In this document: piece after piece, positions 1 through 64,000 of the stretch
Position numbering within the stretch: the stretch's first letter is position 1
How the letters are laid out: each line of letters begins with the position of its first letter
NCBI GenBank assembly: GCA_039938515.1
Contig: JBDUUL010000024.1
Location: forward strand, 124,001 to 188,000
DNA: 64,000 bases
Direction of reading: 5' to 3'
From: Nitrososphaera sp.
Lineage (GTDB): Archaea > Thermoproteota > Nitrososphaeria > Nitrososphaerales > Nitrososphaeraceae
Position numbers and translations under genes: made by a program
The notes under the pieces: model-generated
What the model saw: only the letters and a program-made list of their open reading frames with translations
Told to the model about the DNA's origin: nothing
Databases searched by the model: none

Positions 1-738
1 CTTCCGGCTCCCGGGTCCAACCCATTTAGCATAATTTCGGACAAGTCGACGGGCCTCCTCTGGGTAGCAGACGAGGCTCTCGGCAAGATAGCCAGGATTG
101 ATCCGTCAAAGAACTATAACGTGACAGAGTTTGCTCCAAACGGTGGACCGCTGAGCGTTCCCACTGCAATGATTATGGACCCGGACACCGGAATCCTGTA
201 CATCTCTGAACACGAGGGTCACGCCGTCGACGCGTTCAATCCACTGCTTCACTCATTTACAAGATATCCGCTGGACCAGGATCCGCAGTCCCTGCCATTC
301 GGGATGGCATTTGACAGCAACCACCTGCTATGGGTTGCCCAGCACACCCTCAACAAAATCCTGGTTCTAGATCCCCGCACGGGAGTGTTCAACGAGCAGG
401 ACATACCGCTCGGAGCGACACAGACCCAGTGGATTGTGGCAGACTCTGAGGGCAGGGTATGGCTCTCGGAGCAGAGGGCCGCTGCCTTTGGCATGGTGAC
501 GTCCACTGCCAACCCCGCGTACTCGCCAAGCACGGCTACCAACCAGACGGCGGCCGCTGGCCAGAACGGCATATTGCATCTGGGAATCGGGTACACGCAG
601 CTTGCAGGCCCTGCCATGATAGCCGGGCTTGTCGCGGTCGCAGCGCTTTACGCGAAAAGCGTCATGACGCTTGGCCAAAGCGTCCGACAGGCGCGGGACA
701 TGGATCCGACTGCGGGATCGAAAAGCCGCATGGCATGA
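1..738 (+). CDS. Vgb/SMP-30-like beta-propeller protein, C-terminal part (5' end outside window)
   Basis: The reading frame is open from base 1, so the gene begins upstream of the window. The visible part shows repeated propeller-blade signatures (LLWVAD, ILYISE, LLWVAQ, RVWLSE), each a Trp/Tyr-containing strand followed by an acidic turn and then a K/R-I-x-R/V strand, as in virginiamycin-B-lyase-like and NHL/SMP-30 propellers. After the last blade comes an Ala/Thr/Asn-rich linker, then one hydrophobic segment (AGPAMIAGLVAVAALYA) and a short basic tail. This suggests an exported propeller domain anchored to the membrane at its C-terminus. Enzymatic lyase activity cannot be inferred; many archaeal homologues are simply annotated as exported or streptogramin-lyase-like proteins. 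Confidence 0.75.
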   Translation, partial: LPAPGSNPFSIISDKSTGLLWVADEALGKIARIDPSKNYNVTEFAPNGGPLSVPTAMIMDPDTGILYISEHEGHAVDAFNPLLHSFTRYPLDQDPQSLPFGMAFDSNHLLWVAQHTLNKILVLDPRTGVFNEQDIPLGATQTQWIVADSEGRVWLSEQRAAAFGMVTSTANPAYSPSTATNQTAAAGQNGILHLGIGYTQLAGPAMIAGLVAVAALYAKSVMTLGQSVRQARDMDPTAGSKSRMA

Positions 739-820
739 GCCTGCGGGTCAACCAAACCGATCGCAGTAGCTCGAAATTTTTCTCTGCCGCATAATTGCGG
801 TTAGCTGCGCAGGAGTCGCC

Positions 821-1036
821 ATGTTCAGGCAGCAGGTTCGCTCGAACAGCATTGCATCTGTAGGCTACGACCCGAGGTCAAAGACCCTCGAGGTTGAATT
901 TGGCGACGGCAGGGGAGTCTTTAGATATTACAACGTCCCCCAGAACACCTTCTATGGCCTGATGGGCGCCTCGTCAAAGAGTCTCTACTTTGACTACCAC
1001 ATCCAGAGAAGGTATGCGTTCATGAAGTATTCTTGA
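821..1036 (+). CDS. KTSC domain protein
   Basis: This 71-residue protein is a single KTSC domain. It shows S-N-S-I-x-S-V-G-Y-D near the N-terminus, L-E-V-E-F in the first strands, Y-x-Y-x-x-V-P, then G-A-S-S-K-S and a terminal Y-x-x-x-I-x-R-R-Y segment. KTSC domains are small beta-rich modules, sometimes fused to lysyl-tRNA synthetase or nucleases, and have no settled function. An AGGAG sequence lies 5 nt before the ATG, one of the few convincing Shine-Dalgarno sites in the window. It is convergent with the membrane protein gene that follows. Confidence 0.8.
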   Translation: MFRQQVRSNSIASVGYDPRSKTLEVEFGDGRGVFRYYNVPQNTFYGLMGASSKSLYFDYHIQRRYAFMKYS

Positions 1037-1047
1037 TTGTTGGTGTT

Positions 1048-2754
1048 CTAGCTTGCGATCATGACCGTGTGGGCGATATTGTTGATTGCAATTGCCGCGC
1101 TCTTGCCAGGAAGGCCCCATTGCCAGAACACCTTCCAATGAGAGTCGCCGTCCTTCACAGGGGCAATATTGGGGAAGCAATGCATCATGCCCCCTTCAAA
1201 GTACGCAGGGCACTCAAACGTGATGCCAGGATAGTAGGTTCCAGGATAGGGCGTCGCGAGGCCAACTTGAAAAAAGTTTGCATTGCTTGATGGGAAGTTC
1301 GTTGCAAGGTTGTTCACGGCGATTACCCCGACGTTAAACGCCGGATTTTCTATTTGAGGAGTGGAAAATACGCTGTATTCTTGCCAGCTGGTCGAGTTGT
1401 CAAAGCGGTAGTCCCAGTGGACTTTTTTTCCTCCGTCGGTCGACCAGTACATTGCGAGTGAGACCTTGGTGTGATTGCCAAGCTCAAATGCCGTCTCTGT
1501 CTCGTGCATTGTAGCCTGCCAAGGAAAGGCTGAACACGCGGCGTTCTGGTCGCGGGTCTCCCATGCACGTGCGACAAGATAGCGGACTCCGCCTGGGGCG
1601 ACAACTATGTCTGCTCGGTAGCCATAATCTAGCCCGTCTTTGCAGCAGTTCGGAGACTGGGCTCCCATTCCCGCGACTAGCAGACCCTGTTGGTTTTTGT
1701 CCGCAGAACCCATGTCGATCGTCACTTCCAGGCGGCTAGTGTGAAAGTAGGAAGCAGTATTGTATGCGCCCAGGTAGTAAACCGGTGAGGGGGCGCCGGA
1801 GAGCAAATTCGCGTGCCCGTAGGTTTCATTGATTCCCCGCGGCAGCATGTCAACTGGCCCATAAACTCCGAAATGCCAGTTTGAGAGGGCAAACGCCATC
1901 AAAGTCGCGACGTACAGCCCGAGAAGCGCAAGCTCCCGGTTTGACAGCATGCGTGGACCTGATGATGTTGACGAGAACCTCTTCGCCAAGTTCCGGCCGA
2001 TCACATGCCCTGCCAGCGAAAATGCTATTGCAACAGCGAGTCCGACCATAAGCTGAAGGAGGCTGAGGGATATGCTGTTTGCCTCGGTAATCGCAGCCCA
2101 GTTTCTGAATAGCAAGAAAAGAGTCGCCTGAACACAAAGTGATAGCGCCAGTAGTCTTTGCCGACTCGCATTGAAAAACAATGAAAGCGCAATTCCGGTT
2201 GGAATATACGCCGTAGCCATCGAGGCAGCAAACAGAAAGAGGGTAAATGGGATCTCTGAAGGTACATTTTGAAGCAGGGCCTGACTGAAGGTTGCGGTGA
2301 AAAAAGGCACCGTGGCAAAGAGCAGGAGCGAATACCTCGGCATAGTATCATACTCGTATTTTGTTCCAGGGTACAGGCTGCGGCGAATGCCGCCAACCGA
2401 TATCCCTGAGCCCACTCCCGATGCTAGCAATGCGAATAGCCGGAGTTCTCCCAGCTTGTCAGGACCCGTATAGTAGCAGCCGCGCTCGTCGCACAGCTGG
2501 TACAAGAGCAGCACAAGGAGGCCGACGGCGGCAATACTTGCGGCTGCATATGATGGGAAATGCTTTCTCGGCGAGTTAAACCCTATTAACGCGCCAAGAG
2601 CCACTTCTGCAATCACAAAAAAGGGTAGGCGTGAGCCCGAGAGAACGAAAAATGTAGAGGAGTCGCCGTGCGCGTAGTAGTAAAAAGTCACGAGTTCAAA
2701 CGTCCAAGGGGCTATGGCCACTAGGGCGACAAGGGCTATCGAAAGAACGTTCAT
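1048..2754 (-). CDS. polytopic membrane protein with C-terminal extracytoplasmic domain, function unknown
   Basis: The 568-residue product has about eight to ten hydrophobic segments in its first 300 residues. A segment around residues 280-300 leads into a soluble domain of roughly 270 residues rich in Tyr, Trp, Asn and paired Cys (a Cys-Cys pair, plus AACSAF, FECPAY and MMHCFP). Disulfide-capable cysteines and many N-x-S/T sites suggest that this domain faces outside. I do not recognise the family. The soluble part resembles a beta-sandwich domain as found in surface-associated proteins, but no catalytic motif is visible. The gene stands alone and is convergent with the KTSC gene. Confidence 0.7.
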   Translation of the reverse strand: MNVLSIALVALVAIAPWTFELVTFYYYAHGDSSTFFVLSGSRLPFFVIAEVALGALIGFNSPRKHFPSYAAASIAAVGLLVLLLYQLCDERGCYYTGPDKLGELRLFALLASGVGSGISVGGIRRSLYPGTKYEYDTMPRYSLLLFATVPFFTATFSQALLQNVPSEIPFTLFLFAASMATAYIPTGIALSLFFNASRQRLLALSLCVQATLFLLFRNWAAITEANSISLSLLQLMVGLAVAIAFSLAGHVIGRNLAKRFSSTSSGPRMLSNRELALLGLYVATLMAFALSNWHFGVYGPVDMLPRGINETYGHANLLSGAPSPVYYLGAYNTASYFHTSRLEVTIDMGSADKNQQGLLVAGMGAQSPNCCKDGLDYGYRADIVVAPGGVRYLVARAWETRDQNAACSAFPWQATMHETETAFELGNHTKVSLAMYWSTDGGKKVHWDYRFDNSTSWQEYSVFSTPQIENPAFNVGVIAVNNLATNFPSSNANFFQVGLATPYPGTYYPGITFECPAYFEGGMMHCFPNIAPVKDGDSHWKVFWQWGLPGKSAAIAINNIAHTVMIAS

Positions 2755-2937
2755 TCAGTCGACCCTTGAAGGTTCGCCGTAATCAATACTATAACGGGAA
2801 GGGGCAGCGAGGTATAACAAACGTTCGGACTGAATAATAAGACGTCAATTGTCGGTTTCCAAGCCTCATGCCTGTTCGTTACTTGTACCAATTCGCTTAA
2901 ATTGCTTGGACTGCATTTCATTAATGCCCTAAGGCCA

Positions 2938-3363
2938 ATGCAATCAGACAGGAGACACTTTTCTCAGCCCCGCGATAACAAGCTTCAGGACGCGGCATAC
3001 AAGAAATGGCTCCTGGGCATTATCGCCGCCGTAACTGTCTCCTCCTTCATAATACTTGCTTCCCCACACCTCTTTCATACGTCGACGATTTACCACTTTA
3101 TCCTCCACCTCGCAAGCATCACCATCGCGGTCTTTATCAGCACTATATCGTTCGTTTCTTACAGAAATTCTGGCAGCCAGCGAGTGCTGCTCACTGCGCT
3201 AAGCTTTGTCGCACTTTCCGTTGTGGAGCTGTTGATGCTCCTAAACGCCGCAGAGGTGATTGGTGACGTTACCATCCCGGTCGTCGACATTGACGTTTCG
3301 CATGTTTTTCTATTCGGCATGCTGGCGCTGTTTGGCCTGGGAGTCCTGAAGGTGAACAAGTGA
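2938..3363 (+). CDS. small membrane protein paired with a winged-helix regulator
   Basis: The product has four hydrophobic segments (around WLLGIIAAVTVSSFIILA, FILHLASITIAVFIS, VLLTALSFVALSVVELLML and VFLFGMLALFGLGVL) and short loops. An ATG at 2938 is preferred. A TTG at 2902 in the same frame would add 12 residues, but the A/T-rich box CTTAAATT at about 2896-2903 would then lie on the start codon. The stop codon abuts the start of the two-wing HTH gene at 3364, so the two are almost certainly co-transcribed. A similar small membrane protein/winged-helix pairing occurs at 11486-12127. The membrane protein may sense a signal for its DNA-binding partner; this is inference. Confidence 0.7.
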   Translation: MQSDRRHFSQPRDNKLQDAAYKKWLLGIIAAVTVSSFIILASPHLFHTSTIYHFILHLASITIAVFISTISFVSYRNSGSQRVLLTALSFVALSVVELLMLLNAAEVIGDVTIPVVDIDVSHVFLFGMLALFGLGVLKVNK

Positions 3364-3912
3364 TTGACTTTGGATTACAATAAGCAGGTCAGAGATGCGG
3401 CGCAGGAATTCGATGACACCAAGAGCGTGCTGCTTGGCATAATCGGCGAGAACCCGGGAATCTGGTACAGAGAAATTATGAGGATGACTGGGATGTCAAA
3501 CGGAACGCTTGCGCATCACCTGCGAGTCCTGGAAGAGGCCGGCCGCATCAAGGTGCAGAGGCTTGACCATCTGGGCAAGACGAGGTATTTTTCGGTCGCA
3601 GTATCTGACGAGGAGACTGGGATTATCGGTTGCGCCAAAAACTCCACGGCAAAGGAGATGATGCTGCTCATGCTTGACAGCGAGTTCTGCACCTTCAACG
3701 AACTTGTAGAAGGCGTGGGAAAGTCGCCCTCGACTGTATCTTGGCATTTGAAAAGGCTTGTCGGCGCAAATGTTGTCCGCGTGCGAAATGGCGAGATCTC
3801 GCTTTACTCCCTTGCAGACCGCAGCAGGGTGCTCGACGTTCTTTCAAAGTACAAGGAAAGCCTTCTTGACGCAGCCGCCAACAACTATGCAGACCTTATT
3901 GACGAGTTATAG
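3364..3912 (+). CDS. transcriptional regulator with two winged-helix domains
   Basis: The 182-residue protein contains two wHTH units. Residues about 20-75 carry a first ArsR/MarR-like helix set (IWYREIMRMTGMSNGTLAHH followed by L-R-V-L-E-E-A-G-R-I). Residues about 95-160 carry a second (FNELVEGVGKSPSTVSWH followed by L-K-R-L-V-G-A-N-V-V). Tandem wHTH proteins of this kind are common archaeal one-component regulators. Translation starts with TTG directly after the stop of the upstream membrane-protein gene, with no gap, which implies translational coupling. No cofactor-binding motif is seen. The target is unknown. Confidence 0.85.
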   Translation: MTLDYNKQVRDAAQEFDDTKSVLLGIIGENPGIWYREIMRMTGMSNGTLAHHLRVLEEAGRIKVQRLDHLGKTRYFSVAVSDEETGIIGCAKNSTAKEMMLLMLDSEFCTFNELVEGVGKSPSTVSWHLKRLVGANVVRVRNGEISLYSLADRSRVLDVLSKYKESLLDAAANNYADLIDEL

Positions 3913-4097
3913 CTTGTCATCCTGCATTTACATCAATATCGCTAGCTGATCAGGCAGCAAGAACGACGCGCATCGGTCCGATGCAGTCTCAATAAAATGC
4001 TGTTTAGTTTCTCGATTCCTGTTTGGGGATGTGTAGGTACTACAACATACAATTGTATTAGTTCCGTCTTGCGGGAAAATGGACTCAGACAAGGCAA

Positions 4098-4388
4098 TTG
4101 AGCGCAAAGCGCCTCCAAAGTACTGACCCGCGTGACAACGACCCGGTAAAGACGGCACTTGACAGGGCACTGACCCAGATGTTAAACCCGCAGGCAAAGG
4201 CCACCGTCCTTTTGCACTTTGAGATCAAGCACAAGATATCGATGGGAAGCAACACGCCGCTGACTAGAAACGAGGCAGAGGCCGCACTCCGCGACTTTTT
4301 CGGATCGGGCTATTCCATTTTGATGGATGCCTTTGAGAAGAATCTTGACGCGTTGATGCAGCAGTCGAAAAATAATTCTATGGCCTGA
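4098..4388 (+). CDS. small conserved-looking soluble protein, function unknown; N-terminus uncertain
   Basis: The 96-residue product is mostly helical (ALDRALTQMLNPQAKATVLL, EAEAALRDFFGSGYSILMDA) and has no transmembrane segment. I do not recognise a characterised family. The only in-frame start is TTG 4098. An ATG at 4079 in another frame encodes MDSDKAIERKAPPKY and then stops, and it sits at the expected leaderless distance from an A/T-rich element at about 4047-4060. Either the TTG is used inside a longer leader, or a one-base shift separates the true N-terminus from the body. The codon-like pattern after residue 10 (DPVKTALDRAL onward) leaves little doubt that the body is coding. Confidence 0.65.
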   Translation: MSAKRLQSTDPRDNDPVKTALDRALTQMLNPQAKATVLLHFEIKHKISMGSNTPLTRNEAEAALRDFFGSGYSILMDAFEKNLDALMQQSKNNSMA

Positions 4389-4485
4389 AGAGCCTCAGAA
4401 CGCACAAGTAACTACGATGCAAGATTGATTACCCATTCGACGTTTGTACTACAAGAGATTTAAGCGGCCGAGACTCAATTTAATC

Positions 4486-5340
4486 ATGCGAAAAAGCGCC
4501 GCAGCTTCGCTGATTCTTGCTGCAGCCGTATCATTTGGGCTGATTTTTTCGTCAAAGGCAGCCTATGCTCACAACTTTGGAGGAGACGAGAGTGCTGGCT
4601 ATCTTGCCAAGGTCCAGGAGGTTCCGGTCGAGGCTCATGCCATACTGACAGATGCTAACAACAAGGACCTTCTCAGCTACCACCTTGACAAGATAGGCGA
4701 ATACTGGACCGCCAACGATACCAAGGAAATGAACGAGCGCAATGCAAACCTTGCCAAGAACATTCCCGGGACCATCCAGGCAATAAAAGACGCGGCAAAC
4801 AAGACAAATCCTGACATTGCAAATATCACGCAGCTTGTTAGCAAACTTGACAGCTACATGGCCGAGTCAGTACCCGTGAGGCTTGACCAGCCGCAGCTGC
4901 AAAACCTCACTGTAAACGCCATTGCAATCAAGGATGTACTAGGTGAAGTAATGGAAGGCTACGGTGATGCGACCAACGGTACAAGCAAAATAGTTGACCA
5001 GGCTCCATATCAAAATGCCAAGGGGCTTGCTACTGCTGCCCAGTCAATGTGGAACACCCTGAAGGCAAAGACACCTTCCAACGTATCTTCAACGACAATC
5101 TCAAACCTGGACAACGCGTTTTCAAACCTTACCCAGTCAATCGCCCAGAACGCCTCTGACGACACGATAGTTTCAATCGCAAACCACACAATAGCGTCAA
5201 ACTTTGCAACAGCCTACAAGACCCAGGTCGTTCCAGAATTCCCAATGCCTCTCACCATAACTGCCGCATCACTGGCAGGCGTGATCGTATTCGCAAGGTA
5301 CGTCCTTAGAGGCAGAGCTATAAACGGGGGCAAGGGCTGA
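4486..5340 (+). CDS. exported protein with PEF-type C-terminal sorting signal
   Basis: The product starts with a signal peptide (M-R-K, a hydrophobic core and cleavage near AYAHNF). About 220 mostly helical residues rich in Asn, Asp, Thr and Ala follow, and it ends in VVPEFPMP, a hydrophobic stretch and a short basic end (RYVLRGRA). PEF followed by a TM segment and basic residues is the layout of archaeal PEF/PEFG-CTERM sorting signals processed by archaeosortases. An in-frame TTG at 4444 would extend the N-terminus by 14 residues. ATG 4486 is preferred because an ATTTAAG box lies about 27 nt upstream. The next gene, 10 nt downstream, encodes another exported protein, so the two probably form a cell-surface operon. 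Confidence 0.75.
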   Translation: MRKSAAASLILAAAVSFGLIFSSKAAYAHNFGGDESAGYLAKVQEVPVEAHAILTDANNKDLLSYHLDKIGEYWTANDTKEMNERNANLAKNIPGTIQAIKDAANKTNPDIANITQLVSKLDSYMAESVPVRLDQPQLQNLTVNAIAIKDVLGEVMEGYGDATNGTSKIVDQAPYQNAKGLATAAQSMWNTLKAKTPSNVSSTTISNLDNAFSNLTQSIAQNASDDTIVSIANHTIASNFATAYKTQVVPEFPMPLTITAASLAGVIVFARYVLRGRAINGGKG

Positions 5341-5349
5341 GCAAAAGTC

Positions 5350-6120
5350 ATGAATCCGCAAAGCGGGAATCTTAAATCCTCCTTCCTTTTCGTTGGCCTT
5401 GTCGCCCTGTTGGGCGCTGCGATATTATCGTCCAGTTTTTCATTCAGGCCAGCATCTGCACACGTCAGCAAGACTTTTGGCAACCTTACCGTTGAGCTTG
5501 GCTGGAACAACGAGCCTGCAATTGCCGGCCAATTGAACGCGGCGCAGCTGACGATATTTACTGGCAGTTCCAGCAAGCCCCAGCCTGTGCTAAATGCAGT
5601 GAGCAACCTTGATGCAACGCTGCAGTACGGCACGGTCACAAAGAAACTTGACTTTTTGCCGAGCGGCACAACTGACGGGCAGTACCTGGCCACGATACTT
5701 CCAACAAGGGAGGGCAGTTACTCGGTGCACTTCAAGGGAACGGTCAACAACCAGAACATTGACACGACGATAAACCTTGACGACGTAGCCAGCTCGTCAA
5801 CGATAGAGTTTCCCCCTGTGTCGTCCGGCTCCACAGGCATATCCACCGGAAGCGGCAACGCGACAGGAGTGAGCTCCGCCGTTTTATCGCAGCTTGGCGG
5901 AATCATTTCTCAGCTGACAAATGACGTTGATGCGGCCAAAAAGAGTGCCGACCAGGCGGCTCAGAACTCGGCTGCCGCGCAGCAGAGCGTAAGCGATGCC
6001 AAGGCCGCGGCCGACCGCGCCTACATGGTCGGGATTACCGGCATAGGAGTCGGTGCTGCGGGAATCGTAATAGCTGTCATTGCGCTGAACAGACGTGAGT
6101 CAAAACTGATTCAGCGCTAA
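5350..6120 (+). CDS. exported, C-terminally anchored protein with Ig-like domain and coiled coil
   Basis: The 256-residue protein has an N-terminal signal segment (residues about 10-38, ending ASAHV). A beta-rich domain of about 120 residues follows (GNLTVELGWNNEPAIAG, Y-L-A-T-I-L-P-T-R-E-G-S-Y-S-V-H-F) that resembles YtkA/copper-resistance-like Ig folds. Then come a Ser/Gly/Thr linker, an Ala-rich heptad region (about residues 180-225) and one C-terminal TM helix followed by R-R-E. It starts 10 nt after the preceding exported-protein gene. A role as a surface-anchored structural or ligand-binding protein is likely, but the substrate is unknown. Confidence 0.7.
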   Translation: MNPQSGNLKSSFLFVGLVALLGAAILSSSFSFRPASAHVSKTFGNLTVELGWNNEPAIAGQLNAAQLTIFTGSSSKPQPVLNAVSNLDATLQYGTVTKKLDFLPSGTTDGQYLATILPTREGSYSVHFKGTVNNQNIDTTINLDDVASSSTIEFPPVSSGSTGISTGSGNATGVSSAVLSQLGGIISQLTNDVDAAKKSADQAAQNSAAAQQSVSDAKAAADRAYMVGITGIGVGAAGIVIAVIALNRRESKLIQR

Positions 6121-6311
6121 GTACTCCCCGCGCTCTTTCTTTTTTATCAGAATAATTGCACCCCGAGTCTTCGGAATATCGATCGCGTCCGGTGCATTCG
6201 CCGAATGAACCAAAACTGCTATTATCTTTAAAGTCTGACATTCTGTTTGTAGCCTGCAAGGGCTGCTTATTCATTTGGGCCCGAAAACCAGCCAAGGCGA
6301 GTAGGGCTCAT

Positions 6312-6872
6312 TTACCTTACGCCAAGCGCAAGGTTTGCCATGACAAATATCAGCACAATCTGCGCGGCGCCTTGGGTGCCTGCCAGCTTGACGTTTCGCA
6401 TTCCGAGGCGGATTATCTTGTCCCTGTTAGGTTCCTTCTTCCGAAGCTCCAGGAAAATTATCGCCTCGGTGGGTAGCAGGATCCCAAAGCCCTGCACCGT
6501 GAGGATGGAGACGAGGACGATCGCTGCAATTATCGCCCACGAGGGCGACGCGAACATGCCGAGATGGCCGGCCATCGTGACGCCGGACGTTATCGCCGCC
6601 GTGGCAAGCGCGGGCATCAGAAAGAGCATGACTGGGACCAGGCGCTTTAGCACCATTGTCCTTGCCACCGGGTCCAGCCCCTTCAGAACGCGGCTCATTA
6701 CCAGACCCATGAACAGGTCGATGCCGGTCCAGGTTCCGCCGGTTAGCACATGCACATAGTTCAGTGCCAGCATGCTTCCAAGGCCCAGTGCGACTCCGAG
6801 CCCGACAAGCGGTACTCCCAGCGTCAGCGCCGCGTAAGGCGTGAATATCTTTTGCTGTCCGGCCTCGATCAC
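6312..6872 (-). CDS. integral membrane protein with CopD/DUF2269-like HxxxGxxWxG segment
   Basis: The 186-residue product has five predicted TM helices. The second begins with Y-V-H-V-L-T-G-G-T-W-T-G-I, a pattern also found in CopD-like and DUF2269-like membrane proteins, where the His may bind haem or metal. Translation begins with GTG. The upstream sequence on the minus strand contains an AACATTAATAG element about 27 nt before the start, which fits a leaderless promoter. It lies downstream of the CcdA/DipZ-like redox pair on the same strand but has its own promoter-like box. The family assignment is tentative. Confidence 0.65.
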   Translation of the reverse strand: MIEAGQQKIFTPYAALTLGVPLVGLGVALGLGSMLALNYVHVLTGGTWTGIDLFMGLVMSRVLKGLDPVARTMVLKRLVPVMLFLMPALATAAITSGVTMAGHLGMFASPSWAIIAAIVLVSILTVQGFGILLPTEAIIFLELRKKEPNRDKIIRLGMRNVKLAGTQGAAQIVLIFVMANLALGVR

Positions 6873-6915
6873 TTGCCGTACTTTTCAGGCTCACTGACTA
6901 TTAATGTTAAATCAT

Positions 6916-8160
6916 CTAGCCGAACGTGAAGGTGTAGATCTGAAAGCCCGCGCCCGAAATGTCAAGCTCGACTGTATGGGTGCCGTAGCTGTCGTTTGTC
7001 ACCACATTGTACAGCCGCTGCCTGTCAATTCCAAACGAGTTGTCAGCTGCGCTTACGTCGGAGCCCCTCGAGTGGCTGTCGACCGGCTTGCCGTCCTGCA
7101 TCACCACGACCTTTCCGGTACCGCCGGCCACGATGTTGACGGCCTTGGCAGTGTAGGTGAGCACTATCTTGCCGGTGCCGTTTGCAAGCTGCATGTTGTC
7201 ATTGTTGTTCTTCCACTGCCCCGCAAGGTACACGGAATTAGGAAGGATTTCTCCGGAGGCTGGAAGCGAGTATGTCACGGTCTGTCCTCCCTGAAAGCCC
7301 TGCGGGTTTCCAAGCGGTTCGCGGGCAAAGCCGTAGCCCAGGTATATTTCCGGCGTCGATACCTGTTCAAAGTTCACAGATGTAGCGTTTGGATTGCTGA
7401 TGGACTTGTCTATCTGCACGTTAGAATCCATGAGCGCGGCTCTCTCGGTTAGAAGCGACTGGATCTGCTGCTCTGTCTCCGAGTAGCCGCCTTCGCCAAT
7501 GTGGTCGGAGCGTATGTAGCCTTCTGTGTCTATTAGGTAGTGCCGCGGCCAATAGTTGTTGTTAAACGCATTCCACGTCGCGTGGTTGCTGTCAAGCACC
7601 ACAGGATACTTTATTCCAAACTTGTCCACCGCTGCGTGGACATTGTTGTAGTCCTTTTCAAAGTCAAACTCGGGCGAATGGACACCTACAATGACAAGGC
7701 CGTCGTTGTGGTACTTGTCGTACCAGGCGTTAAGGTACGGTATCGTGCGGATGCAGTTTATGCAGCTGTAGGTCCAAAAATCGACAAGCACGACCTTGCC
7801 CCTCAAGCTTGACAGCGTGAGATTGTTCCCGCTGTTGATGTATCCGGTAATTCCTGCAAGCTCGGGCGCCTTCCGGAACTGTGACTTGTCGATAAGGACG
7901 AGCGGGCGCGTGGCAGTGGCGTTGCTTTTTGGGGCTGAGGAGTTTACGGGAACGGCGGGCGAATTTGCGGTCTGATTGCCGGCAGCCACCGGCTTTGAAG
8001 TGGAGTTTTGCACAATAACTGCCGGGACATAGTTGGTGCCTGATGCCCCGGCCGAGCTGCTCTTGTTAAGTGCAGGGCTGTTGAAGTAGATTGCAAACCC
8101 GGCAATTAGCGCAACCACGCCAATACCAACGGCCAGCGCGCTGAGGTTTTCGGTGTTCAA
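6916..8160 (-). CDS. membrane-anchored thioredoxin-fold protein with DipZ-type C-terminal domain
   Basis: The 414-residue protein has an N-terminal TM anchor (residues about 8-26), a Ser/Asn/Pro linker to about residue 90, a TlpA/redoxin domain (about 95-245) with the CxxC site at Cys133 and Cys136 in YSCINC, and a C-terminal beta domain (about 265-414) matching the carbohydrate-binding-like domain of mycobacterial DipZ. It would act outside the membrane as a thiol-disulfide reductase. It starts (TTG) directly after the stop of the CcdA gene, which supplies electrons across the membrane. In DipZ these modules are fused; here they are two adjacent genes. Likely roles are cytochrome c or copper-protein cysteine maintenance. 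Confidence 0.88.
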   Translation of the reverse strand: MNTENLSALAVGIGVVALIAGFAIYFNSPALNKSSSAGASGTNYVPAVIVQNSTSKPVAAGNQTANSPAVPVNSSAPKSNATATRPLVLIDKSQFRKAPELAGITGYINSGNNLTLSSLRGKVVLVDFWTYSCINCIRTIPYLNAWYDKYHNDGLVIVGVHSPEFDFEKDYNNVHAAVDKFGIKYPVVLDSNHATWNAFNNNYWPRHYLIDTEGYIRSDHIGEGGYSETEQQIQSLLTERAALMDSNVQIDKSISNPNATSVNFEQVSTPEIYLGYGFAREPLGNPQGFQGGQTVTYSLPASGEILPNSVYLAGQWKNNNDNMQLANGTGKIVLTYTAKAVNIVAGGTGKVVVMQDGKPVDSHSRGSDVSAADNSFGIDRQRLYNVVTNDSYGTHTVELDISGAGFQIYTFTFG

Positions 8161-8982
8161 CTAGCTTCCCCTCTCTAGGTTTATGACGTCGTTTGCAAGC
8201 GGAAAGTTGCCAAGAACGCTAAGCTCGTTTGTAAACACCAAGATTCCAAGTACGATGAGAATTCCGCCCATTATCGGGTTGAAGTATTTCAGGTGCTTTA
8301 CCATTTTTCGGATAATGCCTGTCGCCTGCGAAAAGAACGCGCCTGTCACGAGGAAGGGTATCCCAAGTCCGAGCGAGTAGGCTAGGAGCGAGTTGTACGC
8401 GGCGCCCGGTGACGTAGCTGCCAGCGTAAGCGTGCTACCAAGTATTGGGCCTACGCACGGAGTCCAACCGGATGCAAAAGCTGCGCCAAACACAAATGAC
8501 GTGAGATACGTGGTCTTGAACCGGGGAAGCGTAGTCATCCTGCGCTCAAAGTTGAGGATTCTGATCCTCGTTGAAAGTATGAGGTAGGCGCCAAACGCAA
8601 TGATAACCACCCCGCCAATGGCCTGCAGGGTGCTCTGAAATCCAGTGCCGACGTTTGACAAAAAGCTATTGAGAATTACGCCCAAAACCGCAAACACGAG
8701 CGAGAAGCCCAGCACAAAGTACACGGTATTTAGGAAAATGTTGAGGCGGGTTGACCGCTTGATGGATATCGACGGCTTGCCGGTGGCAGTTTCGGTTCCT
8801 GCCCTCGACTTGTTTATGCCGCCTGAGGACCCCGTGTCGGTATTCTGGCCGTCGGACTGGACCTCGGATAACGTCGTGCCGGAAAGATAAGAGACAAACG
8901 CAGGGATTATCGGCAGTATGCACGGCGAGAAGAACGAGCCTGCGCCAGCAAGGGCAGACACCAGGATGCTTGTCTCTACCAA
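8161..8982 (-). CDS. ccdA: CcdA-type transmembrane electron carrier
   Basis: This 273-residue polytopic protein has the CcdA/DsbD-beta layout: an N-terminal helix with FFSPCILP (Cys21), a hydrophilic loop of about 40 residues, and a fourth helix with SGWTPCVGP (Cys176). The two Cys are the pair that shuttles electrons from cytoplasmic thioredoxin to an extracytoplasmic thioredoxin-like protein. The loop at residues about 40-75 (SDGQNTDTGSSGG) is longer than in typical CcdA and is low-complexity. It starts with TTG, has an AAGTATTAAAG box about 30 nt upstream, and is immediately followed by the DipZ-like partner gene. Confidence 0.92.
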   Translation of the reverse strand: MVETSILVSALAGAGSFFSPCILPIIPAFVSYLSGTTLSEVQSDGQNTDTGSSGGINKSRAGTETATGKPSISIKRSTRLNIFLNTVYFVLGFSLVFAVLGVILNSFLSNVGTGFQSTLQAIGGVVIIAFGAYLILSTRIRILNFERRMTTLPRFKTTYLTSFVFGAAFASGWTPCVGPILGSTLTLAATSPGAAYNSLLAYSLGLGIPFLVTGAFFSQATGIIRKMVKHLKYFNPIMGGILIVLGILVFTNELSVLGNFPLANDVINLERGS

Positions 8983-9074
8983 GTTAGAAAAGCTGGCCCT
9001 TTTTTGCTTTAATACTTTTTTCCAGATCTATGCCAGATTTCAGTTGCTGTAATGAGTGCTCGATTGCCTGTGTC

Positions 9075-9950
9075 TCAGTGTGCGGCGTGGATGGAGCTGC
9101 CGTCGGCCTCTTTTTGCATCGTTTCGGCACCCGTCCCCTTGGACAGCAACCCGGCATGCTTTGCGGCAAGTGCACCAAGGAACATGGCCACTAGCAGCAT
9201 AACAATGACGCCGGACGGCGCCCAGTTAAGCGGATATGAGAGGATAATGCCCCCGACTGTGGCCGACAAGCCCAGCGAGATTGAAAGCAGCATCGTGTTT
9301 CTAAAACCCCGCCCGACCGTTATGCTGGTAATGTTTGGCAGGACAATGAGGGCCGATATCAGCAGTATGCCGACAAGCTTCATTGTGACAATAACTGTCA
9401 CGGCTGCAAGTATTATGAAAAGATAGGTCAGCCTTTCCACCGGCACGCCGTTGACCTTTGCCTGCTCCTCGTCGAATGTAAAGTGTAGAAGCGGCTTTCG
9501 CAGCGCTACAAGGATTCCTATCACGATGCTGGACATTACAATGATTGTGGCGAGATCAGCGTAGCTGGTCAATAGGACGCTTCCAAACAAAAAGCTGTAA
9601 AGGTCGATTGTAAACCCGTGTGCGGCGCTGACCAGAATCACCCCGAGCCCGAGGCCGGACGCAAACATGAGGGCGATGGCAGAGTCGCCCGAAATCTTGG
9701 TGCTCTTGCGAAGCCGGGTCACTCCAATCGCAGAAACCACAGAGACTATCGTTGCTGTCCAAACAGGGTACACGTTTAGCACGTATCCTATAGCTATCCC
9801 TGTAAATGCCGTGTGGGACAGTGCGTCTCCGAACAGTGAATACCTTTTTAGGACCAGATACAGCCCAAGCATCGAGCAGCAGACTGCAGCTACCGCGCCG
9901 GTGACGATCGCCCTCTGCATGAACCCGTAGCCGAGAAAATCGAAAATCAT
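9075..9950 (-). CDS. znuB: metal ABC transporter permease, ZnuB/TroC family
   Basis: The 290-residue product has about eight to nine TM segments and typical ABC-3 family features (YSLFGDALSHTAFTGIAIGY near the N-terminus, DEEQAKVNGVPVER in the middle and LLISALIVLPN late). These permeases import Zn2+, Mn2+ or Fe2+. An ATG at 9950 is chosen because the longer in-frame ORF would overlap the upstream ATPase gene by more than 100 nt and adds unrelated residues; the gap to the ATPase stop is then 5 nt. The C-terminus (SSIHAAH) contains two histidines. No substrate-binding protein gene lies in the cluster. The divergent NikR-type regulator points to metal-dependent control. Confidence 0.88.
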   Translation of the reverse strand: MIFDFLGYGFMQRAIVTGAVAAVCCSMLGLYLVLKRYSLFGDALSHTAFTGIAIGYVLNVYPVWTATIVSVVSAIGVTRLRKSTKISGDSAIALMFASGLGLGVILVSAAHGFTIDLYSFLFGSVLLTSYADLATIIVMSSIVIGILVALRKPLLHFTFDEEQAKVNGVPVERLTYLFIILAAVTVIVTMKLVGILLISALIVLPNITSITVGRGFRNTMLLSISLGLSATVGGIILSYPLNWAPSGVIVMLLVAMFLGALAAKHAGLLSKGTGAETMQKEADGSSIHAAH

Positions 9951-9955
9951 TTTGG

Positions 9956-10762
9956 CTAATTTCCGTGGTGGTGCATGTGCATCTGCATCGCTGACTCGGA
10001 GTAGTTCTTCAATGCCTCGTCGTTTGAGAAGAATTCGTCCTTTCCTCCGTGGAAGAAGAGGTCCCTGTTCATGCATGCAACCTTGGTCGCATGGTCGGAA
10101 ATGGCAGTCAGGTCGTGGGACGCCCAGATTATCGTGACTTTTTTTTCCTTGTTTATGTCGCGTATAACGCTGTAAAACTTGTTCTGCACCTCCATGTCAA
10201 CCCCGGTGACAGGCTCGTCAAGAATCATCAGGACCGGCTCTTTTACCAGGGCCTTGGCAATGAAGGTGCGCTGCTGTTGGCCGCCGGAAAGCTCGTATAT
10301 CCTCCGGGAGGCAAGCGATTCCAGTCCGACGATCTGCAGTGCCATGGCAACCTTGTCCCTGTCACTGCTGGTGCTGTCAAATATCCTGTTCCAGCTGCTG
10401 CCGGATTTTCGCAAGAGCGCTTCGCCCTTGCGCAATTTTTTTGCCGGCACGAGCCCCAGGGCCACGATGTCGGCGACGGTAGCCGGAAAGTTGGGCTCAA
10501 AGCTGACCCGCTGCGGCACATAACCGACCATCGGCAGCAGCGTCGAGTACTCTTTCCGGGCGTCATAGCCGAACAGCTTTATCTTTCCCGAATAGTTTTG
10601 CAGGCCCAGAATTGCCCTGAAAAGCGTGGTCTTGCCGGCGCCGTTGGGTCCGACTACCCCCAGAAGGTCCCCTTGCTGGACGCTGAAGCTGATGTTTCGG
10701 ATGGCAAATGCCCCGTTCAGGCTTACTGATACGTTCTCGACATCAAGCGCGCTTGCTGTCAT
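9956..10762 (-). CDS. znuC: metal ABC transporter ATP-binding protein, ZnuC-like
   Basis: The 268-residue ATPase has Walker A GPNGAGKT (residues 38-45), Q-loop YVPQRVSF, signature LSGGQQQR, Walker B MILDEP and a switch His (WASHD). It has an insertion between Q-loop and signature (KSGSSWNRIFDSTSSDRDK) and ends in a His-rich tail, HMHHH, as seen in some metal transporters. ATG 10762 is preceded by AAGGAAGG. An in-frame TTG at 10831 would add 23 unrelated residues. A short ORF (10759-10914) ends in an ATGA overlap with this start. It pairs with the permease gene 5 nt downstream and is transcribed away from the NikR-type gene. Confidence 0.9.
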   Translation of the reverse strand: MTASALDVENVSVSLNGAFAIRNISFSVQQGDLLGVVGPNGAGKTTLFRAILGLQNYSGKIKLFGYDARKEYSTLLPMVGYVPQRVSFEPNFPATVADIVALGLVPAKKLRKGEALLRKSGSSWNRIFDSTSSDRDKVAMALQIVGLESLASRRIYELSGGQQQRTFIAKALVKEPVLMILDEPVTGVDMEVQNKFYSVIRDINKEKKVTIIWASHDLTAISDHATKVACMNRDLFFHGGKDEFFSNDEALKNYSESAMQMHMHHHGN

Positions 10763-10914
10763 CTCGACGCCTTCCTTGGCCCATACTTGATTTGCTGCAA
10801 GTGACCGGGAATGGTTATTCCCCTCCTGCAAAATGACAACAGGGAATAATGATAATTGTGCAAGTAGGTGCTAGTAGAATTCTTACAAGGCGCGCTGGCA
10901 GCTGTGACAATCAT
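10759..10914 (-). CDS. possible 51-codon leader ORF upstream of znuC
   Basis: An ATG at 10914 opens a 51-codon frame whose TGA overlaps the znuC ATG as ATGA, the classic geometry of translational coupling. The peptide has two Cys and several His (YLHNYHY, PGHLQ), which is suggestive next to a metal transporter, but composition alone proves nothing. It lies between the proposed operator at 10966-10992 and znuC. It may be a real small protein, a regulatory leader peptide or chance. Conservation in relatives would decide. Confidence 0.25.
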   Translation of the reverse strand: MIVTAASAPCKNSTSTYLHNYHYSLLSFCRRGITIPGHLQQIKYGPRKASR

Positions 10915-10965
10915 AAATGAAGCCGCTCCTGCCGCCAAAATCTCTTTCTCACAGAATATAGGGGC

Positions 10966-10992
10966 TATTAATGATAAATACTTTTGTTAATA
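10966..10992. promoter_or_regulatory. candidate NikR-type operator, transporter side
   Basis: The inverted repeat TATTAA (10966-10971), 15 nt, TTAATA (10987-10992) lies in the divergent region. It has the same half-site and the same spacer as the second site at 11069-11099. On the minus strand it overlaps an A/T-rich stretch (10973-10985) that could be the TATA element for znuC transcription. Confidence 0.6.
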
Positions 10993-11068
10993 ATGTATAT
11001 GCCTGTCAATATAAGGAAGTTAATAACACCTGTTTCTCGCTTCAAGCGGGGGTTGTGCTCCGGCAGTC

Positions 11069-11099
11069 GTTATTAACTTTAAATAAAGTATTTAATAAC
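11069..11099. promoter_or_regulatory. candidate NikR-type operator overlapping the nikR promoter
   Basis: A perfect 8-bp inverted repeat GTTATTAA (11069-11076) and TTAATAAC (11092-11099) is separated by 15 nt. The spacer holds the TATA-like sequence CTTTAAATAAAG about 26 nt before the GTG start at 11108. A repressor bound here would block TBP access and give autoregulation. A further lone half-site, GTTAATAAC, lies at 11019-11027. Confidence 0.7.
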
Positions 11100-11107
11100 A
11101 AATCTAT

Positions 11108-11491
11108 GTGCCCATTGTAAGCGTCTCTCTGAACGAGGAGATAATCAAGGAGATGGACAGGCTGCAGCAGGAGCTTGGTTTCACCGGCAAGTCGGAACTC
11201 ATGCGCGCAGGAATCAGGCAGCTTGCTGCCGAAGAAAAAGACAGGCAGGGTCTGTCCGGACACATCTATGCGCTTCTTCTCGCAGTGCACGATGAAAAAT
11301 CCGACTACGAGGTCACGGAGATGGGCCACGATTATGACAAGCTGATAGGGACTCACATTCACAACAAGATTGACAGGAACCGGTGCCTTGAGATATTCCT
11401 GCTCGAAGGCCAGGCGCGTGAAATCACGGAAATGGTCAAAAAGTTTAGGGCAAACAAAAAGATGTACCAGGTCAAGCTGGTCGCGCTATAG
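11108..11491 (+). CDS. nikR: NikR-family metal-responsive regulator
   Basis: The 127-residue protein has an N-terminal ribbon-helix-helix domain (IVSVSLNEEIIKEMDRLQ, then GKSELMRAGIRQL) and a C-terminal ACT-like domain. His74, His83, His85 and Cys93 (GHDYD, THIHNK, NRCLE) mirror the Ni(II) ligands of E. coli NikR (His76, His87, His89, Cys95). The His85-Cys93 interval is two residues longer than in E. coli NikR. The start is GTG 11108; an ATG two bases earlier is out of frame and stops. The divergent ZnuBC-like transporter and the paired TATTAA-N15-TTAATA sites suggest that it controls that transporter and itself. The metal could be nickel (urease is common in soil ammonia oxidisers) or another divalent ion. 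Confidence 0.88.
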   Translation: MPIVSVSLNEEIIKEMDRLQQELGFTGKSELMRAGIRQLAAEEKDRQGLSGHIYALLLAVHDEKSDYEVTEMGHDYDKLIGTHIHNKIDRNRCLEIFLLEGQAREITEMVKKFRANKKMYQVKLVAL

Positions 11492-11767
11492 CGTGACTTT
11501 GAGAAGCGCGCTGATGCCGGCAAGTTCCGCAAAGTGCACACCTATAAAGTAGGGCAGCAGCGGTTCCGAGTAAAGCGGCGCCATTGCAAAGTAGCCGTAG
11601 ATGGCTATTGCGTTATGCAGCACAAGCATGCCAGCGAAGAACATCAGACCGAGCGTGTAGACGGCCCGGGTGTTCTTGTAAATCCTTCCATACAGCGTAA
11701 GGAGCACCGCAAGGACTGCCACGTTTACCAGGCTGACGGCGGTACTGATGTCCATCATCATCGACAT
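11486..11767 (-). CDS. small membrane protein paired with an ArsR-like regulator
   Basis: The 93-residue product has three hydrophobic helices (AVSLVNVAVLAVLLTLY, YTLGLMFFAGMLVLHNAI, PYFIGVHFAELAGISALL). His residues lie within helices two and three. It is 39 nt downstream of a winged-helix gene on the same strand. Its 3' end overlaps the 3' end of nikR by 6 nt. I know of no defined function. Small three-TM proteins next to wHTH genes recur in archaea and probably form membrane-linked one-component systems, which is inference. Confidence 0.7.
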   Translation of the reverse strand: MSMMMDISTAVSLVNVAVLAVLLTLYGRIYKNTRAVYTLGLMFFAGMLVLHNAIAIYGYFAMAPLYSEPLLPYFIGVHFAELAGISALLKVTL

Positions 11768-11806
11768 TGGTGTTGTGCAGCTGGATTGCTATTACCTTGA
11801 ACTTAT

Positions 11807-12127
11807 TTACTTTTTTCCAGATCTGTTCCCGATTCGGGCATCGATTTTGCTCCGGACCTCCTGGAACGCCTCGATGTTTGCCTCAAGGTAATTCGAGATA
11901 AAGTACAGGACGCCGTATTTTTCGCCCTGGCGCGTAACCATGTTGTTCTTCTCAAGCACGTTAATGTGGTGCTGCACAGCCTTGTAGTCTACTCCCATCG
12001 CCTCCGCGAGCTGGTTCATGTTGTAAGGCCTTTCGGAGAGGAGGTCGATTATGCGCATCCGGTTTTCGCCCCCGCGCGAACCGGCAAACAAGAACCAGAG
12101 CAGTCGCTTGGCGCTGGGATCTGGCAT
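11807..12127 (-). CDS. ArsR/MarR-like winged-helix regulator
   Basis: The 106-residue protein starts PDPSAKRLLWFLFAGSRG and then has a standard winged helix: NRMRIIDLLSERPYNMNQLA, the recognition helix region GVDYKAVQHHINVLEKN and a wing (KYGVLYFIS). A short helical tail ends in basic residues. This domain order is typical of archaeal ArsR-type regulators. No metal-binding Cys cluster is present, so a role in metal sensing is not supported. It is probably co-transcribed with the small membrane-protein gene downstream. Confidence 0.85.
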   Translation of the reverse strand: MPDPSAKRLLWFLFAGSRGGENRMRIIDLLSERPYNMNQLAEAMGVDYKAVQHHINVLEKNNMVTRQGEKYGVLYFISNYLEANIEAFQEVRSKIDARIGNRSGKK

Positions 12128-12363
12128 GATAGAGTATGCAGGAGCTATATTTTTTGGTCAGGATTTAAACTTGGGGTATCGAATCACGGTAATTGCATAA
12201 AAAACAGATAAACCCAAGTCGCAAAAAAGCAGCGCATACCTTATATCCTCGCAGGGGGTCTTAATAACAAGCAAAAGTTTTGCGGCGGATCTGTCAAGTA
12301 GACACTTTTCACATCTTCCGGGGCTTTTGTATTGCAACAATAGAAAAACAGAACGTGAAGTAA

Positions 12364-13746
12364 ATGGCAAAAACATTTGAAGAATTAGGATTGAGCGCAG
12401 ACTTGACAAGAGCGCTCAAGGAAAATGGATACGAGGCGCCGTTCCCTATACAAGAGGCAGCGATACCCGTTGTTTTAGAGGGTAAAGATGTCGTAGGGCA
12501 GGCGCACACAGGAACGGGCAAGACGGCAGCATTTGGACTGCCAATTCTAGCCCGAGTAAAGCCGGGCGGGCCTATTCAGGCACTGGTTCTCACTCCTACA
12601 AGAGAACTCGCAGTGCAGGTAACCGCAGAGATTTCCCGGCTTGCGAGGTACACGGGAATAAAGTCAGTCTCCATATACGGGGGCCAGAGCATCAACCTGC
12701 AAAATGACAGGCTGAGACGCGGCGCGCAGATAATTGTCGCCACCCCTGGAAGGCTTATCGACCACATAAAGCAGGGCTCGATAATCCTGGACGATGTCAA
12801 GTTCGTGGTGCTTGACGAGGCTGACAGGATGCTGGATATGGGCTTCATTGACGACATCAAGTTCATTCTGTTCTATGTCAATGAGCACAGGCAGACGTGC
12901 CTCTTCTCTGCGACCATGCCTCCGGAAATACTGAGGCTGGCAGAGGAGTACATGAAAAAGGACATTGCGCACGTCAGGCTCAACGAGGAGGAGGTGGCGC
13001 TGGACACCATTGACCAGTCGTACCTTGTAGTCGACGAGCGGGAAAAGTACAAGCACCTTTGCGACTTTATCAAGCAAAACCAGGACCAGAAGGCACAGAC
13101 CATTGTCTTTGCCGCGACAAAGCAGCGGGCAGACAGGCTTGCATACAAGCTGAGGCAGGACGGCTACCGGGCCACACCAATCCACGGGGACCTTTCACAG
13201 AAGCAGCGCGATACTGCGATGCACAAGTTCCGCAGTGCAAGGGAGGACATTCTCGTAGCGACAGACATTGCCGCAAGGGGCATTGACGTGCCGGCAGTAG
13301 GCCACGTGATAAACTACGATGTCCCAGACGACCCCAACGTGTATTTTCACCGCATCGGAAGGACTGCAAGGGCCGGAGCTGAAGGTAGGGCCATCTCGCT
13401 GGTTTCACAGGATAGGGTCGGAGACTTTGAGCGCATTCTAGCGCAGACAAAACTTCCCATCAGAAAGCTCAATGACGAGCTGGGTATCGCCATGCCGGTG
13501 CCAAGCTCACGCCCGCGAAGACCCTCATACGGAGGGTACAGGAGGGGTGGCGGCTACGGCGGAGGCGGTTATGGCGGGCGCTCAAGTTCGGGATATGGCG
13601 GCTCTCGCAGGAGTTACGGAGAGGGGAGCGGATCCAGCTCCCGAGGATACGGCGGGGGTGGCGGCCGACGCAGCTATGGCAGGAGAGGCGGAAGTGGCGG
13701 CTACGGCGGTAGGAGCCGGAGCAGCGACAGCTATCGGTCCAACTAG
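12364..13746 (+). CDS. DEAD-box RNA helicase with Gly/Arg-rich tail
   Basis: The 460-residue protein has the full DEAD-box set: Q-motif (F-E-E-L-G-L near residue 5, PIQEAAIP), Walker A AHTGTGKT (47-54), PTRELA, GGQ, TPGRLID, DEAD, SAT and, in the second RecA domain, HRIGRTARAG. After residue 380 comes an 80-residue tail of GYGG, RGG and SRS repeats, an RNA-binding RGG-like region. Such helicases unwind RNA during ribosome assembly or cold adaptation. The ATG is about 120 nt downstream of a TTATATCC box at 12240, so this mRNA may have a long 5' leader, unusual here and reminiscent of cold-regulated messages. Confidence 0.95.
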   Translation: MAKTFEELGLSADLTRALKENGYEAPFPIQEAAIPVVLEGKDVVGQAHTGTGKTAAFGLPILARVKPGGPIQALVLTPTRELAVQVTAEISRLARYTGIKSVSIYGGQSINLQNDRLRRGAQIIVATPGRLIDHIKQGSIILDDVKFVVLDEADRMLDMGFIDDIKFILFYVNEHRQTCLFSATMPPEILRLAEEYMKKDIAHVRLNEEEVALDTIDQSYLVVDEREKYKHLCDFIKQNQDQKAQTIVFAATKQRADRLAYKLRQDGYRATPIHGDLSQKQRDTAMHKFRSAREDILVATDIAARGIDVPAVGHVINYDVPDDPNVYFHRIGRTARAGAEGRAISLVSQDRVGDFERILAQTKLPIRKLNDELGIAMPVPSSRPRRPSYGGYRRGGGYGGGGYGGRSSSGYGGSRRSYGEGSGSSSRGYGGGGGRRSYGRRGGSGGYGGRSRSSDSYRSN

Positions 13747-13820
13747 CCCATAGCATCAACTGCCGCTTTTTGTGGCGGCGGGCGTTCGTTTTTATAAAGC
13801 CCGCCAGCTTTTTCTGCTCA

Positions 13821-14333
13821 ATGTCTTTTGGCGTCGACACGCTTGGCGGCCTTTCCGAAAAACTAAAGCTGCTGGTCGGCGATACCCAGGGGCTTTACGA
13901 GTCGTTTATCGACGCCACACAGCTTTTCAAGCAGGGCAAGATGGGCGAGCGAGAGTACTTTGCCAAGATAGGCGAGTTTCTCGTAGCCAGCTCTGCAATG
14001 AACTTTCTTGCAGTCAGAGTAATCCTGGAGCTCAAGGGCGCGCTTGACAAGGGCACCTCGATGAAAAGCCCAACGGGGGGCTCTGTGCAGGGCTCTCCGC
14101 AGCAATCCGGATTCGGGCTTGGAGGATTTGTAGGCGCAGGGGGCATGGCGGGGCCAAAAGCCGATGTGGTAATGCCGCAGCCCCAGAGCGAGCCGGTTTT
14201 CACGCCGGCCGACGTTGATTTGCGTGGCTCGGGCAGGGGTTCTGCAGCCCAGCCGGCAAAAAACTGCATAGCCTGCGGCGCCGCCATTCCACAGCGCGCC
14301 AAGTTCTGCAGCAAGTGCGGCCATTCGCAGTAG
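13821..14333 (+). CDS. protein with C-terminal double-CxxC zinc ribbon
   Basis: The 170-residue product has an N-terminal helical domain (TLGGLSEKLKLLVGDTQGLY and following), a Gly/Pro/Ser-rich linker of about 60 residues, and a terminal zinc ribbon CIACGAAIPQRAKFCSKCG. The start at ATG 13821 is supported by the box TTTTTATAAA about 28 nt upstream; an upstream in-frame ATG gives only a hydrophobic artefact. It resembles the next gene in its ribbon and order, and both may belong to the same family of small zinc-ribbon proteins. No catalytic site is visible. Adaptor or nucleic-acid-binding roles are possible. Confidence 0.75.
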   Translation: MSFGVDTLGGLSEKLKLLVGDTQGLYESFIDATQLFKQGKMGEREYFAKIGEFLVASSAMNFLAVRVILELKGALDKGTSMKSPTGGSVQGSPQQSGFGLGGFVGAGGMAGPKADVVMPQPQSEPVFTPADVDLRGSGRGSAAQPAKNCIACGAAIPQRAKFCSKCGHSQ

Positions 14334-14395
14334 CAGTTCACCCTGACGGGCCGGTTTGACAAGAAATAATATCATCCTGCGCAACACGTAGCATT

Positions 14396-14833
14396 ATGGT
14401 CAAGGTCTTCAACGGCAGGGCGGCGACGGAGGAATACATGTCCACGCATTCTCTGACTTTTTCCACGCCGGAAATGACGCTGCGCAAGTTCGCCCTCTGG
14501 CTCGGGGAGCAGGTAAGCCAGCAGGGCGGTACAAGAGAGCCGGTTCCAAGGCTCATGATGTACATCGAGGAGAAGGCTGACCGCAGCAACCCTGCCGACT
14601 TTTCACCCTTAGTCGACGACTCGTTCAGGCCCACCGGCGCGGTCACCGACATGTACAGGGGGCTTGATGCGCAATCAGGGAGCTCGGACAGCACGTCGCC
14701 TCCGAGGCTTGTGCCCCTTGACAGGGAGACTCTGGAGCCGGAGGTCAGGTACTGCATAAACTGCGGCAGCCAGCTAAAGCCGGGCGCCAAGTTTTGCGTA
14801 AAGTGTGGCAGCTCGCAAACTGACAGTCGCTAG
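14396..14833 (+). CDS. protein with C-terminal double-CxxC zinc ribbon, possible paralogue of the upstream gene
   Basis: The 145-residue protein has a soluble N-terminal domain (MVKVFNGRAATEEYMSTHSL; later helix KFALWLGEQVSQ), a Ser/Asp-rich linker around residues 75-110 and the terminal ribbon CINCGSQLKPGAKFCVKCG. The ribbon is nearly superimposable on that of the preceding gene (C-x2-C, PxxAKFC, C-x2-C), although the N-terminal domains differ. The 3' end overlaps the stop codon of a small zinc-finger gene on the other strand. Function unknown. Confidence 0.75.
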   Translation: MVKVFNGRAATEEYMSTHSLTFSTPEMTLRKFALWLGEQVSQQGGTREPVPRLMMYIEEKADRSNPADFSPLVDDSFRPTGAVTDMYRGLDAQSGSSDSTSPPRLVPLDRETLEPEVRYCINCGSQLKPGAKFCVKCGSSQTDSR

Positions 14834-14976
14834 GTGGCGCTATTTTTGCCCCCGGGCTGGCGCGCCCTTCCCTCGCGTTCCTTTTGCAGTATGTAACACT
14901 CGTTGCAGACTGATTCTGAAAAAATAAAATTAAGCGAATAGAATCGCACACGGCTGCAGACCTTGCACGCCCGCAT
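14830..14976 (-). CDS. 48-residue zinc-finger protein (CxxC-N17-CxxC)
   Basis: ATG 14976 opens a 48-codon frame encoding MRACKVCSRVRF, then after 17 residues from the first CxxC a second pair, VCNECYILQ, and a basic tail (KEREGRARQPGGKNSAT). Two properly spaced CxxC pairs in so short a frame are unlikely by chance and match the archaeal one-domain zinc-finger proteins. On the minus strand an AGTATTTATC box lies about 30 nt upstream, fitting a leaderless start. Its stop overlaps the stop of the convergent zinc-ribbon gene by 2 nt. It may bind nucleic acid or ribosomes. Confidence 0.7.
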   Translation of the reverse strand: MRACKVCSRVRFYSLNFIFSESVCNECYILQKEREGRARQPGGKNSAT

Positions 14977-15000
14977 GAAAACTGTACAGGCTGCAGCACC

Positions 15001-15010
15001 GATAAATACT
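15001..15010. promoter_or_regulatory. shared TATA-like element for two divergent leaderless genes
   Basis: GATAAATACT (plus strand) reads as AGTATTTATC on the minus strand. Its centre is about 29 nt from the ATG at 15035 on the plus strand and about 30 nt from the ATG at 14976 on the minus strand, so one element could serve both directions. Confidence 0.45.
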
Positions 15011-15034
15011 GACTGCCGGCTACCGTAGGACAGG

Positions 15035-15646
15035 ATGGCGGCAGCCGCGAGGATTGTCATAACCGGCACTCCGGGTGTCGGCAAGCACACCGCTGCACGG
15101 CTGGTGTCAAAGACCCTGGGTGCAGAGCTTGTCGACATTAACAAGATTGCGCTTTCAGAGGGTCTGATTGCCCATGGTTCGAGTGAGGGAAAGGGAATCG
15201 AGGTGGACAGGCCGAAGCTGTCAAGGCGGATTTCCCAGTTGCTCGCAGATAATCCCCGCGGCAAGATTGTCGTCGGCCACGTTGCGCCATACGTTGTCAA
15301 AAGATCGGATGCTGACGTTGTAGTGGTGCTGCGGAGGTCGCCTTACGACCTGCTTGAGACATTGCAAAAACGCGGTTATTCCGAGGAAAAGGCCCGGGAA
15401 AACGTAGCTAGCGAAATCCTCGGAGTGGTGCTGTTTGACTCGATCAAGTCTTTTGGCAGGCGAAGGGTCACCGAAATCGACACGACAGGAAGAACGCCCC
15501 GCCAGACTGCCGGAGAGATCGTTTCAGCGGCAGGCAATATTTCGAAACGGACAGGCAGAGGCAATGCGCAGGCTTCGGTCGACTGGCTGTCAGTAGTTGC
15601 TGAAAAAGGAGACGTCAGAAGATTTTTTGACCACAGCCCGCTGTGA
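15035..15646 (+). CDS. AK6/Fap7-like P-loop nucleoside monophosphate kinase
   Basis: The 203-residue protein begins ARIVITGTPGVGKHTAA with P-loop GTPGVGKHT (11-19). It continues VDINKIALSEGLIAHG, GKIVVGHVAPYVVKRSDADV and VVVLRRSPYDLLETLQKRGY, followed by N-V-A-S-E-I-L-G-V. This is the archaeal adenylate-kinase-like family related to eukaryotic AK6/Fap7 (hCINAP), which acts in small-subunit ribosome maturation. The C-terminal 40 residues (GRGNAQASVDWLSVVAEKGD) form the usual family extension. The start shares a divergent promoter region with the small zinc-finger gene. Confidence 0.85.
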   Translation: MAAAARIVITGTPGVGKHTAARLVSKTLGAELVDINKIALSEGLIAHGSSEGKGIEVDRPKLSRRISQLLADNPRGKIVVGHVAPYVVKRSDADVVVVLRRSPYDLLETLQKRGYSEEKARENVASEILGVVLFDSIKSFGRRRVTEIDTTGRTPRQTAGEIVSAAGNISKRTGRGNAQASVDWLSVVAEKGDVRRFFDHSPL

Positions 15647-15778
15647 CCGGGTTATTGCATAGCCGGTCAATTTGCACCCGCCAGTGCAATAAAGCCTGCA
15701 AATGGAAATCAACGGATTGGCAACAAAAACAAGAAGTAGTGACGCAGCAGGCAATGGCCCGGCGCGGGAGGAAGACGG

Positions 15779-16720
15779 GTGATTCCCCTGTCAGGGATTG
15801 AGGACGTCCTTGTAAACGCGGTTGAGAAGGTCAGCAAGAGCGTAGTAAACATAGCGAGCGTCAGGATGCTTCACGACCAGATTTTCCGGGTATTCCCGGT
15901 CGAAGGCGTGGGCTCCGGCGTGGTAATTGACGAAAAGGGGTTCATCCTGACAAACAACCACGTGATTGACGACGCAGAAAGGCTCAAGGTCACGCTCCAG
16001 GACGGCAGGGTGCTCAGGGGAAGGGTCGTGGGCTCGGACGAGACCACAGACCTTGCAGTGATAAAGGTCGAGGCCGAACAGCCGCTTCCGCCAGCCCCGC
16101 TTGGAAACTCGGATGAGCTCAAGCCGGGACAGCTGGTGATCGCTATCGGCAACCCCTTCGGCCTCGCAGGGGGCCCGGCAGTAAGCGCGGGGATTGTCAG
16201 CTCCGTCAAGCGCAGCATCCAGACACGCGGAGGAGTGCTCGACCTGATACAGACAGACGCGGCAATTAACCCGGGCAACTCTGGCGGGCCGCTTGTCAAC
16301 ACCCGGGGCGAGATAGTGGCCATCAACACGGCGAACATGCCTTATGCACAGGGAATCGGCTTTGCAGTTCCTGTAAACACTGCGAAGGAAATCCTCGGCG
16401 AGCTGGTTGAAAAGGGCAAGGTCATAAGGCCGTGGATAGGGATAGCGTCGGTAAAGCTCAACCCCAAGCTGGCCAGATACTACGGCCTGCCGGCGACGGA
16501 CGGGGCGCTTGTAGCAAGCGTCGAGCCTTACAGTCCCGCTGACGACGCAGGCGTGCGGAGGGGCGACATCATTGAGGAAATCGACGGCGCCAAGGTCTCT
16601 GATCCGTCCGAAATAGTTGGCATTGTGCGCAAGAAAAAGGTCGACGAGAGGCTGAAGCTGACGGTCAACCGGTACGGCAAGGTGCTCGAGCTGCCTGTCC
16701 AGGTGGACAGGCGCCCCTGA
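15779..16720 (+). CDS. HtrA/DegP-like serine protease with PDZ domain
   Basis: The 313-residue product has a trypsin-like domain with the catalytic triad His61 (LTNNHVID), Asp91 (TTDLAVI) and Ser168 (NPGNSGGP), followed by one PDZ domain (residues about 215-310, GALVASVEPYSPADDAGV and GDIIEEIDG). No signal peptide or TM helix is present with the GTG start at 15779, so it would be cytosolic. A GGAGG sequence lies 6 nt upstream. A 26-codon ORF (ATG 15702) ends in a GTGA overlap with this start and could couple translation. The protein probably acts in protein quality control. Confidence 0.93.
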   Translation: MIPLSGIEDVLVNAVEKVSKSVVNIASVRMLHDQIFRVFPVEGVGSGVVIDEKGFILTNNHVIDDAERLKVTLQDGRVLRGRVVGSDETTDLAVIKVEAEQPLPPAPLGNSDELKPGQLVIAIGNPFGLAGGPAVSAGIVSSVKRSIQTRGGVLDLIQTDAAINPGNSGGPLVNTRGEIVAINTANMPYAQGIGFAVPVNTAKEILGELVEKGKVIRPWIGIASVKLNPKLARYYGLPATDGALVASVEPYSPADDAGVRRGDIIEEIDGAKVSDPSEIVGIVRKKKVDERLKLTVNRYGKVLELPVQVDRRP

Positions 16721-16790
16721 TTTTTTTGGGGGAGGTGCCAAGTTCTTGGGTCTGACTGCAAAAGGCTTTTCAACTCGAACTGCGAATATC

Positions 16791-17090
16791 ATGCCAGTGG
16801 TTGTAGCTTCTGATTTTTCCATCGACGACGTAGTCAAGGAGCTTGACAAGGAAAACGCCCGCATAATCATTTCAAAGGACATAAGAAAATACAGCAAGCC
16901 CGTAACGGTAATCGTCGGCCTGCAGGACAGGCCCGACATTAAGGAAATCACCAAGGACATGAAGACAAAGATCGGGACAGGCGGCACGTTCAAGGACGGC
17001 CAGATAATACTGCAGGGCGATCATCGCGAGGCCGCAAAGAGCCTGCTTTTGAAGAGAGGCTACGTTGAACAGGCCATCGAGGTAATGTAG
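16791..17090 (+). CDS. SUI1/eIF1 family translation initiation factor
   Basis: The 99-residue protein matches archaeal SUI1: KENARIIISKDIRKYSKPVT, T-V-I-V-G-L, KTKIGTGGTFKDGQIILQGD and a final K-S-L-L-L-K-R-G-Y. The G-T-G-G-T-x-K-D-G loop is the family signature that contacts the small subunit near the P-site. ATG 16791 is chosen over an upstream in-frame TTG that adds unrelated residues. It lies downstream of the HtrA gene on the same strand with its own A/T-poor spacer. Confidence 0.93.
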   Translation: MPVVVASDFSIDDVVKELDKENARIIISKDIRKYSKPVTVIVGLQDRPDIKEITKDMKTKIGTGGTFKDGQIILQGDHREAAKSLLLKRGYVEQAIEVM

Positions 17091-17205
17091 GCTACGCCTC
17101 AACTTTTGACGGTAGCAATTCCATTACCTGCTCAGAGGAGTGCTACTTTACAACTTATATGCTCATAGTGGCACTATGGCTTTGATACTGGCAGGCTAAA
17201 CACAA

Positions 17206-18012
17206 GTGGTAATAGAGCCCGAGGTTTCTAGCAGCGGCGATAAAGGGGATCGGCAGGATAACCCGGCCGACTCCAAGCAGTCCGACGGCCGCAAGCCCGA
17301 GGACGCCGTGGTCAGCGCGGGCAAGTCAACTCAACTGCTTCTAGAGCCAGTCGAGGACTCGGAGTCAAAAGGCACTGCCAGTGTGGCCGATTTTCACAAC
17401 AACGACACCAGGGTGCTGTCGCTTCTCAACGAGTACGGCTCCAACTATTCATTCAAGGGCATTATGCGCAAGCTGGACATCCACCAGCAGAGCCTCTCGC
17501 GCGTCCTTCACAGGCTTGAGGAAATGGGCCTGGTTGAAAAGTCCGAAGGCGGTTACAGGCTGAGCCGGGGTGGCGAGTCGGTCGCCGCATCGCGCGCGTT
17601 TGCACGCAAGCAGCAGTCCGCGGGAGTCCGGGCCCCAGGTAGAGGGGACTATATCCAGCTGTTGCAATCCTTTATCCCAGTCTCCGGAGTCAAGGCGCTT
17701 GAAATCGCGCAGAGCCTCGCCGGCAGGTGGTTCAAGAACCTGCGCTGGGTCGGGATGGTTTCCGGACCGACGGGGTACACGCTGCAGTGGGCAAGCGAGG
17801 ACGGGGCATTCCAGGTAAACCTGACAATAGTCTCCGACTATATCATTATAGAAACAAACGCCGGCACGGAGAGGGAAAAGGCAGGCGCGATGCTCGGCTC
17901 GTACGCCATCTACGAGCAGATTGTCCGGCTTTTGCAGAGCAGGGTTGGAGGGGAACCCCAGCTCGGATTCCGGGCAGCCGGTCCCTTCAAGGCAGTCGAC
18001 CGGAACAACTAG
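17206..18012 (+). CDS. winged-helix regulator with disordered N-terminus and unknown C-terminal domain
   Basis: The 268-residue protein starts (GTG) with about 60 polar residues rich in Ser, Asp and Lys. A MarR-like winged helix follows (residues about 65-130: DTRVLSLLNEYGSNYSFKGI, KLDIHQQSLSRVLHRLEEMG, LVEKSEGGYRLS). The C-terminal 120 residues form an alpha/beta domain (YIQLLQSFIPVSGVKALEIA, SGPTGYTLQWASEDG, NLTIVSDYIIIETNAG) that may bind a ligand; I do not recognise it. An A/T-rich stretch (ACTTATATGC) lies about 50 nt upstream. It is convergent with the dehydrogenase gene, overlapping by 4 nt. Confidence 0.8.
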   Translation: MVIEPEVSSSGDKGDRQDNPADSKQSDGRKPEDAVVSAGKSTQLLLEPVEDSESKGTASVADFHNNDTRVLSLLNEYGSNYSFKGIMRKLDIHQQSLSRVLHRLEEMGLVEKSEGGYRLSRGGESVAASRAFARKQQSAGVRAPGRGDYIQLLQSFIPVSGVKALEIAQSLAGRWFKNLRWVGMVSGPTGYTLQWASEDGAFQVNLTIVSDYIIIETNAGTEREKAGAMLGSYAIYEQIVRLLQSRVGGEPQLGFRAAGPFKAVDRNN

Positions 18013-19037
18013 CCGTGGCTCATTTCAAGGACGGCCCTGAACCGGACCTTGTTTGAAATCATGCTCTGGTATGCCTCTTCCGCGTCGTCAAGGGAATAGG
18101 TTTCCACCATGGGCTTGATGCCGGCATGCACGCTAAAGTTAAGCGCATCTTCCGAGTCCTTTGCGTCTCCTGCAGGCCACCCGACGATCGATCTCCTGCC
18201 GGAGATAAGAAAGATTGGCGAGACTTGTATCGGTTCCATCGAGGCGGCAGGGATCACCACCTTGCCGTTCTTGCCAAGGCCCCCAAGCACAGATGTAATA
18301 GCCTTGCTGTTTGGAGCAGTTGCGAAAATTATCTTGGCCCCGCCCATCCTGTTAAGTTCAGCGGCCGCGTCAACCCTGTCAGAATCGATATAGTCGTTCG
18401 CGCCCAGCTGCATCGCTAGGCTTTTCTTGTCCTGACCGCGGGAGACTGCCACCGTCCTAAAGCCCATCTTGCTTGCATACTGGACCGCCATGTGGCCGAC
18501 TCCGCCAATGCCGTGGACTGCTACTATGTCCCCGGCCTTTGCGCCGCTGTGCCTCAGCGCGTTGTATGACGTGATGCCAGCGCACATGATAGGCGCCGCG
18601 AAAACCGGGTCGATTTCCTCCGGCGCCCGTGCGACTGCGTTTGAAGGGGCAATGACGTACTGGGCATAGCCGCCGTGCCCCGTGATGCCGGTAATCTTGG
18701 CGTTATCGCAGAGGAAAAAGTCGCCCTCCCTGCACGAATCGCAGACGGAGCAGTGGCCGCCGTGCCAGCCGACGCCTACGCGCTCGCCTGCCTTCCAAGC
18801 GATGACCCTGTTGCCGGTTCGCTCCACCGTGCCTATGATTTCGTGGCCCGGCGTGAGCGGCAAATTTAGGCCAGGCCAGTGGCCTTCCTTGACTGCGGCA
18901 TCGCCATGACAAATGCCGCAGGCCAGAACTTTAACCAGAACCTCATGCTCTGCGGGTTCAGGAATAGGAACGTCGACTATCTCAAACCGGCTTCCCGGAC
19001 TCGTGACGCGGGCGGCTTTCATGGTAGATGCAACCAT
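18009..19037 (-). CDS. zinc-dependent MDR alcohol dehydrogenase
   Basis: The product of about 342 residues has the Zn-ADH layout: catalytic-zinc Cys and GHE (GICHGDAAVKEG, TPGHEIIG), structural-zinc cysteines CSVCDSCREGDFFLC, and the Rossmann motif GIGGVGHMAVQYASKMG. This architecture matches AdhA-type alcohol dehydrogenases that interconvert alcohols and aldehydes with NAD(P)H. The longest ORF starts at 19118. The ATG at 19037 is preferred because the minus-strand box TAATTATAG is centred about 27 nt upstream; ATG 19022 is an alternative. The physiological substrate is not evident from neighbours. Confidence 0.9.
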   Translation of the reverse strand: MVASTMKAARVTSPGSRFEIVDVPIPEPAEHEVLVKVLACGICHGDAAVKEGHWPGLNLPLTPGHEIIGTVERTGNRVIAWKAGERVGVGWHGGHCSVCDSCREGDFFLCDNAKITGITGHGGYAQYVIAPSNAVARAPEEIDPVFAAPIMCAGITSYNALRHSGAKAGDIVAVHGIGGVGHMAVQYASKMGFRTVAVSRGQDKKSLAMQLGANDYIDSDRVDAAAELNRMGGAKIIFATAPNSKAITSVLGGLGKNGKVVIPAASMEPIQVSPIFLISGRRSIVGWPAGDAKDSEDALNFSVHAGIKPMVETYSLDDAEEAYQSMISNKVRFRAVLEMSHG

Positions 19038-19251
19038 CCGGCTGAGAAAAGACTTTGAGCTATAATTAGGCATCCCCTGCAGACTTGCCGGCGCAAGACC
19101 TCGTTCAAGAACCTGCATGCGTCAAAAACATTGTCATTATGAAATGAACTTGTGGCGGGATGTACTGAAATATAGGTCAGGCAGAGAACGGTCAGAGTCA
19201 AGGTAATTGCCAGCGCTCCCGGGTTATTCACTTCTCTACTCTCTGGGAGAC

Positions 19252-19746
19252 ATGCTGCGGCCGATTTTCGAGCCAATAGTGCACAACCCCTTTTTCGTGC
19301 AGTATGGCCTTCTCGGCCTGTTTCTAAACGGCCTGTTTTCGTCCGTCGTGCCCATCCCGACCGAGTTTACCACGACTGCGCTCCTTCTGGCCGGCGAGGA
19401 CAGGCTGAATATTTTCATAGTCCTTGCGATAAGTTCCATTGCGGGCGGTTTTCTGGCCTACTTTTTGGGCCGTACCGGCAGCATGGCCTTTCGGGCCTTT
19501 CACGCAAAACCCAAGGCTTCTACCGAGGAAAGGTCGTATGCGTTTCTAAAGAAGTACGGCTGGGTTGCCATTTTCATCTCGCCCTGGATCCCTGTCTTTG
19601 GCGACGTCGTTCCCATTATTGCTGGCACAAAGAACTACGAGTTTGGGCGGTTTGCCGTTGCCATGTGCGTTGGCAAGGCAGTCAAGGTTCTGGCCATAGT
19701 TTATTTCAGTTCGCTCCTCGTCCCGCTCCTGTTCAGCCAAGTCTGA
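19252..19746 (+). CDS. DedA/YqaA-like membrane protein
   Basis: The protein of about 164 residues has the DedA/SNARE-associated fold: YGLLGLFLNGLFSSVVPIPTE with the re-entrant P-x-P-x-E loop, GGFLAYFLGRTG, and the second loop ISPWIPVFGDVVPIIAG, followed by K-A-V-K-V. DedA proteins translocate polyprenyl- or phospholipids, or influence membrane potential. ATG 19252 is preferred over an upstream TTG at 19207; GGGAGA lies just upstream. It is followed by the proteasome genes on the same strand, but an A/T-rich element before psmB suggests separate transcription. Confidence 0.85.
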   Translation: MLRPIFEPIVHNPFFVQYGLLGLFLNGLFSSVVPIPTEFTTTALLLAGEDRLNIFIVLAISSIAGGFLAYFLGRTGSMAFRAFHAKPKASTEERSYAFLKKYGWVAIFISPWIPVFGDVVPIIAGTKNYEFGRFAVAMCVGKAVKVLAIVYFSSLLVPLLFSQV

Positions 19747-19796
19747 GCCTGTGACCGCGTACCGCGGTAACCGGTCAATTAATCCCCGCCACGTGT

Positions 19797-20411
19797 ATGC
19801 TAGATCACATGACTACGATAGTAGGGATAAAAACCGGACAGGGCGTTGTCCTTGGCTCCGACAAGCGCGCAAGCAAGGGCTTTTTCATTGGATCCAAGAT
19901 AACGCAGAAAATAGCCAAAATTGACGACACACTGGCAATCGCAATCGCTGGACAGCTATCCGATGCAGAATACCTGATCAAGGTGGCCAAGGCAGAGCGC
20001 AAGCTCACCGAGCTTCGGAGGGGCTTTCCGCTCACGGTCAAGGAATCCGGCCGGCTGATTGCGAACCTGGCGTACTCGGGACTCAAGAACTACCAGCCGT
20101 ACTTTGTTGAGCTTCTTGTGGCGGGGGTGGACGAAACAGGCGGCCACATCTTTGCTGCGGACATGTCCGGAGCGGTAACAAGCGAGGACTTTGCGTCTTC
20201 CGGCTCCGGCTCGCCGATAGCATACGGGGTGCTTGAGAGCATCTACCGCAAGGAAATGACAAACGATGAGGCAAAGGAGATGGCAGTCAGGGCGGTCTCG
20301 GCTGCGATGGAGCGCGACCCGGGTTCGGGTAACGGGATAGACGTCCTTGTCATACCCAACCTTGTAACGGTCGCTGCGAGAGGCGGCTCCGCGGAGGTTG
20401 AGCGCAGGTAA
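19797..20411 (+). CDS. psmB: 20S proteasome beta subunit
   Basis: The 204-residue protein is a catalytic beta subunit. After a possible propeptide of five residues (MLDHM) or just Met, the mature chain starts TTIVGIKTGQG with Thr1 as nucleophile. Counting from it, Asp17 (GSDKRAS) and Lys33 (ITQKIAK) sit exactly where expected, and GSGS and a late Asp (ERDPGSG) complete the site. ATG 19797 and ATG 19809 are both possible starts, the second giving a single-Met propeptide. A TCAATTAATCC box lies about 25 nt upstream. The stop is directly followed by the alpha-like gene. Confidence 0.93.
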   Translation: MLDHMTTIVGIKTGQGVVLGSDKRASKGFFIGSKITQKIAKIDDTLAIAIAGQLSDAEYLIKVAKAERKLTELRRGFPLTVKESGRLIANLAYSGLKNYQPYFVELLVAGVDETGGHIFAADMSGAVTSEDFASSGSGSPIAYGVLESIYRKEMTNDEAKEMAVRAVSAAMERDPGSGNGIDVLVIPNLVTVAARGGSAEVERR

Positions 20412-21101
20412 ATGTCAGAATCAGCAGGAGGCTCTTACGGGGCTAACAGGTACCCGTACTTTTACGGCCCGGAGGGCAGGCTTGTACTGGTAGATTCGGC
20501 GCTTGAAGCCGTGCGTAGGGGATCGACTACAATCGGCATCAAGACCCCTTCGTTTGCGCTGATAGCAAGCCACATCAAGCCGATACGACCGCTGGTTGAG
20601 CCCACGGAAAAGATATTCCAAATTGACAGCCATGCCGGCGCTACCGGATCAGGATACATCGGAGACATTCTGCAGCTGATAGACGAACTGAGGCTCGAAG
20701 CCCAGAAGCACAGGCTCAGCTTTGAGAGCCCTGCCGATATCGGCACCCTTGCAAAGCACCTTGGAACATTCCTGCACAACTATACCATCTACGCGGTAAG
20801 GCCCCAGGCGGCATCGGTGATAATCGCGGGATTTGACCAGCTGGGCGTGCACCTGTACCAGGTCGACCCGAGCGGGACCTACTTCAGGGGATCCGGGTTT
20901 GCAATCGGACAGTCAGCTGACACTGCGCTTGACGTGATCCAGCGGGAGTACAGCCAGGACATGTCAGTGGAAAAGGCGGTAGAACTGAGCAGCAAGGCGA
21001 TAGGGCAGGCGCTTGGAGAAAAGCCGGTCATAGACATAGGAGTGGTCAGCGCAAAGGACGGCAGGTTTTCAAAGGTTCAGCAGCCCTTGGTAAAGTCATG
21101 A
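20412..21101 (+). CDS. psmA: 20S proteasome alpha-type subunit with altered N-terminal gate region
   Basis: The 229-residue protein has the alpha-subunit core: GPEGRLVLVDSALEAVRRGS followed by T-T-I-G-I-K, VIIAGFDQLGVHLYQVDPSG, GQSADTALDVIQREY and IDIGVVSAKDGRF. There is no processed Thr. It starts with ATG immediately after the TAA of the beta gene, so the two are co-translated and presumably assemble together. The usual alpha N-terminus Y-D-R before the S-P-D/E-G-R-L motif is replaced by ANRYPYFYGPEGRL, so the gating Tyr-Asp pair is not conserved. It could be the main alpha subunit of this organism or a second, specialised one. Confidence 0.88.
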   Translation: MSESAGGSYGANRYPYFYGPEGRLVLVDSALEAVRRGSTTIGIKTPSFALIASHIKPIRPLVEPTEKIFQIDSHAGATGSGYIGDILQLIDELRLEAQKHRLSFESPADIGTLAKHLGTFLHNYTIYAVRPQAASVIIAGFDQLGVHLYQVDPSGTYFRGSGFAIGQSADTALDVIQREYSQDMSVEKAVELSSKAIGQALGEKPVIDIGVVSAKDGRFSKVQQPLVKS

Positions 21102-21118
21102 GGCTGCAGGCCCCTCCC

Positions 21119-21505
21119 CTATTCTTTCTTGGCTGAGGACACCTGAGTTGTTGCCTTGAGGGCAGGGCTCTTCCACTTGTTTGCCCACTGCGCAAGCTGC
21201 TTGATAATTACCTCGAGTTCGCGCGCCTGAACCGTCATGCTGTACTCGACCCTAGGCGGGACCTCCGGGTAAATCTTTTTTGTGACAAGGCCCTCCCGTT
21301 CGAGCTCAAGAAGCCTTTCTGAAAGAACGGTGCTGCTAATTCCCGGAAGCGACCTTTTCAGTTCGTTGAAACGGATCACCTGTCTCGTGCTCAGATTCTT
21401 TAGGATATGAAGCGACCACCTTCGGCCGAGGGCTTCCCACACGCCCACTATAGCGCAGCCGGCCGCAGCGTTCTTGTTCTCGCCGACAGAAGGTTCTGAA
21501 GTCAT
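21119..21505 (-). CDS. HxlR-family transcriptional regulator
   Basis: The 128-residue protein has the HxlR pattern: GCAIVGVWEALGRRWSLHIL with a Cys near the N-terminus, RFNELKRSLPGISSTVLSER, L-L-E-L-E-R-E-G-L-V and YPEVPPRVEYSMT. HxlR regulators commonly sense reactive electrophiles or redox change, often through that Cys. The ATG at 21505 has the minus-strand box AATTTATTAG about 28 nt upstream. It lies downstream of an MFS transporter gene on the same strand, a typical regulator/efflux pairing, though with its own promoter-like box. Confidence 0.9.
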   Translation of the reverse strand: MTSEPSVGENKNAAAGCAIVGVWEALGRRWSLHILKNLSTRQVIRFNELKRSLPGISSTVLSERLLELEREGLVTKKIYPEVPPRVEYSMTVQARELEVIIKQLAQWANKWKSPALKATTQVSSAKKE

Positions 21506-21536
21506 ACCTGGTTGGTATTCCTTACTTGCTAATAAA

Positions 21537-22943
21537 TTATCCTGCCCGGCGGACCTCCTTGGCCGCAATTTCAGGCCTTGGCAGCGGTGCGGCGGCCTTC
21601 CTGAAAGAGGACGAGACCAGGGTGACTGACACTGCAAGCGCGGCAATCGCGAGCATGAATGTCGCGGGATATCCAAACTGTGACGCTGTCTCACCGCCGG
21701 CGATAGACCCGCTGACAAGACCAAGTCCGGTTACTGCCTGGTTTATACCAAATATTTTTCCCGCCTTGCCCGAAGGCACCATCTGCATCAGCGAGGACGT
21801 TGTCGTGATGCTCCATATGCTAAACGCGACGTCCACAGAGACAAACGCGACGAGCGTGAGGTCAAAAATAAGGTTTGGGTTTCCGATTGCAAACAATGCC
21901 CCCACTATCGCGACCGCGGTTCCGGCCGTGCGCGGGATATAGGCGAGTTTTGCCATCTTTTGCTCGCCTCCCGCGGCCGCTACTATCCTGCTGTTAAACG
22001 GCAGAAACAGCACCTTTGAGACCGTGAGGACGGTATAGGCGAGAAACACCTGCGAGTCGGATATCCCGTTTGCTTTCAGGTACGGCGTATACGGGGTGTA
22101 AAACAGGTTGCCTGAAAGAAAAAAGAAGCCGACGCCGGCAAAGAAAAGAAGCTGCTTCTTGTTCACTGGATTTGAGAGAAAATCGTTATGCAAAGGCTTG
22201 TGGCGTCCTGCCGCGTCCTTGCCGGAGCTCCAGAAGGCCGAGGTAATCGAGCTCAACAGCGCGCTGCTAGTTAGAGCTGTGTTTCGAATGCTCCTGAGAG
22301 TGCTCTGCAGCATGCCGGCGCGGGCCTGCGCAGAGGATGCTGCCCTTTGCCTGAGCTCAGCCCTCTCCCTTTTGAAAACGGGATAGACGATTGCTGCCGC
22401 GCTTGCCGACATCAGGCTGCATGCCAGCGCATAAGAGTGCACGTCGTTTGAATAGGCCAGCCACAAAAAGCCGACCACCATCCCGATGACTATTCCGCCG
22501 TTGCTGATAAGAGACGTCCAGCTGAAAGTGTCGCTCCAGTCCTCCCTTCTCGACCTCTGCATTATCAGAAGGTTGGTGGCCGGCCCGCCGCCAGCAGTAA
22601 GAAAACCAAGCAGTGTCCACAGGGCAGTAACGGAGGAGATATCCGACACGAAATATGTGATTATTGAAATAGATAATGTGGAGAGTGCCGAAATCATGAC
22701 TGCGGTGGCGCGCCATCCAAATGAGTCAATAAGCTTGCCCCAGACAAAAGAGCCAATCGTGTTTGCGATGCCGGTGAGAAAAGCCGCGAGAGCGACCTCG
22801 ATTACCGAACCTCCCAGCTGGAGGAGGTAAAGAGGGACGTACAGTCCAAAGCCGTTGCCACAGGCATTGAGGGGGATGAGGTACCAGGCCCAGCCGTGCT
22901 GCCTGGGAGATTGCCGTATGAGAGAAAGAGGGGAGACCGCCAA
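21537..22943 (-). CDS. MFS transporter, 12 TM
   Basis: The 468-residue product has twelve hydrophobic helices in two halves, joined by a central hydrophilic loop (about residues 195-265: KRERAELRQRAASSAQARAG and onward). The MFS signature GSFVWGKLIDSFGWRATAVM lies between TM2 and TM3. The start is TTG with a minus-strand TTTTATAG element about 40 nt upstream. The downstream HxlR regulator suggests export of a toxic compound. The substrate is unknown. Confidence 0.88.
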   Translation of the reverse strand: MAVSPLSLIRQSPRQHGWAWYLIPLNACGNGFGLYVPLYLLQLGGSVIEVALAAFLTGIANTIGSFVWGKLIDSFGWRATAVMISALSTLSISIITYFVSDISSVTALWTLLGFLTAGGGPATNLLIMQRSRREDWSDTFSWTSLISNGGIVIGMVVGFLWLAYSNDVHSYALACSLMSASAAAIVYPVFKRERAELRQRAASSAQARAGMLQSTLRSIRNTALTSSALLSSITSAFWSSGKDAAGRHKPLHNDFLSNPVNKKQLLFFAGVGFFFLSGNLFYTPYTPYLKANGISDSQVFLAYTVLTVSKVLFLPFNSRIVAAAGGEQKMAKLAYIPRTAGTAVAIVGALFAIGNPNLIFDLTLVAFVSVDVAFSIWSITTTSSLMQMVPSGKAGKIFGINQAVTGLGLVSGSIAGGETASQFGYPATFMLAIAALAVSVTLVSSSFRKAAAPLPRPEIAAKEVRRAG

Positions 22944-23177
22944 GTAAGATTCTACTTGAGCAATGTTCTATAGACGCAACTATAAAACAATCATGAAATA
23001 CAAATCTGACATACATCTACATATTCTGCAGCGGACGATTGGGATACTCGGTCTCCTCGTTTCTTCGAATTGGCTTCGTTAAAGCGTGCATGTCATTCTC
23101 AGCCTACAGATACTGCTCGAATCATAGCGCCTCACCAAAACACTTTAATTGGTTCTTTCAAAAAATCCCATGTCCGC

Positions 23178-23293
23178 GCCCGGGTAGTATAGAGATTTCT
23201 GGTGCCTTTACAATAACTACCAGGATCGTACATTCCGGTCCAGTATGGGGGACTGTCACTCCTCCGACCCGGGTTCGAATCCCGGCCCGGGCG
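23178..23293 (+). tRNA. trnD: tRNA-Asp (GUC) with about 43-nt insertion (likely intron) in the D-loop
   Basis: The acceptor stem GCCCGGG (23178-23184) pairs perfectly with CCCGGGC (23286-23292), with discriminator G and no encoded CCA. The T-arm is CCGGG/TTCGAAT/CCCGG. The anticodon arm is GGGGA, loop CTGTCAC, TCCTC, giving anticodon GTC in the loop sequence typical of tRNA-Asp. The D-stem strands GTAT (23187-23190) and GTAT (23243-23246) enclose 52 nt instead of about 9. Removing 43 nt (23195-23237, or the same shifted one base left) leaves the D-loop AGAGGTCCA with the conserved GG. The inserted part contains a hairpin CTGGT/ACCAG. I could not draw a canonical bulge-helix-bulge, so the splice sites are tentative. 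Confidence 0.85.
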
Positions 23294-23317
23294 CTTTCCA
23301 TTTTCAGGTTGTAAATT

Positions 23318-23515
23318 TCAAATGATGTTCAACCTTTTTGCACACTCTAGATGGTAATACCGCCTACGCCCGCTGCCATTAGCCAAGATGGGGTCGTCCT
23401 CTTCAAACTGCTTGCCGCATTGTCTGCACGTACCATTCTGGTGAATCTTGATAAATCTCCGGATTGAAGTGCTGGCATTGCTTGAAGAAGGTATGATTCT
23501 CGTACTGCAGCCCAT
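23318..23515 (-). CDS. small protein with Cys-rich (CxxC...HxxC) motif
   Basis: The 65-codon frame ends with GTCRQCGKQFEEDDPILANG, then SGRRRYYHLECAKRLNII. The C-x2-C ... H-x2-C ligand set would bind one zinc. The first 25 residues (MGCSTRIIPSSSNASTSIRR) look unstructured and the real start is uncertain; no alternative ATG exists nearer the motif. It lies just downstream of the tRNA gene on the opposite strand. Similar short zinc proteins are frequent in these archaea. Function unknown. Confidence 0.65.
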   Translation of the reverse strand: MGCSTRIIPSSSNASTSIRRFIKIHQNGTCRQCGKQFEEDDPILANGSGRRRYYHLECAKRLNII

Positions 23516-23716
23516 TGAAAATGTAATCGCAGAATTGATCTATTAAGCTTCGATTAACCTTGTTATCTGAGTGTAAATTTCTCTAGAGCGAGACTATGGA
23601 GAAAATCATTTTTCTACAGTATCGCTCGGCAGCAGATCCTGATACTGCCTGACCAGCGACTCACAATAGGACTAGAGAATCAAGAAAAATCAAATGAGGT
23701 GGAATAAATAGAACTC

Positions 23717-23914
23717 CTACCTCATTTGGTCGAGCACGTTTTCTCTGATCTTTTGTCGTGCCGCGCGACGCTGCACGCGAAGCGATGTCGCAAGAGCCGC
23801 CCCGCCCAGGATTACGCTTTCGAGTGCCAGGCTCGGTTCTGCTCCGAAAGCTCCCGCAGCGGTCACTGCTAGGGCGCCGGCCGACAGACCCCATGCAACC
23901 AGTTTTGTATTCAT
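23717..23914 (-). CDS. small membrane protein, 65 residues
   Basis: The peptide MNTKLVAWGLSAGALAVTAA has an N-terminal TM helix, followed by a second hydrophobic stretch (ESVILGGAALATSL) and a basic, charged tail (RVQRRAARQKIRENV). The minus-strand box TTTATATATC is centred about 27 nt before the ATG, strong support for a leaderless gene. Function unknown. The 200 nt between it and the preceding zinc protein contain no recognisable gene. Confidence 0.6.
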   Translation of the reverse strand: MNTKLVAWGLSAGALAVTAAGAFGAEPSLALESVILGGAALATSLRVQRRAARQKIRENVLDQMR

Positions 23915-23995
23915 ATCTTTACTGGTGTCGTCATGATATATAAACTAGGGCTAATCTCTGCAACTAGTGCTAACCCTGCTGGACATTTTGAAGAT

Positions 23996-24460
23996 CTAGT
24001 GAACTGCAATCAAGAGTATGATTCCCAAAACAAGGCCATATACTGCATGGCCACCGATACTGGCCAGTGCAGGCCCTTTACCAAGTGGATGTTTCCAGGG
24101 GTGAAGACCCGTGATGGGCTTGTGAATTGGCGCAAGCGTAAGTGTCCACAAGAACAGACCGTAAAGCACTCCCAGAATCAAGATCGGAATCGAAAGTAAT
24201 TGCGGAATAAAGGCGATAGAGATTAGCAAAGCCAGCCCTCCGAGGCCTCCGTTTGCAAAGTGAAGAAAAAAGATCCCGGCAAAGTGAAGCCTGTTTGGAT
24301 CCAGCCTGAAAAACCTGTAGGCCAGTACCTGATTTTCATGCCATTCAAATACGCCTGCAATACCCCAGCGCTTCCAGAAGTAAATCTCAATAAGGGTCAT
24401 TGCCGCGGTTGCGGCAAGGCCTGCCGAAACACCGGCAAGTATCACGAGCGCGTCTATCAT
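23996..24460 (-). CDS. polytopic membrane protein, function unknown
   Basis: The 154-residue product has about four to five TM helices (ILAGVSAGLAATAAMTLIEI, FAGIFFLHFANGGLGGLALL, LSIPILILGVLYGLFLWTL, HAVYGLVLGIILL) with several His in or near helices (HENQ, RLHFAG, FLHFANGG, PIHKPITGLHPWKHPLG, GGHAVYG). The many histidines and the G-G-H-A-V-Y-G-L ending resemble membrane proteins of the DUF1440/YagU-like type, but this is only a resemblance. An A/T-rich TATTATTATAGG stretch lies about 25 nt upstream on the minus strand. Confidence 0.65.
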   Translation of the reverse strand: MIDALVILAGVSAGLAATAAMTLIEIYFWKRWGIAGVFEWHENQVLAYRFFRLDPNRLHFAGIFFLHFANGGLGGLALLISIAFIPQLLSIPILILGVLYGLFLWTLTLAPIHKPITGLHPWKHPLGKGPALASIGGHAVYGLVLGIILLIAVH

Positions 24461-24561
24461 CAGGATAAAAGGATCTCAAAGTATTATTATAGGTTAGTCA
24501 CTATTATGTCTGGTTAGCACGAGTGCATATATACTGGTATAGCGAATGAAATGTCGCCTAC

Positions 24562-25416
24562 ATGGTTTACGTCAGGAGCAAGAGAGTGAAGGGGATAGAT
24601 TATGCCTATCTGGTCAAAAGCGAATGGGACGCCGCCTCCAAGTCACCCAGGCAGCAGACTATCAAGTATCTTGGCCGTTCGGCCGACGTCGAGCTTGAGG
24701 ATATTCCGCCGCAATATCGCGAGGATCCCAAAATTCTGTCTTTTCTCTCCGAGCACAGCCCGAAGGATCTCAAGAAAAAGAGGGCGCTGGTGGAAAGGCT
24801 TCGTGACAGGCTTTACGACTCTTTGGCATCAGGCAGCGTAGACGGTGCCTGCAGGCTTTACGATGAGTCAAAGGATGTTCTCTCACTGGAGGGCTTTTAT
24901 GATAAAATTCTAAGGCCGGTCATGCACGACATCGGAGTCAAATGGGAGACAAAACAGATTGACGTTGCAACGGAACACGTCTGTACCAACACCGCGTACG
25001 GGCTAGTCGCAATCATTGAAGACAGAATCGCAAAGAAACAGAATCTTGAAAAGGTCCTGATGTGTTCGCCGGATGGAGAAATGCACGCCCTGGGCGCCTC
25101 GGTCATTAGTTCTGTTCTAAAAAGCAAGGGGTACAGGGTCTTCAACGCTGCTCCGTCAGCCCCCGCAGACCAGGTCGTCGGCTATATTGGAGATTTGGAG
25201 CCTGACCTTATCATGGTCTCTGTCACGCTGCCTGAAAACCTCAGGGCAGCCGAACGGCTAGTCCGCAGGATAGAATCAAAGTCCCGCGCAAAGATTGTCG
25301 TTGGAGGTTTGGCCCTTGCTTCTGGCAAGGGCAGTTTCGGCAGCGCGACTGTGCTGCGTCCGCAAGAAAATTCCCTCGAAGATGTCCTGCGGCTGGTCAG
25401 GTCTCTGACGCGGTAA
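24562..25416 (+). CDS. cobalamin-binding protein, CarH-like B12 module with non-MerR N-terminus
   Basis: The 284-residue protein has three parts. Residues 1-45 (YVRSKRVKGIDYAYLVKSEW and QQTIKYLGR) resemble the N-terminus of IS1634-type transposases rather than a MerR helix-turn-helix. Residues about 70-155 match the B12-binding-2 helical cap: Trp128, nine residues, then Glu138-His139 (KWETKQIDVATEH), the same W-x9-EH spacing that in CarH covers the adenosyl group. Residues about 163-284 are the Rossmann-like B12 domain with the axial ligand His175 in GEMHALG. In Thermus CarH the residue after Trp is a His that ligates cobalt after illumination; here it is Glu129. It may be a light, B12 or redox sensor. 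It is convergent with the kinase gene downstream. Confidence 0.85.
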   Translation: MVYVRSKRVKGIDYAYLVKSEWDAASKSPRQQTIKYLGRSADVELEDIPPQYREDPKILSFLSEHSPKDLKKKRALVERLRDRLYDSLASGSVDGACRLYDESKDVLSLEGFYDKILRPVMHDIGVKWETKQIDVATEHVCTNTAYGLVAIIEDRIAKKQNLEKVLMCSPDGEMHALGASVISSVLKSKGYRVFNAAPSAPADQVVGYIGDLEPDLIMVSVTLPENLRAAERLVRRIESKSRAKIVVGGLALASGKGSFGSATVLRPQENSLEDVLRLVRSLTR

Positions 25417-25449
25417 TGACCGAGGATAGGAATCCAATTTTTCACGCCA

Positions 25450-27657
25450 TTAATTGCCCGCGCTCTTGATAGGCAGGCTGAACGCAAAGTATGCGCCGCC
25501 GTTAGCATTTTTTGCCCAAATCCTTCCGCCGTGCGCCTCGATTATCTTCTTTGAAATGTAGAGCCCGAGGCCGGTGCCGTTTTCCGACTTGCTCGCAAAT
25601 TTTTCAAAAAGCCTGGGCTCTATTTCCGGATCAATGCCCGGGCCGGTATCCTGCACCGTAACGACGGCCTGGCCTCCTGACTTCTCGTGCTGGATAAAGA
25701 CTTCGCCTCCATTTGAACGCGTAAACTTTACCGCGTTGTCGACCAGGTTGAATACGATCTGCATGATTCTATCCCTGTCCGCCTCCACGATTAACGGCCT
25801 GCCCCCGCTCTCGAAAAGAATCCGGGCATCCTGCCTGCGAGTTACGCTGTCCTTGATAACGCTTGATATAATCTCCGTTAGGTCGACCTGCGTCTTGTTC
25901 AGAGAAAGAGTCGAGCTCTCGATTCTTGAAACATCGAGTATGTCAGATGTCAGACGCTCAAGCCTTGCTGCGTTTCGAGCGATAAGCTCCACATCGGACC
26001 TGCTCACCCTGACCCCGTCATTGCTCGATGCTTCCTGGGCAAGAAGTTCCGCGAGCACCAGCAGGGGTTGGACCGGCGTTTTTAGCTCGTGAGCCGCGAT
26101 GTTGATAAACTCTTTTTGCAGCCTGTCGTTTGCCTCCAGCTGCTCGTTGGTATTGCGGACTTCCTCCGAAAGCTCCGACTCCCGCCAGAGCGCTTCAAAG
26201 AACGAGGCGTATGACTTTACCATCGGTTCGGCGTCTGAGTAAATTGCCGTGCCCACAGCCTCCAGGAAATCGTCCACTGAATCGTTCTTCAGGTTGATAA
26301 CAAGGCTCTGCTTCCTGTCGGTCAGCACAAGCGTGGTTTCAAATTCCGATGCCTGCTCGACCTGCTTTACCTGCAATTTAGTGTCGGTCCGCCCCGCTGC
26401 GGCGTCTTCGTTACCCCTGCTCCGCTTGTTTTGCGTCTTCAGGAAAGGCGACGCGTCGAACGGCGTCAGTATTCTTACAGACACAGCCCGCTCGTGAGCC
26501 GCTCTTTTCAGGATGTCAATCGCGCCCATCTTTTCCTCCCTCTTGTATGAGCGCTCTGTCGGCAGCATGAAGAGGATCTCGTGTTTTGCGTTTGCAATGA
26601 GCTCAAGGAGTGTCCTCCGGATTATGCTCGACCGGTTGATTATCTCGGTTCTTTTTGGCTTTATGGAGTCTCTGATTTCACTTATGCGGTCGGCGGCGTC
26701 GACGCCCTGTATCCACAGCTCTTCGAAAAGTGCGTTAAAGTGGGTGACATACTGCGCGTCGTTGCTTGCAAGGACGCTCGGGTTACCCTGACCAGGATCC
26801 AGCTTTGAAACCGTAATGCTGCAGTCCTTGTCTGTAACGCTAAAGTTGAGTGGGGTCGACTTTATGTGCCTGACCTCGACACCTAGTTTCACAAACTCGT
26901 CGACGACTTCAATGTCGCACTCTTCAATTGTGCCGATCCACCTGATTCCCGTGTGCATGCCGTTCTTTTGCTCGTCCAAAACAAGCCGAATGGAATCAAG
27001 TGCGATTCTTCGAAACATCCTCATGCCGTCAAAAGTGGAGCATATGTTGAGCCACTTTGACCTCTCCGTAACGTGGCGGGTTCTCGCCGCAATGTCAGAA
27101 GGGTCGGACAGCGTGAAAGTGGATGGAGCGGTGGTTCCCGACTCGATTTCAGCTATCCGCACTTTCGCCGGGACTGCTTTACTCCACAGCATCTCAAATA
27201 GCGACTGGTGCTGTTCCACTATGGTCGCCGCGTTGCTATAGATGACCTGGGTAGTGGGCACCGTCTGACTCACTTTCGCTGATGCAAGGTATTCTGTCTC
27301 GCTGACCGCAAAGTTGCCCCTGATTCCTTCCAGATGCCTAAGCTCTAATACCTTTGACAGCTCCTTGCAATGCCTGACGTTTTCCGTCGTTATCTCTGTA
27401 AGGCAGAGCCTCCTCACCCCGCGGCGCACAAGGTCTTTGAGAATTGCATTGTAATCGTCAACGAGGATTATCGAAGATACCCCTGCAGAGTCTATCATCA
27501 GCCTCGAGGTCTTGCTGACTCGGGAGAAAAAATGCGTAATCGCATCCAGGGCGTTTTGTTCTCCCTGAAGAACAAGTGTGTCTTCCCGCCCCTCAGCTAG
27601 CATTGCGCCGGTCAATTTAGGGTTAGAACTTGATGTAATATGACGTGTATTTAACAT
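25450..27657 (-). CDS. cytosolic sensor histidine kinase with duplicated PLD/TrmB-like sensor domain
   Basis: The 735-residue protein has no TM helix. Its sensor half contains two related units. The first covers residues about 25-185 (VLQGEQNALDAITHFFSRV, CLTEITTENVRHCKEL, LRHLEGIRGNFAVSE, TQVIYSNAATIVEQH, FEMLWSKAVPA). The second covers about 205-360 (FDGMRMFRRIALDSIRLVL, EVRHIKSTPLNFSVTDKD, FEELWIQGVDAADRI). A linker with LLELIANAKHEILFMLPTE follows. Then come HisKA (INIAAHELKTP, phospho-acceptor His) and HATPase_c (N-L-V-D-N-A-V-K-F, DTGPGIDP, GTGLGLYISKKI). The kinase at 46338 shares the same sensor in single copy. The input is unknown; the cognate regulator is not adjacent. Confidence 0.92.
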   Translation of the reverse strand: MLNTRHITSSSNPKLTGAMLAEGREDTLVLQGEQNALDAITHFFSRVSKTSRLMIDSAGVSSIILVDDYNAILKDLVRRGVRRLCLTEITTENVRHCKELSKVLELRHLEGIRGNFAVSETEYLASAKVSQTVPTTQVIYSNAATIVEQHQSLFEMLWSKAVPAKVRIAEIESGTTAPSTFTLSDPSDIAARTRHVTERSKWLNICSTFDGMRMFRRIALDSIRLVLDEQKNGMHTGIRWIGTIEECDIEVVDEFVKLGVEVRHIKSTPLNFSVTDKDCSITVSKLDPGQGNPSVLASNDAQYVTHFNALFEELWIQGVDAADRISEIRDSIKPKRTEIINRSSIIRRTLLELIANAKHEILFMLPTERSYKREEKMGAIDILKRAAHERAVSVRILTPFDASPFLKTQNKRSRGNEDAAAGRTDTKLQVKQVEQASEFETTLVLTDRKQSLVINLKNDSVDDFLEAVGTAIYSDAEPMVKSYASFFEALWRESELSEEVRNTNEQLEANDRLQKEFINIAAHELKTPVQPLLVLAELLAQEASSNDGVRVSRSDVELIARNAARLERLTSDILDVSRIESSTLSLNKTQVDLTEIISSVIKDSVTRRQDARILFESGGRPLIVEADRDRIMQIVFNLVDNAVKFTRSNGGEVFIQHEKSGGQAVVTVQDTGPGIDPEIEPRLFEKFASKSENGTGLGLYISKKIIEAHGGRIWAKNANGGAYFAFSLPIKSAGN

Positions 27658-27764
27658 AAAAGGGGATAATCTTCTAGAAAATTAGTCTCCGCTTGTGGTT
27701 TTATGTGGCAAACTGCCAAACGATATATCGGCGAACGGGCAATTATGATACGGTGCATTGCTGA

Positions 27765-28694
27765 TTGGCTGCGCGTTCAACTGACCTGCCTGGCAAGACT
27801 CTTGGCACGCCGAACCTCCACTCGCACAGTTACGACTCGGGCGTCCTAGAAAAATTGCTCTTCAGGGTCGCAAAGAGATGGGTCGCGGGCAATGCCCAGA
27901 ACGACGCCATCGCAAGCGCCCGCCAGTCAAACTCAAGGGGGATGAACGCCATACTGAATTATCTAGGGGAGGACACGGTCAGTGAGCAGCTTGTCGAGCA
28001 GACCGTGCAGGAGTACCTCTCGCTTATCAGTGCGATTAGCAGCGAAAGCTTGCTTGGATGCGTTTCGGCAAAGCCGACGCAGCTAGGGCTTGCAATCGGC
28101 TATGACCTGTGCCTTCAAAATGCCGAGCGTCTGGCGCAAAAGGCATCGTCACTCGGGCAGTTCCTCTGGCTTGACATAGAGTCGGCAAACTATGTAGAGA
28201 ACACCATCAAGATGTACTCCGCGCTTGCCGGCAAGAATCAGGGCAGGGTAGGACTGGCAGTTCAGGCCTACCTTCGCAGGAGCCAGGGCGACCTGGAATT
28301 CCTGCTCGAGCGCAATTCAGTTGTACGGCTGGTGAAGGGCGCTTATCAAGAACCGGCCAGCATGGCGTTTTCTTCAAGGTCCGACGTCGACCTGGCATAT
28401 TCAAGGCTGATGGGCATGCTGTTTGAGAATGGAGGCAGGTTTGCAATTGCCACCCACGATTCAAAGCTGATTGAAGAAGCTATACAGCTTGCAGGCCGGC
28501 ATGAGACCTCAAAAGATTCATTCGAATTTCAGATGCTCATGGGCATCCGTGATGACCTGAAACCCGGCCTTGTGGAGCGCGGTTTTCGGGTCTCGGAGTA
28601 CATCCCGTACGGAAACCAGTGGCTGCCGTATTCAGTAAGACGGCTCCGGGAAAGAAAGCGCAACGTATTGCTGCTCGCAAGATCCCTTGTGTGA
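27765..28694 (+). CDS. proline dehydrogenase
   Basis: The 309-residue protein matches monofunctional ProDH: FLWLDIESANYVENTIKMY, the FAD-barrel strands GLAVQAYLRRSQGDLEFLL and VRLVKGAYQEP, IATHDSKLIEEA, FEFQMLMGIRDDL, and the substrate-binding Arg pair near the C-terminus (YGNQWLPYSVRRLRERKRN). It oxidises L-proline to P5C with FAD as acceptor. The start is TTG 27765 with an AATTATGAT box about 22 nt upstream. It lies beside a PadR regulator and, across it, P5C dehydrogenase, together a proline-to-glutamate pathway. Confidence 0.92.
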   Translation: MAARSTDLPGKTLGTPNLHSHSYDSGVLEKLLFRVAKRWVAGNAQNDAIASARQSNSRGMNAILNYLGEDTVSEQLVEQTVQEYLSLISAISSESLLGCVSAKPTQLGLAIGYDLCLQNAERLAQKASSLGQFLWLDIESANYVENTIKMYSALAGKNQGRVGLAVQAYLRRSQGDLEFLLERNSVVRLVKGAYQEPASMAFSSRSDVDLAYSRLMGMLFENGGRFAIATHDSKLIEEAIQLAGRHETSKDSFEFQMLMGIRDDLKPGLVERGFRVSEYIPYGNQWLPYSVRRLRERKRNVLLLARSLV

Positions 28695-28732
28695 TTGACA
28701 ATTCGCATTACAGAAGAAAGGCTTAAATTTCG

Positions 28733-28764
28733 ATATCGGATTACCGATATCGAATAACCGATAT
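28733..28764. promoter_or_regulatory. two overlapping PadR-type operators ATATCG-N6-CGATAT
   Basis: The repeats ATATCG-N6-CGATAT at 28733-28750 and 28747-28764 share their middle arm (CGATATCG). They lie directly after the TATA-like TTAAATTT (about 28723-28730) and run into the ATG of the PadR-like gene. A bound regulator would cover the transcription start and initiation codon. Confidence 0.7.
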
Positions 28765-29200
28765 GTGGGGATTTGGATGGGAAGTTCGAAGGAGGAGGGG
28801 CCTGAGAATCATGGTTCTCTCGGCGCTCGAGAGGTCGCCGAAGAACGGTGCGGAAATAATGGACGAAATTGAAGCTGTCACTAGGGGCTGGTGGAGGCCT
28901 TCGCCGGGTTCCATCTATCCGCTGCTTGAGGCAATGACACAGGAAGGTCTCGTCACAAAGAACGCCGCCGGCAAGTACGAGCTTTCTCAGCGGGCAAAGG
29001 AGGAAATGGGCTGGTCATCCCATGGTGGAATGCACCAGGGCAGACCTCAGACTATTGAGGAAATGCTTGATGAAATAGGCGGGTATGCCTCATACTTTGA
29101 GGACCTGGACAGGTCTGACAAGGCAAGGCTGAACCAGCACAGGGCCAAGATAAAGTCAGTCGCCCAGAGGCTCTCTGCGCTCTCGGCAGAGGACAAATAA
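28763..29200 (+). CDS. PadR-family transcriptional regulator
   Basis: The 145-residue protein has the PadR winged helix: MVLSALERSPKNGAEIMDEI, PSPGSIYPLLEAMTQEGLVT and GKYELSQRAKEE. A C-terminal charged helical region (EEMLDEIGGYASYFEDLDR) would mediate dimerisation. The N-terminal MWGFGWEVRRRRGLRIMVLS is a common archaeal PadR start. Overlapping inverted repeats at its own start imply autorepression. Its position between proline dehydrogenase (same strand, 68 nt upstream) and P5C dehydrogenase (convergent) suggests control of proline use, which remains inference. Confidence 0.9.
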   Translation: MWGFGWEVRRRRGLRIMVLSALERSPKNGAEIMDEIEAVTRGWWRPSPGSIYPLLEAMTQEGLVTKNAAGKYELSQRAKEEMGWSSHGGMHQGRPQTIEEMLDEIGGYASYFEDLDRSDKARLNQHRAKIKSVAQRLSALSAEDK

Positions 29201-29208
29201 TTTCAGCG

Positions 29209-30777
29209 TCAAGCCGCCACTGTCTGGCTCTGCTCCCGAAGGAACTGGGTCAGATAGTGGCCGCCGCCTGTGCCCCTGCCGGTGGTCCCGGAATCCTTCC
29301 AGCCGCCAAACGGCTGGCAGCCTACCATGGCTCCGGTGGTTGCGCTTGCCTCTCTGTTTACGTACACGACCCCTGCCTCGATGTAATCAAGGAATTTCTT
29401 GACTTCGCTGTCGCTCTGGCTAAAGATCCCGGCGGTCAGCCCATAGTCCGACTCGTTTGCTAGCTGGATTGCCTCGTCAAACTTGTCAAAGTCTGCCACG
29501 CAGAGTATCGGGACAAACAGCTCCTCCCTGAACAGCCGGTGTTTTTTTGGTAGCCCCGCAACAATGGTAGGCTCGACATAGTAGCCGTGCTTGAGGTCTC
29601 CCTCCTTTCTGACTGACCCCCCTGCTAGAACCTTGCCGTCCCTTGCCGCCAACTTTGAATACTTTTGGAAGTTTCGATAGGCGTTCTGGTTTACAAGCGG
29701 GCCGACGAACGTGTTCTGTTCCAGTGGATTTCCCACTGGCAACTTGCGCGTCCTTTCGACCAGTCTTGAGAGAAACTGCTCCTTCACCTTTTTCTGAACG
29801 TATACGCGCGAGCAGGCGCTGCATTTCTGGCCAGAGTATCCAAATGCCGCCTTGAGGACTCCGTTTACTGCCCTGTCAATGTCCGCGCTCTCGCAAACGA
29901 TGGCAGGGTTTTTCCCCCCAAGCTCTGCTATGAGCGGCCTTGGGCGTGCTGAGCTGAATTCCCGGTCCATCGAGTACCCGACTTGACGGGATCCGGTAAA
30001 CACGATGCCAGAGACGTCCTTGCTTGCGACAAGCTCCTTTCCAACCGTGGAGCCGGATCCGAAAACTACGTTTATGACGCCTGCAGGAAGTCCCGACTGG
30101 ACCAGAATTTCGGCTATCTTGTGCGCAATAATGGGCGCGTCGCTGGAGGGCTTGATGACGGCGGTGTTTCCCGTAATGAGAGCGGCTGTCGCCATTCCCG
30201 TGAGGATGGCGGCCGGAAAGTTAAATGGCGCGATGACTCCCCACACGCCATACGGCTTTAGGACGCTCTTGCTCCTTTCATTCGGCTGGGCGCTCTTTGT
30301 AACCGACTCAAAACCGTTGTTCTGCTCAAGCTGGTCTGCATAATACCGCACAAAGTCAATCGCCTCGTCTACATCCCCGATTGCCTCGTAGCGGTTCTTG
30401 CCGTTCTCAAAAGAGACCCAGGCTGCAAGCTCAAACTTTTTGCCACTCATGCTGTCAGCCGCCGCCCTGAAGATCCGGACCCGCTCGCGGTAGTCAACAA
30501 GCCTCCATGTCAAGAACGCCTTCTTTGCCTTGGCGATTGCATCCCTTGCATGCCTGCGAGTGCCGCTCGGTATGTGTCCGAGCACGAGTCGGGTGTCGAT
30601 TGGAGAAGTGTGAGCAGTTGATTGCGACGTGCCTACATGCTCGTCACCGATCAGCATCCTGTAGTTTTTTCCAAATTCAGAGCGGACCGCTTCTAGCGCT
30701 CGCTCGTAGCTGTCGTGAAATTCTCCTTCCGCCTTCTCCGTAGTAAACGTGCGCAGGGTATGCTCGTTTTCAAACAT
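29209..30777 (-). CDS. pruA: 1-pyrroline-5-carboxylate dehydrogenase
   Basis: The 522-residue protein is an aldehyde dehydrogenase of the P5CDH/RocA class. It shows PYGVWGVIAPFNFPAAILTG, NTAVIKPSSDAP, GSGSTVGKELV, FTGSRQVG, the catalytic Glu in IAELGGKN, and the catalytic Cys in SGQKCSACSRVYV, a motif typical of this class (GQKCSA). It converts glutamate semialdehyde to glutamate with NAD(P)+. Minus-strand ATCTTAAATG lies about 27 nt before the ATG. It completes the proline catabolic pair with the dehydrogenase at 27765, although the two are transcribed convergently. Confidence 0.95.
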   Translation of the reverse strand: MFENEHTLRTFTTEKAEGEFHDSYERALEAVRSEFGKNYRMLIGDEHVGTSQSTAHTSPIDTRLVLGHIPSGTRRHARDAIAKAKKAFLTWRLVDYRERVRIFRAAADSMSGKKFELAAWVSFENGKNRYEAIGDVDEAIDFVRYYADQLEQNNGFESVTKSAQPNERSKSVLKPYGVWGVIAPFNFPAAILTGMATAALITGNTAVIKPSSDAPIIAHKIAEILVQSGLPAGVINVVFGSGSTVGKELVASKDVSGIVFTGSRQVGYSMDREFSSARPRPLIAELGGKNPAIVCESADIDRAVNGVLKAAFGYSGQKCSACSRVYVQKKVKEQFLSRLVERTRKLPVGNPLEQNTFVGPLVNQNAYRNFQKYSKLAARDGKVLAGGSVRKEGDLKHGYYVEPTIVAGLPKKHRLFREELFVPILCVADFDKFDEAIQLANESDYGLTAGIFSQSDSEVKKFLDYIEAGVVYVNREASATTGAMVGCQPFGGWKDSGTTGRGTGGGHYLTQFLREQSQTVAA

Positions 30778-30855
30778 ACGACCAAGCTAGTGCGTACGGC
30801 GCATTTAAGATTGCTTCTCGCGCCTACGAAAAGAATAAAGCCGTTCATACGCATA

Positions 30856-31173
30856 GTGTTACAAGGCGTGAGCGCCACAAGCAGTAACAAATCAAGGCTC
30901 GTGCTCTTTCTCATGGTGGTAATATCATTGGCCTTTCTGATTACGAGCTTTCTTGCTGCCGCGCTGACGAATGACTCGGCGCCTTCTGCAAGGGGCCTCC
31001 AGCCCCAGGGCAGCATCGCCCCACCAGACCAGAACGGCTATCCCGGCCCACAGGCACCACCTGGTTCTGGCCAGGCTTCCGACTCGGTCGCCAACTATAA
31101 TGGCATCCACGGAGACTGCTTTGTTTTCCGGACCCCCGATGCAAAAATCTACGGCGAATGCTCAAAACCGTGA
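30856..31173 (+). CDS. small membrane-anchored exported protein, function unknown
   Basis: From GTG 30856 (or GTG 30868, same frame) the product has about 100 residues. A short basic N-terminus precedes one TM helix (LVLFLMVVISLAFLITSFLA), then a Pro/Gly/Gln-rich linker (PPDQNGYPGPQAPPGSG) and a final segment with two Cys (HGDCFVFRTPDAKIYGEC) that could form a disulfide. The longest ORF, from 30715, would overlap the P5CDH start on the other strand and is unlikely. Its 3' end overlaps the 3' end of the exported repeat-protein gene. Confidence 0.55.
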   Translation: MLQGVSATSSNKSRLVLFLMVVISLAFLITSFLAAALTNDSAPSARGLQPQGSIAPPDQNGYPGPQAPPGSGQASDSVANYNGIHGDCFVFRTPDAKIYGECSKP

Positions 31174-33381
31174 TTTTCTTTTAAAGATGGCTGCTGCCGG
31201 CAATGCGGCAAACAGCGCCACCGTGGCAATCAGCCCCCCTGTAATGGGGAATTCCGGTATTTTTTGTGAGTTGTCCTGCTCGATGATCGCGTTTGAAAGG
31301 CCATGATCGTGTTCAAAGGCCACTGTGGAAAAAGTGGCATTCTGGGTGGTTGTGACGTTGCTTGCACTTAACCTGACACCGTCAAGGACGACAGCAAAGG
31401 GGCCTGCCATGATGTTCCTTGGTATGGAAAGCTCTGTCCTGCCTCCCGGGCCCTGCATGCCCTCAAAGTTTACGGCAAGTGACTTGGCCTGCGGGTCAAA
31501 CGACGCACCCACGACGCGGGTGTTGGTTTTGAAAGCTACGGTTTCAGAAAAAGATGCGTTCGCAGCTACAAGAAAACTGCCTTTTCTTGTCACCGCGGCT
31601 GCAAGCGGAGGAGAATCTGAAGCCTGAGTAACGACCTTGCCTGAAAGTTGCGGTCCGGAGGGAGAGGACAGCGTAACTCGTACATTTGAAAATGACGCTC
31701 CGGCAGAATTGTCCGATGCTGTTAAAGTGCCCGTCAGGTTGGCAACGGCACTGCCGTAGCCGCGAGCAGAAACTATCACCTGGTCAAACAGCGACCGGGC
31801 AGAGGGATCTGTGATTGGCACCTTCAGAGAAAAAGTCCCGTTCCTGCCGGTCAGCGAGGCAAAACCGTCGGAGCCGGGAATTGAAGTGGCAAACGACGGC
31901 AGGACTTTGGCGCCGGCAATGGGCCGGCCTGACGAGTCTGTCACGGTCCCGGCTATCGAAACCGTATCGTAATAACTCATTCGCAAGAGAACGGAAGAGT
32001 CGCCCGCAGTCACGATGGTCGAGCTTGCCACAGGAATAGCGTCTCCATAATACGCGCTCAGCCTGTACCTTCCAGGAGCGATTCCGGAATTCATAAGGAA
32101 CGCTCCGTCCGGCCCGGTAACTGCGATGCAGGTGCCGGCGCCAAGCTGGCTCAACATGCTGGACTGCAGGGTCCCCGCCCCGAGCGAGGCGGCCACAACG
32201 ATTGCGCCTCCTATGCCCTTTCCGCTCGAATCGATTACCCTGCCACGGATTTCCTTGGAGTAGTCCAGCGCAAGGTCCACGTGGGATTGGTCGATGGAGG
32301 GCAGGGTGATCGGGATGCTCTCAGGTGCATAGTACCTGCTTGCGGGTGCAGGAACGGCGATGACGTACGAGCCGGGCGCAAGCCCATTGTCAAATTTGTA
32401 GTGGCCCAGCGAGTCGGTAACAGTCGCAGAAGCAAGCGCTCCGGAAGAGCTGTTGAATGCAAAAATCCCGATTCCGGGCAGTGGCACAGAGTCTCCCTTA
32501 CTTCTTACAGTGCCCGAAATTGCCTGCGAGTCGTCAAGCTGGATGTTGAGAGTCGTCAGCTTGCCCTGCGCGAGATTCACTGTCCGCTGATATGGCACGT
32601 AGCCATGACCGGTGGAATTGGCAGCCTGGGAATAATTGCCAAGGGGATTGTACGCTGACTGCGAGCCGGTCTGATTCAAGGCGCCAATCGCCTCGCCTCC
32701 AAGCGACGCGTATGTCGCCGCGCCAGACTGGAAAAGCGCTTGGGCGAGTCTTGGCAGATTGTTGTCCGGCCTAAATGCGTGAATGACGTATTGGCCAGTT
32801 CTCAGGCCGGTATCCAGGACAAACACGCCATCGTCAGTGGTGACGTCATAGTTTGCAGAATCCGGCTCGGCGCCAGCAGACACTATGATGCCCCTGAGCG
32901 GATTTCCTGACGAATCCGTAACCCTGCCCGAGAGAACGGCCGAAGGCTGTACCACCATTGTAAGATTGGCATCCTGTTGCAGGCCGCTCCCTACGTTGAC
33001 AATGCTTCCAGTGCCGGCGATTCCTGTTGCGGCCTCGACGTACCCGGGGGCAGAAACTGCTACGTCGTAAGTCCCTATGTCGGCCGGCGCTGGGATGGCA
33101 AAGGTGCCGTTGCCTGTGGTTGACGCGCGAGGGACGCTGCTTGAAAGAAGAGCCTCTGCCAGGCTGATTGACCGGCCGACCTCAGCCGGTGCGCCAGCCT
33201 GCTGCAGCATAGATTTGAGTGCCACGTTGTCCTGCTTAATGAGAACTACTAGCGCGTTTTTCACAGGGATGCTTTTGCTCTGCGCAAACGCCGGTGCAGG
33301 GATCAAATACATAGACGCGCTGCCAGTGAGGGCCAGGATGGCAATGGCTAACGCTGTCAGGACAGCCGCTGCGCGCCGCAT
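31162..33381 (-). CDS. large exported protein with carboxypeptidase-regulatory-like repeats and PEF-type C-terminus
   Basis: The 739-residue protein has a signal peptide (AVLTALAIAILALTG to AFAQSKS). At least five CarboxypepD_reg/Ig-like repeats follow, each with a G-x-V-x-D-S-S-G-x-P core (GRVTDSSGNPLRGIIVSAGA, GTVRSKGDSVPLPGIGIFAF, GRVIDSSGKGIGGAIVVAA, GTVTDSSGRPIAGAKVLPSF) plus Y-x-L/F-x-x-G-L-x-x-G-x-Y strands. It ends with IPEFPITGG, a TM segment and KRKSRF, the PEF-type sorting arrangement seen in the protein at 4486. It is probably a surface-layer-associated or matrix protein. The next gene on the same strand is the HerA-like ATPase, 48 nt upstream. Confidence 0.85.
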   Translation of the reverse strand: MRRAAAVLTALAIAILALTGSASMYLIPAPAFAQSKSIPVKNALVVLIKQDNVALKSMLQQAGAPAEVGRSISLAEALLSSSVPRASTTGNGTFAIPAPADIGTYDVAVSAPGYVEAATGIAGTGSIVNVGSGLQQDANLTMVVQPSAVLSGRVTDSSGNPLRGIIVSAGAEPDSANYDVTTDDGVFVLDTGLRTGQYVIHAFRPDNNLPRLAQALFQSGAATYASLGGEAIGALNQTGSQSAYNPLGNYSQAANSTGHGYVPYQRTVNLAQGKLTTLNIQLDDSQAISGTVRSKGDSVPLPGIGIFAFNSSSGALASATVTDSLGHYKFDNGLAPGSYVIAVPAPASRYYAPESIPITLPSIDQSHVDLALDYSKEIRGRVIDSSGKGIGGAIVVAASLGAGTLQSSMLSQLGAGTCIAVTGPDGAFLMNSGIAPGRYRLSAYYGDAIPVASSTIVTAGDSSVLLRMSYYDTVSIAGTVTDSSGRPIAGAKVLPSFATSIPGSDGFASLTGRNGTFSLKVPITDPSARSLFDQVIVSARGYGSAVANLTGTLTASDNSAGASFSNVRVTLSSPSGPQLSGKVVTQASDSPPLAAAVTRKGSFLVAANASFSETVAFKTNTRVVGASFDPQAKSLAVNFEGMQGPGGRTELSIPRNIMAGPFAVVLDGVRLSASNVTTTQNATFSTVAFEHDHGLSNAIIEQDNSQKIPEFPITGGLIATVALFAALPAAAIFKRKSRF

Positions 33382-33428
33382 AGTAAACCAGTCCTGTCAA
33401 GTGCTAATATGCTTGGCAGAAGCCTGTT

Positions 33429-36200
33429 TCAGGAGCTTCTAGCAGAACAATCTACGCATGTCATCTCTTTCTTGAACAGCCCTTTTCTCTTTGAGCAATT
33501 AGCAGAGCAAACTTTTCTGTTGCACTGCGAGCAGACACCGCCATGTGCGTAGCATGCCCCCGCCTTGCAGATCTCGCAGCGGAGGCTGTGACCTGCGCAG
33601 AAAATAGAGTTGCAGGTGTCGCACCGGAGGCGATGGTCGCTGCATGCAGGTTCCAGGCATTGTTTGCAGTATGCAAGGTGGCTATGGCACATCAGGTTCC
33701 CGCAGGCGCAAGCGGAGCCGTCCTCCAGTGCAACGGAGCAGGCGGAGCACCGGCCCCATGTTCCCAGTCCCGTGTAAGAGCTCCACACCACGTCGCCATG
33801 ATGTTCCTTTGAGCCGTTAACCAAAATGCGCGCCCTGTAGATTGTCTCGACCAGCCATCCTGAAATTCTCGTCTCTGCTTCGTCCTGGATTTTCGGCAGT
33901 GCGTCGTGGAATCGCCGCTCCTCTTCTCTCTCAATTTCTGCAATCTGCTCCTCCATCGCCTTCTTGTCCACGCTTAACTGCTCGATTTTGCGCAGGGTCG
34001 CCTGGATTTGCCGCTTTTTTGAATTGATCCTGTTTTCAAGCGCGATAAGCGATGCCTTTGTCCCTGTCTTCTTTTTTTCCTTGTACAGCCTTTCCAGATC
34101 CCTGACGGCCTCCCGGTCGGCACTTGATGCGTCGGTGTACTTTGAAATCCTTGCTTGATATGCCGCGATTTTTGATTTAGGAGCACTGGACCGACTTGCA
34201 ATGTTGTCCTTTCTCTTTTCTTCGACGATTATGTCAAACTGGGCCCGAAGCTCCCTCTTGATTTCTTCAGCGGCTTTTGTGACTTCTGCCTGCCACCGGG
34301 CTGCATCTGACGCGAACTGGTCGGGCACGGTCCTTCTCGGGGCCACAGAGTAATCGTCCTGTGCAGGCAAGGGGACAAGGTTTTCTCCAAGCACGCACAG
34401 CTCGGCCGACTTTTCCAGGGACTGCCTGCAGTACTTCATTTCAAAGACGGAAACGTCTATTGCAAAAATCGGGTGGTAGGCCTGCTCCGCCTCCGAGCTT
34501 AGAACCTTTACGGATTTTATGTTATTGCCCAGTTTGATAAAACTTGCAATCCGCTCAGGCTGGAATTTTTTTGCAAGCTGCAAGAACGCAAGATCGTCGT
34601 CCTCCGGATGCGCCTCGGTATAGGCCTCTTGCTCCTGTTTTGCGGCTCTGCGCTTTGCTAGGTGCATCATGTCAGATTGCGGGTCCGAGTCGTCGGTCTG
34701 CCATTCGTCGTTTGAGCCGGCTTCTCGCGGCTCGCTTTCGGCCTCAAGGTCAAGGTCATGTACTTGGCTTTCAGGTGCAGTGCCGGCCTCCTCCTCATTG
34801 CGCTGGGCGTTCTGCTCGAACCTGTGCCTGGCGACCAGCTCCGAGATTTCAGAATTCTCCAGCGGCCCTCTGTGATAGGTGAGCGGCCAGCGGGCGCGAA
34901 CTACGCCCCTAAAGCGCGGGTCAAAGATGTTGCAGAAAAATTCCCCCGCCTTTAGGCGCGATATCTCCTTGGTGGCAAACGAGTCAAGTTCCAGCCCGAC
35001 GCTTACCCTCTGGATGTCGCGCTGGGCGCCAAGCCTGCCGATAAACCTCACGTTGGCGTTTGATATAACCTTGTAATCCAGGTCGACGGCGTTCTGGCTT
35101 GCAAGCACAAGTCCAAGACCAAACGCCCGGGCCTGCTTTATCAGAAGCAGCAGAAGCTTCTTCGACGGTGGCTCCCTTACTGGCGGGCAGTATCCTGCTA
35201 TCTCGTCAAAGTAGAGAAGGTAGCGCAGGGTCTGTGCACTTCCCTGCTTTATCAGCCACTGGAAAAGCTGCTGCAAAATAATCTCGACAAAAAGTTGCTT
35301 TTCCTGCTCCGACTGGATGTTCCGCAGGTCGAGCACGTTGACAGACGGGGGCCCGCCGAAAAGAGAGGAAAAATCCAGGCGGCTGGCTGCCGACCAGGAC
35401 CTCAGCTTCGGGTCAGACACCAGCAGATTAATCTGGGTCGCAAGATTGTGGCGCTCCCTGTCGGAGAGGACGTCTGATACGTGCATGGAGCCGATCGACT
35501 GGATCGGCGGGTTCTCAATAGACCGGATAAGCTCCTGAATAGTGAGGTTCTGCCCGGCCTTCCAAAAGTGCTCAAGCAGGGCCGATACAAACGTTATCTC
35601 TTTTCTGCTGTCCTCTCCAAAGCCGGCAAGCCTCAGCAGGTTAAAAGAAGTAAGGTCCAGGAGGTCGGCTGCTGCAGAAAAGTCAGACCCGAGCAGCTGG
35701 CCAAAGTTGGCCGGCGCGGCCAGGTCGGGCGAAATGCCGACAGGCAGGCCTGCAGACGACTTGGGAGTAAAAATCCTCACTGCAACTTTTGCAAATTCGG
35801 ACGCGGACCTCGGAGCGACGCCGAATTCATTTGCCCGGTCGGAATAAGTCTTTTGAAGCTGCATCGCGTACTGTCGCCTGTCAGACCCCTGCGCGTCAGC
35901 TTCCCTGCCGCACCACCTTGAAAAGTCAAAGTCTTCCGACTGAAATGCAAGGTTGCCGATGTCGCCCTTTGGATCGATTGCAAAGGTCGGAATTCCGAGA
36001 AGCGCTGCCTCTTCCACGATTACCTTTGCGAGGACGGTCTTGCCGGAGCCCGTTGCGCCCAGTATTATGGCGTGTTTTGTGAGGCTCGCGACATCAAGTT
36101 CAAACCTTCTTGACTCGTACAGACCTATGTGAAGCGACCGGCCGGGCTTGGCCGCTGGTTCAGCGTCTGTCCGGCTATTATCAATACTATTTGATTTCAT
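33429..36200 (-). CDS. HerA/FtsK-like ATPase with C-terminal tandem Cys/His repeats
   Basis: The 923-residue protein begins with a short polar tail and a HerA-type ATPase domain: Walker A GATGSGKT (48-55), DPKGDIGNL, Walker B YLLYFDEIAGYCPP, ASQNAVDLD and an Arg-rich sensor region (FIGRLGAQRDIQRV). A charged middle (about 440-540) and a coiled coil (about 640-790) follow. The last 110 residues contain 20 Cys arranged as C-x2-C-x4-C-x2-H units repeating every 15 residues (CKQCLEPACSDH, CDTCNSIFCAGH, CEICKAGACYAH, CSQCNRKVCSANC). HerA normally works with NurA in DNA end resection; no nurA lies nearby. DNA translocation or a membrane/secretion role are both possible. Confidence 0.82.
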   Translation of the reverse strand: MKSNSIDNSRTDAEPAAKPGRSLHIGLYESRRFELDVASLTKHAIILGATGSGKTVLAKVIVEEAALLGIPTFAIDPKGDIGNLAFQSEDFDFSRWCGREADAQGSDRRQYAMQLQKTYSDRANEFGVAPRSASEFAKVAVRIFTPKSSAGLPVGISPDLAAPANFGQLLGSDFSAAADLLDLTSFNLLRLAGFGEDSRKEITFVSALLEHFWKAGQNLTIQELIRSIENPPIQSIGSMHVSDVLSDRERHNLATQINLLVSDPKLRSWSAASRLDFSSLFGGPPSVNVLDLRNIQSEQEKQLFVEIILQQLFQWLIKQGSAQTLRYLLYFDEIAGYCPPVREPPSKKLLLLLIKQARAFGLGLVLASQNAVDLDYKVISNANVRFIGRLGAQRDIQRVSVGLELDSFATKEISRLKAGEFFCNIFDPRFRGVVRARWPLTYHRGPLENSEISELVARHRFEQNAQRNEEEAGTAPESQVHDLDLEAESEPREAGSNDEWQTDDSDPQSDMMHLAKRRAAKQEQEAYTEAHPEDDDLAFLQLAKKFQPERIASFIKLGNNIKSVKVLSSEAEQAYHPIFAIDVSVFEMKYCRQSLEKSAELCVLGENLVPLPAQDDYSVAPRRTVPDQFASDAARWQAEVTKAAEEIKRELRAQFDIIVEEKRKDNIASRSSAPKSKIAAYQARISKYTDASSADREAVRDLERLYKEKKKTGTKASLIALENRINSKKRQIQATLRKIEQLSVDKKAMEEQIAEIEREEERRFHDALPKIQDEAETRISGWLVETIYRARILVNGSKEHHGDVVWSSYTGLGTWGRCSACSVALEDGSACACGNLMCHSHLAYCKQCLEPACSDHRLRCDTCNSIFCAGHSLRCEICKAGACYAHGGVCSQCNRKVCSANCSKRKGLFKKEMTCVDCSARSS

Positions 36201-36665
36201 GGCAGTTCTGCGATTTCGACCGGATGGTCAGCATTGATTGCTGCCGGAGGGGCGTTAAAAGTACTATGCAGGTCTGTTTCAAATGGCCTTGTAATTTTTA
36301 TGATGTATTATTCTCCCAGTGTTCGTCACAATTCTTTCATGCAATAGGTCGGGCTAGCGGTCATGGCCTTGTGCTCAGTGTATTGTTCGAACTTTTCAAA
36401 CAGCCAGCTGCATGAGTTGTATGCATACCTTTGTCTATTTTGCACAATCACGTCACTTGTGGGAAAGCTCATGATACCCGAATTAACGGCATGCCACCTG
36501 TTTCCCGGCAAGAATCGCGGCGTTGGCAAGCTTGATGCGATATTAAGGAAAAATGATGCTCATGTACGGCGATGTAAAAATACGCGAATGTTTTCCCGCT
36601 TTGCAGCCGCTAAACAAACCCGGATGGCCCAAGCGAGTCACGAGGTATTTTTGAAGGCTGGTCCG
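36201..36665. other. 465-nt region without a supported gene
   Basis: No frame here has a coding-like start, a recognisable motif or a promoter at the right distance. Open frames on both strands (for example 36326-36529 minus) have no family features. The region lies between the HerA-like gene and the end of the riboflavin cluster, both on the minus strand. It may hold the HerA promoter (A/T-rich GATAATAG just upstream of 36200) and decayed sequence. Confidence 0.4.
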
Positions 36666-37361
36666 CTAGCCGGGCGAACTGGTATTGAGTACGCTGTATC
36701 TGACTATGATTTCTCCTGTTTTGCGGCTTCTCTGGACCTGTTCGAGTGCAAGGCTGAGACCCTGGGCGACGGTTGCCGCGCCGTCGCCCTCGACAAGCGT
36801 TGTTGCAAGCCTGCCGCCAACGACCTTGGGCGCGATAGTTACGACAAGCTCGTCCGCAAGCCCGAGGCGCAAAAGCGACCAGTTGAGCTCGCCTCCGCCT
36901 TCCACCAGTGCGCGCTCGACCCCGAACTGCGTATCTAGAGCATTGAACAGGTACCTGAGATCGACTCCGCGAGGAACGGCAGCGGACTGGGGTGTCCCTT
37001 CGGGCGTTACGAGCACTTGCGCGCCTGCGGCCCTTATCTTTTCCAAGCTGCGCTTAGGGGCCAGACTGGTCACTGCCACGACAGTGCTGACGTTGCGAGA
37101 GGTCTGGAGGATCTTGGATTCTGCGGGGATTCTTCCCCGGCTGTCCACTATGACCCTGAGCGGGTTTTTGCCCTTTACATAGCGGACGGTGAGCAGCGGA
37201 TCGTCAGCCAGAACCGTTGAGATCCCGACGATTATGGCGTCTGAGCTGGCGCGTAGCCTGTGCACCCTCTTGAGGTCTTGGGCCGATGAAATCTTTGAGT
37301 CGCCGGATGCGGTCGCGATTTTGCCGTCAAGCGTCATTGCCGCGCTTAAAGTTAGCCTCAT
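36666..37361 (-). CDS. arfC: 2,5-diamino-6-(ribosylamino)pyrimidinone 5'-phosphate reductase
   Basis: The 231-residue protein is a RibD_C/ArfC reductase: MRLTLSAAMTLDGKIATASG, SDAIIVGISTVLADDPLLTV, PLRVIVDSRGRIP, VERALVEGGGELNWSLL and a final FAP-like APKVVGG. It reduces the ribosyl side chain to ribityl with NADPH, the step after GTP cyclohydrolase III and deformylation in the archaeal riboflavin pathway. ATG 37361 is the correct start; the longer ORF adds a non-family extension. It is the last gene of the riboflavin cluster, 64 nt downstream of the amidohydrolase. Confidence 0.92.
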   Translation of the reverse strand: MRLTLSAAMTLDGKIATASGDSKISSAQDLKRVHRLRASSDAIIVGISTVLADDPLLTVRYVKGKNPLRVIVDSRGRIPAESKILQTSRNVSTVVAVTSLAPKRSLEKIRAAGAQVLVTPEGTPQSAAVPRGVDLRYLFNALDTQFGVERALVEGGGELNWSLLRLGLADELVVTIAPKVVGGRLATTLVEGDGAATVAQGLSLALEQVQRSRKTGEIIVRYSVLNTSSPG

Positions 37362-37425
37362 GATTTCCAGACCTTGATATGCATACTCAGCCCTCCGCCT
37401 CGACCATGACGTGAAAAATAGTGGA

Positions 37426-38859
37426 TCATTTGTTAGACGGGACCAGCCCCACAAATTCGCCCGATGCCATGACGCCCTTGATGCAGTCGGGACCTGCTCT
37501 CTGCACTATCGCCGCATATGGGTCATGCATCGGCGAAATGTCGATATGGTTGACGTCGATAAAAAGCAGGTCGGCAGACATTCCCGGCGCGATGCACCCG
37601 GTGTTGACGCCTAAAACTTTACCCCCGTTTACGGTGGCCATCTTGAGAACCTGGCGCGGCTCGAGCATCCCTGTGCGCGCCTTTCCAGAGTCCAGCGCCC
37701 TGCACGCCTTCCAGACATAGTCCATTTCCCGGAACATGTCCGGCGAGTTTAACATCACATTATCCGTACCGAGCGCAACAGTACATCCAAGCTCAAGCAT
37801 CAGGCTGACAGGCGGAAAGCCCACTCCCAGAACACCGTTTGCCCGGGGGCATACAACGACTCCTATCCCGCGCGCGGCGATTGATGCCAATTCCTGTTCC
37901 GTGGCCTTTGTGAGGTGCACTAGTATATCCGGCTCCAGCGCGCGGAGGATGCGCTCCACCTCGGTCTTTCCCGTCAGTGCCTTAGACGTGTTTACAGCCT
38001 CTGTAGACTCGGCGGCGTGTATTGCAACCAGCGGCTTTTCCCGCATACCCTGTGTTGATTTTGCCCGCCTGCCCACTGCTTGGTGGACTAGGCTTTGGTA
38101 TCGCGACAGGGTGGAATCTGAATGCTCGTTAGCGCCACTGAGACCAAGCCCGTCCGCATCGTCCAGCAGGTCAGTAATTTCGTTGTCGATTCTGCCTGCC
38201 TCCGGCGCACCTTGGCTCCCTTTGATGCCTGCAGTGGAGGCCGGCTGCAATTCTGACGCGGAGTCATCGTTCCTTGCGTCTGACTGTCTTTCCTGCGGCT
38301 GGACTTGGTCGTAGCCGTGCTGTGATCTTCCCAGAACAACAGCCCTGATGGGCAGACCCTTCAGCGCTTCCTTCAAAAGCATTACTCCCCGGCGGCCGCC
38401 TTCCCTAAAGTCTGCAAAGTTTACGATGCCGTTTTTCAGCATCGAGATTGCGGAGAACCGCATGAAGGCCTTGATCTGCTCCGGAGGAGTCTTTTCTAGG
38501 ATGTTTTTCTTTATTCCGAAAACCGGATTGACGCGCTCGTCAAGGCCAAGCGAGGCCCCGATGTCTTTTCCTATAGAGTCGCCTATATGCGTGTGGGCGT
38601 TGACAAAAGCAGGGATTATCAAAAGCCCGCTGCCGTCAAGCAATGCGCAGTCCCTGCCCTCCGGCAGACTGTCCTGACCGTCCTTGGACGTCCGCGATAC
38701 AGAGGCGATTAGCTTGCCGCAAATCTCCAGCCGGCCGCGCGTCACGTGTTCAAGCTCTGGGCCGGCTAGCATCTGGGCGTTGTATATTATCGTGCGCGCA
38801 GGCTTCGAGTTGTGCCGTCCCTGCCTGGAAGAGGTTTTGTTTCTTGTTATTATGGACAC
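37426..38859 (-). CDS. ATZ/TRZ-type amidohydrolase (candidate riboflavin-pathway deaminase)
   Basis: The 477-residue protein has the metal ligands of the chlorohydrolase/deaminase branch of the amidohydrolase superfamily: HxH in FVNAHTHIGDS, His/Glu in AIHAAEST, His in ILVHLTKAT and Asp in VALGTDNVMLN, followed by DMFREMDYVWKA. This branch deaminates aromatic amines such as guanine, cytosine, S-adenosylhomocysteine and melamine. It carries an unusual insertion of about 70 residues (QVQPQERQSDARNDDSASEL and onward). It overlaps the start-proximal GTP cyclohydrolase gene by 10 nt and sits between arfA and arfC. The deaminase of the archaeal riboflavin pathway has, as far as I know, no firmly assigned gene. 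Confidence 0.85.
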   Translation of the reverse strand: MSIITRNKTSSRQGRHNSKPARTIIYNAQMLAGPELEHVTRGRLEICGKLIASVSRTSKDGQDSLPEGRDCALLDGSGLLIIPAFVNAHTHIGDSIGKDIGASLGLDERVNPVFGIKKNILEKTPPEQIKAFMRFSAISMLKNGIVNFADFREGGRRGVMLLKEALKGLPIRAVVLGRSQHGYDQVQPQERQSDARNDDSASELQPASTAGIKGSQGAPEAGRIDNEITDLLDDADGLGLSGANEHSDSTLSRYQSLVHQAVGRRAKSTQGMREKPLVAIHAAESTEAVNTSKALTGKTEVERILRALEPDILVHLTKATEQELASIAARGIGVVVCPRANGVLGVGFPPVSLMLELGCTVALGTDNVMLNSPDMFREMDYVWKACRALDSGKARTGMLEPRQVLKMATVNGGKVLGVNTGCIAPGMSADLLFIDVNHIDISPMHDPYAAIVQRAGPDCIKGVMASGEFVGLVPSNK

Positions 38860-39614
38860 CGTATCTCATAGATTGGCGTTATCTTGCCCTGGTCGCGGAG
38901 ATCCCGGATTGTATCAAGCGCCTTGGTTGCCGCTTCGGCTGCCTTTCTGCCGGTCTGCCCGATGCCTATGCCGCAGTTGAACTTTACGCCCACTTCTGAA
39001 CTTGACTTGCTAATTATCGACTCTGCCTCTGCCGCGCTTACCCCGTTTGAAATTATCATAAAGTTGTCGCCCCCTAGGAAAAACGTCAGCGCCTTGAGCT
39101 TCAGAAAGTCCTCTGAAAAGCGGCTGTAGGTGCGCATAACAAGTGCAGTCACTTCATAGGGAGAAAGCCGGGCTCCAACCTTTGTCGAGCTGTCGACATC
39201 GATGTGCATGATCTGCACATGATCTGCGGGATTGCCCTGTGAAGGCAACACCGAGCCAAAGAGGTTCAGGGTGCCGTCTAGGAGCTTCGCGGTTTTTCGC
39301 GCCTCGTACGCCCTGAGGCTGGCTTCGAGGGGCGTGGAACCCGTGCCGACAGTCATTGACATCTCAAGCTTTGGAAACAGCCTCGCAAGTTCTTGTAGTA
39401 TTGCTGCATGATCCGACGCTCCTACGCCGTTTGTGACTGCAAAGTATTCGTCAAAGCGGTTAAAGAACGCAAGTGCGCCCCTGTCGGAGAACAGGCGCTG
39501 CACCTCGTAATAGACCTGCGCCTGGAGCATCTGAATCACCGCTTCTCTGTCGCTCCCAAGGGTCAGGGTCCAGGGACCATAACCTTCGACCCTGATGATG
39601 CTAAGCTGTATCAA
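38850..39614 (-). CDS. arfA: GTP cyclohydrolase III
   Basis: The 254-residue protein matches the GCH III family: [40 protein letters not shown] followed by [38 protein letters not shown] and [20 protein letters not shown]. It has two tandem nucleotide-cyclase-like palm domains, with the Asp pair in HIDVDS and the GGDN loop binding metal. It makes FAPy nucleotide from GTP, the first step toward riboflavin. Its start overlaps ribH by 4 nt and its end overlaps the amidohydrolase start by 10 nt, so these genes are tightly coupled. Confidence 0.94.
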
Positions 39615-40129
39615 TGAGAGTGATGCCCGCCTGTATCATGAGTGGTTTGCAGTCCTATGGTAACCAATGATGATCCCCGCTCGTTGCGGGTTTTTTCTAG
39701 TTTTCCAAGCCTATCTACCATTTCGACGGCCGCGCTTACAGCCCGGACCGGGACGGACTCGGCCCGTTCCTTTGCCTGCTCCACCGTCATGCCCGGCCCG
39801 CTAATTCCAAGGGCTACTGGCTTTCCGTATTTCAGAGAGAGATCGGCGAGCAATCGGGAGGCGTTCTCTGCAACAATATCATCGTGCCGGGTTTCGCCCT
39901 TTATGACCGCTCCAAGCGTTACTACCGCCTGAACCTCATTTTTTTTCAAGAGCGCCTCGACGGCAATGGGCATTTCAAATGACCCGGGTACGTAAAAGAC
40001 GTAGAGTAACGTCGCGCCGAGCCGGGCGGCCTGTTCTTTTGCCCTGTCAAGCATCCTGTAGGTGATGTCGCTGTTAAATTCCGAAACGACGATTGCCAGG
40101 CGGGCCTTTTTCTTGGTCTTTGCTTCCAT
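39611..40129 (-). CDS. ribH: 6,7-dimethyl-8-ribityllumazine synthase
   Basis: The 172-residue protein has the lumazine synthase core: [60 protein letters not shown] with the catalytic His, and [20 protein letters not shown]. It joins dihydroxybutanone phosphate to the ribityl pyrimidine. The usual end-motif T-x-x-N/T-x-x-Q-A-x-x-R is replaced around [12 protein letters not shown], within family variation. A His-rich C-terminus (HDTGGHHSH) is an addition. It follows ribB by 30 nt. Confidence 0.94.
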
Positions 40130-40159
40130 CTCTACAATCTCTGGATGCTTTGCTTGAGC

Positions 40160-40840
40160 TTATTGTACCCTAGCATTTGCCTTGAGTTCTTCCGATTCTA
40201 CCAGCGGTATCGAGTGTTTTTTTGCAAAGTCGCCGGCCTTGTCGATTCCGAGCGAGCCGTGAGTCTCAGAGTCCATCATTTCACATATGGCCACGCATGG
40301 AGTGAGCCCGGCAAGCTGCATGAGATAGACGCACAGCTCCGTATGGCCCATCCGTTCATGCAGCAGGCCTTTTGAAGCGATCAGGATTGGGACATGCCCC
40401 GGCGCCCGGAAATTTCGGGCAAAATCCTCCTTGCCTGTCGATTCAATGTTTTTGCAAACCATGGCCATCTGCGAGATTGTAAGTGCCCTGTCGCGATCAG
40501 TAATCCCGGTAAAGGTGTCTCTGTGGTTTACCGGTATAGAGAACGACGGCTTGTCGCCGTAGGCAGCCTTGCCCTGTGTTATCCGGCTATAGACGGGATT
40601 TAGCTTTCCCATGCCCTCGATAATGTCATGCAGGTAAACTAGCCCGAGTCTTGTCGCTATGTCATGGCTTATCGCCAGGCAGAGGAGCCCTCCCGCCTGT
40701 GTTCGCATCAGCCCAACGTGCTCCGGCTTTATTCGCTCGGCAGAGATTACCATATCGACCTCGTTCTCCCGCCCCTTGTCATCGTGAACTAGGACAAAAC
40801 TCCCGTTCCGCAATGCGTTGATGGCCTCGGTAAGCGCCAA
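40160..40840 (-). CDS. ribB: 3,4-dihydroxy-2-butanone 4-phosphate synthase
   Basis: The 226-residue protein has the DHBP synthase signatures: FVLVHDDKGRENEVDMVISA (the acidic D-x-x-x-R-E-N-E-x-D loop), LMRTQAGGLLCLAISHDIAT, FSIPVNHRDTFTGITDRDRA, APGHVPILIASKGLLHERMG, the catalytic H-x-x-x-x in GHTELCVYLMQLAGLTPCVA, and CEMMDSETHG. It makes the four-carbon unit from ribulose 5-phosphate. The start is TTG. A minus-strand A/T box (AATATTTTAATAAG) lies about 30 nt upstream, and just beyond it a perfect inverted repeat at 40885-40900. Confidence 0.95.
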   Translation of the reverse strand: MALTEAINALRNGSFVLVHDDKGRENEVDMVISAERIKPEHVGLMRTQAGGLLCLAISHDIATRLGLVYLHDIIEGMGKLNPVYSRITQGKAAYGDKPSFSIPVNHRDTFTGITDRDRALTISQMAMVCKNIESTGKEDFARNFRAPGHVPILIASKGLLHERMGHTELCVYLMQLAGLTPCVAICEMMDSETHGSLGIDKAGDFAKKHSIPLVESEELKANARVQ

Positions 40841-40884
40841 TGCTGCTGGGAATCTCGCTCAGCTTATTAAAATATTACTACAAA

Positions 40885-40900
40885 ATTGGTTGTTACCAAT
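40885..40900. promoter_or_regulatory. inverted repeat ATTGGT-N4-ACCAAT upstream of ribB promoter
   Basis: A perfect 6-bp inverted repeat, ATTGGTTGTTACCAAT, lies immediately upstream (relative to ribB transcription) of the A/T box at about 40866-40880. It could be an operator for a riboflavin-pathway regulator. Variants of TTGGTTGTT repeat nearby (40935-40945), so part of the symmetry may come from local repeats. Confidence 0.4.
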
Positions 40901-40962
40901 AAAATGGTTGTGTTGCTTTGAGTGGGTGTTCGATTTGGTTGTTGCAAATTGGTTGGTGACAC

Positions 40963-41196
40963 CTAGCTGCTAAGAAATCCTATGATTCTATGCCGTTCAG
41001 GAATGAAACCTAAAGCAAACAAGGCTCCACCAGTTACAGCGAAAACTACCGCTGGACCGAACGCGCCGCTAGATGTAAAATTGGCGGAATTGTTTGCATC
41101 AAAAATGAGTATCTGCAATAAGGCTGAGACTCCTAACATGAGGACTATTCCTCCAAGTATGATAAAGAAAATATGTCCCGCGGTGTCCAAGCCCAC
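40963..41196 (-). CDS. small membrane protein, 77 residues
   Basis: The product has two TM helices (IFFIILGGIVLMLGVSALLQ and GPAVVFAVTGGALFALGFIP) and a short basic C-terminus (ERHRIIGFLSS). The start is GTG. It lies between ribB and a transposase remnant, on the same strand as the riboflavin genes. No family was recognised. It may have arrived with, or been isolated by, the mobile-element insertion. Confidence 0.5.
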   Translation of the reverse strand: MGLDTAGHIFFIILGGIVLMLGVSALLQILIFDANNSANFTSSGAFGPAVVFAVTGGALFALGFIPERHRIIGFLSS

Positions 41197-41236
41197 GGTT
41201 GGATCTTCCGCAATCTACTATTTAGTGCGTTTCTCA

Positions 41237-41482
41237 TCAACCGCCTTTTGAAGCAATTCCTTGCATCCATTCACTGGAATACCTGCCGCCTGTGCCAGGT
41301 GTCTTTCCGCGTAACGCCGCATGTGGCTTAACAAAGTCGTATTGAAGCCGATTGCCTTCCGCAATCGGAGTACTGACAGTTTTCCACCCGCGCTGAACTT
41401 TGACGCGTTCCCTCAGAGTGCCGTTCATCCGCTCGACCCGGCTGTTGGTGTGCTGCTTCTTCCTGTCTGGTCTGATGGAAAA
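41237..41482 (-). pseudogene. transposase remnant (C-terminal DDE-domain fragment)
   Basis: From a stop codon at 41483-41485 to the TGA at 41237, the frame encodes IRPDRKKQHTNSRVERMNGT, LRERVKVQRGWKT, NRLQYDFVKPHAALRGKTP. These are the last catalytic-domain motifs of IS transposases/integrases (N-x-R-V-E-R-M-N-G-x-L-R-E-R and Y-x-F-x-x-P-H-x-A-L-x-G-x-T-P). Only the C-terminal 80 residues remain and the N-terminal catalytic Asp region is missing, so the element is dead. It overlaps, in another frame, the end of the riboflavin synthase ORF. Confidence 0.8.
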
Positions 41483-42093
41483 TTAGAACCCAGAATCTGC
41501 GAGACGTACTTGCCCAGGACATCGATTTCAATATTCACGGGATCCCCCTTCTTCTTCGTGCCGAGGGCTGTAACATCAAGGGTATGAGGAATAAGCGAGA
41601 CGGAGAACCTGCGCCGGTCTTTGTCAAGGCCGGTTATCGTGAGGCTAACCCCGTCAACCGTGATTGAGCCTTTCATTATCAGTGGCCTGAATAGCTCGTC
41701 GCTGGCAAGCTCTATCCAGACCGTCGTTTCAGCCTTTGAGCGGACTATTTCGGCGATTCTTCCCATGCCGTCGACATGACCAAGGACGAAGTGACCTTCC
41801 AGGCGATCGCCTATCTTCAGTGAGCGCTCGATGTTTACGCTGTCGCCGACGTGCAAAGATCCAAGGAAGGTCCGCCGCGTAGTCTCTGCGACCAGCTGAA
41901 ACTCTGCCGCGGTACCCGAACCGAGTACTCTGGTAACAGTGAGGCATGACCCGCTGACACTGACGCTGTCGCCGGCCCGAAGACCTCTTGCGAGCCTCTT
42001 TCCAAGGCTTAGCACAATAGAGATGTCGGCGCCGCGATTTGAATTGGAAATTGATTTTACCTTGGCGACGCCCTGGACAATGCCTGTAAACAA
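41425..42093 (-). CDS. ribC: riboflavin synthase, C-terminus derived from a transposase remnant
   Basis: The 222-residue protein has two lumazine-binding barrels. The first starts L/M-F-T-G-I-V-Q-G-V-A-K-V and shows SVSGSCLTVTRV, ETTRRTFLG, NIERSLKIGDRLEGHFVLGH and V-D-G-M-G. The second shows TVDGVSLTITGLD, SVSLIPHTLDVTALGTKKKG and NIEIDVLGKYV. This is the eukaryote/bacteria-like homotrimeric enzyme, not the archaeal RibC paralogue of lumazine synthase. The start is TTG 42093, about 28 nt from the minus-strand box AAATAAATATTC; the longer ORF adds non-family sequence. After VLGKYVSQILG the last residues (SNFPSDQTGRSSTPTAGSSG) are read out of frame from the transposase fragment. Confidence 0.9.
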   Translation of the reverse strand: MFTGIVQGVAKVKSISNSNRGADISIVLSLGKRLARGLRAGDSVSVSGSCLTVTRVLGSGTAAEFQLVAETTRRTFLGSLHVGDSVNIERSLKIGDRLEGHFVLGHVDGMGRIAEIVRSKAETTVWIELASDELFRPLIMKGSITVDGVSLTITGLDKDRRRFSVSLIPHTLDVTALGTKKKGDPVNIEIDVLGKYVSQILGSNFPSDQTGRSSTPTAGSSG

Positions 42094-42168
42094 CTGACAA
42101 TCGTGCGGAACGCATGTCGAATATTTATTTGCAGTCAGCTGCCAGTCACTCCGGGGCAAGATACTGGA

Positions 42169-43185
42169 ATGTGCAATACGGCAGTCTTTTACGGCAAGGA
42201 GCTTGCCAGGTACGGCTTTGGAGAGTCGCATCCCTTTGGAAACGACAGGCTGGACGCGTTCTGGACTGTTTTTAGAAAAGAGTGCCTCCAAAATGCCGGC
42301 AGCGCAAATGGAAGCGGCAGACATTTTGCGGACAGCATCAGGATCGAGCAGCCTGCCCTCGCCACAGATGACAAGGACAGTCCGCTTTGCGGGTTTCATG
42401 GCAGAAACTACATCGAGTTTGTGAGAAAGTCGTCCGTTGCCGGAACAGGGTACCTTGACCGTGGAGACACTCCGGCCTTCACGGGGGTTTATGAAGCCGG
42501 CCTGTACGTCGTGGGCACAACCCTTTCAGCGCTTGACATGGTCATGACGGGGCGCGATTCGATGGGGAACAAGATTGAACACGCAATGAATCCCATCGGA
42601 GGGCTGCATCATGCCCGGAGGGACGCGGCCGGAGGGTTTTGTGTCTTTAACGACATCGGTGTGGCCATAATCGCGGCGCGAAAAAAATATGGCGTGAAAA
42701 AGATAGCATACGTTGACATCGACGCCCACCACGGCGACGGCGTATTTTACGAATTCGAGGATGACCCGCTCGTCATTTTTGCTGACATTCACGAGGACGG
42801 GAGGTACCTCTACCCCGGGACAGGATTTCCGGGTGAGATAGGCAGAGGCGCCGCCGAGGGAACCAAGCTCAACATCCCTCTCGAACCGGGCGCCGGAGAT
42901 GAGGAATTTTCTGCCGCATTTGCAGCAGTAGAGCAGTTTGTCGATGCCGCAGAGCCAGAACTGATAATACTTCAATCCGGCGCCGACGGCCTGGATGGTG
43001 ATCCGATAACACACTTGAAGTACTCGAGCAAGTCGCACAGGCTAGCGGCTGATTCTCTTCACAGGCTTGCGCACAGGCACTGCGCTGGCAGGATTATTGC
43101 ACTTGGCGGCGGGGGATACAACAGGGCGAACATCGGCTACGCTTGGACAGAGGTCGTCAAATCGCTCGCCGGCCCACCGGTTTGA
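42169..43185 (+). CDS. histone-deacetylase/AcuC-like deacetylase
   Basis: The protein of about 338 residues has the arginase-fold deacetylase motifs: YGFGESHPFGNDRLDAFW, GLHHARRDAAGGFCVFNDIG (active-site His pair and Asn-Asp), YVDIDAHHGDGVFYEF (metal Asp/His) and LQSGADGLDGDP. It likely removes acetyl groups from proteins or small amines such as polyamines. ATG 42169 begins the family homology; an upstream frame from 42103 is not family-like. Its A/T box (AATATTTATTT at about 42118-42128) overlaps that of the divergent riboflavin synthase gene. Confidence 0.9.
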   Translation: MCNTAVFYGKELARYGFGESHPFGNDRLDAFWTVFRKECLQNAGSANGSGRHFADSIRIEQPALATDDKDSPLCGFHGRNYIEFVRKSSVAGTGYLDRGDTPAFTGVYEAGLYVVGTTLSALDMVMTGRDSMGNKIEHAMNPIGGLHHARRDAAGGFCVFNDIGVAIIAARKKYGVKKIAYVDIDAHHGDGVFYEFEDDPLVIFADIHEDGRYLYPGTGFPGEIGRGAAEGTKLNIPLEPGAGDEEFSAAFAAVEQFVDAAEPELIILQSGADGLDGDPITHLKYSSKSHRLAADSLHRLAHRHCAGRIIALGGGGYNRANIGYAWTEVVKSLAGPPV

Positions 43186-43245
43186 CACCCACCTCACAAT
43201 AGATAATACTAAATTAGGACGCAGGGCTATGCTGGAAGCGAGAGA

Positions 43246-44604
43246 ATGCAGACACAAAACAGCAACATGAGCGCAAGAGAGTCGTACGACGATGTGCTGA
43301 GGCTCATGAGAGAGCATCACTCCTGGTTTGATTCGTCCATCCCGCTTATTGCCAGTGAAAACATCCCGAGCCCCGCGGTCCGAGAGGCCCTGATGTGCGA
43401 TTTTGGAAATCGATACGCAGAAGGCTGGCCCGGCGAGCGCGTCTATGCGGGCTGTACTTACATCGACCAGGTGGAACTTGTCTGCAATGACCTGGCAAGG
43501 AGGGTATTTAATTCGGAGTTTGCGGACTGCCGCGCGACTTCCGGAGTAGTTGCCAACCTTGCAATCTATGCCGCGTTTTCAAATCCTGGCGACTACATGA
43601 TGGCCGCATCCATTCCGTCGGGCGGACACATTTCGCACGGCAAGAAGGAGCACTCGGGCACCGCAGGGCTTGTGCATGGGCTAAACATCGAGCACTACCC
43701 GTTCTCCCGCGAAGAGATGACGATCGATGTCGATGCGACAAAGAAAAAGATAACGGAAATGAAGAGCGAGGGCAGGGCGCCCAGAATCGGGATGTTTGGC
43801 GGCAGCCTGTTTCTTTTTCCCCATCCGGTTAGTGAGCTGGCTGGTTTTATGCACGACCACGGCATGTACGTAAATTATGACGGCGCGCACGTGGCCGGCC
43901 TTATCGCCGGAGGCGAGTTCCAGGACCCGCTACGCGAGGGAGCCGATTCAATAACTATGAGTTCCCACAAGACCTTGTGGGGTCCCCAGGGCGGCATCAT
44001 AGTATCATATGAAAAGCATGCAGAAGCCATCAAGAAGGCAATTTTCCCCGGAAACACGAGCAGCCACCACCTGCACCATGTCGCAGGCAAGGCAATAGCA
44101 TTGGCCGAATCCCTCGAGTTTGGCAAGGCGTACGCCAGGCAGGTAATTAGCAACGCAAAGGCCCTTGCCGAAGCCCTGGCATCTCATGGCTTTGAGGTGC
44201 TTGGCGAGAAGCGCGGTTACACCCAGTCGCACCAGATTGCAGTGGACGTGACAAAGTTCGGCGACGGTGGGACCATTGAAAAGGAGCTGGAGGCGGCAGG
44301 CATAATCCTAAACAGGCAACTGCTTCCCGGCGACATAAAGGCGGGCAGGCACTACATGCATCCAGGCGGCGTCCGCATAGGCGTGCCGGAGACAACCAGG
44401 CTTGGTATGAGGGAAAGCGAGATGAAAGAAATTGCCGGTTTTATCAAGCGGGTTGTCGTCGACAAGTCCGATCCGCGCAAGGTTGCTGCCGACGTTGCCG
44501 GCTTTAGAAAGCAGTTTACCAAAGTCCAGTATGCGTTTGATAACGCGGTTGGCGCGTACGAATACATCAGCCTCACCGGCAGGTCGCCGGCAGGCGCGCG
44601 CTAG
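43246..44604 (+). CDS. glyA: serine hydroxymethyltransferase
   Basis: The 452-residue PLP enzyme has SIPLIASENIPSPAVREALM, NRYAEGWPGERVYAGCTYID, SGGHISHGKKEHSGTAGLVH, YDGAHVAGLIAGGEFQDPL (Asp212/His215) and the PLP lysine Lys242 in TMSSHKTLWGPQGG. It interconverts serine and glycine, loading the one-carbon carrier (tetrahydrofolate or an archaeal pterin). A TAAATTAG box lies about 33 nt upstream of the ATG. It follows the deacetylase-like gene on the same strand by 60 nt. Confidence 0.93.
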   Translation: MQTQNSNMSARESYDDVLRLMREHHSWFDSSIPLIASENIPSPAVREALMCDFGNRYAEGWPGERVYAGCTYIDQVELVCNDLARRVFNSEFADCRATSGVVANLAIYAAFSNPGDYMMAASIPSGGHISHGKKEHSGTAGLVHGLNIEHYPFSREEMTIDVDATKKKITEMKSEGRAPRIGMFGGSLFLFPHPVSELAGFMHDHGMYVNYDGAHVAGLIAGGEFQDPLREGADSITMSSHKTLWGPQGGIIVSYEKHAEAIKKAIFPGNTSSHHLHHVAGKAIALAESLEFGKAYARQVISNAKALAEALASHGFEVLGEKRGYTQSHQIAVDVTKFGDGGTIEKELEAAGIILNRQLLPGDIKAGRHYMHPGGVRIGVPETTRLGMRESEMKEIAGFIKRVVVDKSDPRKVAADVAGFRKQFTKVQYAFDNAVGAYEYISLTGRSPAGAR

Positions 44605-44666
44605 TCTGGCGCACCATACAGACTACCATCGGCCGACTTTTATAGCTCCTGAATTCTCCGCTTGCC

Positions 44667-45341
44667 ATGAGCAAAGACGACACCGGCAAAAGCCTTGCCA
44701 TTCCTGTCGCCGTAGGACTGGCCGTTGGAATTTTGGTTATTGCCGTTGTTTCAATTGTATACAGCATGCCCGCCCCAGGAAATCGTTCAGCAGGCGGCAG
44801 TATGCACAATGTGCTTGACAGGTACCAGACCCCGTCAGAAGCAAATGCTGGCTACCCTCTTTACATTTACCTGTTCAAAGTCGACAGCTCACTTCAGAAC
44901 GAGACGCTCCTTGGAAAATTGCCTGCGCTTTACGGCAAGGTTCAAAACATGACCGGCATTTCCCGCCCTAGCCAGCAGGCCATGCTCTATACCGCGACCA
45001 AAGGAGGAATATATGATCCATCCGGCTCGCTTGTAAGGCAGCTTGGGCCGGCCAAGATAATCGTCAGCAACGACATTACAATGCCCGACGGGACCAGAGT
45101 AACAGAGAGTGCGATTGCGAACAATGCGACCTTCTACATACTTCCGATAGCCCCGCTGCTGCTGATAGAGGAAGACAGCGGCCAGCTATATGCGTACCAC
45201 GTCGTCTACTACCCGAACCCAAAGCACATAGGAGGTGACCGGACGGTGACGACCATCGAGTTCGCTGTCGCCGGCTCCGACTATGAAAAATTCGATTCAC
45301 AGTACGGCAAGATAAAGTCAATGGTCGAGTCGCTAAAGTAG
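44667..45341 (+). CDS. membrane-anchored extracytoplasmic protein, function unknown
   Basis: The 224-residue product has an N-terminal TM anchor (IPVAVGLAVGILVIAVVSIV) and a soluble exterior domain of about 190 residues with N-x-S/T sites (NETL, NMTG, NNAT). Sequence stretches include YPLYIYLFKVDSSLQNETLL, IIVSNDITMPDGTRVTESAI and YAYHVVYYPNPKHIGGDRTV. No family was recognised. The box CTTTTATAGC is centred about 26 nt before the ATG, a clear leaderless promoter. It is convergent with the zinc-ribbon gene downstream. Confidence 0.65.
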   Translation: MSKDDTGKSLAIPVAVGLAVGILVIAVVSIVYSMPAPGNRSAGGSMHNVLDRYQTPSEANAGYPLYIYLFKVDSSLQNETLLGKLPALYGKVQNMTGISRPSQQAMLYTATKGGIYDPSGSLVRQLGPAKIIVSNDITMPDGTRVTESAIANNATFYILPIAPLLLIEEDSGQLYAYHVVYYPNPKHIGGDRTVTTIEFAVAGSDYEKFDSQYGKIKSMVESLK

Positions 45342-45350
45342 CGGTTCGTG

Positions 45351-45599
45351 CTACTCTTTCTTTGCAAAGCCGAAATAGCAGGAGTAGCAGTATGCCTTGC
45401 CGTAGATCACGCCTGCGTTGCCGCATTTTTCGCAGACCTTCTCATGATCAATGGTCGAATCCAGCGACTTGGCCTTTTGCAGGCATTTGCCGCAGATCGG
45501 CGCGTCTAGATTGTAGCTTGAGAGGAAGCCGTCTCCACACTGTGTGCACTTGAGGCTGTACATCTTGCCCTTTGGCTTCCATCGCCTAAAGAGTCCCAC
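45351..45599 (-). CDS. small protein with two zinc ribbons
   Basis: The 82-residue product has four CxxC pairs: CTQCGDGFLSSYNLDAPICG with a following K-C, and CEKCGNAGVIYGKAYCYSC. Two zinc-binding ribbons in tandem are typical of nucleic-acid or protein adaptors. The start is GTG, with a minus-strand GATTATTCC box about 27 nt upstream. A short hairpin (TGCCCC-AAA-GGGGCA) lies at 45654-45668 in the spacer toward the next gene. Function unknown. Confidence 0.7.
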   Translation of the reverse strand: MGLFRRWKPKGKMYSLKCTQCGDGFLSSYNLDAPICGKCLQKAKSLDSTIDHEKVCEKCGNAGVIYGKAYCYSCYFGFAKKE

Positions 45600-45709
45600 G
45601 TTGATCCCTTCGGCAGATCGGAATAATCAACCTATCGACCAAAAGCCCCGGAATGCCCCAAAGGGGCAATTCATCCGCGCGATAAGCGATTTCATGCACT
45701 GCAGGTGTT

Positions 45710-46093
45710 CTAGGCTTTTGAGTTTATCATATGCTCCGCACCTCGCCGAAGCTCGTCGGCAAACTGCTGCTTGTCATAGTTCATTGAGTGAAGGACGTTG
45801 CTCCAGAAACCTGTCGAGGCAACCAGCACTGACAATTCTGCCAGCTCCTCATCCGACGCGCCGTACATCTTGGCTGCCTCGCGGTGGTACAGCTCGCAGT
45901 AGGGGCACTTCATTGCGGCTGCTGCTGACAGCATCATCATTTCACGGTATTTTGCAGGAATCACGGATTCGCCAAGCTGGTACTTTTTGAATACGGGCCA
46001 CATCTGATCCAGTGCGTCGGCAGGAAGATTTTTGAAAAAACCCGGAACAAAGCCAAAGTACTCCTCGATCTCAGAGTTGGTTTTCTGACTCAT
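45710..46093 (-). CDS. AhpD-like carboxymuconolactone decarboxylase family protein
   Basis: The 127-residue protein has the AhpD core KCPYCELYHREAAKMYGASD with Cys63, Cys66 and His70 (C-x2-C-x3-H) after the helix AKYREMMMLSAAAAM. These proteins act as thiol peroxidase-like or reductase partners in oxidative stress. The minus-strand box TTTTATAATT is centred about 30 nt before the ATG. The neighbours (zinc ribbon and a kinase on the other strand) give no operon clue. Confidence 0.9.
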   Translation of the reverse strand: MSQKTNSEIEEYFGFVPGFFKNLPADALDQMWPVFKKYQLGESVIPAKYREMMMLSAAAAMKCPYCELYHREAAKMYGASDEELAELSVLVASTGFWSNVLHSMNYDKQQFADELRRGAEHMINSKA

Positions 46094-46239
46094 AATTCAG
46101 AGGATGCCGGGAATTATAAAAGGCTTGTCAGGTGCAGTCAGACCCAACCCGGCCGTCAAAATCACGCAGAATGCCGAGCAAAAACTGTCGTATGTTTCCC
46201 GAAGCTATCCATGAAGCATAAATACCCAGCAGTCAATAC

Positions 46240-46341
46240 ATGCGGTTACGAACATCTCTTCCCAGTCTCGACCGGATTTTCAAAAGACAGAAGTACTATA
46301 TGGAGCGGAAAACGCGGTTGGCCGGGGAGTCGAATTTATGA
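46240..46341 (+). CDS. 33-codon ORF overlapping the kinase start; may hold the kinase's true N-terminus in another frame
   Basis: ATG 46240 follows a GCATAAATAC box (46216-46225). Its frame encodes MRLRTSLPSLDRIFKR and ends with a TGA that overlaps the kinase ATG as ATGA. The conserved kinase sequence TEVLYGAENAVGRGVEF is encoded in the other frame from 46287 up to the ATG at 46338. A change of frame near ATTTTCAAAAG (46276-46286) would join this start to that sequence. Confidence 0.35.
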   Translation: MRLRTSLPSLDRIFKRQKYYMERKTRLAGESNL

Positions 46342-47924
46342 AATCCACTACGGAAAGGATGGACATTTACTTTGATCGGAGGGCCCCTTCCATAGTGACA
46401 GAACTTGCGGACTACAGGAACGGGTACATCGATATTCGAAGGAGGGGAGGCCAGATAAGATGCATCACCGACATCACCCGGGAGAACCTCCAGTACGCAA
46501 AAAAGCTCGAAGGCCTGGTCACGGAGCTGCGGCATTTTTCTGGACTGATGGGCGGCGTGGCGGTCAACGAAAAGGAGTACATGGCGACTACCGTCCTGCA
46601 GGAGGCCAAGCCGCTTACCCAGGTAATCTACAGCAACGTGGTTGAAATGGTAGAGCAGGGGCAGTTTATCTTTGACACCCTCTGGAACAGCTCGATGCCG
46701 GCATTCCAGAGGATCAAGGAACTTGAAGACGGCGTAAGGCCGGAGGTGATCGAGACTATCAGGGACCAATCAAAGCTGCTCAGGCTTGCCAGGGAGCTTC
46801 TCAAATCAGCCAGAAATGAGATTCTGATAATACTGTCAAGCACCGGGGCATTTCAACGCCAGAAAGAGTCAGGTTTGGTAGGACTTATCGAGGACGTTGC
46901 GGCATCAGAGAGCGTAGCGGTAAGAGTTCTCGCGCCCGGCGGCAAGGACATAGAGCAAGCCGCGGAAATCTGGGCTCAGTGCAAGACGACAAGCGGCAGC
47001 CGTATGCGCGGGCGGATAGAGTTGCGAAACATCAACACGGCGTTGCAAACCAGGATTTCACTGCTTGTTGTCGATAAAGCTCAGTCCCTCACCGCAGAGT
47101 TCAATGACGCAAGCCACCATGCCGCCTCGCCCATAGGGATGGGCACCTATTCAAACAGCAAGGCTACGGTCAGCTCTTATTCTACCATTTTTGAGGCACT
47201 GTGGAACCAGGCGGAGCTTTACGAGAAACTTCAGGTCCACAGCAGGATGCAAAAAGAGTTTGTCGACATTGCGGCGCATGAATTGAGGACTCCGATTCAG
47301 CCGATACTGGGCATGGCCGAGGTACTCAGGCAGAGGCTCGAAAACACCCCTGACGGCGATCCGGAGAGAAAGATGATCGACATCATTATCAGAAATGCCA
47401 ACCGCCTCCAGCAGCTCCAGGAGGACATTCTCGACGTTACAAAAATCGAGAGCAATACGCTGGTCCTGGACAGGGAGGAGTTTGCGCTAAACGAGGCTGT
47501 ATCGCAGGTCGTATCGGATATCAAGAACTGCACCCCCGAGAGGGTCTCATTGCGCTATTCACCGAACGCGAGCCCGCGCGTTCTGGCAGACAAAGGCAGG
47601 CTGATGCAGGTTATCTCCAACATCGTCCATAACGCGGTCAAGTTTACCCGGAGGGGCCGGGTCCAGGTGACTGTGAAGCTTGATTCCGGCCGCGCGGTTG
47701 TCAGGGTCAGGGACAACGGCCCGGGCATTTCCGACGAAATAATGCCGAGGCTCTTTACAAAGTTCGCGACCACGTCACAGCATGGTGGCACCGGGCTTGG
47801 GCTCTACATAGCAAAGAGGATCGTGGAGGCGCACGACGGCAAGATATGGGCAGAAAATAACTCTGGCTCACGCGGCGCAACGTTTGGTTTTAGCATTCCG
47901 GCGCTAAAGGCAGGCAAAGGTTAG
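46338..47924 (+). CDS. cytosolic sensor histidine kinase with PLD/TrmB-like sensor domain; N-terminus continues upstream
   Basis: From ATG 46338 the 528 residues comprise the sensor unit (GYIDIRRRGGQIRCITDITR, VTELRHFSGLMGGVAVNEKE, LTQVIYSNVVEMVEQGQFIF), a PLD/TrmB-like unit (LLKSARNEILIILSS), HisKA (VDIAAHELRTP) and HATPase_c (DNGPGISDE, GTGLGLYIAKRI). There is no TM helix. The sensor matches the kinase at 25450 in single copy. In the same frame directly upstream of the ATG, 17 codons read TEVLYGAENAVGRGVEF and align with VLQGEQNALDAITHFF of the other kinase, so the gene really starts earlier. No ATG, GTG or TTG is available in frame back to a stop at about 46212. Confidence 0.9.
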   Translation: MKSTTERMDIYFDRRAPSIVTELADYRNGYIDIRRRGGQIRCITDITRENLQYAKKLEGLVTELRHFSGLMGGVAVNEKEYMATTVLQEAKPLTQVIYSNVVEMVEQGQFIFDTLWNSSMPAFQRIKELEDGVRPEVIETIRDQSKLLRLARELLKSARNEILIILSSTGAFQRQKESGLVGLIEDVAASESVAVRVLAPGGKDIEQAAEIWAQCKTTSGSRMRGRIELRNINTALQTRISLLVVDKAQSLTAEFNDASHHAASPIGMGTYSNSKATVSSYSTIFEALWNQAELYEKLQVHSRMQKEFVDIAAHELRTPIQPILGMAEVLRQRLENTPDGDPERKMIDIIIRNANRLQQLQEDILDVTKIESNTLVLDREEFALNEAVSQVVSDIKNCTPERVSLRYSPNASPRVLADKGRLMQVISNIVHNAVKFTRRGRVQVTVKLDSGRAVVRVRDNGPGISDEIMPRLFTKFATTSQHGGTGLGLYIAKRIVEAHDGKIWAENNSGSRGATFGFSIPALKAGKG

Positions 47925-47956
47925 CGAATCGGAGCGCGATGGCTCACGCGGCTTTT

Positions 47957-48433
47957 CTACATTCGAGCTTTTCCAAAGTCCCAGGCTGAAAAGTACTTGG
48001 GCGTCAGCTCTATTATCACCTCGTTGCCTGTTCTCCCGTTTTCAAGCAGCATTTTTGCGAGCGGGTGGTCGAGGGTTCCAAGATACTTTAGGTTAAGCTT
48101 TTCAAGCATTGCGACGTTGCTCTTTATGTCCTCGGAAATCCGCGCAGACGCCAGGCCCTTGACTCCCTTTGGCGGGAAGGCCTCGTCGTCGATTGAAAAG
48201 TAGATTTTGTCGGGGTTGTTTCTTATGTTCCTGACCTTGAGCGTGCCTTTTTGCGTTCCAGAGTACATTTTGCCGCTAGAGCCATCATAATAGAACCAGA
48301 CTGGCTGAATGGAAGGATTCCCATTGTCGTCTATCGTGCCAAGCTGCAGATTCAGCTTGCTTTTGAGGAACTCTTCAACCTCGGCGCTGGTGACCTGTGC
48401 AGGCATCCCGGGTAGTGCTTGGATTACTCTCAT
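47957..48433 (-). CDS. pyridoxamine 5'-phosphate oxidase-like FMN-binding protein
   Basis: The 158-residue protein has the split-barrel flavin fold: LNLQLGTIDDNGNPSIQPVW, FYYDGSSGKMYSGTQKGTLK, VRNIRNNPDKIYFSIDDEAF and GVKGLASARISED. Strand order and the P-V-W-F motif match PPOX-type flavoproteins, including F420- or FMN-dependent reductases. It probably binds FMN or F420; the substrate is unknown. It is convergent with the kinase gene, and a single gene in its transcription unit. Confidence 0.85.
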   Translation of the reverse strand: MRVIQALPGMPAQVTSAEVEEFLKSKLNLQLGTIDDNGNPSIQPVWFYYDGSSGKMYSGTQKGTLKVRNIRNNPDKIYFSIDDEAFPPKGVKGLASARISEDIKSNVAMLEKLNLKYLGTLDHPLAKMLLENGRTGNEVIIELTPKYFSAWDFGKARM

Positions 48434-48529
48434 CGCCAGTTCATAGCTCGTCCTGTTGATTTAAGTGTTAGAACATCAGGCGCAGTTCGGAAGGATAGTG
48501 CAGATTGGAAAAAAGATAAGCAACCGGCC

Positions 48530-50704
48530 TTAGGCCAAGGCTCGGTGGTTGCCCTGAAGGTCGTGCGCGCTTGCCCAGCCGGAGCCAAAGCGCTTTGACT
48601 TTATCTTTGCGAGCCCTGACTCAAAGTCCTTCAGCGATATCTTCAGCTTTGATCCTTTGTTCTTGACGTGATCTTTAATCGCGTTCATGGCTGCCGCGTT
48701 TACGGTTGCGCCAATGTCAGCGCCCGTCATGCCTTCTGTTAGGTCGGCCAGCACGTCAATGCTGACGCCCTGATCAAGTGGCTTCTTTTTCGTGTGTATC
48801 TTCAGTATCTGCTTGCGCCCCTCCTTGTCTGGAACCGGAACCTGCAGTAACCTGTCGAACCTTCCCGGGCGCATCAGTGCCTCGTCGATAATGTCCGGCC
48901 GGTTTGTAGCCCCAATGACAACTACGCCTTTGAGATCCTCGAGGCCGTCCATCTCTGTCAGCATCTGGCTCACCACGCGTTCAGTGACATGCGAGTCGGC
49001 GTCGCCTCCGCTCCTCCTTGGCGCAATGGCATCCAGCTCGTCAAAGAATATCACGCACGGAGCGGCCTGCCTTGCCTTTCTGAAAATCTCCCTGACGCCC
49101 TTTTCTGATTCGCCTACCCACTTGCTCAAGAGTTCTGGCCCCTTGATCGAGATAAAGTTGGCCTCTGAGTTTGTTGCGACTGCCTTGGCGATCATAGTCT
49201 TGCCCGTGCCCGGCGGCCCGTAGAGCAGGATGCCTTTTGGCGGCTTGATGTCGGCCTCCGCGAACAGGTCGGCGTGCTTTAGCGGCCACTCGATAGCCTC
49301 CACTAGCTCATCCTTGATCTGCTGCAGACCACCGATGTCCTCCCACTTGACGTTTGGCCTCTGCACGAGAACTTCGCGCATTGCAGATGGCTGGACGTCG
49401 CGAAGTGCGCCGTCAAAGTCCTCCCCTGTTACCTTGATCTTGTTCAGGATTTCGGCGGGGATTTTCGGGTCATCGAGATTTATCTCAGGCAAGATCCTGC
49501 GAAGCGACCGCATGGCCGCCTCTTTGCTCAGTGCCTCAAGGTCTGCCCCGACAAAGCCGTGCGTAACTTGGGCAATCGCGCTCAGGTCGACGTTTTCAGT
49601 AAGCGGCATGCCCCTTGTGTGTATCTGCAGGATTTCCAGCCGTCCCTGCTGATCGGGAATGCCAATTTCGATTTCCCTGTCGAACCTGCCGGGCCTTCTG
49701 AGCGCCGGGTCTATTGCGTTTGGCCTGTTGGTCGCGCCGATTACTACCAGCTTGCCACGCGCCTTGATGCCGTCCATCAAAGTCAAAAGCTGCGAAACTA
49801 TTCTCTTTTCTACGTCGCCGGACACCTCCTCCCTTTTTGGGGCGATTGAGTCGATTTCGTCGATGAATATTATCGAGGGCGCGTTTTCCTCTGCCTCCTT
49901 GAAAACTTCTCTCAGTTTTTCTTCGCTTTCGCCGTAGAACTTGCTCATGATTTCCGGCCCGCTTATCGAGTAAAAGTTTGCCTGCGTCTCGCTGGCAACG
50001 GCCTTGGCAAGCAAGGTCTTGCCGGTTCCAGGCGGCCCGAACAGCAGGACCCCCTTTGGCGCCTCTATCCCTATCCTCTCAAATATCTCAGGATGCCTGA
50101 GCGGGAGCTCGATCATCTCGCGGACCTTCTGCACCTCGTTTCTGAGGCCGCCAATGTCCTCGTACGATATGCGCGGCACCCCCCTTGCCTTTTCCTTGGG
50201 CACAGCGCCAATGATGAACTCTGTACCTGTGCCGACAAGAGCGGCAGTGTCCGGCGACGTGCCGGTCACGACAAATCCAATCCGCCTGCCCATAATGTTT
50301 AGGCTAAACGCATCACCCTTGGTAAGTACCCGGCCTTCAAGCAAGTCCGGCAGGTGCTCCTCAAGTCCAACTATGTTGAGCTCTTCAGCAGGGGCAATGA
50401 TTACCTGCTCGGCTTGGCTGACCGTCACCTTGCGGATCGTTACGCTGTCGTCAATTCCGACCCCTATGTTGTTCCTCGTGTATCCATCTATCCTGATCAC
50501 GTTCCTTCCGTAATCTTCCGGCTGGCCTGACCACAAAAGCACGAATGTCTTTTTCTTTCCGCTAAGTTCCACTACGTCGCCCGTAGACAGGTCAAGCTCG
50601 TCCATTACCTTTGGGTCCACCAGAGCCATGCCTCTTCCGACAAGCCGTGAGGTTGTCTCGGCAACCTTGAGGCTCTTGCTTCCATCGTTTGGATTCTTTT
50701 TCAA
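48530..50704 (-). CDS. cdc48: CDC48/VCP-type double AAA+ ATPase
   Basis: The 724-residue protein has the VCP N-domain ([40 protein letters not shown]) and two AAA modules. D1 shows [27 protein letters not shown] and [19 protein letters not shown]2 shows [28 protein letters not shown] and [18 protein letters not shown]. It extracts and unfolds proteins, feeding the proteasome encoded at 19.8-21.1 kb. The start is TTG. The C-terminus lacks the HbYX motif (ends NHRALA). The small heat-shock gene lies 121 nt upstream on the same strand, making a protein-quality-control pair. Confidence 0.96.
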
Positions 50705-50825
50705 CTTGTTTCTACCATCCTTTTTCGCCCGTCAGGCATTTTGCAAACATCATACAAAAAAGGTAGGGAATGTCCGTCTGCAGCAGGCAGCCGTGCAGCT
50801 TTGCGTGTCAAGAGCTTGCCTGTCA

Positions 50826-51344
50826 CTATTCCACCTTTACCTCGGTCGTCTTGGGCCGCGGCGCTGCCTTTAGCCTTATTCTCAGCTCCAGTATCCCGTT
50901 TGTATAGGTGGCTTTTGCAGACTTGTCGTCAAGCTCGAGCTCGAAGGGGATTTCCGTGTGGTACTTTTTCTCGCCCTTCTCGGCATGGATTGTTACGCTG
51001 CCCTCTGATACTGACACCTTGATGTCCTGCTTTGAAACCCCCGGAAGCTCTGCGGTGATTGTCAGCAGGTTTTCGTCACGGTTTACCGACGAGTCGACAA
51101 GCGGTTCCCTTGTCCGGCTTGGAGCTACGAGTCCTTTTGCACTCGGCTTTACGTTTCCAAATTCTCGAAAGTGGGGCTTGCCGTCCGCGCCCACAGTGAG
51201 CTGGTATCCGTAAAAGTAAGGTATGCTCTCTGCGAGTTCTTCGGGGCGAATTCCATGCGCCGTCCTGAACATTCGACCAAGCATTTCTTCCGCTTCAGCG
51301 AATTCCTTTTCCATCTCTTCAAACACGTCTCTATCTCTCCACAT
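50826..51344 (-). CDS. hsp20: Hsp20/alpha-crystallin small heat-shock protein
   Basis: The 172-residue protein has an N-terminal arm (MWRDRDVFEEMEKEFAEAEE) and an alpha-crystallin domain (residues about 85-170: LLTITAELPGVSKQDIKVSV, SVTIHAEKGEKKYHTEIPFE, AKATYTNGILELRIRL). The end (PRPKTTEVKVE) lacks the usual I-x-I/V anchor in its classic form. It is a chaperone that holds unfolded proteins. The minus-strand TATA GTTATATAG lies at about 51380-51388, and an inverted repeat sits between it and the start. The cdc48 gene follows on the same strand. Confidence 0.94.
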   Translation of the reverse strand: MWRDRDVFEEMEKEFAEAEEMLGRMFRTAHGIRPEELAESIPYFYGYQLTVGADGKPHFREFGNVKPSAKGLVAPSRTREPLVDSSVNRDENLLTITAELPGVSKQDIKVSVSEGSVTIHAEKGEKKYHTEIPFELELDDKSAKATYTNGILELRIRLKAAPRPKTTEVKVE

Positions 51345-51363
51345 GTAATATCTCCGTATCAGA

Positions 51364-51379
51364 TGTAATGGCTATTACA
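51364..51379. promoter_or_regulatory. inverted repeat TGTAAT-N4-ATTACA at the hsp20 promoter
   Basis: A perfect 6-bp inverted repeat with a 4-nt spacer, TGTAATGGCTATTACA, lies just downstream of the hsp20 TATA box and upstream of the ATG. This is the position of an archaeal repressor operator. A third partial copy, TGTAATAT, lies at 51344-51351. It does not match the Pyrococcus Phr site as I remember it. Confidence 0.45.
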
Positions 51380-51432
51380 CTATATAACGTTTATGTCATT
51401 ATCAAGGTTATTATTACGAGAGGTCACTACAG

Positions 51433-52107
51433 ATGGTAGTGTTTAACCAAGCACTGAGCGTACCGGAAGCGATAAGAGGCATACTAGCAGGGAACCATGT
51501 GTATCTTCAGGCGCTTCAGCTTGGCATCGCAAATTACACCGCGCTGGCCCAGAGGATAAAGCCGCAGGTTGAAGCCGCCATGGGCGCGAAGGTAAATACA
51601 AACACAATAGTTGTTGCGATAAAGAGGTTTGCCGACTCGCTTCCAAAGCAGGAATCCGAGGCAGACGAACCCTCGAAAGGCGGCTCAAAGGCAAAACTCT
51701 CGCTGGTGGGCGGAATCCTCGATGTTGATTTGCAAAGTGGAAGGGACGACGCTTTGTCAGGCTTACTGGACAAGATTTTCGGAGATCACTCGGGGAGCTA
51801 CAACCTGTTTCAGAGCGACGAGCATTCGACGCTTCTTGTCGAGGATGCCGAGGGGGTAAGGGACATCATGTCCGGCGTGCTTGACCGCTTTGAGGGGACT
51901 CTGAGCGAGGGCCTTTCCAAGATTTCCATTGCAATAGGCCACGACGGGCAGGACCCCTACCATGTTCTTTCGATTGTTTCGGGTCTGCTATACAACAACA
52001 TGATACCTATCAGGAGTGCGTTTTATGCAGGCAACGAGATAGTCCTGGTTATCAACGACGACGATGCCGCCAAGGCTTATGATCTTATCAGGACCAAGAT
52101 AGGCTAG
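51433..52107 (+). CDS. DUF-type archaeal protein with ACT-like C-terminal domain
   Basis: The 224-residue protein starts with a helical region (SVPEAIRGILAGNHVYLQAL, IANYTALAQRIKPQVEAAMG, VNTNTIVVAIKRFADSL) resembling a winged helix. A charged linker (QESEADEPSKGGSKAK) follows, then two alpha/beta repeats (LLVEDAEGVRDIMSGVLDRF, SKISIAIGHDGQDPYHVLSI, VLVINDDDAAKAYDLIRTKI) like ACT domains. Archaeal proteins of this layout are uncharacterised and may sense a small ligand such as an amino acid. It is divergent from hsp20, and its end overlaps the end of pyrB by 4 nt. Confidence 0.75.
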   Translation: MVVFNQALSVPEAIRGILAGNHVYLQALQLGIANYTALAQRIKPQVEAAMGAKVNTNTIVVAIKRFADSLPKQESEADEPSKGGSKAKLSLVGGILDVDLQSGRDDALSGLLDKIFGDHSGSYNLFQSDEHSTLLVEDAEGVRDIMSGVLDRFEGTLSEGLSKISIAIGHDGQDPYHVLSIVSGLLYNNMIPIRSAFYAGNEIVLVINDDDAAKAYDLIRTKIG

Positions 52108-53054
52108 TAACCGGCAACCTGTGCCGGGAGATTCTCGTTTAGCATAAGAGCAAGGAGCGTCGCTCTCACCTGCTTGCCGTACGAAGCCTGCCTAAAGTAC
52201 ACGGCATTTTTCGTACCGTCGACCGATTGTGAAATCTCGTCCACGCGTGGAAGCGGGTGCATTATGGACACGTCAGGTCTGGCTTTTGCAAGCGTGCCGA
52301 GGTCTATCGTGTAGGTGCCGCGCACCTTCTCGTATTCCTGAAGGTCAGGAAAACGCTCGCGCTGGATGCGTGTGACGTATATGACATCAGCATCGGGCAG
52401 CACGCCGTCAAGTTCGTCGTGCTCTTTGATCTTTAGCCGGTTCTGGATGTCATAGATTGACTCCTTTCTTATCTTGAGCGAGGGCGGGGACACAAGGTGC
52501 ACGTCCACATTATAGTTTGCAAGAGCATAGAGCAAAGAGTAGACCGTCCTGCCGTACTTTAGGTCGCCCACGACGGCTATAGTCAGCCCGTCAATGGTGT
52601 GTTTTTCCTTCATTATGGTATAAAGATCCAGCAGCGCCTGGGTCGGGTGCTCCTCGCTCCCGCTGCCCGCGTTGATAATCGGATTTTCTGAAAGCTCCGC
52701 GGCAAATCTGCTTGATCCATCCAGCGGATGCCTCAAGACGATCACGTCGGAATACAGGTCAATGACACGAATCGTGTCAGCCAGACTTTCCCCTTTTTCT
52801 ACCGATGAGGACTTTAGGTCCGCAATCCCGATGGAGCTTCCGCCAAGCGACGCCATGGCCGCCTCAAAACTCATCCTGGTGCGCGTGCTTGGTTCGTAAA
52901 AGATGTAGCCAAGCGTCCTGCCCTTGCCAAGCTCGCTTTTCTCGACCGGCCGCAGCTTGCTGAGGCTCTCGGTTGCCGAAAAGATAAACTCAAGATCTGT
53001 CTTTGTAAAGTCCTTTACGGAGACGATGTCCCGCTCGTAGAAGGGATTTGGCAT
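52104..53054 (-). CDS. pyrB: aspartate carbamoyltransferase catalytic chain
   Basis: The 316-residue protein is PyrB: FYEPSTRTRMSFEAAMASLG (carbamoyl phosphate loop S-T-R-T-R), HPLDGSSRFAAELSENPIIN, EEHPTQALLDLYTIMKE, VVGDLKYGRTVYSLLYAL, and HPLPRVDEIS (240s loop). It forms carbamoyl aspartate in pyrimidine synthesis. Its regulatory chain, PyrI, is encoded 6.1 kb away (59189, opposite strand) instead of adjacent as in many archaea. Confidence 0.96.
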   Translation of the reverse strand: MPNPFYERDIVSVKDFTKTDLEFIFSATESLSKLRPVEKSELGKGRTLGYIFYEPSTRTRMSFEAAMASLGGSSIGIADLKSSSVEKGESLADTIRVIDLYSDVIVLRHPLDGSSRFAAELSENPIINAGSGSEEHPTQALLDLYTIMKEKHTIDGLTIAVVGDLKYGRTVYSLLYALANYNVDVHLVSPPSLKIRKESIYDIQNRLKIKEHDELDGVLPDADVIYVTRIQRERFPDLQEYEKVRGTYTIDLGTLAKARPDVSIMHPLPRVDEISQSVDGTKNAVYFRQASYGKQVRATLLALMLNENLPAQVAGY

Positions 53055-53262
53055 CAGCTGTTTACCACCTCCCCTTCTTTTTGTCGTCTATAAAGGAATA
53101 ATCCCTTTCATTGGCCGCGAAAAAGCGCCCGAAATCTTGGCCAAATCAGGTTTGAAAAAACACGGATGAGCCGCCAGTGATTATCTACTAGAATCCAAGA
53201 AGGCTAATAACTTCTAGAAATTACTTTAGGAATGACAGTAATAGTAGAGTGCTCTGTCTTCA

Positions 53263-53350
53263 AACTTCACAGAGTTTTTTGAAGTTCATTTACTGTGATT
53301 TGAGAAGTATATAGCTCGAGCCCGCGACGGTAGTCACAAGAAGTTCATTT
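53263..53350. promoter_or_regulatory. inverted and direct repeats upstream of the secreted phosphoesterase gene
   Basis: An inverted repeat AACTTCA (53263-53269), 10 nt, TGAAGTT (53280-53286) is followed by a second direct copy of GAAGTTCATTT (first at 53281-53291, again at 53340-53350). They flank a TATA-like AGTATATAGC at about 53306-53315. This fits binding by a regulator, perhaps in response to phosphate, which is inference from the downstream gene. The remainder of the 53055-53390 gap shows no gene. Confidence 0.45.
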
Positions 53351-53390
53351 TCATAATCTACAATAGCATGGCGTTTACTTTGCACGGGCG

Positions 53391-54923
53391 ATGCATTCGA
53401 ACAAATACTTCATCATAGCATCAGCGCTTGCAGCAGTGCTATTAGCGGCTGGCTCTCTGCCTGCTATATTCACTCAGGCGTCGGCTGCCGACAGCTCTGC
53501 CAAGACGGCGACAAAGATACGGCACCTCGTGGTCATTTTCCAGGAAAACGTATCCTATGACCATTATTTTGCAACATATCCCAAAGCTGCCAACCCGACT
53601 TCCGAGCCCGCATTTCATGCAAGACCCGATACTCCTTCCGATAACGGCCTTTCATCAGCCTTACTCTATTCGAATCCAAACCTGGTGAATCCATTCCGGC
53701 TTGACAGATCGCAAGCAGTCACCTGCGACATGGATCATGATTACAAACCCGAGCAACTGGCCTACCATGGCGGGCTCCTTGACAGGTTTGTGCAGGAAAC
53801 CGGAACTAATGGAACTGGCTGCAATCCTGATGGGAGCACGGTAATGGGCTATTACGATGGCAACACCGTAACGGCACTCTGGAATTATGCGCAGCGGTTC
53901 GCGATGAGCGACAATTCTTTCGAGACGACATTTGGTCCCTCAACACCTGGTGCACTCAATCTTATCTCCGGTCAGACGCACGGCGCGACCCCGACAAACA
54001 TCACGGATACAGTCGTCAATGGAACCGTGATAGGCGATCCGGACGGCACATACGATGACTGCTCCGGCACCACAAAAGTCGCCATGAACGGCACGAACGT
54101 CGGAGACCTGCTCAGCGCCAAAGGCGTGACATGGGGCTGGTTCCAGGGAGGCTTCAAGCCGTCCAGCGTCGTGAATGGCACAGCAGTCTGCAAGAGCTCG
54201 CACGTAAACATTGCAAACGCCACTGTAACAGATTACAGCGCGCACCACGAGCCCTTCCAGTACTTCAAGTCAACCACCAATCCTCATCACCTGCCACCAA
54301 CTTCCGTCGGAATGATTGGAAAGACCGACCAGGCAAACCACCAGTATGACCTCAGCGACTTTTGGTCTGCAGTCCAGAACGGCACCATGCCAGCCGTAAG
54401 CTTCCTAAAAGCTGCAAAATACCAGGACGGCCATGCAGGCTATTCGGACCCGCTCGATGAGCAGCACTTTCTTGTCGACACTATTAACAAGCTTCAGCAA
54501 TCTCATTATTGGGAAAGCACTGCAGTCATTATCCTATACGACGACTCTGACGGATGGTACGACCATGTCATGCCTCCAATAGTCAACCAGTCCAGCGACC
54601 CAGCTAATGATGCGCTAGCAGGCAGTGATCTGTGTGGACATGCGCAGCCCGGCGCCTATCAGGACCGCTGCGGCTACGGGCCTAGACAACCATTCCTTGT
54701 GATTTCACCATACGCCAAAGAGAACTTTATCGACCACAGCATTACCGACCAGAGTTCAGTCTTGAAGTTCATTGAGGAGAACTGGAACCTCGGGACCATT
54801 GGAAACCAGTCCTTTGACGTCAAGGCCGGTTCCATTGCAAACATGTTTGACTTTTCAGATCCAGACATGCACAAGTTGATCCTAGATCCTGCTTCTGGCA
54901 ACCCGTCCGGCAAGAAAATCTAG
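53391..54923 (+). CDS. secreted phosphoesterase (phospholipase C/acid phosphatase family)
   Basis: The 510-residue protein has a signal peptide (residues 1-32, ending QASAADSS) and the phosphoesterase-family motifs: HLVVIFQENVSYDHYFATYP, AMSDNSFETTFGPSTPGALN, YDDSDGWYDHVMPP, and GPRQPFLVISPYAKENFIDH followed by SITDQSSVLKFIEENWNLG. These metal-dependent enzymes (AcpA/PLC type) hydrolyse phosphomono- or diesters outside the cell, releasing phosphate. Cysteines (TCDMDH, GTGCNP, YDDCSG, AVCKSS, SDLCGH, QDRCGY) could form disulfides. It is longer upstream-regulated than its neighbours (335-nt gap with repeats). Confidence 0.9.
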   Translation: MHSNKYFIIASALAAVLLAAGSLPAIFTQASAADSSAKTATKIRHLVVIFQENVSYDHYFATYPKAANPTSEPAFHARPDTPSDNGLSSALLYSNPNLVNPFRLDRSQAVTCDMDHDYKPEQLAYHGGLLDRFVQETGTNGTGCNPDGSTVMGYYDGNTVTALWNYAQRFAMSDNSFETTFGPSTPGALNLISGQTHGATPTNITDTVVNGTVIGDPDGTYDDCSGTTKVAMNGTNVGDLLSAKGVTWGWFQGGFKPSSVVNGTAVCKSSHVNIANATVTDYSAHHEPFQYFKSTTNPHHLPPTSVGMIGKTDQANHQYDLSDFWSAVQNGTMPAVSFLKAAKYQDGHAGYSDPLDEQHFLVDTINKLQQSHYWESTAVIILYDDSDGWYDHVMPPIVNQSSDPANDALAGSDLCGHAQPGAYQDRCGYGPRQPFLVISPYAKENFIDHSITDQSSVLKFIEENWNLGTIGNQSFDVKAGSIANMFDFSDPDMHKLILDPASGNPSGKKI

Positions 54924-55037
54924 AGGGCCGGGCCTCCCCCTTTTTTCTTTCTAAAATTCAAAGAACCGCAGCATAAGAACGATTTCCAGAAATCGTACAA
55001 TAAGTTCATATCAGCAGTTTCATGATTTTGCAGCAGG

Positions 55038-55703
55038 TTGGCGATCTATCGCTTCACGGTCTACAAGAGTCCCAATCTGGGAATTTTCGTAAAGGCAAAC
55101 GACAGCTACGTGCTCGTGCCGCATGGGTTTGCAGAAACAAAGACCGGCAAGCTATCCGAGTATTTGCAGGTTCAAGAGATTACCGCGTCAGTCGGCGGCA
55201 CCCGGCTCCTGGGGCCCATGACCGTGATAAACAACAACGGCATTCTCCTTCCTCCCATTGCTTCCGACCAGGAGCTTGAATCTCTGAAAAAGTCAAGCAA
55301 GCTGAACGTCGAGAGGCTCGAAACAAAGTACACGGCAATAGGAAACCTTATAGCTGCTAACGACAACGGCGCTCTCGTATCTCCCCTGCTGAAAGGCGAG
55401 GTAGACAGGCAAATCCGCGACGTGCTTGGAATCGCGCCGACTACCATGTCCGTGGGAGGGTTTGTCCAGACCGGCTCGATGGTCGTGGCGACAAACGGCG
55501 GCGCCGGCGTCCATCCAAAGGCGACAGAGGATGAAGTAAAGGCGATTTCAGAAGTGCTCCAGGTTCCTGCCGAGCCTGTGACGATAAACGACGGCGTGCC
55601 GTTTCTTTCTTCCGGCGTGGTGGCAAACACCAAGGCGGTGGTCGTAGGCAGCCTAACAACAGGGCCGGAACTGATAATGCTGAGCAGGATATTCAAGGCC
55701 TGA
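55038..55703 (+). CDS. eif6: translation initiation factor 6
   Basis: The 221-residue protein is aIF6 with five quasi-repeats: FTVYKSPNLGIFVKANDSYV, SVGGTRLLGPMTVINNNGIL followed by L-P-P-I, YTAIGNLIAANDNGALVSPL, SMVVATNGGAGVHPKATEDE, and DGVPFLSSGVVANTKAVVVG. It prevents premature joining of ribosomal subunits. The start is TTG 55038, consistent with the family N-terminus M-A/x-I-x-R-F. The stop is followed by the CinA-like gene, close enough for a shared transcript. Confidence 0.95.
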   Translation: MAIYRFTVYKSPNLGIFVKANDSYVLVPHGFAETKTGKLSEYLQVQEITASVGGTRLLGPMTVINNNGILLPPIASDQELESLKKSSKLNVERLETKYTAIGNLIAANDNGALVSPLLKGEVDRQIRDVLGIAPTTMSVGGFVQTGSMVVATNGGAGVHPKATEDEVKAISEVLQVPAEPVTINDGVPFLSSGVVANTKAVVVGSLTTGPELIMLSRIFKA

Positions 55704-55745
55704 GACATGGTACGCCCGCGCGCCAGTTCTAGAAAGGCTGGCAGC

Positions 55746-56552
55746 ATGATAATAGAACTGGTGTGCGTTGGAGATGAACTTCTTTCAGGAATCACCCTCA
55801 ACACCAATGCTCACTGGCTCTCGTGCGAAATAGCGAGTTTGGGAGCGTCAGTAAGCAGGGTAACTACCATAGGCGACAGCATACAGCTAATCGGTCGCGT
55901 GCTGTCAGAATCGCTTGCCAGAAAGCCAGACATGATAATAGTTACTGGAGGGCTCGGAGCCACCTATGACGACCTAACGCTTGAGGGGCTTGCAGCCGCT
56001 CTGGGAGTAAAGACGCAGCTTGACCGGAGCGCGGTCAAAATGTTAAAAAGGAGCTATTCAAGGCGGGGACTGCATTACACTCTGGACCCGGTGCGGCTCA
56101 AGATGGCAACAATTCCAGCAGGGTCTACGCCAGTTCAAAATCCGGTCGGAAGCGCCCCGGCAGTAAGCGTGAAGTCAGGCCGCACACAGATTTACTGCCT
56201 TCAGGGGGTCCCAGGCGAGATGGAGGCGATCTTTACAAAATGCATTTCGCCGGTTATCAAAAAGCACGTCGGGCCTTTTGTTGTGCGCGAGGAGAACTAT
56301 GAAGTAGAGGGGGTAAGCGAGGCCATGCTTTCCCCGGCTCTGACGAGAATCGTGAGTTCTGTGCCCAGGAGGGAACTGTACCTGAAAACCCATCCCCACG
56401 GATACGCCGGGACCACTCCGAGGTTGCGCATCCAGATTGTCTGCCGCGGCACCGACGCGAGGGCAATAGCAAAACGGCTTGGAGATATCTCGTCCATGCT
56501 CCTTGCGCAGGTGGCTGAGCTTGGCGGGCGAGTAATTGTGCTAAACCAATAG
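55746..56552 (+). CDS. CinA-like/molybdopterin-binding domain protein (COG1058)
   Basis: The protein has the CinA N-terminal fold: IELVCVGDELLSGITLNTNA, MIIVTGGLGATYDDLTLEGL, and the GVPGEMEAIF near residue 158. In bacteria this domain is an ADP-ribose or NMN-related pyrophosphatase or a damage-inducible protein; archaeal stand-alone versions are often annotated as nicotinamide mononucleotide deamidase-related. ATG 55746 begins the family homology. An ATG at 55707, 3 nt after the aIF6 stop, would add 13 basic residues and is also possible. Confidence 0.85.
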   Translation: MIIELVCVGDELLSGITLNTNAHWLSCEIASLGASVSRVTTIGDSIQLIGRVLSESLARKPDMIIVTGGLGATYDDLTLEGLAAALGVKTQLDRSAVKMLKRSYSRRGLHYTLDPVRLKMATIPAGSTPVQNPVGSAPAVSVKSGRTQIYCLQGVPGEMEAIFTKCISPVIKKHVGPFVVREENYEVEGVSEAMLSPALTRIVSSVPRRELYLKTHPHGYAGTTPRLRIQIVCRGTDARAIAKRLGDISSMLLAQVAELGGRVIVLNQ

Positions 56553-56566
56553 CGCGCTGCGGGAGC

Positions 56567-57544
56567 TCAGGTTACCGGAGTGAGCCAGAGGGGGCTGTAT
56601 TTTTCATCGTTTCCGTGAACGACCCGCTCAAAAGCAGCCTTGAGCTGCTTCGTAACTGGGCCGGCCTTGCCGTCGCCTACGCGCCTGTGGTCAATTTCAC
56701 CTACTGGCTTGAGCTCCGCGGCCGTTCCTGACAGGAACACTTCATCGGAGGTGTAAAGCTCGTCGCGTGAAATGTCGCGCTCTTGGCATTTGATTCCCTT
56801 TTCGCGGGCGATCGTGAGAAGGCTGTCGCGGGTAATGCCTGCAAGCGCGCCGGAACTCGTCGGAGGAGTCGATAGCTCGCCGTCTCTGACAATAAAGATG
56901 TTTTCAGCGCTTGCCTCAACTACCATGCCTGCAGAGTTGAGCATTATGGCCTCGTCAAAACCGGCCTTGAGAGCCTCGACTCGTGCCAGGGCAGAATTTG
57001 CATAATTGGCGGTTGCCTTGGCGTGCATCGGGAGCGCCTTGCCGTCTATTCGCACCCAGGAGGAGGTCATGAGCCGGGCGCCCATCCCGTCCGGCTTTAG
57101 GTACTCGTCCCATTTCCATACCGCAATGGCAACCGAGACCTTGTTTGGCATCGGGTTTACCCCCATCTTGCCGTAGCCGTAGAATGCTATTGGGCGGATG
57201 TAGCACTCTTCCATCCTGTTTGCCTTCACCGTTTCAATGATGGCGCTGCATAGTTTGTCCCTGCCGTAGCCTCCCATGTCCATGAAGTAGATTTTTCCGC
57301 TGTTTATCAGCCGCTGGACGTGATCGACGAGGCGGAAGATGGCGCTTGAGCCCTGTGAAGTCTTGTAGCAGCGGATGCCTTCAAACACCCCAGTCCCGTA
57401 GTGCAGCGCATGTGTAAGGACGTGGACCTTGGCCTCGTTAAAGTCGACCATCGCGCCATTGAACCAGATCTTGCCTTCAGAGTCTGGCAGTGGAGACACG
57501 GACGAGCCTGAACGGCTGCTCTTTTCGTCAGATATTATTGTCAT
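56567..57544 (-). CDS. ilvE: branched-chain amino-acid aminotransferase
   Basis: The 325-residue PLP enzyme is class IV: IWFNGAMVDFNEAKVHVLTH, ALHYGTGVFEGIRCYKT, YIRPIAFYGYGKMGVNPMPN, the PLP Lys region LPMHAKATANYANSALARVE, DEAIMLNSAGMVVEASAENI and EVFLSGTAAELKPVGEIDHR. It transfers amino groups for Val, Leu and Ile. Its ATG overlaps the TAA of the aspartate kinase gene (TAATG), so the two are translationally coupled. Confidence 0.95.
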   Translation of the reverse strand: MTIISDEKSSRSGSSVSPLPDSEGKIWFNGAMVDFNEAKVHVLTHALHYGTGVFEGIRCYKTSQGSSAIFRLVDHVQRLINSGKIYFMDMGGYGRDKLCSAIIETVKANRMEECYIRPIAFYGYGKMGVNPMPNKVSVAIAVWKWDEYLKPDGMGARLMTSSWVRIDGKALPMHAKATANYANSALARVEALKAGFDEAIMLNSAGMVVEASAENIFIVRDGELSTPPTSSGALAGITRDSLLTIAREKGIKCQERDISRDELYTSDEVFLSGTAAELKPVGEIDHRRVGDGKAGPVTKQLKAAFERVVHGNDEKYSPLWLTPVT

Positions 57545-59040
57545 TACTTGGATATCATCCTCGTGCGGATTTTCTTGCGAGTCGAATGTATGGCCTTGAC
57601 CGCCTCTGCAACGCTGGAGCCTTTGTCCTCGACGACAATCAGGATTCTAGAGTTCTCCTCCTGCGCGTCAATATTTAATATGTTGATGTCATGCTCGCTT
57701 ACCGTGCTGCTTGCAGTTGCGGCAATCTTCGGAACCCTCCACATCTGGTCGCCAATGAGCGTCACTACGCCTCTGCCGTACACCATCTCGGCCTTATGAT
57801 GGTACGCCCTGATGTGCCTTTCATACTTTCTGACATAGTCGGCGTCGAGAAAGAGGATGCGCGTTATTTCCGTGTCGTCTATCTTGTAGGGCGACAGCTT
57901 TACAAAATCATGATACTGCCTGTCGCGTTCAAGCGCCGCCAGAAGGTAAGAGGCGGAAATGCTCTCAATCCGCACCAGCGCGCAGTTCTTTTTTCCGGTG
58001 ACAATCCTTATGGGATTCTCAGACGGGTTTGAGGGGGGCGAGCGCATGATGGTGGTCACGGCTTCTGAGGGCTTTGCCATGTCGGTGATGACGATGGGAA
58101 TGTCAAGCTCCAAGTCGTCAATCTCCTTGATGGCAATCGGGTCTAGAATCTTCATCCCGAACATTCCGGCAATCTTGGCCTCGTTGTAAGAGAGGAAGGG
58201 CACGAAATCAAGATCTTCCTTTACTATCCTTGGGTCGGCGCTCAAGACAGCGCTGTCTTTTTCAAAGTCAAGTTTTACCTGATAATTGCCGTTGTCGTGG
58301 AGCAGGATGGCGATATCGGCTGCCGTTCGGTCGGTGCCTCCCCTCTCATAGGTTGTCTCAAGGCCGTCAACCGTCTTGCCAATAAAGCCTCCCATCGAGA
58401 CAACGTCATGGCGATCAACAAGGTCGAGCAGGTGATCGATGTTTTGCTTTGACTCGGCGAACATAAAGTTGGCAGCCTCAAAGTTCTCGTCGGTTATTAC
58501 GGGCCAGCTCTCGATTGAAACGTGCGCGGATTTTATTCCCTGGCTCTGCATGACATAGTCCATCAGGTACGACATCGTAACCTCTCCGCTGTATGCTAGC
58601 GTCCTTGACCTGATAACGTCCACAAACCGCCTGTTCTCCGCCGCCTGCTTTAGTGAAATTATAACTTGGCGGTAGAACCTGTCAAGATGGTTCAGGAACT
58701 CCTTGTGTAGCGGGCTGCCTGCAAGGTACTGCTCGGCGATCTTTTCGTAAACCTCGCGCAGCGGTTCGATCTCAAGCGGAGGCGTCGAGGTGGAATAGTT
58801 CTTTCCGAGTCTTATCGCGACGTCAGTCATCGAGACGACCTTGCCGTCGCTTTCGGCAAGGGGGGCAGAAAACACGGCGACTACCTTGGATTCCTTCTGC
58901 ATTTGCTTTATCCGCTCAATAACCTTGGGAATCAGGGTACCGTTGGCGCCAAGCGCGCTCCCACCAAATTTGGCGACTGTTACAGCTGTCAATGACTGCG
59001 TCTCCCTCAGCAAAGTCGCAGCCGACCTTATATTAAACAT
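57544..59040 (-). CDS. lysC: aspartate kinase
   Basis: The 498-residue protein has the aspartokinase core: VTVAKFGGSALGANGTLIPK, VVAVFSAPLAESDGKVVSMT, GFIGKTVDGLETTYERGGTD and RTAADIAILL, VLSADPRIVKEDLDFVPFLS. Two C-terminal ACT-like domains follow (KNCALVRIESISASYLLAAL, VVTLIGDQMWRVPKIAATAS, DINILNIDAQEENSRILIVV). It phosphorylates aspartate for Lys, Thr and Met synthesis, with probable feedback control through the ACT domains. The downstream ilvE overlaps its stop. Confidence 0.94.
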   Translation of the reverse strand: MFNIRSAATLLRETQSLTAVTVAKFGGSALGANGTLIPKVIERIKQMQKESKVVAVFSAPLAESDGKVVSMTDVAIRLGKNYSTSTPPLEIEPLREVYEKIAEQYLAGSPLHKEFLNHLDRFYRQVIISLKQAAENRRFVDVIRSRTLAYSGEVTMSYLMDYVMQSQGIKSAHVSIESWPVITDENFEAANFMFAESKQNIDHLLDLVDRHDVVSMGGFIGKTVDGLETTYERGGTDRTAADIAILLHDNGNYQVKLDFEKDSAVLSADPRIVKEDLDFVPFLSYNEAKIAGMFGMKILDPIAIKEIDDLELDIPIVITDMAKPSEAVTTIMRSPPSNPSENPIRIVTGKKNCALVRIESISASYLLAALERDRQYHDFVKLSPYKIDDTEITRILFLDADYVRKYERHIRAYHHKAEMVYGRGVVTLIGDQMWRVPKIAATASSTVSEHDINILNIDAQEENSRILIVVEDKGSSVAEAVKAIHSTRKKIRTRMISK

Positions 59041-59188
59041 AGGTCATAAAGCATGCCGGGCAGAGGTAACCGGCAGGCCTGCCTTCCCTTTGCATAGCCT
59101 TCAGCCGTCGGGGCCTTCCTGGAATCGTCTGACCGGCAGCATGCGCACTGACGATATGCTCATATCATCCTAGAGCGAACAATGGTCA

Positions 59189-59650
59189 GTGTCCGATACA
59201 AGCCAGCTACTTGTCAGGCGGATAAGGGACGGGACTGTCATTGACCACATCGAGGCCGGCAAGGCGCTTGTTGTTCTGCGGGCCCTGAGCATTACCGGGC
59301 GGGAGGGCAATGTCATAACCGTTGCAATGCATGTTCCAAGCAGCAAGCATGGTACCAAGGACATTATCAAGGTTGAAAACAGGTTTCTTGAAACAAGCGA
59401 GACTAACAAGCTGGCGCTTGTCGCGCCCAGGGCGACTATCAACATCATCCGCGACTACAAGCTTGTAGAGAAGCGCAAGATTCAACTTCCAGATTCGATT
59501 GTCGGCATCTTCAAGTGCCCAAACCTAAAGTGCATAACAAATAGCGGCGAGGACATCAGGACCATAATAGACATCATTGACAAGCAAAAAGTTGTCTTGA
59601 AGTGCAGGTATTGCGCGCGTGCGCTTTCCATCGACGAGCTAGTTTTCTGA
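59189..59650 (+). CDS. pyrI: aspartate carbamoyltransferase regulatory chain
   Basis: The 153-residue protein has the PyrI N-domain (LLVRRIRDGTVIDHIEAGKA, VENRFLETSETNKLALVAPR, ATINIIRDYKLVEKRKI) and the zinc domain with FKCPNLKCITNSG and LKCRYCARAL (C-x4-C ... C-x2-C). It binds nucleotide effectors and holds catalytic trimers together. The start is GTG. It lies alone, divergent from the aspartate kinase/ilvE unit, 6.1 kb from pyrB. Confidence 0.95.
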   Translation: MSDTSQLLVRRIRDGTVIDHIEAGKALVVLRALSITGREGNVITVAMHVPSSKHGTKDIIKVENRFLETSETNKLALVAPRATINIIRDYKLVEKRKIQLPDSIVGIFKCPNLKCITNSGEDIRTIIDIIDKQKVVLKCRYCARALSIDELVF

Positions 59651-59737
59651 GGCCAGACCCGGACGTCGGATCCCTGGCAGGCTGCCAGACTTGGGCCTTT
59701 CTGCCCTGTTGAGCGCTTTCCACCCGACGTTGGGCCG

Positions 59738-59917
59738 CTACCCCGAGGAGCGGTCAATGGCAAAGTGGAAGCCTATCAAGGGGCTAAATAGGCATGCGCT
59801 TAGCGCAGCAAGCCTGTATTCGTGCAAATATGCAAGGTAAAGGGTTACCCCAACACCCGTCATGATTTCAATCCACGTGCAGGTGCAGAGCATCAGCGCG
59901 ATGGACTTGACTGACAT
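59738..59917 (-). CDS. small membrane protein, 59 residues
   Basis: From ATG 59917 the product has two TM helices (MLCTCTWIEIMTGVGVTLYL and AALSACLFSPLIGFHFAID). TTG 59926 is an alternative. It lies 28 nt after the stop of another small membrane protein gene on the same strand, and the two probably form an operon. The longer frame to 60049 overlaps that gene and adds basic non-family residues. Function unknown. Confidence 0.55.
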   Translation of the reverse strand: MSVKSIALMLCTCTWIEIMTGVGVTLYLAYLHEYRLAALSACLFSPLIGFHFAIDRSSG

Positions 59918-59945
59918 GTACCACAATAGCGGCGCTTCAACTATT

Positions 59946-60221
59946 TCATTTTTTTTCCAGATCGCTTGCCGGTATGCCGCTTTCATCCCGGACATTGGCA
60001 AGCCGCTTTGAGACCTTGAACGCAAAGCCGAGCCCCGAGAATAGCGCAACCATGCCCCCGATCGCAGTGTACATGATTTCCGCCTTCACCACGTAGTTTA
60101 GTATGAGGATTGCAGTTATCGCCGGGACTGAGAGTACGACTGCGACTATCGCGCTAAGCGCAAAGACTCTTGTCGTCGTCATCCGCCTCTTGTTCTTGTC
60201 TTCGCTGTTTGAGCCCGGCAA
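59946..60221 (-). CDS. small membrane protein, 91 residues
   Basis: The product has a polar N-terminus (SEDKNKRRMTTTR), two TM helices (VFALSAIVAVVLSVPAITAI followed by L-I-L-N-Y, and YTAIGGMVALFSGLGFAFKV) and a charged C-terminus. The start is TTG, about 27 nt downstream of the minus-strand box ATTTTATATCG, a convincing leaderless arrangement. It lies just downstream of the ATPase I gene, but its promoter is separate. Function unknown. Confidence 0.6.
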   Translation of the reverse strand: MPGSNSEDKNKRRMTTTRVFALSAIVAVVLSVPAITAILILNYVVKAEIMYTAIGGMVALFSGLGFAFKVSKRLANVRDESGIPASDLEKK

Positions 60222-60275
60222 CGGACATGATGCACGCCGTTTCGATATAAAATTGTGGTGTCCCCACCCGGAGAG

Positions 60276-62375
60276 TCATTCTCGCCCGGACTGGTACTGC
60301 TCGTAGGTATAGCTCCGCCTGCTGCCAAAGGGCCTGAAGGGCCGGCCGTTTCCGTGATAGAATTTGGAGAAGAACTCGACGTAAATAAGCCTGGCTCCCT
60401 GAATTCCCGGTTCAAATACGCCGAGAATGATGTTAAAGATGTGGCCGATGAAAAATATCAGGACGCCGAGGATCACGTAAGGGATGCTGTGGTGGAGCGT
60501 CTTTACAAAGATATAGTCAATGACGTCGGCAAGAATAACTGAGGCAAGAAGAATTCCAACAATTCTTGTGTACGAAAGGATGTGGCTGATAATCGAGGGA
60601 AGCTCCATTATGGCCCTCACGCCCTCGCCGTAGAACATCAGCCCGATGCCTCCAAGAATCAGGGCAAAGTAGCCGACTCCTTCGATGTGCCGCACTGGAT
60701 TTACATGCTGGTGGTGCAGTAACGCGAGTCCAAGCAGCACTATCCCCCAGCCGAAAACCAGCCAGCCCAGCTTGCCAACTACGTGCTTTTTCTCGCCTTC
60801 CCGAAGGCTGTTCAATATGCCAAGGATTAGGCCAAATGACACCATCCCGAGGCCGACGTACCCGCTAAAGAGCAAGAGTTTTCGCAACCCGTATGTCCCG
60901 ATGGGATCCAAGAACGCGCCATCAGGGGGCAGGTGCGTGCCAAAGTGGTCGTTCAAATAATTAAAGAGGTACTGGTTCAGGTGAAACCCAAAGTAGAGGT
61001 TGAAGCAGAAACCAAGGATTATGGCTATTATTGCGCCCGGCGTCATCGCCCTTGCAAGCTTGACCATCTGGACCGGTTTTAGGATTGTCAGGGCGAACTT
61101 GCGGAGCGGAGTGGGCATTATGTTGATATCGCGCTTGCCGCCATCCACCCTGCGTATCACCCAGCGCGAGACGAGCAGTATTACCGTCGCATAGCCTACG
61201 TCTCCGAGCATCAGTCCGTAAAAGACTGGAAATATGAGCCCGAAAAGCACTGTTGGGTCAAACTCGTCGCCGGAAGGCAGCGAATAGAACCGCACGAACG
61301 ACTCGAACACCTTGAAGCGCCTGGGGTTTGCCATCAGAGTCGGCGGGTGCTCTTCCGTCTTGAGTTCGTAAACCACCGTCGTGTTTGCGGTGTGCTTTTG
61401 AAACGAATTTCTTAGCGGTCCGACACTGGATCTTGGGACCCAGCCTTCCACCGCAAAAGCATCCGTGGTGGATCCCGAGTTCTCGATTACCTCAAGTTTC
61501 TTGTTCTCTATCTCGAGCTGCTCCTCGACGCTGACAAGTTCAGCCATGTGGGATTTTGAAAGTGCCGCAAGTTCAGAATCAATGTGGGCCAGCTGGGACT
61601 TGAGCTCGCTGAGCGTTTTGCTCTGCTCCCTCACGATTTCAGAGGGCTTGCCGCTGAGTTTTGGAACGGGCTCGATGTGGACCCCGTGCGTCTGGACGGC
61701 CGTGGCAAGCGCGTGTGAAGGGTAGCGAGGCGACACTACGATAATTACGCGGACTGCGCTCTTGCCGTTGGCGTCCTTGTCCTTTCGCTGCCGTTCTGCA
61801 GGCGCGGGGTTTGCGTACAGGACTACGTCCTCCCCGTTGGGCCCGACCAGCGCATGCCGGAACGATTCAAACTTTTCGAAAGGGACCCTTCCAAAGAAAG
61901 AGCGCGCGGACCCTAGATTCAAAATTCCAAGGTCCTCCGGAAAGAATGAAAATTCGTCAAGAAGTCGGATGTTGTTTTCAAGCTCGCTCAGGCGGGTCAG
62001 GAGGTTTTCGCGCTGGCGCTCAAGCGACGATACTGCACCGTCGATGTCGATTGAGTGGGCCTTGTCCAGAACCTCTTCTATGTTGCTAAACCTTACTCGG
62101 CTAGAAACCGGGACGGCAGGAAGCACGCTTGTCATGCCTCTGATTCGCAGCAGCTGGTCCGAGACCTGCCTGTGAAGCTCGCTTCCCTTGTCCGTCCGCA
62201 AGACCGCGCCTGCATCCTTTGACAGGGGCTCAAGCTGGGCGATGTGCATGTCGTGGAGTATCGAAATTACTACCTGCCGGTATTTTTTCAGGCCCACTAT
62301 GGCTATCCTGACCATGGGCACAGGCTTGAGCGGCGATGACCGAACCAACTTTTCTCTCTTGACAGTCTCGGCCAT
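60276..62375 (-). CDS. atpI: A/V-type ATP synthase subunit I (a-subunit)
   Basis: The 699-residue protein has a cytosolic N-domain of about 380 residues with coiled coils and a membrane C-domain of about seven to eight TM helices (VLFGLIFPVFYGLMLGDVGY is the signature start). The essential Arg region lies in ILSYTRIVGILLASVILADV. It is the stator and proton-channel subunit. It follows subunit H by 6 nt. The ring subunit K was not found in the visible part of the operon. Confidence 0.93.
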   Translation of the reverse strand: MAETVKREKLVRSSPLKPVPMVRIAIVGLKKYRQVVISILHDMHIAQLEPLSKDAGAVLRTDKGSELHRQVSDQLLRIRGMTSVLPAVPVSSRVRFSNIEEVLDKAHSIDIDGAVSSLERQRENLLTRLSELENNIRLLDEFSFFPEDLGILNLGSARSFFGRVPFEKFESFRHALVGPNGEDVVLYANPAPAERQRKDKDANGKSAVRVIIVVSPRYPSHALATAVQTHGVHIEPVPKLSGKPSEIVREQSKTLSELKSQLAHIDSELAALSKSHMAELVSVEEQLEIENKKLEVIENSGSTTDAFAVEGWVPRSSVGPLRNSFQKHTANTTVVYELKTEEHPPTLMANPRRFKVFESFVRFYSLPSGDEFDPTVLFGLIFPVFYGLMLGDVGYATVILLVSRWVIRRVDGGKRDINIMPTPLRKFALTILKPVQMVKLARAMTPGAIIAIILGFCFNLYFGFHLNQYLFNYLNDHFGTHLPPDGAFLDPIGTYGLRKLLLFSGYVGLGMVSFGLILGILNSLREGEKKHVVGKLGWLVFGWGIVLLGLALLHHQHVNPVRHIEGVGYFALILGGIGLMFYGEGVRAIMELPSIISHILSYTRIVGILLASVILADVIDYIFVKTLHHSIPYVILGVLIFFIGHIFNIILGVFEPGIQGARLIYVEFFSKFYHGNGRPFRPFGSRRSYTYEQYQSGRE

Positions 62376-62381
62376 GCGCGC

Positions 62382-62714
62382 TTACAGCCCCGAAAGCAGG
62401 ATTTCGATAATCTTGTCAGTCGACGACTTTGTGTCAAGGTGGCTGGAAATCGACTTCGCTTTTTCGTTTGCGTCGCGAATGATTTCGCCGGCCTTCTCCT
62501 CAGCCTTTTTTTTGGCTGCTTCAACCGCGACAAGCACCATTTGCTCGCCGGCGGCATTTGCGGCTTCTATTGACCGGGCCAGATCTTCGTCCAGTTTTTT
62601 CATCTCGTTCTCGACAGTGTGGCGATGTGCTGCAACCTCTGCATCGGCCTTTTCTTCAAGCTCCTTGATGCGCTTTAGCGACTGTATGTAGCCGTCCTGC
62701 TGACCTGCAGACAT
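62382..62714 (-). CDS. atpH: A-type ATP synthase subunit H (peripheral stalk)
   Basis: The 110-residue protein is nearly all coiled coil: SLKRIKELEEKADAEVAAHR, HTVENEMKKLDEDLARSIEA, AKKKAEEKAGEIIRDANEKA. It matches the H (AhaH) subunit that pairs with E in the peripheral stalk. It starts with ATG and lies 5 nt after the small membrane ORF. Confidence 0.85.
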   Translation of the reverse strand: MSAGQQDGYIQSLKRIKELEEKADAEVAAHRHTVENEMKKLDEDLARSIEAANAAGEQMVLVAVEAAKKKAEEKAGEIIRDANEKAKSISSHLDTKSSTDKIIEILLSGL

Positions 62715-62719
62715 TCGGT

Positions 62720-62866
62720 CTAGCTACCCACTCCGAAAAAATGCTTGCCAAAGTACAGCATAGCTATCGCCGTGGCGATAATGTTTCCCATCCTGAAATA
62801 TCGAGTGATCAAGTAGAATTTTTTCTGCTGCGGGTTTGCAAACCTTCGGCCGCCTTCAGCTGGCAC
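62720..62866 (-). CDS. 48-residue membrane ORF inside the A-type ATPase operon
   Basis: A GTG at 62866, overlapping the end of the D-subunit gene by 11 nt, opens a 48-codon frame with the sequence PAEGGRRFANPQQKKFYLIT, RYFRMGNIIATAIAMLYFGK and a short end. It has one TM helix (MGNIIATAIAMLYFG) preceded by many basic and aromatic residues. It ends 5 nt before the H-subunit start. Overlap, spacing and topology argue for a real gene. It may be a small stalk or assembly factor, unlike the usual K subunit (two TM hairpin), which it is too short to be. Confidence 0.6.
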   Translation of the reverse strand: MPAEGGRRFANPQQKKFYLITRYFRMGNIIATAIAMLYFGKHFFGVGS

Positions 62867-63545
62867 TGAGAGTTTCCTCCTCAATGTCACCATGCGCCGC
62901 CTCTTCCAGCTCCAATTCTTCCCGTTCGCCCATCTTTCTCTTGACCGTCTTGAGCATGATGAAAGTGTCGCGTTCCATCTCGTCAAGACGGAAGGTGATG
63001 AACTTGACTGCGGCCTGGAGCCTTGGGATAAACACGTTTTCAATGGCGTTTGACTTTCTCTTTGTCTTTTCAATTTCGTGGAGCAGCTTTCTCAGGGCGG
63101 TCTCTTTCTCGGCTACGTCAAGCACTATCCTGTGAATTTGCTGATACGCCTTGATGGCTTCGTTTATTGATGCAGGGAGCTCGAGCAGGTATTCTGAATA
63201 GACCTCCTCCATCTTGCCGCCGGCCAGTTTGGGGATCCGCACGCCCATGACGCTCTTGGAAGTGACTTGAAGCGCGCTCATTTGGGGTATCTTCATTGAC
63301 TCATTTTCAAGCCGCATAGAGCCTGCAAGTATCTCGGCCATCCTGATGCTTTCATACCCCTTTACAAGTTCCGCCTGCAAGCTGCTGCGAAGCGCGGCGG
63401 CTGTTTTGCTGGTGTTGAAGAACTCCAGAATCAGCGCCTGGCGCTTGAGCTTTAGGAGTTTCAATCCTTTCTTTGCTATTGCTATCCTGCGTTTTGTGCG
63501 GATGTATTCCAGCCGCGTCGGCCTGATGTTTGCGCTTGCCGGCAT
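62856..63545 (-). CDS. atpD: A-type ATP synthase subunit D
   Basis: The 229-residue protein begins NIRPTRLEYIRTKRRIAIAK followed by K-G-L-K-L-L-K-L-K-R, a family signature. It continues with long central-stalk helices (VLDVAEKETALRKLLHEIEK, KTKRKSNAIENVFIPRLQAA) and ends with an acidic tail (GEREELELEEAAHGDIEEET). It is the rotor shaft. It starts 3 nt after the stop of subunit B and overlaps the small ORF downstream. Confidence 0.95.
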   Translation of the reverse strand: MPASANIRPTRLEYIRTKRRIAIAKKGLKLLKLKRQALILEFFNTSKTAAALRSSLQAELVKGYESIRMAEILAGSMRLENESMKIPQMSALQVTSKSVMGVRIPKLAGGKMEEVYSEYLLELPASINEAIKAYQQIHRIVLDVAEKETALRKLLHEIEKTKRKSNAIENVFIPRLQAAVKFITFRLDEMERDTFIMLKTVKRKMGEREELELEEAAHGDIEEETLSAS

Positions 63546-63548
63546 TGC

Positions 63549-64000
63549 CTATGCCTCCACCTTTGACTGCTCCCGGTTCTTGCCGTATTTTGCAATGAAT
63601 TCAGGCTTGATTCTTTTCATTTCAGATTCCGAAAGTTCGCTTAATAGCTCCCAGCCGATCTCAAGCGTCTGCTCGATTGATCTGTTTTCATCGACGCCCT
63701 GGTTTACGAATTTGCGCTCAAAATTGTTGGCTATTTTCAGGTACTTTCTGTCTGTCTCACTGAGCGCCTCTTCGCCGACTATTGCTGCAAGTGCCCTTGC
63801 GTCCTTTCCCTGGGCGTATGTGGCATAGAGCTGGTCGGCAAGGCTCCTGTGGTCCTCCCTTGTCCTGCCCTTGCCGATGCCCTGGTTCATGAGCCTTGAG
63901 AGGCTCGTAAGCACGTCAACAGGCGGCTGTATCCCGAGCCTGTGCAGGTCGCGGCTCATGACAATCTGGCCCTCGGTGATGTACCCTGTCAGGTCGGGTA
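63549..64000 (-). CDS. atpB: A-type ATP synthase subunit B, C-terminal part (5' end outside window)
   Basis: The frame is open to the window edge and reads [20 protein letters not shown], then [60 protein letters not shown]. These match the C-terminal third of the non-catalytic B subunit. The gene continues beyond 64000, and subunit A and others probably precede it. It is followed after 3 nt by subunit D. Confidence 0.95.

Follow-up and report, generated by a model that had tools for sequence, protein, structure and literature searches.

The window, a stretch of 64,000 nucleotides from the genome (2.56 Mb, 99.8% complete) of a Nitrososphaera, one of the ammonia-oxidizing archaea (AOA), carries a minus-strand cluster of riboflavin genes in which an amidohydrolase gene lies between arfA and arfC. 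The following features were assigned:

41425-42399, minus strand: ribC, bacterial-type riboflavin synthase (NF006767, 205 bits from residue 103)
40160-40840, minus strand: ribB, DHBP synthase (PF00926, 189 bits; TIGR00506, 208.3 bits)
39611-40129, minus strand: ribH, lumazine synthase (PF00885, 135.3 bits; TIGR00114, 140.2 bits)
38850-39614, minus strand: arfA, GTP cyclohydrolase III (PF05165, 178.5 bits)
37426-38859, minus strand: candidate archaeal riboflavin-pathway C2 deaminase, an ATZ/TRZ-type amidohydrolase of NF005552/PRK07213 (assigned from NF005552, PF01979 and its clade)
38587-38595, minus strand: metal-binding HTH motif (H89-T90-H91) of the candidate, both His invariant in 83/83 family and 12/12 outgroup sequences
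37837-37851, minus strand: CPRAN motif (C337-N341) of the candidate with the family-specific R339 (R in 98% of the family; V, T and S are the commonest outgroup residues)
37762-37764, minus strand: catalytic Asp D366 of the GTDN motif of the candidate, invariant
36666-37361, minus strand: arfC, 2,5-diamino-6-ribosylamino-pyrimidinone 5'-phosphate reductase (RibD_C, 164.2 bits; TIGR01508, 183.9 bits, slightly below the cut-off of 186.45)

The original prediction had described the order ribC, ribB, ribH, arfA, amidohydrolase, arfC and a 10-nt overlap with arfA. Both were borne out by the ORF coordinates and by the Pfam and NCBIfam matches, the start of the amidohydrolase ORF (477 aa, GTG start) sharing 10 nt with the 3' end of the arfA ORF. 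The ribC product also matched the lumazine-binding riboflavin synthase of Pfam (144.6 bits); its ORF as listed is too long, since the domain begins only at residue 103. Divergent from the cluster lies a gene of the histone deacetylase family (PF00850; 42103-43185, plus strand), whose start overlaps the over-long ribC ORF. A PF00850 homolog was also seen upstream of ribC in a same-family relative (L040, 4097-5074), and more distant homologs lie 1-2 kb from arfA-arfC in the Thermoproteaceae loci L136 and L137.

In Pfam the amidohydrolase matched PF01979 (140.6 bits) and PF07969 only; neither PF00383, the deaminase domain of RibD, nor the creatininase fold PF02633 was matched. In NCBIfam it scored 315.4 bits on NF005552/PRK07213, which is named 'chlorohydrolase' and has a curated cut-off of 294, and the ArfB model NF033501 was absent among the best 25 matches listed. 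Residue conservation was analyzed in 83 aligned family members and 12 outgroup rows of ordinary ATZ/TRZ proteins. The ATZ/TRZ-type motifs HTH (H89, H91), HAAE (H281, E284), VH (H315) and GTDN (D366), which had been claimed beforehand, were all found, and H89, H91, H281, E284, H315, N341 and D366 are invariant in the 83 members and common to the outgroup. Moreover, the AlphaFold2 model of the protein (pLDDT 88.7, pTM 0.89) retrieved ATZ/TRZ deaminases from the PDB with a probability of 1.00, the isocytosine-specific deaminase Vcz occupying ranks 2-5 and guanine deaminases ranking lower. Two stretches peculiar to this member, its first ~20 residues and residues ~185-220, were modeled with low confidence. 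The window protein has the mononuclear HxH, His, Glu, His, Asp site in an amidohydrolase fold.

A second set of residues, namely D94, K117, E153, R178 (90%), R339 (98%), N367 and R454 (99%), is invariant or nearly so in the family only; some were lost in distant members, as in the Thermoproteaceae-like family f12, where R178 is replaced by E, and in genome G074, where CPRSN reads SPASN. These residues matter for the possibility that the protein is a general salvage deaminase for SAH, methylthioadenosine, 5'-deoxyadenosine or guanine which merely happens to be located in the operon, as the superfamily and fold are common to SAH/MTA deaminases and guanine deaminase. In the SAH/MTA deaminase TM0936, Glu84 binds the hydroxyls of the ribose in adenosyl substrates. 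When TM0936 is numbered from its HxH at 55/57, this position corresponds to K117; 83/83 family members have Lys there, and 10/12 ordinary ATZ/TRZ proteins have Glu. The invariant Lys would argue against SAH, MTA or deoxyadenosine as substrates; SAH and 5'-deoxyadenosine are two of the compounds whose exclusive deamination would, according to the original prediction, have refuted a riboflavin role. Furthermore, the family forms a separate clade, 50 family proteins and 12 ordinary archaeal ATZ/TRZ proteins being divided by a branch with an SH-aLRT support of 100%. Within the clade the AOA, Sulfolobales, Thermoproteaceae, Halobacteria and Asgard members sort roughly by lineage, which is consistent with an old and mainly vertical history. 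As the linkage to riboflavin genes also recurs in different arrangements, we regard a salvage function as very unlikely.

This linkage, which the original prediction had proposed to examine in relatives, was found repeatedly. The order arfA, candidate deaminase, arfC is kept in 28/28 AOA loci inspected. Of the 88 members in Thermoproteota, arfA is the adjacent gene for 51 and arfC for 45, and 63 members have one or the other within 5 kb. In the genomes of family f21, a group which we read as Sulfolobales-like, the gene directly follows arfA in 11/11 cases and forms an operon with ribB and ribH in the order ribB-..-ribH-arfA-candidate. The candidate adjoins arfC in families f16, f17, f30, f35 and f37 as well as in Lokiarchaeia, where it precedes arfC, and Freyarchaeota (Freyarchaea) and Jordarchaea possess a ribB..ribH-arfA-candidate-arfC operon. 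It is unlinked to riboflavin genes in f12 and in families f14 and f24, and haloarchaeal members lie outside the riboflavin operon, whereas those of AOA and Sulfolobales lie inside. Since the same neighbours recur throughout the AOA loci and in unrelated lineages with other arrangements, the clustering is not due to chance. In the same-family relative L040 (genome G227; 9115-10008) two ORFs separate the amidohydrolase from arfC, a small one and one for a GNAT-like acetyltransferase. Besides, a MAG labelled Spirochaetes (L092, 7959-9140) carries a family member beside decarboxylase- and dehydrogenase-like genes, and neither ArfA nor ArfC is matched in its genome; this may reflect contamination, transfer or a different function.

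Co-occurrence with arfA and arfC across archaea had been suggested as a further check. A family profile of 29 members (A3) was searched against 250 Thermoproteota genomes, in which members reached at least 250 bits and every other match at most 184. With ArfA counted only above its model cut-off, 88 genomes had a member and 84 had ArfA; both were present in 83, the member alone in five, ArfA alone in one and neither in 161. Co-occurrence with arfA is near-perfect, the candidate being found in 83/84 genomes with and 5/166 without ArfA (nominal Fisher p 6e-59, which ignores relatedness), and is partly inherited by descent. The sole ArfA-only genome (G074) holds a copy which has diverged; in the tree it sits on a long branch within the family clade. 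Three of the five member-only genomes have arfC next door, and the other two are incomplete (76% and 62%).

Two groups were considered as possible counter-examples. Thermoproteaceae, which at first resembled one, possess ArfA and ArfC without a strong match to NF005552, a model which scores Sulfolobales and Thermoproteaceae members below its cut-off. With the wider family profile almost all of these genomes yielded one member, so the apparent gap is due to the sensitivity of NF005552. The other group, ArfC-like proteins in genomes lacking both ArfA and the family, consists of isolated genes outside riboflavin clusters, and an ArfC-like match alone is therefore no pathway marker. Two Nitrosopumilaceae-like genomes carry a further ArfA-like gene away from the riboflavin cluster (G245:C31:239-934 and G068:C9:5396-6088).

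A strong family member was detected in 144/145 genomes of Halobacteria; the remaining one, G362, retains ArfC. Some Halobacteria (G257, G347, G348, G366, G379, G297 and G405) carry a second strong member. Paralogs therefore exist, and a haloarchaeal copy could have another role. A set of 32 genomes, largely euryarchaeal and Asgard, had with few exceptions been chosen for carrying the gene; ArfC was present in 28 of them. In five of the 32 (Mnemosynella, Altiarchaeota, Lokiarchaeia, a Methanosarcinales MAG and Methanoxibalbensis) the gene occurs without an ArfA match, an absence that is soft where the genomes are MAGs, and all five have ArfC. The gene is thus tied to the ArfC stage and not to ArfA, which fits a step after ArfC. 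The gene and ArfC, without a GTP cyclohydrolase III to open GTP, were seen in G254, G256, G260, G262 and G265.

The position of the step deserves consideration, as linkage and co-occurrence do not fix the exact substrate and several members stand beside arfA, not arfC. A pathway enzyme could also act before the reductase, only after dephosphorylation, or chiefly in the deazaflavin (F420) branch. The retention with ArfC in ArfA-less genomes speaks against another order, as does the review PMC13028884, according to which reduction precedes deamination in archaea, and the four family-specific basic residues would fit a phosphorylated substrate. We therefore consider a different substrate or order improbable, and favor deamination directly after ArfC.

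The original prediction had further allowed that the protein replaces the deformylase ArfB, and had asked whether arfB is absent. A single creatininase-family protein is encoded in the window's genome (G000:C6:92417-93079; L004:1480-2193), so that a candidate deformylase with the appropriate fold exists. It reached only 34.6 bits on the ArfB_arch model (cut-off 180) and is nearer to MftE/creatininase models; it is a possible non-canonical deformylase. The gene upstream of it on the same strand resembles formyltetrahydrofolate deformylase (PurU). In Thermoproteaceae, which carry the amidohydrolase family as well, a creatininase-family gene adjoins arfA-arfC (L136:8246-8932 and L137:10567-11223), and its two products scored 46.4 and 43.4 bits against the same cut-off. 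None of the proteins tested passes the strict ArfB model, which would leave room for a replacement. However, creatininase-family proteins coexist with the candidate in both settings, in Sinorhizobium a protein of this family, BrbF, has been proven to be a deformylase (PMC9478397), and the active site and relatives of the candidate are those of amino-group hydrolases. A replacement of ArfB is accordingly disfavored and seems extremely improbable.

The three PF01979 proteins of the window's genome are the candidate deaminase, the urease alpha subunit and a dihydropyrimidinase-like protein. A search with PF00383 found no RibD-type deaminase in this genome, because the sole protein matched is ComEB/dCMP-deaminase-like.

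Taken together, arfA co-occurrence, repeated independent linkage to arfA and/or arfC and the deaminase residues support the amidohydrolase as the archaeal riboflavin deaminase candidate. Very probably it acts at C2 of 2,5-diamino-6-ribitylamino-4(3H)-pyrimidinone 5'-phosphate, which we infer to be its substrate as the product of ArfC in riboflavin and deazaflavin biosynthesis. Hydrolysis of the 2-amino group would yield 5-amino-6-ribitylamino-2,4(1H,3H)-pyrimidinedione 5'-phosphate and ammonia. By analogy with ATZ/TRZ deaminases, H89, H91, H281 and D366 would bind a single metal that activates the water, while E284 and H315 would shuttle protons and stabilize the attack at C2. The family-specific basic residues would suit a 5'-phosphate, and judging from their conservation K117, R178, R339 and R454 may hold the ribityl phosphate. 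With its unrelated fold, the protein would substitute for the CDA-type deaminase domain that RibD has in bacteria. It is also likely, with slightly less assurance, that the whole clade serves as the riboflavin C2 deaminase across archaea, in Thermoproteota, Halobacteria, several methanogen/ANME lineages, Altiarchaeota and Asgard, was inherited mainly vertically and recognizes a phosphorylated isocytosine-like nucleotide through its family-specific basic residues. If true, RibD deaminase would have a counterpart of unrelated fold, and the phosphatase would be left as the main unassigned step.

The prediction has a precedent. According to PMC8305020 (2021), riboflavin synthesis in Haloferax had three gaps, candidates for two of which came from Rodionova et al. 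2017 (PMID 28073944): HVO_1235 as the ArfB candidate, and HVO_2483 (34% to MJ0699, 'also predicted for MJ0699'), which Table 6 lists between arfC and the phosphatase gap EC 3.1.3.104. That paper lists asd as HVO_2487. After the family gene, Haloferax elongans has a 144-aa ORF, a UspA-like gene, birA, biotin carboxylase and asd; this order puts the family gene at HVO_2483 or one number off, and within this stretch near asd it is the plausible deaminase. With the locus tags matched by Haloferax gene order, HVO_2483 and MJ0699 very probably belong to the family of the window protein, and a deaminase role for this family has very probably been published already, on the basis of comparative genomics. 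The description of the archaeal deaminase as unassigned therefore stands with respect to experiment and falls with respect to prediction. In the open-licence literature, whose scope leaves out many journals, we found no experimental proof of an archaeal riboflavin deaminase and no match for MJ0699 or HVO_2483 beyond PMC8305020. A 2022 paper ascribes the archaeal deamination step to RibD; the earlier assignment has thus not spread.

Accordingly, the window gene is a well-supported candidate from an already predicted family and no new kind of system. Our analysis adds support from the shared occurrence with arfA, from the variety of gene arrangements, from genomes that keep the gene with ArfC although ArfA is absent, and from residues specific to the family. 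As the archaeal pathway to riboflavin and the F420 precursor lacks an experimentally proven deaminase, the candidate makes a long-open step directly testable. Our results also suggest that the name 'chlorohydrolase', which databases still use, is probably misleading for the many archaeal genomes that carry it.

Among known systems, the closest counterpart is the HVO_2483/MJ0699 prediction, which fills the same pathway gap; the haloarchaeal genes differ in their location outside the riboflavin operon. NF005552/PRK07213 is the family of the window protein itself, and its name suggests an atrazine-type dechlorination for which nothing here gives support. The isocytosine-specific deaminase Vcz (PDB 7ww2, 8is4) and guanine deaminases (6oh9, 2uz9) have the same fold (probability 1.00) and act on a 2-amino-4-oxopyrimidine ring by releasing its 2-amino group, which is the reaction and substructure proposed for the candidate; yet they share only ~16-21% identity with it and their substrates are free bases. 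TM0936 (1p1m) and AtzA (4v1x) are among the best PDB sequence-profile relatives (147 and 151 bits) and have the same metal and catalytic residues, whereas Glu84 of TM0936 is Lys117 in the candidate, whose clade stands apart from ordinary archaeal ATZ/TRZ proteins. Finally, the RibD deaminase domain (CDA fold, PF00383) performs the type of deamination proposed here within riboflavin synthesis, in bacteria before reduction, and its fold is unrelated to that of the candidate.
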